Assembly (NCBI GenBank): GCA_002104895.1
Contig: MCFG01000292.1
Coordinates: 1-57,500 of the forward strand
DNA from: Anaeromyces robustus
Taxonomy: Eukaryota; Neocallimastigomycota; Neocallimastigomycetes; Neocallimastigales; Neocallimastigaceae
Direction of reading: 5' to 3'
Length of the DNA: 57,500 nt
Shown: positions 1 to 57,500 of the stretch, piece after piece
Position numbering within the stretch: the first letter of the stretch is position 1
Layout: the number at the start of each line of letters is the position of its first letter
Notes under the pieces: generated by a model
Told to the model about the DNA's origin: nothing
What the model saw: the letters and a program-made list of their open reading frames with translations, nothing else
The model's database searches: none
Translations under genes and position numbers: made by a program

Positions 1-1
1 A

Positions 2-172
2 AAGTCAAAGCACATCCAAATCAGAATTCACAAAGTAAAAGAATTAGTCAAAGGAAATTTAATAAATTTACAATACATAAAGTCAATGGACAATTTGGCA
101 GATGGATTCACCAAATATTTAAATGGAACTTTAATGACAAAATTTAGAAATAGAGTACTTACAAGATTTTAG
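2..172 (+). CDS. Ty1/copia polyprotein, C-terminal end of RNase H (5' truncated by window)
   Basis: An open frame runs from the window edge to TAG at 170-172 (56 residues). It reads through HKVKELVKGNLINLQYIKS and then MDNLADGFTKYLNG. The pattern of an RNase H C-terminal strand followed by 'LADxFTK' is the hallmark end of copia-type pol, where the last domain is RNase H. It is followed within 25 bp by a polypurine tract and an LTR start, as expected for the 3' end of the element. Only the end is in the window, so whether the rest of the polyprotein is intact cannot be judged; the visible part has no stop or frameshift. Confidence 0.88.
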   Translation, partial: KSKHIQIRIHKVKELVKGNLINLQYIKSMDNLADGFTKYLNGTLMTKFRNRVLTRF

Positions 173-186
173 AAATATTAAACTTT

Positions 187-442
187 AGGGGGAATGTTAG
201 AAATAAAGTTCAATATTATACTTTATAGCTATGATATTATAATATTTATTATTATAGAATTATTTTATATATTATCCATAATGTATTATTATGTAGTACA
301 ATAAAAATTTATGTAGTAAATTTTTATGTAATAACTTATATGTAATTATAAAATATGTATACATGTAATAATAAAAATAATAGAACTAAGTTTAATAAAA
401 TATTTTGAAATCTACATTTCATCTCGTTTTCATAATTTCGTG
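187..442 (+). mobile_element. Polypurine tract and 3' LTR of a copia retrotransposon
   Basis: AGGGGGAA at 187-194 is the polypurine tract that primes plus-strand synthesis. TGTTAG at 195 is the LTR start, the same start as in the complete element at 49260. The LTR runs through A/T-rich sequence to about the CATCTCGTTTTCATAATTTC block at 421-440. No clean CTAACA end is visible, so the right boundary is approximate. The body of this LTR does not resemble the LTR at 49260, so the two belong to different families. Confidence 0.75.
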
Positions 443-464
443 TAAAATATTATATTATATTAAA

Positions 465-957
465 TTATATTAAATTATATAATTTTAAAATTATATTTCT
501 CTAAATGTCAACCATTTAGAGAAATATTTGTTATATAAAAAAAAAAATTAAATTTTTAATAATTTTAAAAATTTTTTTAATCTATTTAGTTTACTAAATA
601 ATAATAATATTATTAAAGAAATTCTTTATATTACATATATAAAGTCTTTATTATTTAATGAAAATATTATTTGTTTGTTTTATTTTTTATTTATCGGAAT
701 ATTGATTTTTTTTTTAAAAAAAGTAATAATAATGATAATCATATTTATAATAATAATATTCATAATAATAGTATTCATAATAATAATAAGAATAAAATAT
801 TTATAATAATGACCATATTAATAATAATTATAATATTCATAATAAATCACCTGAATCACTATCAAATAATAAAAGTATATCTGATAGTGATAGTAATAAT
901 TTTCATCCTTATAATATAAGTAAGGATAGAAGTTGTTATATTTATCTAAATATAAAA
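465..957 (+). repeat. Hairpin plus Asn-rich relic block, copy 1
   Basis: This block is repeated in direct orientation at 3700-4355. It opens with a perfect 13-bp hairpin at 495-525 (ATTTCTCTAAATG, 5-nt loop, then its complement). It continues through shared text (AAAGTCTTTATTATTTAATG) and ends in a frame reading SPESLSNNKS then SNNFHPYNISKDRSCY. That frame is broken upstream, so I read it as the tail of a dead Asn-rich coding sequence. The hydrophobic 82-aa frame at 671-919 is another reading of the same AAT-rich DNA. Confidence 0.6.
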
Positions 958-1429
958 AGATGGTAAATCCTATAAAATTTTCTAGTATTTATTACATTGT
1001 TGATAAAATTTAAAAAAAAAAAAAATATGAATAAAATGTAATTTATCTTTTTTAATTATTTAAATATTTTATTTATTTGTTTTTCCAAATTTTATTAACT
1101 CTATTGGATTTAATTTACTTTTCTATTTATAAAGATTTATAAATATTTTTTTTACAGATCCAATTCTAATTTCTCTTTCAATTATATTCATTTAAAAATA
1201 ATTAAAAGTTATGGAATTATAAGTTTTTGAATAAAATGAATCTTCATTCTTTTTTTTTTTTTTTGTATAAATAATATAAATTATTAATTTTTTTTTGGTA
1301 GCAATAATTAAAGAATTTATTATAATTTTTTTAATATATCCATCCCCATCAAGTAATTTTTTATATATATTATGAACTATGGATAACCAATTAAAACATA
1401 AGAATGTTTTATTAAAGCATTATTTATTA

Positions 1430-1960
1430 ATTCATTGTCTATTAAATGATTTGCAATATATTAATAATTCGATAAATGTGCAACAAAATGTAAATAATAT
1501 TTTACCAAATATATATTGTATATTTATATTTGCTTTATGTTTAATTAAATAATTGTGTATATATTTTCATTTTAATTTGAAATATAGCATTAAAATATTT
1601 TAGTTGAAGACGGAATCGATATAAATTATTACAATTACACACCATTATTTACTATGTTTTCATTTTCATTTCTATATGTAAAAGGTAATAATGTTTACAT
1701 TTATTTATTTTTCTTATTTATATTAATTCTATTTCATATTTTTAAATATTTCATTTCAACCAATTATTCATTTTCCATTTGAACTTACATAAAATAAATA
1801 AGTATTAAAATTTTCATGAGAAATATTTTTTTATTAAAAAAAAATTTATACTTTGAAATTTGTTGATATATATCTGTAATAGATAATCATATTTTATTTT
1901 TATAATGATTTAGTAATGTATTAACAACAAAACTTATTATATAAACTTTTAAAAATATTT
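1430..1960 (-). pseudogene. Decayed copy of the ankyrin-repeat gene
   Basis: 1690-1960 aligns in direct orientation with 2940-3160 of the intact ankyrin gene. Shared text includes GAAATTTGTTGAT, TTTTATTTTTATAATGATT and TAATGTATTAA. Many small deletions and substitutions destroy the frame. Further left, the minus strand of 1500-1555 reads YLIKHKANIN, an ankyrin-repeat end. The plus strand near 1603-1665 reads LVEDGIDINYYNYTPLF, so a second ankyrin fragment lies there in opposite orientation. None of this is translatable as one protein; it is a graveyard of ankyrin copies beside the live gene. Confidence 0.6.
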
Positions 1961-2107
1961 TTTTTTTTAAAAAAATACAGAATTTTCCAATTCATTATTT
2001 ATATATTTACTTATTTATTTGTTATTACTCCATTTTCCATTAACAAATTTTTTATGCTTTCTAAATACTATGAATTTGTAATAGATAATAATGATCTTTT
2101 ACCATGA

Positions 2108-3433
2108 TTATTCTGTTTTATTTATTTTTGCTCCTTGTTCAATTAAATATTTAACTATGTTTTCCTTTCCACTTCTATAGGCATATGATAATGGTGTTTC
2201 ACCATTTCCATTTTCTTTATTTATATCTGCTCCATGTTCAACTAAATATTTGAGTATATTTTCATTTCCACTTCTACAAGCATAAAATAATGGTGTTTCA
2301 CCATTTCCATTTTGTTTATTTATATCTGCACTATGTTCAACTAAATATTTGACTATATTTTCATTTCCTTTTGAACATACAGGAAATAATGGCGTTTCAC
2401 CATAATAGTTTTCGTTATTTATATCTGCTTCTTGTTCAACTAAATATTTTACCATAGATTCAATTCCACTTGTACATGCATAAAATAATAATTTTTCACC
2501 ATAATTGTTTTCTTTATTAATATTTGCTCCATGTTCAATTAAATATTTGACTATTTTTACATTTCCCTTCGAACATGCATAAAATAATGGTGTTTCGCCA
2601 TAATCATTTTCTTTATTTATATCCACTTCATGTTCAACTAAATATTTGACTATATTTTCATTTCCACTTAAACATGCTTCAAATAAAGGTGTACTATTAT
2701 TTATATTATATTTATTTATATCTGCACCATGTTCAACTAAATATTTTACTATACTTTCTTTTCCACTTAAACATATACCAAATAATGGTGTTTCACCATT
2801 ATCATTTACTTTATTTAGATCTGCTCCATGTTCTACTAAATATTTTATTATATTTTCATTTCCATTTGAACATGCATAAAATAATGGTGTTTCGTCATAA
2901 TTATTTTCTTTATTTATATCTATTCCATGTTTAACTAAATATCTTACCAAATGTTCATTTCCATTCGAACATGCAGAAAATAAATAATCATTAATATTAT
3001 CATAAGAAATATTTTCCTGTTTTTGAAATTTAAATTTTGAAATTTGTTGATTTAAATTTGAAATAGATAGTGGTATTTTATTTTTATAATGATTAAGTAA
3101 TGTATTAATAATAAATTCGTTATCAAAGAAATATAAACTTTCAAAAATAATATTAAAATATTCAATATTATTCTCTTTTATTAATCTTTTTACTAATCTA
3201 GACGAAATATTTAAATATTTTGTACAATTTTCAACTATAAATTTCAATCTTTCTATAGTAAGTAAATGTTTATTATATATTTCATATACAATATCTTTTC
3301 TATCTTGAAATGATTTATAATTAGTAATATTTTTATTAATTAATATTTTTATTTCATTAATATTCTTTAAATCAATAGCATTTATATAGGAGTCAAGTTT
3401 AAAATCATCGTAATCATCATTAATTGATGTCAT
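2108..3433 (-). CDS. Ankyrin-repeat protein, 441 aa
   Basis: A single uninterrupted minus-strand frame codes for 441 residues. About 145 N-terminal residues form a helical, Lys/Asn/Ile-rich region of no recognised family. From about residue 147 to the end there are nine ankyrin repeats of 33 residues with the core ETPLFYACSNGNENIVKYL followed by VEHGADINKEN. Ankyrin repeats bind partner proteins; the partner is unknown. No signal peptide or membrane segment is seen, so it is probably intracellular. The ATG follows a long poly-A leader (as read on this strand). The repeats are near-identical at DNA level, which explains the easy copying seen around it (decayed copies at 1430-1960 and 29036-29162). 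The sixth repeat has EKLLFYACTSG in place of the ETPLF core. Confidence 0.92.
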   Translation of the reverse strand: MTSINDDYDDFKLDSYINAIDLKNINEIKILINKNITNYKSFQDRKDIVYEIYNKHLLTIERLKFIVENCTKYLNISSRLVKRLIKENNIEYFNIIFESLYFFDNEFIINTLLNHYKNKIPLSISNLNQQISKFKFQKQENISYDNINDYLFSACSNGNEHLVRYLVKHGIDINKENNYDETPLFYACSNGNENIIKYLVEHGADLNKVNDNGETPLFGICLSGKESIVKYLVEHGADINKYNINNSTPLFEACLSGNENIVKYLVEHEVDINKENDYGETPLFYACSKGNVKIVKYLIEHGANINKENNYGEKLLFYACTSGIESMVKYLVEQEADINNENYYGETPLFPVCSKGNENIVKYLVEHSADINKQNGNGETPLFYACRSGNENILKYLVEHGADINKENGNGETPLSYAYRSGKENIVKYLIEQGAKINKTE

Positions 3434-3434
3434 A

Positions 3435-3474
<40 letters not shown>

Positions 3475-3659
3475 CAAAATAGAAATTAAATAATTTCGAT
3501 TTTTTATAATTATTAATATTTATTATTATAAATTTTATATATTGATATTATTGATATATATTGTTTTATTTTAAATATTTATTTAATATATATTTAAACA
3601 AGAATATTATAAAATATATAAAAATTTTAAAATTATATATAATGATTATTAACTTTTGA

Positions 3660-3954
3660 TTGTTAATATATTATATTATATTATATTATATTATATTATA
3701 TTATATTATATTATAATTTTATAATTATAATTCTCTAAATGGTGACATTTAGAGAAATATTTGATATATAAAAAGAAATTAAATTTATAATAATTTAAAA
3801 TTTTTTAATCTTTTTAGTTTACTCTAAAAATAATAATATTATAATTAAATTAATTCTTTATATTACATTTATAAAGTCTTTATTATTTAATGAACATACT
3901 ATTTATATGTGTAATTTTTTATTATTTGAATATTGATTTTTTATAAAAAAAAAA

Positions 3955-3999
<45 letters not shown>

Positions 4000-4100
4000 G
4001 TAATAATAATAAATAATAATGTTAATAATAAATAGTAATAATAGTAATAATAAATAGTAATAATAATAATAATAAATAGTAATAATAATAATAATAATAA

Positions 4101-4137
<37 letters not shown>

Positions 4138-4355
4138 GTAATAATAATAAATAATAATAAGAATAAGAATAAGAATAAGAATAAAAATAAGAATAAAAAT
4201 AAGAATAATAATGACCATATTAATAATAATAATAATAATAATATTCATAATAAATCACCTGAATCACCATCAATTAATAAAAGTATAATTGGTAGTGACA
4301 GTAATAATTTTCATCCTTAAAATATAAGTCAGGGTAGAAGTTGTTATATTTAACC
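3660..4355 (+). repeat. Hairpin plus Asn-rich relic block, copy 2, with AAT microsatellite
   Basis: Direct repeat of 465-957. It begins with a TATAT/ATTAT pentamer run (3666-3715). An 11-bp hairpin at 3731-3756 follows, where both arms match copy 1 but the loop is GTGA. The AAT tract is expanded to about 280 bp (3955-4230). The end frame reads SPESPSINKSIIGSDSNNFHP and then a stop. The 108-aa poly-Ile/Tyr frame on the other strand is this microsatellite, not a gene. Confidence 0.65.
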
Positions 4356-4415
4356 GACTTATATATATTTTTTAGTTTTTTTAAATTATTTAAATTTTTA
4401 CTATTATCATCTTTA

Positions 4416-4601
4416 TTATAACAATTTTTTATAAAATAAAATTATGTCATTTGTGAATAATTTTAATCTGTCCTTTTTTCTTTTTTCTTTTTTTTTTAAT
4501 TCAACAATTTCAAGTATTTGTAATTCTATTATAAATTTGGGATGTTCGCAATATTTATCAATAGTTGAACAAAACTTGGATCTATTAAGTTTAATACTAC
4601 T
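4416..4601 (-). pseudogene. Short Cys-containing coding relic
   Basis: The minus strand is open for 61 codons, ending at TAA (4416-4418). It reads SKFCSTIDKYCEHPKFIIEL and then a Lys-rich tail. Composition is protein-like (two Cys, charged tail) and unlike the low-complexity frames nearby. There is no ATG and a stop lies just upstream, so it is either a last exon or a relic. No family is recognised. Confidence 0.35.
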
Positions 4602-4619
4602 TTAATACGTTAGATAAGA

Positions 4620-6068
4620 TTTAAGATTTTAAAATTTTTCATTTACATATTTGATATGTTCATTATATTTTATTCATTGACTATTCTTTTATTATATTTT
4701 ATTATATTTTAAATTTATAAATAATTTTGTCTATTTATAAATTGTAAAAAAATATTTTTTTTTTTGAAAATGTTCTTTTTTATGACTCATACAAAATATA
4801 ATAAATTTAATTTATTATTACCAACCAATAAAACTAATAGATTTATATATAATAATATATTACAAGTTCATTTCTATTTAAATTCCTAATATATAAAAAT
4901 TTAATTCTTTTCTGTCAATTTCAATTTCAATTTTTCCTTTTAGAATATTTTCCTTTAAAATAATTTAATTTAATTTAAATTAATTTAAAATAAATTAAAT
5001 ATTTTTGTTACACTATTTAACAAATATTTTATACTTTCTTTTTAGGATATATTCATACTTACATACATATAATGTATTTTGTATTTTGTATTATTTCTTT
5101 TAAAGTGAACATCATCAATAAACGTCATATATAAACATAATAAAAAAACATAATAAATAAATAAATAAATAAATAACATAACATATTAATTATAATTATA
5201 ATTTAGTATTTAATATTTAGTATTTAATATTTAATATTTATTAAAAAGAAATTAATATGATTGTATAATTATTAGAATATATTAGAATATATATTTATTT
5301 ATACATATTTAAATATTAAAATCAAGTGATTATAAAAAAAAAAATAAAAGTAAAGTCAAACATCATTAATTAAAAAAAAAAATTCTTTTTTTAATAAATT
5401 TTTATATATTAAAAAATAAAAAATAAAGATTTGTGAAACCACAAATAGAAAAACACACAATTACTAAAAAAGGTTTTATTTTTTAAAAAAAAAATAGGGA
5501 AAATATTGAAAATTATTAAAAAATATGATATATTTATATATATATATTGAATATATTGAATTGTATTTATTTAAAAAAAAAAATATTATAAAATAAGTAA
5601 AATAATAAAATATATATATAAGCATGTAAAGAATAAAAATAAAAGTAAAAATAAAAAAAAAAAAAAATAAAAATAAAGCAACTAAAATTAAAGGAAAAAT
5701 AAAGGAAAACAAATAAAAATAAAAATAAAAATAAAATAAAAACAAAATTAAAAAATTAAAAAAAAAAAAAACAAAATAAAAATAAAAACATAATAAAAAA
5801 AATAAAAAAAAAAAACATAATAAAAATAAAAAAAAAAAAAAAAAACAATAAAAATAAAAATAAAACAACACAAAATTAAAACAAAACAAAATTAAACCAA
5901 AACAAATAAAAATAAAAATAAAAATAAGATAATACAAATTATAATAAAACAAAACAAATAAAAATAAAAGTAAAATAAAAATAAAATAAAAACAGTAAAT
6001 AAATAAATAAATAAATAAATAAATATATAAATAATATTTAATTATATAATTAAAAAAATATATATAAA
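4620..6068. other. Gene-free A/T-rich spacer and 5' region of the membrane-protein gene
   Basis: No protein-like frame was found. The last 500 bases before the ATG at 6069 are A-rich on the plus strand (AAATA and AAAATA runs). This is the usual leader composition upstream of genes in this window. The 213-aa Phe/Tyr-rich frame on the opposite strand is the complement of these runs. Confidence 0.6.
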
Positions 6069-6891
6069 ATGAATTTAAATGTTGAGAAGCATTCAAAGAA
6101 TGTATTAATTCATTCATTTTTTATGATTGTAAGTAATATAATATAATATAATATAATATAATATAATATTATATAATATAATAAAATAATAAAATAAAAT
6201 AAAATAAAATAAAATAAAATAATGAAAATGTAATTAATATCTTATAAATATTTAATATTTTAATAGATATTGTATATATCATTTGTAATTTTAGCCAGTT
6301 ATTATGGTAGTTTACCATTAATTTCACTGGGTTATATTCAGGGTTTTTCATTAGTAAGAGTTGGATTTCTTGTTATATTTATCATTGGTATTTTGAAAGT
6401 AAGTTAAAAAAAAAAAAAAAAAAAAAAAAACTTTTAAAAATAATATATATTAATTATTATATACTTTTATAAATAAATGAGTAAATAAATAAAAATTAAT
6501 AATTTTTTTTTTATAATTCAATATTTATAGAGGAATGAAAATCTTGTAGATGGTATCAAAGAATTTATTACATTGGAAAAATATGAAACTTTCAATTATT
6601 CTATTGTAATATTGTGTTCCATCAATTTTTTATCCGTTTGGAAAGAAGAATCTCTTAATAAATATAAAAAGATTAATAATCATAGATTTGATAATTATTC
6701 CGACGAAGAATTAAAGAAAAAATTAATATTTGGTTCATGTATAATGCTTATTGCTGGAATTATTAAATTAAAACTTATGGTAATTTATTTAATTTTTTTT
6801 TTTTTTTTTTTTTTTTTTTGAATGATGATTTAAATAATATTAATTTATAATTTTTCATTTTTTCTAATTTTTTAAAAAATTTTTATATAAT

Positions 6892-6984
<93 letters not shown>

Positions 6985-7117
6985 CATTATTAAAATTACT
7001 ATAATTAATTCAATGATATAGAAAAATTACACTACTTATTTAAAAAAAAGTTTAAAGAATATTTCATTAAAAGATATTAAAAATGATTCAGATGTTAAAA
7101 ATAAAAAAGAATTATAA
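6069..7117 (+). CDS. Small multi-pass membrane protein, four exons (178 aa)
   Basis: Exons joined by hand: 6069-6128, 6267-6398, 6531-6779, 7022-7117. The lengths are 60, 132, 249 and 96 nt, so all junctions are phase 0. Donors are GTAAGT, GTAAGT and GTAATT; acceptors end in ATAG. Exon 2 gives ILYISFVILASYYGSLPL followed by a second hydrophobic stretch around FLVIFIIGILK. Exon 3 adds FNYSIVILCSINFL and IFGSCIMLIAGII, making about four membrane segments. A charged loop (KEESLNKYKKINNHRFDNY) lies between segments 3 and 4, and the tail is Lys-rich. I recognise no family; a four-span scaffold or transporter-like protein is possible. The good exon phase makes the model convincing, but the start ATG is the least certain part. 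Confidence 0.75.
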
Positions 7118-8079
7118 AAATAATTTCTTAGCATCAAAATTTATTATTAGCCTAATATTTTATATTTATTATTATTTATAAATATAAACTTCATTATTGG
7201 TAAAAAATGAAATGAATAATAATTTAAAGGAAGAAATACTAAATTTTATATTAATATTTTTAACAATATTTGGATATCTTAATATTGGTAAATTAATTAA
7301 ATAATTTTATAAATTATATATATAATAATTATTTTGTATATATATATAAATATTATTTTTAACATAAAAAAATATAAATTTATAATTAATAATATTAATT
7401 TATATAATTTTATATATATATATATATATTATTTATTATTTATTATTTATTATTTATTCATTATTCATTATTCATTATTCATTATTAATTCAGTGATATT
7501 ATATATTAGTTTTTCCTTCTTTTCTTTGATAAATATACAAAAATTATTGTAAAAAATAAAATAAAATAAAATAAAATAAAATAAAATAAAATAAAATAAA
7601 ATAAAATAAAATAAAATAAAATAAAATAAAATAAAATAAAATAAAATAAAATAAAATAAAATAAAAGTAAAATTAAAACTTTGATTTTCAGTTTTTTCTT
7701 TATAATGCTTTTACGTATTATAAAGAAAAACTGAATATTATAATAGTAAAAATTTTAATAATAATAAAAAAATTGAATATAAAATAAAAAACCATAAAGG
7801 AAAAATATATTTAATATAAAAATTTTTTCTTCTTATATCATTTCTGTAATATTTTATTTATTATGTGTAAACCTGTTGTTGGGTAAATAACAATATTTTT
7901 TTATTTATTATTATTATTAATAATAATAAATAATTTCAATAAGTAATTTTAAGTAAAATCTTTTTAAAAGAAATTATGTTTTATTGAAAATAAAAAAATA
8001 ATGAAAGTCTTAATTGGTAATTGTAATATTCTATATTATTTATAAATAAAAAATATATAATAAAATAAAAACCACGAAG

Positions 8080-8116
<37 letters not shown>

Positions 8117-9602
8117 AAATAATTTTTGTCATGGAAATTTTAAGTCTATTTATTACTTTTTTTACAGAAAAATAGTTTCATTTGTAAAAAAAAAAAAAAA
8201 CCTGTTAAAAGCTCTAGAAACTTTATATTGTATTAAAATAAAATGAAATTTGTAGTAAAATATATACATATATAATTATAAGATAATAATAAAAATAATT
8301 TTAAGAAAATATTGGAATTTAATTGATAAAAAAAAATTTTAGTAATTCCTAAAACTATTGTAAGTAATAACTAGAATATATTAATATATAGTTTTTTTTA
8401 AAATAAGAATATGTTTTTTAATAAAAATTTGAAATGAGTGTGAATCTAACCCAGAAAGTATAGTTCAATTATCGTATAAAAAAATGTAAAAAAAAAAATA
8501 AATAAATACATATATACATAAAGACTAAAATATATTTAGATAATACAAAAAAATAAAAATATATATATCTATTTTAATTAATATTTTTCTTAACTTATCT
8601 ACAAAATATAAAAATTATAAAAATTATATATTTTAAAAAAGAGTTAATATTTAAAAGTACATTTTTATTTTAAAAAAAAAATAATAATAATTGATGAAGA
8701 TACATTTATTAAACGAAATATTGAAAAATTATAATGAACCAATTGAAGATAGAGAAATTAATTAATTAATTAATGCAAAAAGAAATAATTGAACAATTAC
8801 AATTATATATGTTTTTTAAATGAATGAATGAATGAATGAAAATGAAATTAAAAGTAAAAGACAACATTAAAATTAGATAATAAAAAAAAGAAAAAAAAGA
8901 AAAAAAAGAATATATGAATTAATTAAATTTGAAAATAAATATGAAAATAATTAAAACAATTTAAAAAAAAATAAAAAGTTAAAATATAAATAAATATTAA
9001 TATTATTATTATTTTTTTTTTTTTTTTTTGGCAAAAAATCAAATATTAAATATTATTAATATAAATTAATTAATTTTATTAAGATTTATTTGTATTTTAA
9101 TAATATAAATAATAATAAAAAAATTAAAAATATTATAATTTAAAATTTTTAAAAAAAAAAAATTATATTATTATAATAATATATTAAAAAAAAAAAAAAA
9201 AAAAACATTCTTTTCTTCTTTTTTAATATATCTATTAGACCGCTAATAATTTTTTATTTTATTTAGGGTTTATGATAAAAAATTTATTTTCGTTTTTGTT
9301 GGTTATTGATATTACAAATATATTTATTTGTGTAACATAAATTTATTAACAAAAAAAAAAAAAAAAAGAATGAACTAGCTTCTTTTTGAAAAGAAAAAGA
9401 AAAAAAAATATATATATATATATAACAGGATATTTCCTATAATTTTTCTTTTTTTTTTAAAAAAACAAAACAAAACAAAAACAAAAACGAAAATAAATAT
9501 AATACAAATAATTATATAAAATAATTATATATAAAAAGAAGAAAAAAAATTTATATATATATATATATTTTTTTTTAATTTTAAATTATAATAATAAACA
9601 AA
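7118..9602. other. Intergenic, low complexity, with pentamer run and hairpin
   Basis: Contains an AAAAT pentanucleotide run (7552-7665). Immediately after it is an inverted repeat at 7687-7735 (20-nt and 19-nt arms, 10-nt loop GCTTTTACGT). The rest is poly-A/poly-T and TTA runs. A short frame near 7210-7300 (MNNNLKEEILNFIL...) may be a relic of another membrane protein but is not supported. The 300 bases before 9603 are poly-A/poly-T and probably hold the promoter of the next gene. Confidence 0.6.
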
Positions 9603-10517
9603 ATGAAATTCATTACTCCAATTATTACTTTAGTTGCTGCTTCTGTTACTTATGCTAACAATACTTTCTTAAATAAGAGAGCTTATATAGATGAAATGTA
9701 TGTAAATATTAGTAATGATTGTAAAAAGGAATTAACTAAATATAATAAAAATTGTATTGTCGTATCATCTCAACAATCATTAAACGATTATTGTACAGTA
9801 ATTAATTCTGGAGATTGTAAACAATTCTTTACAAATTCAGAAAGTGTTCTTCCAAGTTGTCAAGGATATAATACCATTAAAAATCTTTATAGTCCAAGTG
9901 TTTTAAAAGGAGAATATTTAATGCGTCAACTTATTTGTACTAAGGATGAAAATGGTAATTCTTGTCCATTTTCTACTATACTTTTAAAAGCTTTTAATGG
10001 AAGTGTTTTTACCCAATCCAATAATAATGAAGCTTTAAGTGCAACTTGTGAATCTGCTATTTGTAGAGAAGCTACTTATAATGCCTTGAAAGGAATAATT
10101 GAATCTACTGATGCTTATACAAATCTATCTGGAGATCAGAGTCAAAAGAATTCTAATGAATATAATAATTACAAATCTAAATCTGAATTTTTAAATTCTG
10201 CTGAATGTAAAGCTAAAATTAAAAGTTCTGGTGCTAAAGCTAGTGGTACTAATACTAATGCTAATGCTAATGGTACTAATGCTAATGGTACTAATGGTAC
10301 TAATGCTAATGCTAATGCTAATGGTACTAATGCTAATGCTAGTGGTACTAATGTTAGTGGTAGTGGTGCTAATACTAATAGTACTAATATTAATGAAGTT
10401 AAAACTAGTAATACTAATACTAATAGTACTAATACTGATGAAATTAAAACTAATGGTGCTAATACTATTAAGATTAGTACTGGTTTATTCATTTCTTTAG
10501 TATTATTATCTCTTTAA
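9603..10517 (+). CDS. Secreted ten-cysteine protein with Asn/Gly/Thr/Ala stalk and GPI-like tail (304 aa)
   Basis: Residues 1-18 (MKFITPIITLVAASVTYA) are a clear signal peptide. Residues about 35-205 form a domain with ten cysteines, in the order NDC, NC, YC, DC, SC, IC, SCP, TC, IC, EC. Residues about 210-285 are a stalk of N, G, T, A and S built from GCTAAT/GGTACTAAT units, with several N-x-T/S sequons. The C-terminus is a short hydrophobic tail (ISTGLFISLVLLSL) with no charged end, typical of GPI-anchor signals. Expected location is the outer face of the plasma membrane or the cell wall. The paralogue at 17870-18607 has the same cysteine order but no stalk. Function is unknown. The frames of Leu/Val repeats on both strands over the stalk are shadows. 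Confidence 0.9.
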   Translation: MKFITPIITLVAASVTYANNTFLNKRAYIDEMYVNISNDCKKELTKYNKNCIVVSSQQSLNDYCTVINSGDCKQFFTNSESVLPSCQGYNTIKNLYSPSVLKGEYLMRQLICTKDENGNSCPFSTILLKAFNGSVFTQSNNNEALSATCESAICREATYNALKGIIESTDAYTNLSGDQSQKNSNEYNNYKSKSEFLNSAECKAKIKSSGAKASGTNTNANANGTNANGTNGTNANANANGTNANASGTNVSGSGANTNSTNINEVKTSNTNTNSTNTDEIKTNGANTIKISTGLFISLVLLSL

Positions 10518-11384
10518 TAAATAATTCAAAAAAAAATATTTATATATAAGATAAAACAAACATAAAATGATTTAAAGAACATTTTTAATTTACTACAAAT
10601 ATTGAATATTTAAATAACGTTATATTTAAAATGATAACGTTATATAAATAAAAAAGATTTAAATGGTATTTATTTATTATTTAACTTATATATTTATGAA
10701 ATCATATATATTTAAAATATATGATATTGTAAATATGATATATTAACATAGAAATTATAAAATATAGCTGTAGATTAAAATTATTGTTTTTGTATATGAA
10801 TATGATTAAAATTTCATATATAAAAGTATAATTTTTATTAATTAAAAATCACAAAAATGTATAATAAAAATTAATAGTTAAAAAAACAAAAAATAAAATT
10901 TTTAAAAAATTTTTTTTTTTATGGCACACAATTTGTACGTCAACTTTATTGAATTTAAATATTAAAATACATGAATCATAAAAAAAACATTTTAAAAAAA
11001 AAAAGATAGTAAAGAATTATTTAGATTCAATTTAACCATTAAAATTTTAGCTACTTCATCTCTTGAATATATTTGTTTTATAACTTTTTTTATTTTATGA
11101 ACTATTCTGTTTTCTTGGCAAATAAATTATTTTTACACTGTTAATATTTTTTAATTTTAATATTATTATTCATTTATTATAAGATTAAAGGTTTACTATC
11201 AAATATAAAAATATATTAAGGAATAAGCATTAGTAATAATAATAATAATTACTATATTTTTTTATTTTTTTTTATTTTTATTTTTTTTTAATTATTTGAA
11301 ATTTTTGAATTTAAAGTTTGAATACAACATTCTTTTGTATCTAAATATAAATAATTTTGGATAAAACTATTAACTTAAAAAAAT
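10518..11384. other. 3' flank with paired AACGTT palindromes and a dispersed repeat
   Basis: Two copies of the perfect palindrome ATAACGTTAT lie at 10614-10623 and 10634-10643, exactly 20 bp apart. At 10921-10990 a segment starting ATGGCACACAATTTGTACGT is present in inverted orientation at 39497-39562. No gene is seen. Confidence 0.5.
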
Positions 11385-11850
11385 GCAAAAGAAATATTTG
11401 TTGTAGGTATAAACGGTTATATCAACAATGTTATTAATAAAAGTCATAAAGATGACGAATTCAATTAAATCACACAAAAAGTTATTAAACATATTATAAA
11501 TACACATATAAAAAAAATTATTAGATGTTATTGATACTAATAACTCTGAGCTACATGTTATATATTTATCTAATGATAAAAATAAAAAAAACTGATAAAA
11601 AAACTGATTATTTTTTTATGTGAATTAATACTACAAGTTCTAGATCTATTACTTATTTACATAGTTAATTGTAAAGATATTACTTTTAAATTTAAGGTGA
11701 AATTTCCATATTCTAATACTATTGTTATTTTTATAATAATGAAAAAATTAAAAAAAAAAAAAAAAGTTAAAATAAATGTATTTGTTATACTGATGATCCA
11801 TACATAAAAGATTGTAAAAAAGTGAATCCAATTTCAAATGGACAATAAAT
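11385..11850 (+). pseudogene. Decayed coding relic of unknown family
   Basis: The frame reads EIFVVGINGYINNVINKSH then a stop. Further on it reads CYTDDPYIKDCKKVNPISNG in another frame, with several stops between. Codon choice and charged residues look like former coding DNA rather than microsatellite. The family cannot be named. Confidence 0.3.
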
Positions 11851-11875
11851 TCCGTTGGTTCGTAGAATGAAATCA

Positions 11876-12400
11876 TTACTTATTATTTTTCATAACATCT
11901 TTAGGGTTAATAGGAATATTTAAATTATTTAAATAATCCATTATTAATTTTATATTTTTAGTATTTTCAAAAACTTGTCTAGTTAATGCAGTTTTATTTA
12001 ATTTATTGTCTTGTAAATTTAATTGATTATCGCGTTTCAAATCGTCTATTTCTTTCTCTAATTTATTCAATTGATCAAGGATTTTATTTTCATTTTCTTT
12101 ATTTTTCTTAATTTCTTCAATTTCCTTTTCCAATCTATCAAGTCTTTTTTTTTGAGAAATATTCAAGTCTTTTTCTTTAATACTTTTCTTTAAAATTGTT
12201 CTTTCTAAACACAGCTTTCTATATTCTAGTAATGAACAGTTGAAATTTTCTTGAAGCAATTGACAAACCATTCTAAGTTCCTTTAATTGTTTTTCTAATT
12301 CATTATTTTTATATTTAAAATAACCTATGGCATGCCTATAGAAATTTATTCTTGAAATTTCTGATTCTTTTAAATTTTCTTTGTTACGGTTTATTTTCAT
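11876..12400 (-). CDS. Coiled-coil protein, 174 aa
   Basis: A complete minus-strand frame. Residues about 30-130 are rich in E, K, L and N with heptad spacing (LDRLEKEIEEIKKNKENENK and LNKLEKEIDDLKRDNQLN), indicating a long coiled coil. The short C-terminal part (MDYLNNLNIPINPKDVMKNN) is non-coiled. There is no signal peptide or membrane segment, so it is probably a cytoplasmic or nuclear structural or adaptor protein. It could be a single exon of something larger, but an ATG with A-rich leader and a clear stop support a one-exon gene. Confidence 0.75.
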   Translation of the reverse strand: MKINRNKENLKESEISRINFYRHAIGYFKYKNNELEKQLKELRMVCQLLQENFNCSLLEYRKLCLERTILKKSIKEKDLNISQKKRLDRLEKEIEEIKKNKENENKILDQLNKLEKEIDDLKRDNQLNLQDNKLNKTALTRQVFENTKNIKLIMDYLNNLNIPINPKDVMKNNK

Positions 12401-12625
12401 TCTTTACCTAAATCTTGTTTGTCTATTATTTTTTTTTTTTTTTTCTAATTTTTAATTTTTGTTTATTTTTTAATAACAAAATTTATAAATAAATAAACTT
12501 TTAAAAAAAAAATTAAATTCAAATTATTAATGTAATGAAATTTTATATTATATTTTATTATATTATTTTGTTTTTATCATTTTATATTATATCATATTAT
12601 ATCATATTATATAATATTATAATAC

Positions 12626-12656
<31 letters not shown>

Positions 12657-14598
12657 TTTTATTTATTTATTTATTTATTTATTATATTAATTTATTAATT
12701 ATGTATAATACATAATAAATATATATTATATTATTTTAAATTTTTAATAATAAAAAGTATTTAAAATTTTATTTCTCTATATATTTGTATTTTCACAACA
12801 TACAAATATATTTAAATATTAATATAATGAAAAAAAAAATATTAAAAGTGAGTTCATACTTTTTATATAATGAATACTTTTTTATATATTTATTTCTATA
12901 TATAAGAATAAATCTAAAAAATAAAAAAGAAAAAAAAAATTAAAAAAATATATATACATATATTGATATATAATAAAATACAAAAATTAAACTATAAAAA
13001 ATAATAATAAAAAATTAAATAAGAAAATGAAAATATAAGAATATTAATATATTTTTTATTGCGAAATAATAATTTAATCTTTTCTTTTTAGATTATATTT
13101 ATAAGTTATATACATTATATTTTTTTTTATTTATATTATTATAATATATGATTAATAGTAGAATTTTATAATTAAATTGTAATTATAATTGCTTAAAATT
13201 ATTATTGGAAAATATAAAATAAAATTTTGTTTTAATTTTTTATTATTATTTATTATTATTATTTTTATATTTATTATTATTTAAAATATAATTGTAATTG
13301 TAATTGTAATTGTAATTGTAGTATAATTTATATAAATTATAAATTTATTCTAGTTATAATGTATTAATAAAAAATAAAAACAAAAAACAAAAAACAAAAA
13401 TGGCTACAATTAACAACTGGACGAACAAATTTTTTAATAAAAAAAAATTATTTAATTTATTTAATTTATTTATTTATTCATTTATTTATTTATTTAAATT
13501 TTAATTTTTTTATTCATTTAATTAATCTTTTCATTTAATTAAAAAAAATTAAAGTTTTTTCTGTTTATTAAAATTTTTAAAATTTACTGATCTAAAAATT
13601 TGAGAATACAAACAAAATTTAAAAAAATTTAATTTAAAAAAAAATTGGATCTCAAAATCTAAACATGAAAAAGTTTAAATATTGAAGAAAAATAACTATT
13701 ATTTATTTATTTTTTATTTATTTATTTATTTATCTATTTATTTATATTACAACAAACCCTTGATGAAAAAAATTTTAAATAATACAAAAAATAATAAAAC
13801 ATGATAATAATAATAATAATAATAAATAATAATAAATAATAGTAATAATAAATAATAAAAAAATAAAATAATTAATAATAAAATAATAAATAAATAAATA
13901 ATAAATAATAAAAAAATAATAAATAATAATAATTAAATAAAATAAAATAATTATAAATAATAGATACTAATTAATGGATAATAAAAATATAATATTAATG
14001 TAATATATATAGTATTTCAAAATAATTTTTTAATCATACAATTATTATAATTTATTATTATAATTTTAAGTTTAAAGTAATTAAGTAATAATAATATATT
14101 ATTAATAATTATATTAATTATTTAATTATTTCAATAATCAATAACAAATATAAACAAAAATAATAAATATTAAATATATTAAATAATAAAATAATAAAAT
14201 AATAAAATAGTAAAATATATATAAATATTAGATATATCTATTACTAAAGCTATTATACTGATTAAAATAATAATAAATAATAATTAATAATAAATAATAA
14301 ATATTATTATTTTAAAATTATTATTTTTAAGTTTAAAAATTAATTTATATAATTTAAATACACAATTCTCAAGTCATTTTTAAGTATGACTTTTTTTTTT
14401 AATATTTAACTAATTTTTTATTTATTTCATTCGTTTTTTTTATTAATTTTTTTCTCTTAATTTTTTTGATACTCATTATTTTATTTCAATAATTAAGTTA
14501 TCAGTTGATTAGTATAATAAATAATTAAAACAATATTAAAAGTGAAATAGTAGAAAAAATATATATATATTGTTATTTTTTTTCTATTTTATATAACA
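12401..14598. other. Gene-free low-complexity stretch
   Basis: TTTA, AATA and ATT runs. A 35-codon frame from 13400 (MATINNWTNKFFNKKK...) dissolves into Phe/Leu/Tyr low complexity. I found no supportable gene. Confidence 0.6.
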
Positions 14599-15344
14599 AT
14601 GAATACAGGCAATAAAGAAATAAATATAACATTATTTAATGAAAATAAAACCATTATTATTGATTTAATGAAAAAAAAATAAAAAAATAAATCTTATAAA
14701 TTTTTATTAATTAAAACAATATAGTATTAGAAAATTTTTAACATTAAAAATGAATTTGATTTATTAATTTATGGAATTAGATTTTAACGTTTCAATTAAT
14801 AGGTTTATTTATGATCATTGCCATTATAAAACTATAAATTCTTATACACACACCTATTAAATAATAAAAAAAGTGAAATAATAACACCTCTTTTTTTTTA
14901 CCAACTTTATTATTCAAATTATGCTTTTAGCTAAAAAAAAAATTAATTATGGAAAATGGGAGACAATATTAATTACAAAAGAAATAAAATAAAATATAAT
15001 GTAATTGTTTTATTCTTTTTAAAAAAAAAAAAAAAAAAAAAGAGGTATAGATAAACGTAAATTAATTTTTTTTTTTATTTTATCCCACCATGATTTCAAT
15101 ATTAAATATATTAATAAATACTAAATTAATATATAATTATTAATTTTTTAGTTTAATCAAAAGTTATTTTAAAATTTTATATGAAATGATGGAATTAAAA
15201 GTTAATATAAAATTATTATATGATGAATTCAATTATAATAATTGTGATATAAAGAAGTTTGTTAGAATTATCAAAAAAAATGAAAAAACTTTTTTTCATT
15301 ATATGAACCATTATTTAAATATGAAAAATAATAAAGAATCATAA
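14599..15344 (+). pseudogene. Decayed gene, probably of the ankyrin N-terminal type
   Basis: It begins MNTGNKEINITLFNENKTII and stops after 27 codons. Protein-like text resumes near 15200 (MELKVNIKLLYDEFNYNNCD, then KKFVRIIKKNEKTFFHYMN) up to TAA at 15342-15344. At least two frame changes and several stops separate the parts. The style matches the Lys/Asn/Ile-rich N-terminal region of the ankyrin gene at 2108, but no ankyrin repeat is left, so the family is a guess. Confidence 0.35.
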
Positions 15345-16871
15345 ATATATAGTAGATATATAAGTTTTTTTATAGGAAATCAGCCTTTTATAATCAATAC
15401 AAAAGAACAATATAATAGGTTTAAATATTATATATTATATATATTATTACCATTAAAAAGTAAAACTAAATTACATATTTAATTCAAAATTTGATACTAA
15501 TAACGCTACTGAATATTTTTTTAATAAGATTAACTTTTAAAATTTATTTTATTCATAATAAAAATAATACCTTTTTAATAAAATTATTATTAAAAAAAAA
15601 ACTTTATCCATACAAAGTTTTCAAATAATAAAATTAAACATTATAACATTATATTTTTTCAAATATGGGAGAGGTAATGAGGTTAAATTAATTTTTAAAA
15701 TGTTTTTAAAACCATTTAAATGAATTTTTATTAATTTTAAAATGTTTTTAAAACAGTTTAAAAGTATAAATTAATTTTTAATTTAATTTATATTGTTTTT
15801 ATTTTCATATTTTTTATCTATCTAACTATCTATCTATCTTTCTATCTATCAATTTATTTATTTATTTTTAATTGTTGTTGTTCTACTAACTTTATGTTTT
15901 ATAAATATATATATAACACAAATAACTACAATAATAATTATAAAATTTATTATTATATATATTTTAATTATATATATTTTATCCTATTCATTGGAATATG
16001 GATTTTGGATTTCCATTTTCCAAATTGGTAACTTTAATATTATTTTTTAGTACATTTTTATCCATCTATCGGTATTTAAATTTTTACACTAATAAATATT
16101 GTCTTTTTCATTATAAATTAAAACGAATAAATAAATTAAAAAAAAATAAATATTTTTTTCTATATCTAGAATTACTGCCTAAGATAAATTTGTGTTTATT
16201 TTTTATTTAATTTTTAATTTTAATTTAGTTAATTATTAAAATTATCAATATTATCAACAATATTTATATAAATCAAGAATTAGAGGATGATCATCATCAT
16301 ATTTACATATTTATTTTAATATATTAAATATGAAATAAGAAATAAAAAAATGTAAATTAAAATTGACAATTATTAAATTATTAATAGAATAAAAAATAGA
16401 ATAAAAGATTTTTGATTTTTTTTCATTTTATAAATATTTATTTTATTATTAAAATAATTATTAATTTTTTTTTATTTTTTTTTATTTTTTTTTTTTTTAT
16501 TATAAAGAAATGACAAAATTATGTAAAAATTAATTAATCCAAATTTCAAAGGAGATAAAGATTTGACACCCAAAAAAAATTACGTAATCATATTTAATAT
16601 AAATTTAATTTATTATTAATTAATTTAATTTAAAAAAATTAAATTTTTAATTTAAAAAATAATTTAAATATTATTAATAGAATAAAAGATTATTCTGTTA
16701 ATGTTTTGTGTACAAATCTATTAATATTTTAATAATATAATTAAAATTAATATATAATAAATTAAGTTTAAATAAAAAAATGAAAATGTGATTTTGATAT
16801 TTTATTTATAATAATATAAATTTTATTAAAATTTTTATTATAATTATTAATCCTTTATTATAAATAGTTTC

Positions 16872-16907
<36 letters not shown>

Positions 16908-17170
16908 ATTAATAAATAAATAAATAAATTAATAAATAAATAAATAAATAAATGAATTTAATAAATAAAATAATAACTTTAATAATAACAATAATAAATA
17001 ATAATTAATTAATTAATTAATTAATTAATTAATAAAATATTTAAAACATAACATTATTAGTTTTTTATGGTGTACGTTTTAAATTTTTTTATTTTATTTT
17101 TTTAAATGTTGACAATACTCTTTATAACAATAATAATAAAATAAGAATGGTTTAAAGGTTGATAATACTT

Positions 17171-17206
<36 letters not shown>

Positions 17207-17869
17207 GTTTTTTTTTTTTATTTTGAAATATTTTATGATTTTAGTTTATTGATAATTCAATAGTTTCACATATTCTAGATAAATGGTCTTTTTTTTTTTT
17301 CTTTTTTTTTTTTTAAAAAAAAAATATCCAAAAAAAAAAAAATAAAAGATCAAATTAAATATTATATTTTGTAATTTTTCACAACAATTTAAAATTTTTT
17401 ATTGTTTAATAAAAATAAAATTTTTAAATTATGCCATCCTTTATATATATTAATGGCTTTTTTTTTGACAATATTATTTATTTATTTATTTATTTATTAA
17501 TTAATTAGTTATTTATTTACTTATTATTTATTTATTTATTTATTTAATAATAAGGTTTGTTGAAATTTTAAGGGGTAAATTTTTTCATATTAATTAAAAA
17601 ACAAAACAAAAAAAAACAAAAAAAAAATACTATAAATATCAGAATAATCGACTTTATTTTTTTTTTTTTTTGAACTTAAAAAAAAAAATTTTTTGTAATT
17701 TTTTTAACGAATATAAAAGCTGAAAAAAAAAGAAAAAAAACACAAATATAAAATAAAATAATAAAATAATAAAATAATATAAAAACCATCAAATAAAATT
17801 TTATTATAATAATTAAAATAAAAAACTTTTTAATTCTTTATATATTTTTCTTTATAAAAAAAAAAAAAA
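15345..17869. other. Intergenic, low complexity
   Basis: TTTA, AATA and AAT microsatellites. A 70-codon frame at 15998-16210 (MDFGFPFSKLVTLILFFSTF...) is hydrophobic and isolated; it could be a relic but is not supported. A TATA-like ATATAAAAG lies at about 17711, about 160 bp before the ATG at 17870, and may serve that gene. Confidence 0.5.
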
Positions 17870-18607
17870 ATGAAATTCTTAACTATTACTTTATACTCTT
17901 TATTAACTGTTAGTTCTGTATTAGGTGGTTATGCTCCAAAAGGAGAAAAACCTGAAAATTATGAACAAATTCAAGAAGAATATAAAAAATATCAACCAGA
18001 TATTGTAAAATGTGATGAAATTAAAATAAGTTATGAAACTGAATGTTTTCCAGAAGTGAAAACTTCCGATGAAGCTTGTAAAATTTTAAATAATCAAAAA
18101 TGTAAAGATTATTTTGAAAATGGTATTAATAAGCATGAAAGTTGTAATAAATTACCAACTGTTTATCAAGATAATTATAATGAAACAAAAGATTTTGAAC
18201 ATTTAGTTTTGAAAGCTATTTGTGAAAAAAAAGAAGATGGAAGTACTTGTCCTATGGTTGAAGCCCTTTTAAGTAATAAAAATGAATTAGAATTATTAAA
18301 AGAGAAGGATAATCTTTTAAAAGAAACTTGTAAATCTAAAAAATGTACAGATAATACTATTGCTGTTATTGATCATTATGTTAAAACTTATGAAGATCAA
18401 ACCATATATTATCCAGATCAAGGTTATCCTGAAGAATATATTAAAAGTACGGAACTTGCCGTCCAAGAAATGAAATCTATATCTGAAGAATTAAAAAAGA
18501 ATGAATGTCTTAAACAACAAGGTGATACTAGTGATGCTAATTCTACTACTATTACATTAAGAACTTTAGTATTCATTTCTCTTGGTTTATTATTTTATTT
18601 ATATTAA
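17870..18607 (+). CDS. Secreted ten-cysteine protein with GPI-like tail (245 aa)
   Basis: Paralogue of the product of 9603-10517. The signal peptide is MKFLTITLYSLLTVSSVLGG. It is followed by ten cysteines in the same order (KC, EC, AC, KC, SC, IC, TCP, TC, KC, EC) and a shared motif, ICEKKEDGSTCP here against ICTKDENGNSCP there. There is no repeat stalk; a short NSTTITL segment leads into a hydrophobic end (LVFISLGLLFYLY) without a charged tail, which fits a GPI-anchor signal. It should sit on the cell surface. Function is unknown. The ATG follows a 14-base poly-A leader. The first 200 bases of its 3' flank recur downstream of the phosphatase gene at 23197-23402. Confidence 0.9.
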   Translation: MKFLTITLYSLLTVSSVLGGYAPKGEKPENYEQIQEEYKKYQPDIVKCDEIKISYETECFPEVKTSDEACKILNNQKCKDYFENGINKHESCNKLPTVYQDNYNETKDFEHLVLKAICEKKEDGSTCPMVEALLSNKNELELLKEKDNLLKETCKSKKCTDNTIAVIDHYVKTYEDQTIYYPDQGYPEEYIKSTELAVQEMKSISEELKKNECLKQQGDTSDANSTTITLRTLVFISLGLLFYLY

Positions 18608-18675
18608 AATAATATAATAATAATATAATAATAATAATAATAACAAAAAAAAATTTAGAAGTTTAAATAATAAAT

Positions 18676-18895
18676 TATATATTATCTTTAATACTATATA
18701 TATAGAAATAGATTTTATTACTTATATATAAATTAAAGAAAATATATAAAATAAAACTATAAAAATAAATTTAAAAAATAATTATAAAATAAAATAAAAT
18801 AAAAAAAAATGAAAAATGAAAATTATGTACATTAAGAAAAAAAAATAATTATAAAAATTAATAAAAATAAAATTAATAAAAATAAATAAAAAAAA
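18676..18895 (+). repeat. Dispersed direct repeat, copy 1 (3' flank)
   Basis: Shares TATTATCTTTAA, ATATAGAAATAGATTTTATT and GAAAATTATGTAC plus following text with 23197-23402, in the same orientation. The two copies bracket the phosphatase gene. An 8-bp tandem run (TTAAATAT) follows at 18930-19010. Confidence 0.6.
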
Positions 18896-20227
18896 AATAA
18901 TTAAAGATATAATATATATATTATTAAATATTAAATATTAAATATTAAATATTAAATATTAAATATTAAATATTAAATATTAAATATTAAATATTAAATA
19001 TTAAATATGTTAATATATTATTAAAAATATTTATATTTGAAAAAAAAAAAATTAAAAAAATTAAAAATTAAAAAAAAAAAGTGGATTTTTTTCAAAAAAG
19101 GGAATCTTTTTATTAATAAATTTGTTTTATTTATTTTTTTTTTTAAATTTTTAATTTTTTTATTGCATATATAGTATAAAAAAAATATGAATTTAATATT
19201 TTATTATTATTATTTATTTAACTATTTAATTATTATTTAATTATAAAAATGCTAGGATTAATTAATTAAATTTTTTTATTTTTTATTTTTTATTTTTTAT
19301 TTTTTATTTATTTAATATATTTAATATAAATATAAAATGAATTTTTTATCATAAATATTTTTTAATATTAATAAGAAAAAAAAATAATTATTATATTATC
19401 TATTATTAATAATAATAATAAATAAATAAAAAATAATAATAAATAAATAAATAAAAAATAAATAAATAATAATTAAGTATTAATACTTATGAAATTTTGA
19501 AATTATGAATTTTTATAATTTCAAATCTTTTAATTGATATATCTTGACATTAAATAAAAAAAATTTTTGAATAATTTGGAAATATTGAGAAAAAAAATTT
19601 AAAAAATTTTTTTTTTGTTTTTATTTTTTATTTTTTTATTTTTTAATAATTAATTTAATAAAAATTTATTTATTTATTTATTTAATAAAAATTTAAAAAA
19701 AAAATTATCACAAAAAAATATAAAAAAAAAATTTTTTTATTTTTTTAATTTTTTTATTAAATGAAATTTATCACAACTGAATTTTCTTAGAAAATAATTA
19801 AAAAAATAATTAAAAAATTTCATTATTGTCATGTTATTGGAAAATAATTGGAAAATAATTGGAAAATGAAAATATATAAAAAAAGGAGAATACATTCAAA
19901 AATAATTTTTTTTTTTTTTTTCAAAAAAAAAAAAAAAAATTAAAAAAAAAAACATAAAAAAATAAAAAAATAAAAAAATAAAAAAATTAAAAAAAAAAAA
20001 AAAAAAAATAGAAAAAAATAAAAACATATAAATAAAATAAAGAAAATATACATATATATATTATTATAATTAAAATTATAGAAAAAATAAAAAAAAAATA
20101 AAATTTAATTGGTATAAATAACATTTTATTTTTTTTTTTAATAAATATAAAATTTATATATAACATTTAAAATTTAAATAATTAAATTATTAAATAGGAT
20201 ATATTATTTTATTTTATTATAATAGAA
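18896..20227. other. Intergenic and 5' region of the phosphatase gene
   Basis: Low complexity with no gene. Part of this region (from 19236) has a rearranged copy at 28060-28570. That copy includes a 23-base block at 19567-19589 which reappears inverted at 28522-28544. Confidence 0.6.
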
Positions 20228-20531
20228 ATGAGAGCATTTTTATCTATAGTCTTCTGTTTATTATTTTCAATTCTTACTTTTACTAAAAGTATAAATACTA
20301 TTGAAGAGAATGTTGAAGAGAATGTTTTTGAAGAAAATATTGAAGAAAATATTTTAAGTTACAATATTTATTCCGTAACTAAAAAAGATAAATTTATTGA
20401 AAAAATGGATAAAACAATTTACGAAAATCATATTAAATATGATGTTTCCAAAGTTGTAGAAAATATATCCAAAGTTTATGGTAGATAAATATTAATATTT
20501 TTTTAATATTTATATATTATTATTACTATAA

Positions 20532-20573
<42 letters not shown>

Positions 20574-20740
20574 TATTATTATTATTATTTATTATTATTA
20601 TTATTATTATTTATTATTATTATTATTTATTATTATTATTATTATTATTTATTATTATTACTATTGTTGTTGTTGTTGTTATTGCTGTTGTTGTTATATT
20701 TTTATAATCTATTAAGATAAATTTATTTATTAATATATTT

Positions 20741-20775
<35 letters not shown>

Positions 20776-21946
20776 TTTCTCCAAGTCTGTAAAATTTAAT
20801 GTAATACTTGATTTACTAGATAATAAAAATAAACCTACTGAATTATCCTTTGCCTTAAATGAAAATTTTAAACCACTAGATGATATCAAAGACCAATTAA
20901 AATTAAAGGATTATTTAAAAAATCTTGAAAATAATTTAAAGGATAATTTTAATAAAGAAGATTTTACTATTGTTTTAAATAATATTAAAAAGAATATATG
21001 GAATCCTTTAAATAATTATCAAAGTTTAATTACTAAAGAAATTGCTGAAGGTTTAACTTATTTATCTAAAAAAGGATTATTAGAAATGGAGGATAAAGTA
21101 GATGAAATAGAAGAAGAAGAAGAAGAATCTTTATTAAATGAATGTATTTCCTCTTCTAAATTTATTAGATCTTTAATTCATAGAAAAGATAAATTAATCG
21201 TTAAGGAAAAATTACCTTTTAATTCTAAATTTAAACGTACGGTTGTTGTTGGTGATATTCATGGTGATTATAAAAAATTAGTTGAAGTATTACGTCAAGC
21301 CAAACTTATTGATTCTAAGAATAATTGGATTGGTAAAGATGCCGTTCTTGTTCAAGTTGTAAGTTTTTATTTTTTTTTTTATTTTTTATTATTTAAAAAA
21401 AATAATAATTGTAATATAATAAATATATATATATATTAAATTTTTTTGAATATATTAAAAGAAAATATTATTATAAACAAAAAAAAAAAAACAAAAAAAA
21501 AAACAAAAAAAAAAAAAAAAACAATAATAAAAATAATAAAAATAATAATTCGTATTCCTAATAATATGATTATGATTATTAATTCAAATTTTTTTTTTAT
21601 TCTTTTTTTTTTATTTAGGGTGACTTAATGGATCGTGGAGATGATACAAAGAAAGTTCTTGATTTAATGATAAAAATAAAAAAACAAGCTACTAATAATG
21701 TTTTTATTTTACTTGGTAATCATGAATTATTAAATTTAGGATATGATTATTCCGATACCACTAAAGGTGATATTGAAAGTTTTGGAGGATTAAGTCAAAG
21801 ATATAAAGAATTTTCGATTAATGGAAAATATGGAAATTTATTAAGAAAAGAAATGAATATAACCATGATATTAGATGATAATCTTTATGTTCATGCAGGG
21901 TAAAATATATATATTATGTAATATATATTATTATTATTATTCATTA

Positions 21947-21997
<51 letters not shown>

Positions 21998-22906
21998 TTT
22001 ATTTTTATTATTTTTATTTTTATTATTTGATAAATTAAATTTTTTTTGTTCTTTTTAAAAAATTAAGTTTCTCATAAAATTTATATAAATTATATGAAAA
22101 TTAATATTATAAATTTGTATTTTATATATATATATATTTTTTTAATAATTTATATTATATTATATTATATTATATTATATTATATTATATTATATTATAT
22201 TATATTATATTATATTATATTATATTATATTATATTATATTATATTATATTATATTATATTATATTATATTATATTATATTATATTATATTATATTATAA
22301 TATAGATTATTACCTAAATATGCTAAAATAGGAATGGATCAAATGAATGAACGTGCTCATACTGCCTTAATAAATAGTGATGTCCCTGAAGAAGAATTTA
22401 ATTATGATCTTCCATTATTTGATGAAGAAGTTTTCGGAATTCGTGGTGGTCCAATATGGGATAGATCTTTAGCTGAAGATACAGAAGAAGAAGTTTGCGA
22501 AAAATTAGAAGAAACATTAAAAATTACTAATGTAAGTTTAAAAGTTTTTTTTATTTTGTTTTATTATTATTATATTTATAAAATATATTTATAATATATA
22601 TTAAATATATAAATATATATATATATTAAAAAAAAAATACTAATATATTATATATAAAAATATATAAATTATAAATATATATAATAAATTTATATATACT
22701 TATATATATTTATATAAAAATAAAAGGCAAAAAGAATGATTATTGGACATACCGTTCAAAAATTTGGTGCTATTAATACTAAATGTGAAAATAAATTAAT
22801 TTTAATTGATGTTGGATTAACTCGTCGATATGGAGGATATTTCGGTTATTTAGAAATGTTAAATAATAAAGGAGAAATTTGGGCTAGATATGAAAAAAAG
22901 AATTAA
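20228..22906 (+). CDS. Secreted PPP-family Ser/Thr (Shewanella-like type) phosphatase, five exons (507 aa)
   Basis: Exons joined by hand: 20228-20480, 20775-21358, 21619-21899, 22306-22531, 22727-22906 (1524 nt). Every junction keeps phase. Residues 1-20 (MRAFLSIVFCLLFSILTFTK) are a signal peptide. An acidic, Glu/Asn-rich region and a helical N-terminal part follow. The metal-binding motifs of the PPP fold then come in order: GDIHGD (21254), GDLMDRGD (spanning exons 2/3), GNHE (21715), HAG (21892, split by intron 3) and GHT (22750). This is a complete two-metal phosphoesterase core. 'GDLMDRGD' with 'GNHELLNLG' recalls the bacterial-like Shewanella-like phosphatases more than PP1/PP2A, so a protein-phosphatase role in the secretory pathway or outside the cell is inferred; the substrate is unknown. 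Intron 3 holds a long TATAT/ATTAT pentamer run (22150-22300). Confidence 0.88.
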
Positions 22907-23011
22907 AAAATAGAAAATTTAGAAGATTTATTATAAGTTTATTAAATAAATTTTTATACAGATGTTGTATAAATTTTTTTATAAAATTAAATTAAATTAA
23001 ATTAAATATAG

Positions 23012-23116
23012 AAAAAAAATAATACATAGATTATATTAAAATATTGCTATCATAGAAAAAAAATTAAAAGAAAAAAAAATAATACATAGATTATATTAAA
23101 ATATTTCTATCCTAGA
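23012..23116. repeat. Tandem duplication of about 60 bp
   Basis: AATACATAGATTATATTAAA occurs at 23021 and again at 23081, each followed by an almost identical TCATAG/CCTAG-AAAAAA tail. This is a simple two-copy tandem duplication in the 3' flank of the phosphatase gene. Confidence 0.6.
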
Positions 23117-23196
23117 AAAAAAATATAAATTATTTAAAAGAAATAAGAATATAGAATAACAAAGTTATAATAAATAGAATTTTAAATAATAATTAT

Positions 23197-23402
23197 ATTA
23201 TATTATCTTTAAAACTCTATATATATAGAAATAGATTTTATTACTTTTATATATAAATTTAATGATAATATATAAAATAAAACTATTAAAATAATTATAA
23301 AATAAAATAAAAGAAAAAAAAGAAAATTATGTACGGAAAGAAAAAAATAATTATAAAAATTAATAAAATAAAATTAATAAAAATAAAATAAGTAAATAAA
23401 TA
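23197..23402 (+). repeat. Dispersed direct repeat, copy 2 (3' flank)
   Basis: Diverged copy of 18676-18895. It lies downstream of the phosphatase stop, as copy 1 lies downstream of the ten-cysteine gene. Confidence 0.6.
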
Positions 23403-24017
23403 AATAAGTAAATAAATTTTTTTCTACATTTTATGTTCTTTCTTTTTTACTTGATTTTGAGTTTAAGTAATTCCATTAAAAAATCTGTATATATTTTTAA
23501 ATGTAATTACTATTAATGGAAATGTAAATATAAATATATATTTTGTAATTGTAAAAAATATATATATAATAAAAAAACTTTTTTTCTTTTTTGTTTCTTT
23601 AATTATTATAATTATAATTAAAAATTATATATATATATCTATATATATAATCCAATACATAAAATGAAAAAAAAAAAATACTAAAGAAAAAATTTATTAT
23701 TTTATAATGAACTATTTTTATTTTTATTTTTATTTTTATTTTTATTTTTATTTTTTATTTTTATTTTTTTTTTTTTATTTATTACTTTTTAATCTACATA
23801 TATATCTATACCTATATTATACATATTATAGATATATAGATCCTTTTTTTAAATTTTAATTATTACATATATTATAATAATAACAATTACTTTGTCGCTA
23901 ATGACTCATTACTATTAATCTTTAAATAATTTATTATTTGTTATTATTATTTGTTATTATTATTTAATTCTTTTTTTTTTTTTTTATTGCTTTTTTTTTT
24001 TTTTTTGTTTAATAAAA

Positions 24018-24995
24018 TTATTTTGGGTTAGAGCAACATATTTTTTTAATGCAACAAATAATAAGAAGGATAATAATAAGGATAATAATAAGGATAATTA
24101 TTACGGTGGTAGTAAAGAATCTTGACATTCCTTTATTAAAATTTTCATTAATTTTTTTCTTTTCTTTTATATCTTCATAATCACTTTTATCACGTATACC
24201 ACAATAACCAGATTTTTCACAAGTATCCGAAAAACAATCGGAATTTGAAGTACATTTCATTTCATTTTGTTTTTTACATTTCATTCCCATTTCATTTTTA
24301 TTTATGGTCATATCCGAACATACATAAATAGGTTTATTCGTGATACATGAATTAGAATAACATAATCCAGAAAAACAATCTTCATTTTTTTGACATACTT
24401 CTGTTTGACATTTTTTGGAATCAACATTTATTTTTTCACAGGCATTTAAAATAAGTTTTCTTTCTCCTAATGGTAATTCATCATAAGGTGAAATTAACAT
24501 TTCATAATTGACATTATAGGTACTTTCATCTATAGATATACATTTTTCATTTTCATCTTCTAAACATAAATAAGTTCCAAGAACACAAAAAGCATCATCT
24601 TCAAATGGATCACAATAAGTACCTTTTGTAGTACATTCACTTTCACTATTAATATTACATAAAATTTTTCTATAATTTTTAAATATTAATATTAAATATT
24701 TAAATATTTAAATATTTAAATATATAAATATATAAATATATAAATATGTATATGTATATATGGGTTAATACATTATTATTAATAATTTTTTTTTTATTTT
24801 TTAATTATTTTATAAATTAAAATTATTATATATATACATATATATATATATATAAAATTTTCTTTTTACTTACTTATGCTTGAAAGTTGAAAGATTATTT
24901 AAAGTATAATTAGTTGGTTTAAATATTTCTGTACATTTTATCAAATGTACATAATAGATTAAACTTAATACTAAATACATTAATTTGTTTTCCAT
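24018..24995 (-). CDS. Cys-rich single-pass membrane protein, two exons (257 aa)
   Basis: Exon 1 is 24874-24995 (122 nt) and exon 2 is 24018-24669 (652 nt). The intron has GTAAGT...ATAG ends, and the split codon AA|A keeps frame (774 nt total). Exon 1 encodes a signal peptide (MENKLMYLVLSLIYYVHLIK) and a short extracellular lead. Exon 2 has a Cys-rich ectodomain with repeated xxDCxSxxCxxxxC units (KNEDCFSGLCYSNSC and SNSDCFSDTCEKSGYCG). A Lys/Glu linker follows, then a membrane helix of Ile/Leu (VIIILIIILIIILLIICC) and a short cytoplasmic Cys/Lys tail. It is a paralogue of 37709-38548. It resembles a surface receptor or adhesion protein in layout only; no ligand can be named. Confidence 0.85.
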
Positions 24996-25154
24996 TTTTT
25001 TCTTTATTATTCTTATAAGTTTTTATTTTTTTATTTTATTTTATTTTATTTTATATTTATTTTATTTTTCTTTTTTAATTTTATTTAAAATAGTTTTTAT
25101 TTATTTATTTATTTATTTGTTATATTTACTATTTATTTTAATATTTAATATTTA

Positions 25155-25225
<71 letters not shown>

Positions 25226-25811
25226 ATATATGAATTTATAATTATATTTATTGTTTTTTATTTTTTTTTTTAATTTTATATATTATTTTTAAATATATAT
25301 ATATAAAAAAAAATATTTTCGATTTTTTTTTCAGTTTTTTAAAAAAAAAAGTTCGTTCAAAAAGTGTTTCTTTTATACGAATTTGTAATAAAGTTTTTAC
25401 TAATTCCAATCATATTAAAAATAAAAAATTTTATTATTTAATTATTTATTAATTAGTAATAAATATATAATTATATAATTATATATTTAAATATAAATAT
25501 AAATAAATTAAAATAAATTTAAATATAAAAATTTTATAAAAATGGTTTTATATTGTCAAATTTTCTGTTTACTTTTTTCTTTTTTCCTTTTTCTTTTTTC
25601 CTTTTTTTGAAGTCATATGAACAAAAAATTAATTAGGAAATTTTAATTAGGAATAAACAAAAAACAAATTAAATTAAAAAAAACAAAAAAAAACAAAAAA
25701 AAAATAAATAAAAAATAATAAAAAATAATTTTTTATAATATAATAATAATATATAATATAATAATTTATAATAATATATAATAATATATAATATATGTAA
25801 TATCATGATAT

Positions 25812-25854
<43 letters not shown>

Positions 25855-25870
25855 TTATTAACACATTAAT

Positions 25871-25929
<59 letters not shown>

Positions 25930-25934
25930 TTTTT

Positions 25935-25977
<43 letters not shown>

Positions 25978-26451
25978 ATATTATTATTATATCATAATTT
26001 TAAATATAATATAATAATATAATATATAATGTAATGTAATATATAATGTAATATATTAATAATAATTAATTTGTTTTAATTTTTTTTTACAAAAAAAAAA
26101 ATGATTTAAAATTCTAGAAATTAAAAAAAATTAAAAATTTTTTAGTTAATGAATGTTTCACCAATGAAAAAAATTTTTTAATTAAAATTTTTTTAATTTT
26201 TTAATAATTTTTTAATAATTTTTAATGATTATCTTTTTTTTTGTATTGGAAAATTTTTTTTTTTTTCTTAACACCCTCCCTCAAAATTCCAAAAATTTTA
26301 GGGATTTCCTATAATAATAATAATAATAATGATAATAAAAAAAAAAACCTTTTTATTATTAATTAATGTATATTATAATGTATAATAATGTATAACAATT
26401 TATATATTGTGTATTATTAAATAAATAAATATATGAAATAATAATCAAAAA

Positions 26452-26487
<36 letters not shown>

Positions 26488-26544
26488 AAATATATAAATA
26501 ATAATTTTAATATGCAATTCAAAAAAAAAATAAAATAAAAGTAA
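24996..26544. other. Low-complexity spacer with ATT and TTTA runs and a possible LTR remnant
   Basis: ATT run at 25157-25221 and TTTA runs at 25810-25975. On the minus strand GAGGGAGGG (26274-26282) is followed directly by TGTTAAG (26267-26273). That looks like a copia polypurine tract and LTR start, but no LTR end or pol sequence is recognisable on either side. Confidence 0.5.
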
Positions 26545-27720
26545 TAAAATATAATAAAAAATATTGAAAAGAATATGTTATAGAGTCCATTGTCCATAGA
26601 ATATACTTTAGAAATAGTATATGAAAGAGCAAATAGAAGTACTTATAATAAAATAATAAAAAAAGTAGGAAATAATAAACTTCCTAAATACTTAAGCATG
26701 GATAATAACTTATCATTAGCCAAATGTATAGTTTGTTTATAATAAAAAAAATTCATTTTATAAGAATATAAAAACAGAATATTATAAATACTACATTAAA
26801 AAGAAAAATTATAATTTAAAAGTAATAATTTGAAAGTACTCAAAATATTAATAGGTGGATTGAAGTTAAAATTTTAGGAATTATTAAGGATATATTAGAA
26901 GATGATGTAGTTAGATGCTTAAATATAGAGCTATACTTTTAATAATATGGATTAGGTTTTACCATTTAATTTTTTTTTTTTTAATACTAATGGGAGAAAT
27001 GTTTTACATAATGATTTTAAAGAATACAAGTAGCATAGATACTTAATAAACGAATATTAATAAGAAAGGAAATATTCTATTGTAAAAAATAATAAAATAA
27101 AAGTAATCAAAATGGATTATTCAAAAAAATATATATAAATATATATGGTGGAAATCGAATTTGAATTGATGGATATAAATGCCAAATGAAAATTTTAAGT
27201 ATTTTTCATTGGCAATGTATCATGTGAACAAATAAAATAAAATAGACCAAAAAAAAACTTATTCTTTCATCAGATACATCTTATAGAGTTAATATAAAAA
27301 TATCAAAAATTCAAATTTTAATTAGAATTTAGACTTAAAAAAAAAAAAAGATTTAATGAATTTAGGAATAAATAATGATGATTTTGAATTAAAAGCTGAT
27401 TTTTACATTAAAAAAATATTAATATTTAAAAAAAAATATAGAAACAAAATTATTGGTGTTACGGATGCAATTCATAAAACATGCAGATATTGATTTTTTA
27501 GAAAAAAGGGAAGTAAAAGCAACAGGTACCAGCGTCAGCATCATCTGTATTCCTAAATGAGTATACTTCAGTAAATAAAAAAAAATTAAACCAATAAATA
27601 TTGTCATAAATAAAACCATTTTTGATTTATTAATAAAGAGATATAAATAAAATATAAAAGATATATGGTTTACAGAAACAGTGTATATAAACTAATTTAT
27701 AGGAAAATGAAACAACTAAA
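26545..27720 (+). pseudogene. Decayed serpin copy 1 (no dockerin)
   Basis: Aligns through most of its length with 31545-32600 of the intact dockerin-serpin. Examples are the block around 26580 (gene 31563), CTTCCTAAATAC (26683), and GATATATGGTTTACAG near 27660 (gene 32567). There are many stops, indels and lost segments. The part that would encode the signal peptide and dockerin is absent upstream, so it was truncated on copying or lost later. It cannot make a serpin. Its 3' half and flank (27156-28030) were copied again to 29163-29995. Confidence 0.8.
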
Positions 27721-28059
27721 TATTATTTCATATATTAAAAAAAAAAAGAAAAGAAAAAAGAAAAAAGATATTGAAAATAAAATATATATTATGAAAAGAT
27801 AAAAATACATACAATTTAAAAAAAAATAAGAGTGATGATTACTTGACTCAATTAATAAAGCTTGTAAAAAATATTTATTTTTTTTTGTAAATTGAATTTT
27901 AAAAACAAAAAAAAAAAATGAAGAATAAAAAAAAAGCAAAAAACAAAAAACAAAATCAAAAATTAAGGTTTTTATTATTATTAAATAGATTATTATATTT
28001 TAATGTAATTTTTTAAATTAGTATTTATTATATTATATTTTATTTTATTTTATTTTATT

Positions 28060-28738
<679 letters not shown>

Positions 28739-28802
28739 ATTATTATTATTATTATTATTATTTATTATTATTATTATAATAAATTATTATTATTATAATA
28801 AA

Positions 28803-28833
<31 letters not shown>

Positions 28834-28988
28834 TATTATTATTAACTATTATTATTATTATTATTATTATTGTTATTATTATATATTATTATTATTATAT
28901 ATTATTATTATTATTATTATTGTTATTATTATATATTATTATTATTATTAACTATTATTATTATTATTATTATTATAAATTATTATAA

Positions 28989-29021
<33 letters not shown>

Positions 29022-29035
29022 TTCATTTTTTATAC
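28739..29035. repeat. ATT/TTA trinucleotide microsatellite
   Basis: About 300 bp of imperfect ATT repeats sit exactly where phosphatase intron 1 continues with the same repeat type (20520-20670). The 70-aa Leu/Ile/Tyr frame across it is meaningless. Confidence 0.8.
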
Positions 29036-29162
29036 TTTCTAAATGCTTTGAATTTGTAATAGATAATGATTTTTTACCATGATTATTCTGTTTTATTAAT
29101 TTTTGCTCCTTGTTCAATTAAATATTTAACTATATTTTCATTTCCATTTGAACATGCATAAA
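29036..29162 (-). pseudogene. Fragment of an ankyrin-repeat gene 3' end
   Basis: Matches 2050-2180 (the end of the ankyrin gene plus about 55 bp beyond its stop). On the minus strand it encodes the last repeat ending YLIEQGAKINKT and a stop. It breaks off at 29162 directly into serpin sequence. It is closer to an internal ankyrin unit at its left end (FACSNGNENIV) than the live gene's last unit is, so the donor may be a paralogue. Confidence 0.75.
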
Positions 29163-29995
29163 ATCGAATTTGAATTGATGGATGGATATAAATACTAAAT
29201 GAAAATTTTAAGTATTTTTCATTAGAAATGAATCATGTGAACAAATAAAATAAAGTAAAATAAAATAGATCAAAAAAAAACTTATTCTTTCATCAGATAC
29301 ATTTTATAGAGTTAATTTAAAAATATTAAAAATTCAAATTTTAATTAGAATCTAGACTTAAAAAAATATTTAATGAATTAAGGAATAAATAATGATGTTT
29401 TTTTTAAGGAATGAATTGAAAGCAAATTTTTACATAAAAAAAATATAAAAACAAAATTATTGGTGTTACGGATGTAATTCATAAAGCGTGTCGATATTGA
29501 TTTTTTCAGAAAAAAGGGAAGTAAAAGTAGCAGCACCAGCGTCAGCATCATCTGTATTTTTAAATGAGTATACTTCAGTAAATAAAGAAAAATTAAATCA
29601 ATTAATATTGTCATAAATAAAACCATTTTTGATTTATTAATAAGAGATATAAATAAAATACAAAAAATATATGGTTTACAGAAACAATATATATAAACCA
29701 AATTTTTTGGGAAAATGAAACAACTAAATATTATTTTATATATTAAAAAAAAAAAAAAAAAAGAAACAGATATTTAAAATAAAACATACATTATAAAAAG
29801 ATAAAAATACATACAATTTAAAAAAAAAATAAGAGTGATGATTATATGACTCAATTAATAAATCTTTTAAAAAATAAAATATTAGAAAAACAAAAAACAA
29901 AAAACAAAAAACAAAATCAAAAATTAAGGAGTTTTTTATTATTATTAAATAAATTATTAAAATTAATGTAATTTTTAAAATTAGTATTATATTAT
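29163..29995 (+). pseudogene. Decayed serpin copy 2 (3' half and flank)
   Basis: Copy of 27156-28030, sharing the same degenerate features: the TCGAATTTGAATTGATGG start, the GCATCATCTGTAT block and the AAAATGAAACAACTAAATAT end. It therefore derives from copy 1 or a common ancestor, not independently from the intact gene. It is frameshifted and has no N-terminal half. Confidence 0.78.
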
Positions 29996-31254
<1,259 letters not shown>

Positions 31255-32616
31255 ATGAATAATTTGACATTATTTCTTTTAGGACTGGGATTAGTTAAAG
31301 TATCCTGTGAAAACTGTTTTTCTATTAAATTTGGATATCCATGTTGTAATGGATGTGATGTCATATACGTGGATGAAGATGGTAAATGGAGTGTAGAAAA
31401 TGATAGCTGGTGTGGTTTAATGGACAGTTGTGAAAATGGTGGAATAGAGGATGAAGATATTATTGATGACATTTTTGTTAATAATAATAATACCGATACT
31501 TCTAAAAAAGATTTTGAATTTTTATTCTTAAAATTAGAAAATCATAAAGAAAATATGTTATATAGTCCATTATCCATAGAATATGCTTTAAATATGTTAC
31601 AAGAAGGTGCCGATGGAAATACTTATGATGAAATAAATAAAATTATAGGAAATGACGAACTTCCTAAATACACCAATATTGAAAATAATTTATCCTTAGC
31701 TAATGGTGTATTTATAAAGGATACATTCTATGAAAATGTTAAAACTGATTATATCAATACATTAAAAGAAAAATTTGATTCCGAAGTTATCCAAGATCCA
31801 TTTGAAAGTGCTGAAAATGTTAATCATTGGATTGAAGATAAAACTTTAGGTATTATTAAAAATGTTGTTAATGATGATGCCGTTAGAAGTCCAGCTATGG
31901 CTATGCTTTTAATTAATGCTCTTGCTATGGATATGGATTGGAAAATCTTATTTGATAGTTATGATACTAATGAAGAAAACTTTTATATGGAAAATGGTCA
32001 AAGAATTCAAGTATCTATGATGAATAAAAAAGAAATTAAAAGTGATGTCGTTTCCTATTATAAAAGTAATAAAGTCAAAGCTGTTACTATGGAATTTGAA
32101 GAATATAATGGAACAGAATTAGAATTTTTAGCCCTTATGCCTAATGAAGATTTAAGTAGTTTTGTTGAAAATATTACATTAGAACAAATTCAAAAATTAG
32201 ATCAAAAACTTATTCCTTCCTCTGAAACTTCTAATGGAGTTAATTTAAAAATACCAAAATTCAAATTTAGTTATGATTTAGCTTTAAAAAAGAATTTAAT
32301 GGATTTAGGAATCAATGATGCTTTTGATGAATTAAAAGCTAACTTTACAAAAATCTCTGATCCTTATTCTTCTGGAATGAATTTATTTGTTTCCGATGCT
32401 CTTCATAAAGCAGATATTGAATTTACCGAAAAGGGAGTAAAAGCAGCCGCAGTAACTGTAGCTTTAACTTATGCTACTTCATTTAGACCAAAAAAGGGTG
32501 ATCCTATTGAAATAGTTATAGATAAACCATTTATGTTTATTATAAGAGATAAAAATACCAAAGATATATGGTTTACAGGAACTGTCTATGAACCAGAATT
32601 ATGGGGAAACAATTAA
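31255..32616 (+). CDS. Cellulosomal serpin (celpin-like) with N-terminal fungal dockerin (453 aa)
   Basis: Residues 1-18 are a signal peptide ([18 protein letters not shown]). Residues 19-59 match the fungal (CBM10-like) dockerin: [11 protein letters not shown], then [19 protein letters not shown], with about seven cysteines in the motif region. Neocallimastigomycete dockerins anchor enzymes to the cellulosome. After an acidic Asn-rich linker (about 60-80) a full serpin domain follows. Visible landmarks are [20 protein letters not shown], the [12 protein letters not shown] helix region, a C-terminal hinge [18 protein letters not shown] and the closing strand [20 protein letters not shown]. 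The hinge Ala run suits an inhibitory serpin that can insert its reactive loop, although the P14 position is Val rather than the usual Thr/Ser. P1 would fall near the YATS stretch; the target protease is inferred only. Probable role: protecting the cellulosome from rumen proteases. It is a single exon, as are most fungal cellulosome genes. Confidence 0.93.
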
Positions 32617-33308
32617 AAAAAAAAAAAAGAAAATAAAAGGAACAAAGGAAAAAAAAAAAAAAGGAAAAAAAAATGAAAAAAGGAAAAATATTATCAAATA
32701 TTTTAAACAAAAATATTGATAATTAAAACATAAATTATAATAATAATAATAATAAGAAAAAATACTTTTTTTTTTTTTATTATTATATTTTTTATGTTTT
32801 TTTTTTTTACTTTACCAATATGTATAATAATATAATTATATATATATATAGAATATATATATATATAAATATATAAATATATAAATATATAAATATAAAA
32901 AAAAATAAAATAAAAAAAAATTTTTGTAATAAAAAATAAAAAAAATACAACATAAAAAAATTTTGTAAAAAAAAAAAAAATTATATATATATATAAATAT
33001 AAAAATATAAATATAAATATAAATATAAATATATATAATAAATAAATAAATAAATAAATAAATAAACAAATAAACAAATAAATAAAAAAAAAAGTATAAA
33101 CCAAAAAAAAACAAAAGATATTTTTTCATGTAAAATTTAATTATAAATTAAATAAATTCCATTTTATTTATAATTATAATTATATTTTAATTATATTCTA
33201 TTATTATAAAATATTATTATCATTTATTTTATAAAAAAATTTTTTTATTATATTTTTTATTTTTTTCAATTATTTTATTTTTTATTTTTTATTTTTTTTT
33301 ATTTTTTA

Positions 33309-33351
<43 letters not shown>

Positions 33352-33375
33352 TTTTATCTTTATTTTTTTCGAAAT
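32617..33375. other. Convergent intergenic region
   Basis: A/T runs only, between two genes that converge (serpin plus, LRR gene minus). The 133-aa and 97-aa Phe/Tyr/Ile frames here are complements of A-rich sequence. Confidence 0.6.
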
Positions 33376-33968
33376 TTACTCTTTATTAATAGGATTATCT
33401 GAGAGATATAATTCTTTAATTGTAGTTGAATTTTTAATAGAATCTGGAATAGTAGTAATATTATTATGGTCTAAATAACTTTATTCATAAAAAACAAAAA
33501 AACAAAATATATTGAAATTATATAAATATTTATTATTATGAAAACGTGACAATAATAATTAAAAATTATAGATATTACTAATGATATTAATAATAATTAT
33601 ACTAATAATAATAATAATAATTAATAATAATTAAAAAGTTTTTATATATTTATTTACAGATATTTAAGATTCTTAAGATTTCCAATGGAATCCGGAATGG
33701 ATTGGAGTTTATTATTGGATAAAGTGCTTTATTAATAATAATAATATAATAAAAAGGAAATAATTGTATTATAAATTATTGGTTTTAATAATATTATTCT
33801 TATTATATTTTATTTATAGAAATTTTTAATAAATAAATAAAATCAAATAAAATAAAAAAAAAAAAAAAAATTCTATACATACAGTCTCTCTAAGCAAGTC
33901 ATATTACCAATAGATGATGGAATTTCGGTAATTTGATTACGAGCTAAATATCTTTCAAAAAAATAAAT

Positions 33969-34001
<33 letters not shown>

Positions 34002-35705
34002 TATTAATATTTTATTATATATCATTTTCATTATTAAATTATAAATATAAATATATTTAATAATAATAATAATACAAAAAAAAAAAAAAAAAAAAAAAAA
34101 AGAAAAAAAATTATTATTATTATTATATATATATACAAATATTTAAGATTTTTCAAATTTCCAATAGAATCTGGTAGGGTTTCGATCCTATTATCGCCCA
34201 AATAACTTTTTTTTAAATATTTATAAATTAAATATAAAATATTAATAATTAATTTTTTTTTATTTTATATATATATATATAAATTATATAATAAAAATAT
34301 TAAATTATATAAACATGAATATAAATATATAAAGATATATAGATATAAAGGTTTTTTTTTTTTGTTTTTTTATATTTAAATATTTACAGATTTACAAGAT
34401 TTTCAAGATTTCCAATAGTATCAGGGATAACTGAAATTGGGTTACCAAAGAGATCACTATTTTTATTTATTTATTTATTTAAATTTTAAATTTTAAATTT
34501 TGTATGATCAATAATAAATGATATGTTAGATTCATTTTATATATATATATATATATTTTTTTTAAGTAAATATATAAATTTTAATTTTAATAAAAAAATA
34601 TATATAATATTAAAAAAAGGAAATAATTTATTTACATTTCTTTAAGCTTCTTAAGATTACCAATTGAATCTGGTATAGATGTAATATTTTTACATGTTAA
34701 ATAACTAATTTTTTTTTTTTTTTTTTTTAATTATTATATAATTAATAAATAATTAATAAAAAGATTTTATACTGAAATTAAATATCATTTTTTTAAAAAT
34801 AAAAAAAAATTTTTTTTATTTATATATATTACAGATATTCCAAGTTGGTAAGGTCTCCAATTTTGTCTAAATTTAAACCAATATCATTAGTTACATCACT
34901 ATTAATATTATTAATATTAATAATATATTTAGAAATAAATCATTTTAATATATTTATGAAATAATATTGGAATATTAAAAAAAAATATATATATATATTT
35001 TATTGAATATAAAAAAAACATTAAGATAGTAGCAAGCAATAATAAGAATAATAATAATAAGTAATAATAATAATTAAAATAAATAATAATAATAATAATA
35101 ATAATAATAAGAAGAAAAACTTACAGAGTATTAAGATTTTTTAAATTTTTTAAAGTTCGATGAGTCATAAAAGCTAAATCAGCACCATTAGCACGAATTA
35201 CTCTTTAATGCAAATTTTTTTTTTTTTTTTTTTTTTTTTTATAAAAAAAAGTATTTATATTAAAAAAATAATAATAATAATTATATTAATAATAATTAAA
35301 GTATTATAAAATAAAAATTGAAAAAGAAAAAAAAAATTATTACTGGTGAAAATGTTTGGAAAAAAAAAATTTTTTTTTTTTTTTTTTATTTTAATTAAAA
35401 TTTTATAGATAATATAACAAATAATTAATAATTATTACAAAGTATCCAAATTAGTTAAATAATTGATAGAAGTTGAAATTCTTTTTAACGATTTTTGATA
35501 GGATTCAATAGTTCTATTAAATAATAATAATAATAATAATAATGGTCGAAAAAAAATTAGTTATATATACTATATATTAAATATATATATATATTATATA
35601 AATAATAATATAATTAAAATAATTTACAAATAGGTAAGATTTGATAATGATTTAAATGAATGTAACGTAGAATCTTCGTCAAAAGTAGTTTTAGAAATGT
35701 CTCTT

Positions 35706-35736
<31 letters not shown>

Positions 35737-36871
35737 TAAAAAAGTTTTTTAAAAATATTAAAAACATATTTTTTAAATAAATATTTAATTTTATTAATAA
35801 TAATAATAATAAAAAAGAATAATTACAATGAATGAAGATTTTTTAAAGTACCAATTTCATCAAGAGCTGATTTTCCAATTATAACGTCAAGAAGAGTTCT
35901 TATTAAAGGGTTATTATAATATTTTTTTATAAATAAATTTAGTACAAATATTTAATTATTATTAATTTATTAGTTTTATTATTCATATAAAAAAAAATAT
36001 AAAATTATTAATTGAAAATTATAATAAATTTCAAATAATTCAATTTTTTAAAAAATGTATAAAAGAAACTTACAAAATTTTTAAATTTGGAAAATATTTT
36101 ATAACATTATTACGAACTCTTAATGGTTTATATTTTCTCATTATTTGATAATCAATACTCCTTTATATATATATATATTTATATATATATATTTTTTTTT
36201 TAAAAAAAAATAATTAAATAAATTTATAAAAATTAACATTTATATTTTTAAAAAGAATTATTATACTATGTAATTATATTTTTACTATTCATATATTATA
36301 TATAAAATTAATTATTATATTCTTTTTTTAAGATATATATTTAAAATAATTACAAAGATGTAAGTTTATTAAGATTTCTGAAAGGTTTAAAATTTAATTC
36401 TTCATTTAAAGGAACCTGTATTAATTGACTATAAAAAAAAAAGAAAAATATTATATATATATAATTATTAATTTATTAATTTATTTATTTATTTTTTTTA
36501 TTTTTTTTAAAAAATATGAAATTATTATATATAAATGTATTATATATTTTACATGTAATTAATTTCTGAACATGTAGCAAGTTTATCAATTAATTCTTGG
36601 TTAATTTCACCTTTAATAGTTCTTTTTTAACAATTATTAAAAAAAAAAAAAATTAATTATAAGTTATAAAAAAAAATAGAATTATATATATATATATATA
36701 GAATAATTAATTTCATTTACAATCTATTAGCTTTTCCAGATTGGTCAGATATACATTGTTACTCCAATTATTTTTAAGTTCTTCACATTCATTAATACTT
36801 TCCGCTCTTGTCAATAAAAGAACATTAAGAATCCATAAAGAAATTCCTTGAAATAAAAATTTGAAATTCAT
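33376..36871 (-). CDS. Secreted leucine-rich-repeat protein, 15 exons (about 398 aa)
   Basis: Exons in transcript order: 36721-36871, 36553-36621, 36354-36428, 36074-36160, 35827-35898, 35628-35702, 35439-35513, 35125-35202, 34833-34898, 34636-34704, 34388-34456, 34137-34205, 33883-33951, 33658-33726, 33376-33478. Donors are GTAAGT, GTAAAT, GTAATx or GTATxT; acceptors end in AG. From exon 2 onward every intron is phase 2 and splits the last Leu codon of a repeat. Exon 1 has a signal peptide (MNFKFLFQGISLWILNVLLLTRA). Exons 10-15 each encode one typical repeat (LGDNRIETLPDSIGNLKNL; LSNNKLQSIPDSIGNLKNL); exons 3-9 carry degenerate ones. LRRs form a solenoid for protein or glycan binding; no membrane segment is seen, so it is predicted secreted. 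The exon 1/2 junction is one base out of frame. In the alternative frame the end of exon 1 reads SDQSGKANR into TIKGEINQELIDKL, so a one-base deletion near 36750-36760 is likely (real or sequencing). Confidence 0.85.
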
Positions 36872-37576
36872 TTTTATTCTTTTTTTTTTTTTTTCTTTTT
36901 ATTTTCTTATATATCTTTATTTATTAGTGATACAATTGGATTTTTTTTTTTATTTTATTTTGTAAGAAAGTATTTCAATAAATAAATACTTTATTTACTT
37001 TTACGTTCTTACTTCTTACTGAAATTTTTTTTTTTTATATATATTTCTTTAATAATTATTTAATTAAAAAAGATTTTTATAATCAATTATTATTTTTTTT
37101 TAAAGAATCTAATATTATTTTATGAGGCTTGAGAAGCTACGCCTCAAATACTAAACCTAGATTTCATCTTTTATTTTATTTTATAAAAAAATTTTTTTAT
37201 AAAATTAAATAAATATTCATTATTTATTCTTGTTATTTTTCTTTTTTTTTTTTATTTATTTTTTTTAATAATTAAATAAAATTATTTCCATAATTAAAAA
37301 TTTTTTTTTTAAAATTTTTTAATTTCTTTGTACCACCATTCAAAATAATTCTTTTTATGCATTTTTTAATGATTTTTTATGCTTTTTTTTTTTTTTAGGA
37401 TGTATCATTTATTATTATTTACACATTAGTTTTTAGTTTTTAGTTTTTAGTTTTTCAAAATACAAAAAACTATTTATATAAACAATTCGAATATTTTATA
37501 TGGTTATATACATTGGTTAATATATAAACTATATTTTTTAAAAAAAATATATAATAAAATGGAAACTCATTCAAAA

Positions 37577-37613
<37 letters not shown>

Positions 37614-37708
37614 TCAAGTTTTAAGGATTTGTTGAAAAAAAAAATAATTTTTTATAAAAAAAAAATTTAAAATAATTTAAAACTTATTATTAAAAATTTT
37701 TAGGTTTA
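36872..37708. other. Intergenic, between two minus-strand genes
   Basis: T-rich runs upstream of the LRR start. A small GC-containing dyad (TGAGGC...GCCTCA, 37121-37144) is the only non-A/T feature. No gene is seen. Confidence 0.5.
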
Positions 37709-38548
37709 TTAAATTATTTTTTTTATTAATGATGAAATCCATTGACAAATAGCTATTATTAAAGCTAAAAAACCCATAATAATAATAACTATAATTACAA
37801 AATATAGAATTATGAATTCTAACATACCATTCGTATCAGAAGGACCATAAGTTGTTCCACAATAACCACCTAATAAACAATTTTTCGAACCACATTCTTT
37901 ATTATTTTGACATGGCTCACCAATCATCTTACCACAATGCATATAGGTATAACCAACAAGAAAAATTATATGTTTATAAACACTTGTACAAAAATCAATG
38001 GGACTATCTTCATTAAAAACACAAACATTATCTATACATTTATTAGATAAACATTGGGAATCAGAAGTACAATCTAAAGAAATAATAACATTTTTTTGAC
38101 ATTCCTTATTATAGGATTTATTTTCATTTTCTTGATTGGAAATAGGCGTACAAGGTATAGTTGTCATTTTTTTATTAAGATATCTATGAGATTCTATATC
38201 ATCATATAAATAAGTTTTACATATATATAATTTTTTATTTCCTTTTTTATCTGGAATTTCAATAAACCGACGTAAAGCTTCACGCTTTACTTCGGTACAA
38301 ATATCATCTTTACAAAGATAACTAAGATAATAACTCTTATGGAATTTTAATATTTCAGATTTTTTAAAAGTTCGAGAGGTATTGCTAATATAAATATGAT
38401 TTTCATATTTTTGGAAATTAGTAATATTTTCATAAGTATAAATTAAACTATCTTCTATTTCCAAAGAATAAACTTTTTGAAAATTAAAAATAAATAATAT
38501 TACTTTGAAAAATAAAAAAAAATTAAATTTTGAAATTATACTATACAT
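37709..38548 (-). CDS. Cys-rich single-pass membrane protein (279 aa)
   Basis: One exon. The signal peptide is around residues 5-28 (FFLFFKVILFIFNFQKVYS). The ectodomain has scattered Cys, then LDCTSDSQCLSNKCIDNVC, a middle Cys pair, and GEPCQNNKECGSKNCLLGG with YCG. A membrane helix (FIILYFVIIVIIIMGFLALI) and a short basic tail (SSLIKKII) close it. It shares the DCxSxxC / ECxSxxC / YCG series and the layout with the product of 24018-24995, so they are paralogues. A cell-surface role is likely; the ligand is unknown. The intron of the paralogue is absent here. Confidence 0.87.
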   Translation of the reverse strand: MYSIISKFNFFLFFKVILFIFNFQKVYSLEIEDSLIYTYENITNFQKYENHIYISNTSRTFKKSEILKFHKSYYLSYLCKDDICTEVKREALRRFIEIPDKKGNKKLYICKTYLYDDIESHRYLNKKMTTIPCTPISNQENENKSYNKECQKNVIISLDCTSDSQCLSNKCIDNVCVFNEDSPIDFCTSVYKHIIFLVGYTYMHCGKMIGEPCQNNKECGSKNCLLGGYCGTTYGPSDTNGMLEFIILYFVIIVIIIMGFLALIIAICQWISSLIKKII

Positions 38549-39146
38549 TTTTTTTTTTTTTTTTTTTTAAAAGACTAAGAATAATTTTCCTTTAAAAACA
38601 TATATATATTTTTTATTATTTATTATTTAAATAAATAAAAAAATTAAATTAAATAAAATTTATAAAATATAGTTTAATAAAATTATCTTTTAACTTAATA
38701 AATATTTTATTTGTTATTTTTATTTATTTTCTTTTTTTTTAAATTTAATACAGTTTATTTGTTACTATAATAATAATATTATTATTATTTATTATTATTA
38801 TTTATTATTTTTTATTTATTATTTATTTTAATTTATTATTATTATTGTTGTTATTTATTAGATAATAAAATTATTATTTATTATTTTTATTAAATGGTAA
38901 TTATTAAATGGAATCCTTAAACTAGAAAGGATTAATTTTATAAAATTTTCTTGTATTTTAAAATAATTTTTACTTTCTTGATGAAAAAAAAAAAAAAAGA
39001 AAAAATTTATAAATGAAAGAATTCAAAATGGTTTGGTTTTTTATATACAAAAAAATTTATATAAAATAGTCTTTTAAATTTGTTATAATAATATAACTAT
39101 AAAACTCTGTTAATTTATTTTCTGTTACTATATCATATAATATTGT

Positions 39147-39177
<31 letters not shown>

Positions 39178-39182
39178 TATAT

Positions 39183-39226
<44 letters not shown>

Positions 39227-39611
39227 TAATTCATTATATTTTGTTTTTTTTTTTTTTTTTGGGCAAATGTCGATCCTATTTCCAACCCTAGTGGAATAGG
39301 ATAGATCAATTTTACTTTAATTCTATATTTAGAATTAAGGGCTTGTATGAATTTATTATTTTTAAATATTAGTATATTACTTTTTTTTTTTTCCCTCCAG
39401 TATTTTTTTATTATTATCTATAATATTTTACTGGTTTTTTTTTTTTTTATTTTTTTTAGTATCATTTTTTTTTTTTTTTTCATTATGTGTTTTTTTTTAT
39501 GATTCATGTATTTCAATATTTAAATTCAATAAAAGTGACGTACAAATTGTGTGCCATAAAAAAAAAAAAGTATTTTTTTAATTGAAAGAATCAAAAAATG
39601 AAAAAAATTAT
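38549..39611. other. Low-complexity spacer with two small dispersed or hairpin motifs
   Basis: TTTA run at 39143-39226. A hairpin with 11-12 base arms at 39273-39302 (ATCCTATTTCCA, loop ACCCTAG, complement) stands out by its G+C. 39497-39562 is the inverted counterpart of 10921-10990. Confidence 0.5.
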
Positions 39612-40514
39612 TATTGTCAGGTGAAAAAATATAAAATAAAATAGAATATATCATGTGAATACATAACTTTACATAAAATAATGTATAATACATAAAAATA
39701 TAATGATTACATTAAATTTAATATATTTATTTATATAAATAATGTTAATAAAACATAAATGTATTATTTACATGTGATTAATAACATAAAGTTAAAAATT
39801 TAAATGTTTAACAACAATAACAATTCACTTTAAACATCGTATTTGCAAAAAAAAATACGCCATAGTACTTACTAACATTAGTAGCTAAAAAAAATTTAGA
39901 TCAACCACAATATTATTTTACAGGAAAAACAGGAAAAATGTTAATATTGTAATCTGAATCTAATATAGATTAATTAATAAAAAAATAAATAAATAAATAA
40001 ATAAATAAAAACATAAATTTTATTATAAATTTATGGGGAGGAAGTGGGAGTGTTGCATTTGGCAAAAAGTAAATAAATAAATAAATAATAAAAAATATTT
40101 TATTACATATAAATAATAAGTAAATAAATAAAAACATAAATTTTATTATAAATTTATGGGGAGGGAGTGGGAGTGTTGCATTTGGCAAATAGTAAATAAA
40201 TAAATAATAAAAAATATTTTATTATATATAAATAATAAGTAAAAATAAGAAATAAAAAAATTAATTTTTTTATAATTTTATTTTTTTTCAATTTATTTAC
40301 TATTTAATAATTATTTTTCTTACTATTTGTTCTATTTCCTTTTATTTAATAATGTTTAATATATATATATTTTATTTTATTTTATTTTATTTTATAATAT
40401 TTATTAATAAAACTATATTTGATATTTGATGTTGTTTATATATTAATATATAATAATATATAATATAACAATTATCTATTATTATTGCCATATTATTATA
40501 AATTTACTATGTTA
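39612..40514. repeat. Dispersed repeat R, copy 1
   Basis: From ATTATTGTCAGGTGAAAAAA onward it matches 56776-57500 in direct orientation over its whole length. Shared blocks include AACAACAATAACAATTC, TACGCCATAGTACTTACTAA and GATATTTGATGTTGTTTATA. This copy has an internal tandem duplication of about 120 bp (40009-40130 and 40131-40245), each unit holding GTGTTGCATTTGGCAAA. That block is related to the GTTGCATTTCGCAAT ends of the elements to the right. Confidence 0.8.
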
Positions 40515-40648
40515 AAAAGTTTTTAGTATTTAGAGAGAGAGAAATTTTTACATGGAATAATAAGAATATTATAATAAATAAAAATAAAAGTAATCATTTA
40601 TTTATTCAAATATAAATATAAATATAAATATAAATATAAATATAATAT

Positions 40649-40704
<56 letters not shown>

Positions 40705-41605
40705 AATTGAATAGATATTATATATATTTATATATTTTTTATTTTATTTTATTTTAACTATAAATAATTTAAAATTTATTCACAAAAATATTCATTAAGA
40801 TGTTTGATTTGTGAAAAATAAATATTAATTTTATGTTTATATTTTTTATATTCTTTAAATAAAATAAATAAATTAATCACGTGATATATACCTAAATTGA
40901 TTGCATTTCGACATAATTTATGTTTGATGGTTTTTTAATGTATTACAATGTGGCTTAAAAAAATATAATATATAAATAAATGAATAAATAAATAAAATAA
41001 AAAATTTAACCTTTATATTTTTAAATAAGAGTGATTATATTGTAAATTAAAAATAAATAATATTCTTTTAAAAATATTTTAATATATGTTTATTATTTGA
41101 ATTATATTAAAAAAAGGTGTTGTTAATATATTGATTTCATGTTTAACAATAATCACACAAATTTTAGATTTTTGAATATTTAAATTCATATAATATATTT
41201 TAACTTATAATATTTATGATATTTTATTTTATTTTATTATATTTTATTTGTACTTGTAACTTATTCTATATTACTATTTATTTTATTTTATTCTATTTTA
41301 TTTTATTTTATTTTATTTTTTAACAATAAATAAATAAATATCAAAAAAAATGATATATAATAGTATATATTATTATATTAAAGTAATATAAAATAAAATA
41401 AATATGAAATGATGTAATAATTTAATATTACCTTTTAAAGTAAAAATAAATAAAGAATAAAATGAAATAAAAAAATATAAAAAGAATAAAATAAAATAAA
41501 CAAAATAAATAAAAAAAAGATTAAAACAAAAAAAATTTAAAAAATAAATAAATAGAAATAAAAAAAATAAAAAATAAAAATTATAATTAAAAATATTTAT
41601 AATAA

Positions 41606-41842
41606 ATGGTTGATCAATTAGAAATAAGTGAAACCAATAAAGAAAGAAACCAAATCATTGTAAAAAGAAAGTATAAATTTAATTTATGGTATACAACTAA
41701 TAATACTTTTGTACTATTAGTTGTATACCATAAATTAAAAAATATAAAAAAAAAGGAATCCGAGTTAATTGATAAGGGATGTGATAGAAATAATATCATT
41801 GATTTATGGTATAAATGTTTATTAGAATTAAAGAAGCTCTAA
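41606..41842 (+). CDS. Small ORF (78 aa) inside element M2 copy 1
   Basis: ATG to TAA, residues MVDQLEISETNKERNQIIVK, then KFNLWYTTNN and a second half VVYHKLKNIKKKE with DLWYKCLLELKKL. It spans a 25-bp perfect inverted repeat (41678-41702 and 41715-41739), so the two halves of the protein near residues 25-45 are encoded by complementary arms. I recognise no family. Composition is more protein-like than surrounding frames, but whether it is expressed as protein is open; the hairpin itself may be the functional part. Confidence 0.4.
   Translation: MVDQLEISETNKERNQIIVKRKYKFNLWYTTNNTFVLLVVYHKLKNIKKKESELIDKGCDRNNIIDLWYKCLLELKKL
41678..41739. repeat. 25-bp perfect hairpin
   Basis: Arms 41678-41702 and 41715-41739 are exact complements around a 12-base loop (ATACTTTTGTAC). 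An RNA from either strand would fold into a strong stem. It lies inside the 78-aa frame. Confidence 0.9.
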
Positions 41843-42248
41843 ATTTATAAATAATAATTAACTAGAATATAGTTTATATTATATTAATATCAATATCAAT
41901 ATGTTTTATTAATATCAATATCAATATATTATATTAATACTTATATCAATATTTGAATTTTATTTAAAAATATTTAATATGATAATAAATTTTATTTTAT
42001 TATTTTATTAGTATTAAAATATTTAGTAAAATAAAATGGAAAGGAAAACTAACTAAAGAATTGAAGAAAATAAAAATTAAATAAAATTCTTTACAAAAAA
42101 AAATTTATTTATTTATTTATTTATTTATTTATTATTATTTTTATTTTTTCTTTTAATGGTTGAAAAAAGTGGCGTATTACATATTTTGTATTTATATTAC
42201 AGAAATTTATGTCAATCATACATAAATTATGTTGAAATGGGGGGAGAG

Positions 42249-43325
42249 TTGCATTTCGACATTATCTATGTTTGATGGTTTTTTAATGTATTACAATGTG
42301 GCTTATAAAAAAAATAAATAAAGTTAATATATAAATGAATAATAAATAAATAAAAAAATAAATAAATAAATAAATATAGAATTTAATATTGACCTTAAAA
42401 TTTAAATTTAACCTTTGTATTTTATACTTTTTTTTGGTATATTAGTCAGTTTATTGTTACTTAAAAATTACATTAAAAAAAAAATATATATGTAAAAAAA
42501 AAATTAAAATAATACCATACATTTTTTTATTAAAATTATTTCTCGTATTTTAAATAAACAATAATATTATTATAAATATTAAAAATTTCACTTTGATTGA
42601 TTATTATTATTTATAATTAAAATTTTAGCTTTGAAGTTGATTTATTGAAAGATAAATAAATAGTATAAATTAAAATTGACTTCAATATAATTTAAATATT
42701 TTTTATAATCATCTCTATAGCTATTTTTATTATATATATATATAATTAAAATAGCTATAAGGATATAATAATTTTTAATAAAATTATTAAGTAATAAGAG
42801 TGATATTGTAAATTAAAAAAAATAATATTCTTTTAAAAATATTGTAATATATTATTTATAATTCAAATATTTGAATTATAAATATGAAGTTTACATTTCA
42901 TTTAAATAAATATATTAATTATATTAATTCATAATTTAAATAAAAATAGAAATATCAATAAAAAAAGATGTTGTTATAACAAAATTTTTTCTTCAAAGTT
43001 AACTAAACAATCATATAAATTTTATATTAGATTTTTGAATATTTAAATTCATATAATATATTTTATTTTATTTGTACTTGTAACTTATTCTATATTACTA
43101 TTTATTTTATTTTATTTTATTTTATTTTATTTTATTTTATTTTATTTTTTAACAATAAATAAATAAATAAATATCAAAAATAAAAAAAAATATATATAAT
43201 AGTATATATTATTAAAATATTAAGTAATAAAATATAGATTTTATATATTTTTATCTCAATAAAATAAAATGGAAAGGAAAACTAATTAAAGAATTGAAAT
43301 TAATAAAAATAAAATATAATAAAAT

Positions 43326-43356
<31 letters not shown>

Positions 43357-43515
43357 TATATTTATTTATTTATTTTTTTTTTTAATTTTTATTTTATTCT
43401 TTTAATGGTGAAAATACTATAAATAAAAATATACGTTGAAAAAATGGCGTATTACAAATTATGTATTTATATTACAGAAATTTATGTCAATCATACATAA
43501 ATTATGTCGAAATGC
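42249..43515 (+). mobile_element. TIR element M2, copy 2; left arm of a large palindrome
   Basis: Starts TTGCATTTCGACATTATCTA and ends at the complement of GCATTTCGACATAATTTATG. From 42321 to 43515 it is the left arm of an inverted repeat whose right arm is 45487-46669. It contains an internal near-palindrome (AGCTATTTT...ATATATAT...AAAATAGCT, about 42719-42760). There is no coding sequence. Confidence 0.7.
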
Positions 43516-43545
43516 CCCACATCCGAATGTGTTGCATTTCGCAAT

Positions 43546-44484
43546 GTTGCATTTCGCAATATGATATGAGGCGCATATTAAATTTTTACAATGAGGCGCA
43601 TAAAAAACAAATAAAAAAATGAAAAATTTTTTAACACAAGTTATGAAAGCCACGTTATGAAATGAAATAAAATAGAATTTAAAAAAATTAAATAAATAAA
43701 TAAAAAATATATATATAAATAAATGAATAGAAAATAAACAAATAAATAAATATTTCTTTTTTTATTAATTACTTAATTACAAAAAAAAAAGTAAAAAAAT
43801 AAAAAAAAAAAAAAACTTATTATAAAATTAAATATATTAATATAATTTTTTTGATAAATGAATAATAATAAATAAAATAAAAGATAATAAATAATATAAC
43901 AGTATTATATATGTATTTTTATTAAAAAGACGATAACAAATAATAAATAAAAAAATAATATAAACTTTAGAATAAAGAAAAGAAACAAATAAATAAATAT
44001 TTTTTTATAAATTACTTATTTACAAAAAAAAATATAAAATATAAAAATTCATTATAAAATTAAATATTTTTATAAAATTTTTTTGATTTGAAATATTAAA
44101 AGAAATATTCAATATTATTAAAATATTAAATAAAAAATATAATTAAATAAAAAAATTATTAATATATTCAATATTATTAAAATATTAAATAAAAAAATAT
44201 TGAAGAAATATTCAATATCATTAAATAAAAAAATATTGAAGAAATATTCAATATCATTAAATAAAAAAAATAAATAAAATATTATTAAAATACTAAAGAA
44301 AATTCAATATTAAAAAAAATATTTAATATTATTAAATCATTAAATAAAAAAATATTATTAAAAAAAAATATTATTAAAAAAAAAAAATATTATTAAATAA
44401 AAAAATATTATTAAATAAATAATTCTTTATATTTTTATTTATTTAATTATTTATACAATTATGCGCCCCATTGCGAAATGCAAC
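43546..44484 (+). mobile_element. TIR element M1, copy A
   Basis: Left end GTTGCATTTCGCAAT then ATGATATG-AGGCGCATA; right end TATGCGCCCCATTGCGAAAT then GCAAC. The ends are inverted repeats with a 7-base insertion in the left one. The inside is A/T-rich and non-coding. Nearly the same sequence recurs as copies B and C (shared GAAAGCCACGTTATGAAAT and AAAAAGACGATAACAAATAA). Confidence 0.7.
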
Positions 44485-44529
44485 ATTGCGAAATGCAACA
44501 TTGCGAAATGCAACATTGCTAAATGCAAC
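44470..44529. repeat. 15-bp iterons ATTGCGAAATGCAAC, four in tandem
   Basis: Four consecutive 15-bp units follow the right end of M1 copy A (the fourth has one change). Each unit contains the dyad TTGC-N5-GCAA. Further copies occur at 43531-43560 (two, opposite orientation), 44563, 45397, around 45437, 46795, 47809 and 47879. The Cys/His/Asn-rich frames here are readings of these iterons, not genes. Confidence 0.85.
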
Positions 44530-44562
44530 TCTCCCCCCACATCCGTCGAAATGCACGAATGT

Positions 44563-45411
44563 GTTGCATTTCGCAATATGATATGGGCCGCATATTAAAT
44601 TTTTGCAATGAGGCGCATAAAAAATAAATAAAAAAATGAAAAATTTTTTAACACAAGTTATGAAAGCCACGTTATGAAATAGAATTTAAAAAAATTAAAT
44701 AAATAAATAAATAAAAAATATATATATAAATAAATGAATAGAAAATAAACAAATAAATAAATATTTCTTTTTTTATTAATTATTTAATTACAAAAAAAAA
44801 AAGTAAAAAAATTACAAAAAAAAAAAATTTATTATAAAATTAAATATATTTATATTATTTTTTTGATAAATGAATAATAATAAATAAAATAAAAGATAAT
44901 AAATAATATAACAGTATTATATATGTATTTTTATTAAAAAGACGATAACAAATAATAAATAAAAAAATAATATAAATTTTAGAATAAAGAAAAGAAACAA
45001 ATAAATAAAATATTTTTTTATAAATTACTTATTTACAAAAAAAAAATATAAAAATAAAAATTCATTATAAAATTAAATATTTTTATAAAATTTTTTTGAT
45101 TTGAAATATTCAATATTATTAAAATATTAAATAAAAATTATAATTAAATAAAAAAAATATTCAAAAAATATTAATATTATTAAAATATTAAATAAAAAAA
45201 TATTGACGAAATATTCAATATCATTAAATAAAAAAAATAAATAAATATTATTAAAATACTAAAAAAAAATAAATAAATATTATTAAAATACTAAAAAAAA
45301 ATATTTAATATTATTAAAACATTAAATTAAAAAAAATTAAATAATTCTTTATATTATATTTTTATTTATTTAATTATTTATACAATTATGCGCCCCATTG
45401 CGAAATGCAAC
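44563..45411 (+). mobile_element. TIR element M1, copy B
   Basis: Direct copy of 43546-44484, shorter by about 90 bp because of losses in the AATATT-rich part. It has the same terminal GTTGCATTTCGCAAT and GCGCCCCATTGCGAAATGCAA. It is followed by the CCTACAAATCTTTGTCATGC block that is also found after copy C. Confidence 0.7.
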
Positions 45412-45486
45412 CTACAAATCTTTGTCATGCGCCCCATTGCGAAATGCAACATTGCGAAATGCAACTCTCCCTTAATTTGGATGTGG

Positions 45487-46773
45487 TGCATTTCGACATA
45501 ATTTATGTATGATTGACATAAATTTATGTAATATAAATACAAAATAAGTAATACGCCACTTTTTCAACGTATATTTTTATTTATAATGTTTTCACCATTA
45601 AAAGAATAAAATAAAAATTAAAAAAAATAATAAATAAATAAATAAATATATAAATAAATAAATAAATAAATAAAATTTATTATATTTTATTTTTATTAAT
45701 TTCAATTCTTTAATTAGTTTTCCTTTCCATTTTATTTTATTGAAATAAAAATATATAAAATCTATATTTTATTATTAAATATTTTAATAATATACTATAA
45801 TATATCATATTTTTTTTTGATATTTATTTATTTATTGTTAAAATATAAAATAAATAGTAAAGTAGAATAAGTTACAAGTACATATAAAATAAAATAAAAT
45901 AAAATAAAATAAAATAAAATAAAATAAAATAAAATATATTATATGAATTTAAATATTCAAAAATCTAATATAAAATTTATATAATTGTTTAGTTAACTTT
46001 GAAGTAAAAATTTTGTTATAATAACATCTTTTTTTATTGATATTTCTATTTTTATTTAAATTATGAAGTAATATAATTAATATATTTATTTAAATGAAAT
46101 GTATACTTCATATTTATAATTCAAATATTTGAATTATAAATATATATTACAATATTTTTAAAAGAATATTATTATTTTTAATTTACAATATCACTCTTAT
46201 TACTTAATAATTTTATTAAAAATTATTATATCCTTATAGCTATTTTAATTATATATATATATATATAATAAAAATAGCTATAGAGATAATTATAAAAAAA
46301 ATTTAAATTATATTGAAGTCAATTTTAATTTATACTATTTATTTATCTTTCAATAAATCAACTTCAAAGTTAATATTTTAATTATAAATAATAATAATCA
46401 AGCAAAGTGAAATTGTTTAATATTTATAATAATATTATTGTTTATTTAAAATACGAGAAATAATTTTAATAAAAAAATGTATGGTATTATTATAATTTTT
46501 TTTATTACATATATATATTTTTATTTTAATGTAATTTTTAAGTAACAATAAACTGACTAATATACCAAAAAAAAGTATAAAATACAAAGGTTAAATTTAA
46601 ATTTTAAGGTCAATATTAAATTCTATATTTATTTATTTATTTATTTATTATTCATTTATATATTAACCTTATTCATTATAAATAAAAATATACGTTGGAA
46701 AAGTGGCGTATTATATATTTTGTATTTATATTACAGAAATTTATGTCAATCATACATAAATTATGTCGAAATG
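45487..46773 (-). mobile_element. TIR element M2, copy 3 (inverted); right arm of the palindrome
   Basis: Reverse complement of copy 2 from its start to 46669. Beyond that the expected left end of M2 is replaced by a second right end (CGTTGG, TGGCGTATTA, CATACATAAATTATGTCGAA), so this copy carries terminal inverted repeats of about 105 bp. That makes it a foldback-like variant of M2. Confidence 0.7.
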
Positions 46774-46794
46774 GAATGTGTTGCATTTCGTAAT

Positions 46795-47823
46795 GTTGCA
46801 TTTCGCAATATGATATGGGGCGCATATTAAATTTTTGCAATGAGGCGCATAAAAAACAAATAAAAAAATGAAAAATTTTTTAACACAAATTATGAAAGCC
46901 ACGTTATGAAATAAAATAAAATAAAATTTAAAAAAATTAAATAAATAAATAAAAAATATATATATAAATAAATGAATAGAAAATAAACAAATAAATAAAT
47001 ATTTCTTTTTTTATTAATTACTTAATTACAAAAAAAAAAAAAGTAAAAAAATTAAAAAAAAAAAAAAATTATTATAAAATTAAATATATTTATATTATTT
47101 TTTTGATAAATGAATAATAATAAATAAAATAAAAGATAATAAATAATATAACAGTATTATATATGTATTTTTATTAAAAAGACGATAACAAATAATAAAT
47201 AAAAAAAATAATATAAATTTTAGAATAAAGAAAAGAAACAAATAAATAAATATTTTTTTATTAATTACTTATTTACGAAAAAAAAATATAAAAATAAAAA
47301 TTCATTATAAAATTAAATATTTTTATAAAATTTTTTTGATTTGAAATATTAAAAAAAAAATTCAATATTATTAAATAAAAAATATAATTATAAAAAAAAA
47401 TATTCAAAAAATATTCAATATTATTAAATTATTAAATAAAAAAAATATTCAAAAAATATTCAATATTAATTAAATAAAAAAAATATTGAAGAAGTATTCA
47501 ATATCATTAAATTATTAAATAAAAAAAATAAATAAAATATTATTAAAATACTAAAAAAATATTCAATATCATTAAATAAAAAAAATAAATAAAATATTAT
47601 TAAAATACTAAAAAAATATTCAATATCATTAAATAAAAAAAATAAATAAAATATTATTAAAATACTAAAAAAAATTCAATATTAAAAAAATATTTAATAT
47701 TATTAAATCATTAAATAAAAATATTATTAACTAAAAAAATATTATTAAATAAATAATTCTTTATATTATATTTTTATTTATTTAATTATTTATACAATTA
47801 TGCGCCCCATTGCGAAATGCAAC
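46795..47823 (+). mobile_element. TIR element M1, copy C
   Basis: Third direct copy of M1 (1029 bp), expanded in its AATATTCAATATTATTAAAT section. It ends in GCGCCCCATTGCGAAATGC and continues into further iterons and a GTCGAAATGCACCACATC remnant of an M2 end (47906-47925). Confidence 0.7.
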
Positions 47824-48159
47824 ATTGCGAATTGCGAAATGCAACCTACAAATCTTTGTCATGCGTCCCATTGCGAAATGCAACATTGCGAAATGCAACT
47901 CTCCCGTCGAAATGCACCACATCCCACATCCAAATTAATTATTAAAATACATTTATTTTTCTATAAAATAAAATTCTATAATATTTTTATTAAACTCTCT
48001 CTTTAATTACTAGTTCGATTTTAGAGATATTATTTCAATATTCAGTTGTAACTATATATATAAACGTGTAATCAATTTATTTTATTTTAATAATAAACAT
48101 ATTATTAAAATCAAATTACAATTTGTGTTGACAAATTTAGTGTGTTATTGATTGTATAA

Positions 48160-49140
48160 TATTTAACATGATTTGGTATATTTTTTTTAATATTTTAATA
48201 ATACTTTCAAAATTATTAGATATTCCAATTTCTTTTATGTTTTGATAATATTCCATATTTTGTTTTATTTTAATTTTTATAAATAGTGAAGTTAATTTAC
48301 CTAATTATTTTAAACAGATTTTATAATACATATATTATTTAGTCATGAAAGTTATATTTAATAAGGGATATCAACTATTTTAATTTTAATATACGTTAAC
48401 TTATTGTAATTAATACAATTTATTTAACCCTTGAATTCTATTAAAATAATTTGGATCATTTAATATTTTTATCAAAATTTTTCTTCCATTATTTAAATTA
48501 TTTTTAATACAAAAATAAAATTATTTATATCATACTTGAACTATTTCATTTTTAAATTACTTATTAAATATATTTATTTTTATTTTTATTTTTATTTTTT
48601 CTAAATAATTTATATTTTTATTAAATTCATTAAATCTTCACCAGTTTTATATTTTTATATGATATTCACTAAAATTTTCAATATATTTATTAATCATATT
48701 TTCATTGTTAATAATATTTAAAATTAAGTTATATTTGTCAAATTAATTAATATTATATTTAATAAACAGATTACTAAATTTATAGTTGTTTTTTTTTATA
48801 ATAAAAATTTTTTAATTCCTTTATCTGTAGAAATATACATTAACAAATTCAGTAATATAATCATCATTACAAGAAAAAAAATAATAAGTTTTTTTGCAAA
48901 AATTTATTTATACACTTTTTTTTGTATCTTCAAATAAATATTCTAATGGTAATTTAAAATAATTTTCTGTAGTAATTAATATTTTATTTTTTTTTCTATA
49001 ATATTCATTTAATATTCTAATATATATTTTTAACCTAACCATAAAAAATAATAATTGATTCTAATAAATATTTTAAATTATCATTATTTAATTTTATAAA
49101 ATTATTTAATATATCTTTATTTCTGAATAAAAATATTCAT
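48160..49140 (-). pseudogene. Decayed gene fragment left of the LTR element
   Basis: The minus strand shows runs of protein-like text in shifting frames: NKDILNNFIKLNNDNLKYLL, then FFMVRLKIYIRILNEYYRKK and KILITTENYFKLPLEYLFED. They are broken by stops and single-base shifts. With 54290-54703 it probably formed a Lys/Asn/Ile-rich protein of the sort that carries ankyrin repeats in this genome; no repeat is recognisable now. Confidence 0.5.
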
Positions 49141-49259
49141 CCACTTCAAAAAAAGGGATGTGACCCATTTCACCAACTTAATATACAAAAATTTACACTT
49201 CTTAAAAAATACCCCCATATTAAAAATGTAATTATTTTATTTTAATAAATAATAAATAA

Positions 49260-49527
49260 TGTTAGAATATGACAAATAACATTGTGACAAATTTATATTA
49301 ATAATTTAGAAGATCATAGAAATATGTAATTAGTAATAGATTCATTATTTACACGTGTACATACATTATTCATTTATAATTATGTATTAAGCCACATTTG
49401 TAAAACATATAAATATACATAGATTTTCATTAATTAAACAGTAGTAATTTAATTACTCAAATAGTAACTTGTATTAATTCTAAATATCATAAATAAATAA
49501 AGTTGACATAAACCTTAATTTCTAATA
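49260..49527 (+). repeat. Left LTR (268 bp)
   Basis: Identical to 53799-54066. Begins TGTTAGAATATGACAAATAA; ends AACCTTAATTTCTAATA. The end dinucleotide is TA rather than the canonical CA, in both copies. Confidence 0.92.
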
Positions 49528-49539
49528 GATTAAGAGTCT
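49528..49539 (+). other. Candidate primer-binding site
   Basis: GATTAAGAGTCT directly follows the left LTR. Its complement AGACTCTTAATC has the form of the anticodon loop and adjoining stem of tRNA-Lys(CUU). Copia-group elements are known to prime from a tRNA 5' half cut in the anticodon loop, so this is plausible, but the tRNA of this organism is not in the window. Confidence 0.4.
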
Positions 49540-49624
49540 CAATTGACTCTCAAGGCAGGAGCATATAAAGTCAACGAAGCTAGGAGAAATCATAAGTTAC
49601 TCATTATGTCAATTTTAAAAGAAG

Positions 49625-49755
49625 AGAAAATTAAATTTTGAAAATTTTGAAATTAATTAAATTTTGAAAATCTTGAAATTAATTAAATTTTGAAAATTTT
49701 GAAATTTATTAAATTTTGAAAATTCTTTGAAATTAATCTAATTTTGAAAATTAGA
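49625..49755. repeat. Tandem repeat in the LTR element leader (about 34 bp, four units)
   Basis: AATTAAATTTTGAAAATTTT-GAAATTAATT is repeated about four times with small changes. Confidence 0.75.
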
Positions 49756-50422
49756 GATCTAAAATTTCAAAGTAGTTAACAATTAATGAAAAACAAAGAA
49801 AACGCGTAAATAAGATAATTAAGCCCCTAATATAAAATAAATCTATATAAATCCATATTATGATAAAAATTAAATGATGTAAAGTAGAATTTTGAAATCA
49901 CGTAATGTTATGAGAATAATGAACTTAAATTAAAGAAATAATTTCAAATGAATAAATAAATAATAGAGAAAGATATTTTATTTAGAGAAGAATTCAAAAT
50001 AAATATTTTGTAAAAATGAGATAAAGTATATATTTCAATTATGAAACACTTTTTCGTTTAAATGTTAAATTCCTAAATTTAATATAAACAAACAAAATAT
50101 TTTTAAAAGTTTAAAATTGAAATTAATTAACTTTAAATTCAAAAATAAACAAACAATTTAAACTTAGATAATAGAAAATTCATCATTTAAACGTTGAAAT
50201 AAACAATAATATTTAAGTTTTATAATTTATAATTAAACAAAATATTAGGAAGATTTCTTTTCGAATTCAAAACAAGTACTATATAAAATTAACTTAACTA
50301 ATTAAATATTATTCTTTACATGTTTGATGTTACTGATAAAATTTCACTATCATTTCAAATTCTTACACTAATTTTATATTCATTTATCTTGCTTCTGGAA
50401 AGGAAAATTAATACTATATAAA

Positions 50423-50905
50423 ATGCGTTTATTTAAAAACTGTCGTAAAAATGATAAGATATCATTATTAAATGATAAAATTAATGCTTTTGAAAATAAA
50501 AATGGTATTCTAGAAGAAAAATTTGAAAGCATTAAAAAGGAAAATATAGATTTAAAAAATAAAATTGAAACACTAGAAAAAGAATTATCAAATCAAAGGA
50601 AAATCATGATGACAATTCCTGATATTGACCGTGTTGTTGTTATTAAGGATAGTAATGTTAATAGAATGAATCCGAAAGGATTCATTGCACCTGAAAATGG
50701 TTGGATTTCATTTAGAGCCACATCTAATAACAACGGTAATGACAGAATAATACTTTATGTTAACGATAAGGAAATCGGAAATTTTAGCAATTGGACAAAT
50801 ACTCACGTTCACACACCATTCACTTGGCAACTTGGAAAAAATGATATATTTAAAGCTACTGGAGGAGTTTGGCATTATGCATTATTCTACCCATGCAAGC
50901 ATTAA
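50423..50905 (+). CDS. Coiled-coil protein with phage tail-fibre-like C-terminal domain (160 aa), cargo of the LTR element
   Basis: Residues 1-62 are a coiled coil (ISLLNDKINAFENKN, LKNKIETLEKELSNQRK). Residues about 70-160 form a compact beta-type domain: RMNPKGFIAPENGWISFRAT, then DRIILYVNDKEIGNF, WQLGKNDIFKATGG and HYALFYPCKH. The order 'apenGwi..r......irLyvN.k.ig........PvkkGD.......w.lyFyPck' resembles C-terminal domains of bacteriophage tail fibres and related bacterial surface proteins; this is recognition by eye, not a search result. It has no zinc knuckle, protease or polymerase motif, so it is neither gag nor pol. A TATA-like ACTATATAAA lies just before the ATG. Possible roles: a captured rumen-bacterial gene, or a gag-like particle protein that trimerises through the coiled coil. 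Confidence 0.8.
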   Translation: MRLFKNCRKNDKISLLNDKINAFENKNGILEEKFESIKKENIDLKNKIETLEKELSNQRKIMMTIPDIDRVVVIKDSNVNRMNPKGFIAPENGWISFRATSNNNGNDRIILYVNDKEIGNFSNWTNTHVHTPFTWQLGKNDIFKATGGVWHYALFYPCKH

Positions 50906-53798
50906 ATATCACCTTTAAATTTACTTATTTAATATATAATATATTGAGTTATCATTACGTTAACTTAAAATACTAATTTGAAGTATATTTATATTAAATC
51001 ATAAATTTTGCATCACATTCTAATCTTACTTTTTACACTTTTACTTTAAATATGTCACAACACACTTATATATTTACTATTTCTAAAAAAGAGAAAATAT
51101 TTTCTACTTCTTTTGTCTTAACATTATATGGATAAAAACAAAATAAATATTTAATTCCCTTAATCTTATATAAACATTTGAAAATGTATAACACTAAAAA
51201 TATGTCTATATTAAATAAAAAAAACTCAAACTACTTCTATAAGTAATACATTATAATATTAATCAAATATTCAAATTCAATCATACAGTTATTGCTATAC
51301 TATAAAGCATCAGTTAGTGTTAAACTGTAAAAACACCAGTCATCCCTAATTTATAGAGAAAGGCAACACTTACTAACAAACTTAATAACATTAGTTATGT
51401 TTAATCTGTTTAAAAACATTAAAACTGTATCATTCAAATTTATTACAATATGGTTACTACTTTGACAACAAAAGTGTGAGGTTAATACTTATCCTACAAA
51501 AGTACATAAGGCTAATATTTTACCTACAAAAGAGATGATATAATGGTTTCCTCTTATCCACAAAGAGTGACATTTGGCTATTAACAACAAATGTATACAC
51601 AATAATAGTTATTGCTAATCTACAAAGCAAGTATTCAAAAATTATATACAACATCGAATACACAATAATAGTTATTGCTAATCTACAAAGCAAGCATTCA
51701 AAAATTATATACAACATCGAATACACAATAAAAGTTATTGCTTATCTACAAAGCAAGTATTCGAGGAGGAAGTCTATAATATAAATAACATATTTTACAA
51801 TATATTAAATATTTTATAAATAATACGATGTAAAACCAAAATGTAAACTTAGGGTTGTCACATTACAGATGACGTGAAACCTTCGCGGCTATCCTTAGAG
51901 CTGTAACAAAATAGACGTAAAACAATATGTAAACCTTGGAATTACCACATAAAATTAGGTAATATTAATCCCAAGAGTTGTCGATACAATCTAGCTATAC
52001 AATTAAATAATCATAAATTTAATCAACACATTATATAATTTGCTAAAAATTGGATGATATTCATCCATCCGTAATACAAAATTTTTTAAAACATTTAAGA
52101 CTCCTCATATTACTCATAATGATGATTTTTCATAGAAGAGGCATTATTTTTATAATTTCACAAACTTGATTATATTTAAACAAATTATTAACATAAGATT
52201 AAATATTATAAATTTATAAATTGCAATCACAAGGTTGATACTATGCCTATAAAAGAGAAAAGAATATTTGGTTTACTCTTACCAATATTTGGTTTACTCT
52301 TACCCTTAAAGAGATGATTTATATGGTTTCCATTTATTCAACAAAAGTATATTATTTTAATAATAAGTGATTGCAGAATGCTTCAATATTTAAAAGCATT
52401 ATATATATCCATTGAATATTGAAATATATTTGATAAACGTTTAATTTTAAAATAAACACAATGAAATTACATATACATTATTAAAGATGTGCTATATCCA
52501 TCTTTTCAAATTTTAACAATTTTAAACTATATATTATAATGAAAATCCAAAATTCATTCATAATTAAATATTTGGATTTTAGGGAGAAGTGAGATAGATA
52601 TTAATAGGAATATAAAAATTGATATTTGTTAACGAACTTGTAAAAATGTTTATGAATAACATTCTGCTTATTAATAATAAACGACACACGAAATATAATC
52701 TTAAAAGAAAGTATATAAATGATAATTTTAAAATGAGAGAAAAGAAAAAGAAAATATGAAAATAATAAAATTATTTTATTCATTCTCTGAAAACTCGTAA
52801 TACATACAAAAAGAAATTAAATTATAATTTCACAAGACAAAGGAACTTTGAAGTAATATTCTATAATTATTCTTGATTTAATGAAAGAAATTATATTCAT
52901 ATTTAATAAAAATGAAGATTTAAAACTTAATTTAAACATACAATATTATTCATTCACGATACTTATCTATGAATGAAGATTTAAGCATTTCGTTTAAATA
53001 CATATCCATTCAATATTAATTGAATGATGAAATGTCAAAGAACTATTTTAAATAACGTAGTTTTAAGGGGAAATATAACACAATTATTAATATATTTAAG
53101 ATAATTTATCTAAATAAACACTTAAATAAAATTAGAATAAATAACATTAAATCTTAATAATAGAAAAGAAAATTAAAATAAAATAAATATTTTCTAATTA
53201 TTTAAATATTTGAATAGAATAGCTAAATACAAAGTAATTGATATGTTCTTCCACATATTAACAATGAATACACCAAAATTAACAGATTATTCTATAATAG
53301 CTAGAATAACATTAATTACTTAATTTACAAAACATAGTTTTAATAATAAAAATGAATGTGAGACCTAAAAGGCAATTCATAATAAATACAAATAAGTGAT
53401 ATAAAATCCAAGTAGGTATTCACTAAAGATGGTATAATGTTATCCTTCAAGAGAGAAAGGTTTCCATCATAAATGGTATAATTAACCATAATATAAATGA
53501 TGACAAAGATTCATCATATAATAAATTTTAGGTGTAATATTACTCAAGAATATTAATTTCAGGGGGAACAATATAAATTCTTAAAATATTTACTAAATTA
53601 TTTAAATAGTTTTATATAAAAGAAATTATTCATTATTTTATTTGAAATTCATGTATTAATAGTATAGAAAATTAATGTAAATTTAATTAGAATAACTTAA
53701 ATGATTAAAATACGAAATAGTAATAGTGATAAAATTTAATTCACATATTCACCGACAAACCAATTTATTCTGAAAGAATAACTAGATTTGAGGGGGAA
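50906..53798. other. Non-coding interior of the LTR element
   Basis: No frame longer than about 60 codons with protein-like content. Contains a 63-bp tandem repeat (51595-51763, 2.7 units), a direct repeat of ATATTTGGTTTACTCTTACC (about 52269-52310), and scattered AAAGAGATGAT...ATGGTTTCC motifs (51528 and 52310). The repeated motifs might be structural or packaging RNA; this is speculative. The polypurine tract closes the region. Confidence 0.6.
51595..51763. repeat. 63-bp tandem repeat, 2.7 units
   Basis: Units start with ATACACAATAATAGTTATTG at 51595, 51658 and 51721; units 1 and 2 differ by one base. The 68-aa minus-strand frame across it is a shadow. Confidence 0.85.
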
Positions 53799-54066
53799 TG
53801 TTAGAATATGACAAATAACATTGTGACAAATTTATATTAATAATTTAGAAGATCATAGAAATATGTAATTAGTAATAGATTCATTATTTACACGTGTACA
53901 TACATTATTCATTTATAATTATGTATTAAGCCACATTTGTAAAACATATAAATATACATAGATTTTCATTAATTAAACAGTAGTAATTTAATTACTCAAA
54001 TAGTAACTTGTATTAATTCTAAATATCATAAATAAATAAAGTTGACATAAACCTTAATTTCTAATA
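53799..54066 (+). repeat. Right LTR (268 bp)
   Basis: Identical to the left LTR. Preceded by the polypurine tract GAGGGGGAA. Confidence 0.92.
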
Positions 54067-54289
54067 AATAATAAATAATAAATAAAAAAATAAATAAAAT
54101 AATGTATACATTTTTGTTTAGCCACAAAAAAACGTGACCTGGTGAAATGGGAAACCCCCCCAAAAAAAAAGTCATATAAGGAATAGGATTTCTAGAAAAA
54201 TTTTTATTAAACATATTAAATACATTTATATTTATATTTATATAAGAATATTTATATAAATAATATAAAAAAAAAGAATAATTAAGTAA

Positions 54290-54703
54290 ATGGTTATTTT
54301 CGACTAAATTCGTTACAAAATATTCATTTTTATCATTCCATTAGTTTTTCCATTACAAATTTATTTACTATAATTAAAAAATATAATTCACGGATATTAT
54401 TATCATATTCAACAAATGAAAATTTCAAATTTGAAAATTCATTAATCCAAAAAATTTAAATCTCTATTATAATGTTCATCAGTATTAAATTGTATAAAAG
54501 ATCGTTTATAAAATATATTTATATCAACTATATAATTATGATCTTTTATTTTTTTTTTCATATTTATATATAGGTTCATTTAAAAATATTCCTTTTTTTT
54601 TTTTTTGCAATACGTAATAATTTTTCTGGATCACATTCATTATTTAATACATTATAAAAAAAATTCTTTAGTGTATTCTCTTCCTAAAATTTTTGACATT
54701 TTT
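54290..54703 (-). pseudogene. Decayed gene fragment right of the LTR element
   Basis: The minus strand starts MSKILGREYTK, shifts frame in poly-A, and continues NVLNNECDPEKLLRIAKKK, then NEPIYKYEKKIKDHNYIVD and FYKRSFIQFNTDEHYNRDLN, with homopolymer frameshifts between. It is a plausible 5' half of the relic at 48160-49140, with the LTR element lying between the two. Family unknown. Confidence 0.5.
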
Positions 54704-55054
54704 ACAAATAAATTTAAGTTAATATATATATAAAATCAATTTATAAAATCAAATTTAAAATTGATTTTATAAATTTATTTTATAAATAAAATTTTTAATA
54801 TTATTTTAACAATTACTTTACTTTATTATTAAATTATATATATTATATAATAGTCTAATATATAAATCTATTTTTTCATAAAATAATGAATTAGTTAAAA
54901 TTATAAATAAAAATATAATGGAAATTGAAATTGAGTTTTTATCTTTAATTAAATTTAAAAATTAAAGATAAAAATTATTCAATAACATATTTTAGTTAAC
55001 GTTAACTAAAATATATTGATTTTTAAATAAATAATTTATGGAATTATAGGAGAA

Positions 55055-55141
<87 letters not shown>

Positions 55142-56775
55142 AATAATTAATATTTATATTCACCTATTTCTTTTTATTTTTCTTCATAAATTTATATTTA
55201 AAATTTTTAATGAATACAAAATAAAAATAACAATGTTTTAAACTGTAATTTATATAATAATGGATTAATTATTAATTATTACAAATTATGACAAATATAT
55301 ATTGTCTATATTGTCTTTTTATTTTTTTTTTTCTTTTATTAATATTCTAAAAAATGTTTTATTAAATCACTATTTTAAAAATATTCTTTAATAATAAAAT
55401 GTTCTATTTAATAATAAAATGTTCTATTTAATTATAAATGTTCTATTTAATTATAAATGTTCTATTTAATTATAAATGTTTTATTTAATAATAAAATGTT
55501 CTATTTAATTATAAATGTTCTATTTAGTTATAAATGTTCTATTTAATAATAAAATGTTCTATTTAATAATAAAATGTTCTATTTAATTTTAAATGTTCTA
55601 TTTAATAATAAAATGTTCTATTTAATAATAAAATGTTCTATTTAATTATAAATGTTCTATTTAATAATAAAATGGTCTATTTAATTATAAATGTTTTATT
55701 TAATTGATTTTCGGAAATCATGTATAAAAATTATAATAACTATTAACTTTTTTAGAAATATATATTTATATTTAATTAATTTATATTCACAAATTAAAAT
55801 TAATTTTCTATTACCCTAATTTAAAATGATTATTTTTTTCTTATATTATAAAACTTTACAAATTTATATATATAAATTAATATAAATAGCATAATACCTT
55901 TTTTTAATATATTACAAAACTCTAAACTTTACAAATTTAAATATGTATAGAATAATATGATATTATAATGTTATCTGATTTATATATAGTATTTTTAATA
56001 TTATTATACATATATATAATAGTTATTAATATTGTTTAGTATTATTATTTATAATATTAATAATATTAAATTTATGATACATATGTTTAAGAAATAATAT
56101 TATAAATTTATAATACATATGTTTAAGAAATAATATATATATATATTAAAAAAAAAAAATTAAATATAATTTTTAATTGTATCTATAATATATTAAAATG
56201 TTAAACAAAATTTTTAAATTTTTGATCTATTAATAATGTATATAGAAAAATTAAAATGTATTTTACTTTATTATTCTTTTTTTAATTAAAGAAAATAGAA
56301 AACTTGAAAATTGGCTTTTAATTTATTAATTAAGAGTTTAATTTCTATTGAGAACATTTTAAATTTTTATATATTATTTAATAATAGTAATTAATTCTGT
56401 CATTATTATTATTTTATTAAAATATATTAAAATAACATATTTACATGTAAAAGATTTAAAAAAAAAATATTGTCTTATTTTATTTTTTAATATCAATTAA
56501 TAAAATACGATGTAGGTATAGCTTTATTGAAAATTATCAATGAATTAAACTTTTTTCAATTTACTCTATTAATATATTCATTTTAAATAGAAATAATAAA
56601 AATTCTTATAAAATTTATATATATATATTTAAGTATATATATTTACCTATATTTTATTATGAAAGATGTAAATTAATTAACATTTAAATATTTCACATGT
56701 TAATTTTTTAATATTAACATGTTATATTTTTTCTATTAAAAGCGACCAGCACACATAAAAGTCCTACATATCATT
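54704..56775. other. Low-complexity spacer with a minisatellite
   Basis: AAAT run at 55051-55142. No gene. Short relic-like text on either strand is not supportable. Confidence 0.55.
55391..55702. repeat. 19/20-bp minisatellite
   Basis: About 16 units of TGTTCTATTTAATTATAAA (19 bp) or TGTTCTATTTAATAATAAAA (20 bp), the two unit types alternating irregularly. Confidence 0.88.
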
Positions 56776-57500
56776 ATTATTGTCAGGTGAAAAAATATAA
56801 AATAAAATAATGTATAATACATAAAAATATAATGATTACATTAAATTTAATATATTTATTTATATAAATAATGTTAATAAAACATAAATGTATTATTTAT
56901 ATGTGATTAATAACATAAAGTTATAAATTTAAATGTTTAACAACAATAACAATTCTCTTTAAACATCGTATTTGCAAAAAAATACGCCATAGTACTTACT
57001 AACATAGTAGCTAAAAAAAATTTAGATCAACCACAATATTATTTTACAGGAAAAACAGGAAAATGTTAATATTGTAATCTGAATCTGATATAGATTAATT
57101 AATAAATAAATAAATAAATAAGTAAATAAAAACATAAATTTTATTATTTATGGGGAGGGAGTGAGAGTGTTGCATTTCGCAATAAATAAATAAATAAATA
57201 ATAAAAAATATTTTATTATATATAAATAATAAGTAAAAATAAGAAATAAAAAAATTAATTTTTTTATTAATTTTATTTTTTTTTCAATTTATTTACTATT
57301 TAAAAATATTGTATAATACTATTAAATATTTCTTTTATTTAATACTATTTAATATTTTTTTTTTATTTTATTTTATTTTATAATATTTATTAATAAAACT
57401 ATATTTGATATTTGATGTTGTTTATATATTAATATATAATAATATATAATATAACAATTATCTATTATTATTACTATATTATTATAAATTTACTACGTTA
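56776..57500. repeat. Dispersed repeat R, copy 2 (cut by window end)
   Basis: Direct copy of 39612-40514 without the internal duplication. It contains one GTGTTGCATTTCGCAAT (57165-57181), here with CGC as in the M1/M2 iterons instead of the GGC of copy 1. Confidence 0.8.

Follow-up and report, generated by a model that had tools for sequence, protein, structure and literature searches.

A probable recent non-autonomous copia-type LTR retrotransposon with exchanged cellular-type cargo in the gut fungus Anaeromyces robustus

The window analysed here, a stretch of 57,500 nucleotides from the gut fungus Anaeromyces robustus, bears at positions 49260-54066 an element of 4807 bp (C215 below) that is probably a recent non-autonomous copia-type LTR retrotransposon, a large retrotransposon derivative (LARD) in which one cellular-type ORF replaces gag-pol and whose lineage has acquired or exchanged its cargo more than once. 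The latter would follow from the finding that related scaffolds bear other sense ORFs between the leader and the scaffold. C215 has the make-up of a LARD, namely LTRs and a long internal region (4271 bp) devoid of retroelement genes, and this internal region is not the very short one of a TRIM; in LARDs it measures some kilobases.

C215 is an LTR retrotransposon: direct LTRs starting with TG, a primer-binding site (PBS), a polypurine tract (PPT), and a short target-site duplication are all present (Table 1); the LTRs have the form TG...TA, not TG...CA. The identical 268-bp LTRs, the PPT, and the 5-bp flanking match reported in a preliminary description of this DNA were all seen again, with AATAA on both sides. 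Taken alone, the duplication proves little in an AAT-rich flank, but the element sits inside a MITE-like repeat, and contig C94 holds a paralogue of this repeat without the element, so the insertion is real. The identity of the LTRs agrees with the recent date that had been proposed. The closest other near-full-length LTR match in the genome reaches 74% (at C286) and no other exceeds this value, shorter pieces attaining up to 91% over 43 bases; the related element C225 is headed by a 268-bp 5′ LTR with similar ends.

Table 1. Features of the C215 element and its flanks (positions in the window)
Feature	Position	Strand	Remarks
MITE-like repeat, left half (GTGACCCATTTCACC end)	49153..49259	.	90.7% to C94; element-free copy in C94
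Target-site duplication AATAA, left copy	49255..49259	.	weak alone: AAT-rich tract
5′ LTR	49260..49527	+	268 bp, TGTTAGA...TCTAATA, identical to 3′ LTR
Primer-binding site GATTAAGAGTCTCA	49528..49541	+	adjoins 5′ LTR
Leader with 26-bp tandem repeats (TTGAAATTAATTAAATTTTGAAAAT type)	49629..49751	+	
Cargo ORF, 160 aa	50423..50905	+	coiled coil at about residues 8-61, then C-terminal part at about residues 64-160
Part of coiled-coil coding sequence	50467..50580	+	DNA 82% identical to C127 host ORF
3′ noncoding scaffold	51239..53798	+	blocks common to C225, C254, C94, C621, C652/C738, C435/C310, C286
Scaffold start, repeats around loop motif WAYC(N)ACAA	51287..51783	+	
Polypurine tract GAGGGGGAA	53790..53798	+	adjoins 3′ LTR
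3′ LTR	53799..54066	+	268 bp, identical to 5′ LTR across all 268 bp
Target-site duplication AATAA, right copy	54067..54071	.	
MITE-like repeat, right half (GGTGAAATGGG end)	54067..54160	.	same repeat as left half

The kinship with copia elements is seen in the cis signals. The GATTAAGAGTCTCA stretch following the 5′ LTR resembles a primer site for half-tRNA-Lys, being complementary to an anticodon arm, presumably that of tRNA-Lys with anticodon CTT; no tRNA gene was found in the DNA examined. When the genome was searched with AATAGATTAAGAGTCTCA (up to 2 mismatches), 125 matches were obtained against 2 for a reversed control. Among the 100 of these matches that were listed, 29 have a same-strand RVT_2 (copia) match 1.5-7 kb downstream (4 in the wrong-side control), and 15, unlike C215, have a PPT-LTR junction 846-1252 bp downstream. 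The junction pattern itself is found 49 times in the genome and never in the reversed control, 8 of the 49 matches lying on the palindromic contig C738. RVT_2 is matched 103 times in the genome, several matches being pieces of one copy, and not once in 14 control genomes. Open copia frames of 1553-1576 aa at C179, C277, C500, and C13 are flanked by a C215-type PBS, with its 14-base core exact, and by a PPT-LTR junction with 1-2 mismatches. Recurring at about 125 places and heading copia pol domains in at least 29 of them, the PBS marks C215 as a non-autonomous copia-type element, as had been suggested earlier.

Ty1/copia elements encode Gag and Pol, the latter with the order PR-IN-RT-RH. The cis signals of C215, PBS and PPT-LTR junction, are those of the RVT_2-bearing elements, whereas its proteins are missing: the RVT_2 profile has no match inside the element, there is no Gag or Pol ORF, and besides the cargo the internal region has only two further ORFs of at least 60 aa, both antisense (68 and 60 aa). 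The lack of gag and pol asserted in the preliminary description is thus confirmed, and C215 is to be called copia-type and non-autonomous rather than a copia element proper. Such an element, retaining only cis signals (LTRs, half-tRNA primer site, leader, 3′ scaffold, and PPT), would be transcribed from the LTR into a full-length RNA, which would be packaged and reverse-transcribed by the Gag-Pol of resident copia elements, the candidate partners being recognised only by the same PBS and a similar PPT-LTR junction. Integration by the copia integrase would then yield the 5-bp duplication, and cargo might be acquired via template switching onto host mRNA. Judged by the shared sequence signals, the lineage is probably mobilised in trans by copia proteins.

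The 3′ noncoding scaffold is found again on nine further contigs, with weak matches elsewhere (e.g., C501, C523, and C159). With positions 50906-53795 as a query, blastn gave 22 matches covering all 7 of the 7 family loci provided, which had been picked by scaffold or PBS matches, while the reversed query gave none and 20 shuffles gave 2; at 23 other loci, the figures were 1 match for the real query and 6 for 20 shuffles. A 22-base pattern related to the loop motif has 9 genome matches, 8 of them in family loci, and TTGAAAT-type repeats are also present in the leaders of C225 and C254. Matches on many contigs at 49627-49753 and at about 53070-53240 have the look of AT-rich tandem or low-complexity sequence and were not counted as kin. 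As a lead, the scaffold hairpins may act as RNA signals: in 16 distinct instances, with a loop pattern picked by inspecting these same copies, 47 and 46 of 80 pairs were formed at two offsets (shuffles, 40.4 and 39.2; p 0.050 and 0.012), and the remaining two offsets gave p 0.94 and 0.056.

The 160-aa ORF, the longest of the internal region, is coding-like. In none of 1000 first-order Markov simulations modelled on the C215 internal region did the longest ATG ORF in six frames reach 160 aa (largest, 145), and the in-frame codon score of the ORF is +7.6, where noncoding 480-nt windows from the element average -54.4 and reach -23.9 at most. A protein may be made from it. The coiled coil described initially is upheld by a single-sequence structure model, which predicts a helix at residues 8-61, but in which the accompanying beta domain is little more than conjecture (mean pLDDT 55). 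Resemblance to a host gene outside the element covers the coiled coil only, residues 11-66 giving a 57% match to an ORF on C127 that consists of a coiled coil and DUF5648. The idea that the element spreads its gene through the genome is unsupported because a search at E up to 0.001 found one copy of the ORF in the genome, and the existence of many copies was accordingly rejected.

Among the related elements, only C215 and C254 show both LTRs, PBS, ORF, and PPT. The cargo of C254 is a truncated chitin synthase N-terminus, in sense orientation, open over 349 codons and lacking the catalytic domain; it has a host-gene homologue outside the element, being 63% identical over 153 aa to a gene on C2, where the next domain is Chitin_synth_2 (E 1.8e-71). 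The ORFs of C225, whose 3′ end falls in a run of N, and C621, for which an LTR or PBS was looked for and not found, are similar to each other and PPPDE-like (E 1e-5 and 0.0027, both below the Pfam cut-off). C94 carries a coiled coil with an H-type lectin domain (H_lectin, E 1e-12); no 5′ LTR or PBS was found there, and since N-terminal paralogues (78-81%) lie 4-8 kb away, this ORF may simply be a normal gene next to the remains of an element. With sibling elements bearing other ORFs, one of them a host chitin-synthase fragment, the earlier view that the coding content had been swapped for a non-retroelement ORF gains support.

Slightly under an even chance is given to the alternative that C215 is a plain LARD with a passenger, i.e., that a host-gene fragment was caught once by chance, with no role or selection, and that the ORFs of the relatives are unrelated accidents; the anatomy would be the same as in the preferred reading, with no lasting cargo. 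The single copy of the ORF accords with this, as do the loss of the catalytic domain in C254 and the lack of a long sense frame in the parts read of C435/C310 (no stop-to-stop frame longer than 66 codons in 3.1 of 3.7 kb) and of the degraded C286 (no frame of at least 60 codons in 3.3 kb). Moreover, the identical LTRs of C215 leave too little time for decay, and hence the intactness of its ORF says nothing on selection. The same holds for the intactness of the C254 ORF since insertion: an old age of this element, suggested by 84% ungapped LTR identity, was rejected once a gapped alignment, its ends set by hand, showed 3 mismatches over 144 aligned bases besides 17 internal gap columns, and the element is therefore young. 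Against a mere passenger stands the C254 cargo itself, which is 25% diverged at the DNA level from the closest chitin synthase found (148 codons, NG86 dN 0.26, dS 0.53) and is still open over its 349 codons. Of 3000 neutral simulations run from the present C254 ORF at each value of d, 61 stayed stop-free at d=0.05, 1 at d=0.10, and none at d=0.15; that the cargo has been kept open longer than neutrality expects is suggestive only, because the donor may be another gene.

It is unlikely that the ORF encodes an accessory retroelement protein, capsid or envelope-like, instead of a captured host gene. The coiled coil, the seemingly hydrophobic N- and C-terminal segments of the C225 and C621 ORFs (judged by eye), and the varied ORF3s of bdelloid LTR elements (PMC5408684) would suit such a protein, but the ORFs are not alike among related elements, that of C254 is a chitin-synthase fragment, and for the C215 ORF a gag origin was rejected after family searches (Pfam/NCBIfam, PHROGs) yielded no gag match.

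Still less probable is the reading offered by the preliminary description, a horizontally acquired phage or bacterial tail-fibre-like gene moved by the element. In its favour are a coiled coil with a small C-terminal part behind it and the GC content of that part (34% vs 21-27% in seven window ORFs), but other domains of the genome reach 29-30%. With the whole ORF, PHROGs returned phrog_34468 (unknown function; E 0.0023, residues 37-120) and phrog_29002 “minor tail protein” (E 0.026, residues 10-126, spanning the coil); with the C-terminal part alone, the former drops to 0.05 and the tail family disappears from the list, so these scores are driven by the coil, which matches a host gene. For residues 64-160, no significant match was found in Pfam, PHROGs, PDB, phage or plasmid records, GTDB genomes, or the protein database, the phage records giving four entries annotated as endolysin or lysin A with a best E of 0.2; the whole ORF has no significant match in IMG/VR and nothing above the curated cut-off in Pfam or NCBIfam. 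On these sequence searches, the tail-fibre origin was rejected, and the single copy and the lack of significant phage or bacterial similarity are findings that had been named beforehand as telling against it. Least credible of all is that an ordinary fungal gene happens to be enclosed by two LTRs belonging to a nested or recombined element: repeats are frequent in the A. robustus genome, but the PBS and PPT adjoin the two LTRs, the scaffold occupies much of the internal region, and the outer flanks correspond to a repeat that also occurs free of the element.

The non-autonomous copia-type reading has several partial precedents. LARDs are described as DNA enclosed by LTRs and mobilised in trans (PMC6431247) and, like C215, combine LTRs with an internal region of several kb without gag-pol; C215 differs in its intact ORF, which varies among relatives with a common scaffold. 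Genes captured between LTRs number 672 in rice and 1,343 in sorghum according to Jiang and Ramachandran 2013 (PMC3726574), and these are likewise host genes, whereas the C215 family is fungal, with different ORFs inserted between the leader and one diverged noncoding scaffold. The bdelloid rotifer elements resemble it in the modular gain of diverse extra ORFs but retain gag and pol (PMC5408684), of which the C215 family has neither. Fungal amplification of a host gene by a transposon is described for Pyrenophora (PMC3538342), where the transduplicating elements are DNA transposons, which have inverted repeats, rather than LTR elements. Half-tRNA priming in Drosophila copia also uses a site internal to the tRNA (PMC5371799); the C215 site ends in the anticodon arm.

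LTR-element gene capture is known chiefly in plants and animals. Searches of open-licence PMC papers turned up no fungal example in which one non-autonomous LTR scaffold bears several different cargo genes. The C215 primer is presumably tRNA-Lys(CTT), as opposed to the initiator Met tRNA of Drosophila copia. If cargo exchange holds true, it would provide a retrotransposition route to duplicate, truncate, and reshuffle gut-fungal genes. The bolder proposal, that one copia-type gut-fungal scaffold repeatedly swaps a single gene, keeps its cargo open for long (old cargo in young insertions), and may move it between strains, is tentative and rather doubtful at present; with sibling strains, selection on retroelement cargo would become testable. 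The C215 ORF is listed for 18 public contigs, with a single distinct sequence, against 1 for the protein of a neighbouring window gene, whose next relative (source jgi) is only 73% identical.

The element on contig C215 (88,446 bases of the 70.2-Mb Anaeromyces robustus genome; the window covers its positions 1-57500) has the anatomy attributed to it in the preliminary description: a pairwise comparison shows fully identical 268-bp LTRs, and a polypurine tract (PPT) and AATAA at either flank are present as well. The AATAA duplication by itself is no proof of insertion, because the insertion site is an AAT-rich tract. When joined, the two flanks form a MITE-like repeat, of which an element-free copy is found in C94, thus providing a paralogous empty site. 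The repeat ends in GTGACCCATTTC.CC and GG.GAAATGGG, and its C94 copy carries no LTR element. This retroelement, which lacks gag and pol, belongs with the known large retrotransposon derivatives (LARDs) and with LTR gene capture.

Features of the C215 element and related sites (window positions unless contigs are named)
Feature	Location	Remarks
C215 element	49260-54066	LTR pair, primer-binding site (PBS) and PPT
PBS	49528-49541	
PPT	53790-53798	
Cargo ORF	50423-50905	160 aa
MITE-like repeat halves	49153-49259 and 54067-54160	also in L075, a piece of another contig
TRIM-like sites	contigs C1, C13, C54, C60, C79, C86, C113, C131, C168, C257, C337, C457, C584, C667	

The 14 bases that follow the 5′ LTR are complementary to TGAGACTCTTAATC, a sequence that can be read as an anticodon arm's 5′ side plus loop, with CTT as the anticodon. 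It apparently corresponds to tRNA-Lys(CTT); the genomic DNA examined yielded no tRNA gene. Priming by a half-tRNA is described for Drosophila copia (PMC5371799). With up to two mismatches, the motif AATAGATTAAGAGTCTCA occurs 125 times genome-wide, and its reversed control twice. Among the 100 PBS sites listed, 29 have a match to the copia reverse transcriptase profile RVT_2 at 1.5–7 kb downstream on the same strand, compared with 4 of the 100 listed in a wrong-side control that accepted either strand; in total, the genome has 103 matches to the profile, and several of these are fragments of a single copy. Moreover, open frames of 1553–1576 aa lie between this PBS and a PPT–LTR junction with 1–2 mismatches in C179, C277, C500, and C13. 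Thus, the cis signals of the C215 element are those of resident copia elements. A TRIM-like class, with the PPT–LTR junction just 846–1252 bp downstream of the PBS, accounts for 15 of the 100 sites listed.

The 3′ noncoding part of the C215 element (the scaffold, 51239-53798) matches blocks on nine contigs: C225, C254, C94, C621, C652/C738, C435/C310, and C286. C435 and C310 are 99.7% identical across 3.1 kb, and C652 and C738 have equal match values to the scaffold. As a control, seven family loci were searched with the scaffold itself, which produced 22 matches distributed over all seven, with its reversed version, which gave none, and with 20 shuffles, which gave 2 in total; since these loci had been picked beforehand by a scaffold or PBS match, the control speaks for specificity and not for discovery. 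Across 23 further loci, the scaffold matched once and the shuffles six times. The genome contains 9 hits to a 22-base repeat pattern taken from the scaffold, 8 of them in family loci (control, 2). A small hairpin-like motif with the loop WAYC(N)ACAA is repeated in the window at 51287-52355 and in the contig pieces L079, L075, and L077; it is nearly confined to the family, its pairing is only weakly above shuffles, and it is a possible RNA packaging or regulatory signal. The first 10,000 bases of C738 (L073) are largely palindromic, perhaps as an assembly artefact; the inverted arms, 3475 and 3040 nt long, are 100% identical. In C652 (L074, 4099-9324), a Ty3-type gag ORF (5013-7088) lies between 703-bp direct repeats of 99.1% identity, a unit apparently nested in the family member.

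Two units that are complete support different cargo upstream of the scaffold, as do a third that is nearly so and two that are doubtful; the other loci do not. Besides the C215 element, the unit in C254 is complete: it comprises LTRs, a PBS with 2 mismatches, TTGAAAT-type leader repeats, a single 349-aa ORF, the scaffold, and a PPT, with an unclear target duplication. Its LTRs mismatch at 3 of 144 aligned bases, their alignment has a further 17 internal gap columns, and the insertion is young. The ORF matches two places in C2 with 56–59% identity over about residues 58–340; at one of them, where identity is 63% across 153 aa, Chitin_synth_2 (E 1.8e-71) follows as the next domain. Thus, the cargo ends about where the catalytic domain would start. 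Over 148 codons, the cargo differs from the nearest chitin synthase found by 25% of its DNA (NG86 dN 0.26, dS 0.53); in neutral simulations, each of 3000 runs, the frame stayed free of stops in 61 runs at d = 0.05, in a single run at d = 0.10, and in none at d = 0.15. From these figures, the cargo seems to have been held open through earlier rounds, unless the real donor is an unseen gene.

C225 has a 268-bp 5′ LTR, an exact PBS, a 303-aa PPPDE-like ORF, and the scaffold, followed by a run of N. Genome relatives of this ORF are found in C120 (27%, one stop), in C495 (42%, partial, two stops), and in C621, where a related ORF (two matching stretches, 31–32%) accompanies the scaffold; an LTR and a PBS were looked for in C621, and neither was found. 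In C94, an ORF with a coiled coil and an H-type lectin domain stops 32 nt upstream of the start of scaffold homology; a remnant of the 3′ LTR is seen by eye, and no 5′ LTR was found. Since two paralogues of its N-terminal part (78–81%) lie 4–8 kb away, this ORF may represent a normal tandem gene adjacent to an element remnant. Of the 3.7 kb in C435/C310, 3.1 kb were read and show no sense stop-to-stop frame above 66 codons; the degraded C286 locus has no sense frame of at least 60 codons in the 3.3 kb read.

The 160-aa ORF of the C215 element exceeds chance expectation. When the internal region was simulated 1000 times with a first-order Markov model, no run produced an ATG ORF of at least 160 aa (largest, 145 aa), and the in-frame codon preference of the ORF is far higher than that of noncoding windows. 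In a structure model, residues 8–61 form a predicted helix, and the remainder is modelled at low confidence (mean pLDDT 55). Apart from the element itself, a protein search of the genome (E up to 0.001) returned a single partial match, in C127 (57% identity, residues 11–66), which belongs to a 156-aa ORF (in L002) with coiled-coil repeats and DUF5648 (E 3.7e-9). No LTR element was recognised around the C127 ORF. A coiled coil with a small C-terminal domain seems to be a recurring architecture in this genome.

Family scores of the whole ORF are coil-driven: the Pfam match, Cnn_1N (E 0.00022), and the NCBIfam match (E 0.0026) are under the curated cut-offs, and in PHROGs the values were E 0.0023 for phrog_34468, of unknown function, and E 0.026 for a family of minor tail proteins. 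For residues 64–160, no Pfam family was found at E up to 5, the best matches in PHROGs (E 0.05) and PDB (E 0.29) were not significant, and neither were four phage records (best E 0.2, annotated as endolysin or lysin A); plasmids gave no match, and none of 73 pattern stretches in GTDB genomes was confirmed. Nor was any of seven IMG/VR stretches confirmed for the whole ORF. In a database of 5.8 billion proteins, a search that detects only relatives sharing exact 5-residue words returned nothing but the protein itself among the 42 and 2 candidates scored. Thus, the initial reading of the ORF as a phage tail-fibre-like protein is not borne out, as residues 64–160 have no significant relative in the databases searched. 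Their coding part has a GC content of 34%, compared with 21–27% in seven window ORFs; it slightly exceeds the 29–30% reached by other domains in this genome and is, therefore, little informative on origin.

Beyond the anatomy, we infer the mechanism throughout. Most likely, the C215 unit would be transcribed from its own LTR, its RNA packaged and reverse-transcribed in trans by copia proteins, and the product integrated with a 5-bp duplication; the cargo may have entered by template switching onto a host mRNA. In the protein database, 18 public contigs carry the ORF product (P0001) as a single distinct sequence, the longest of them equal in length to C215, and the protein of a neighbouring window gene, the one control gene used, is on 1 contig, with the next relative (source jgi) at 73%. 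This contrast could reflect mobility or transfer, or merely assemblies of a strain without the other gene. Elsewhere in the window, at 31255-32616, a 453-aa ORF appears serpin-like by eye.
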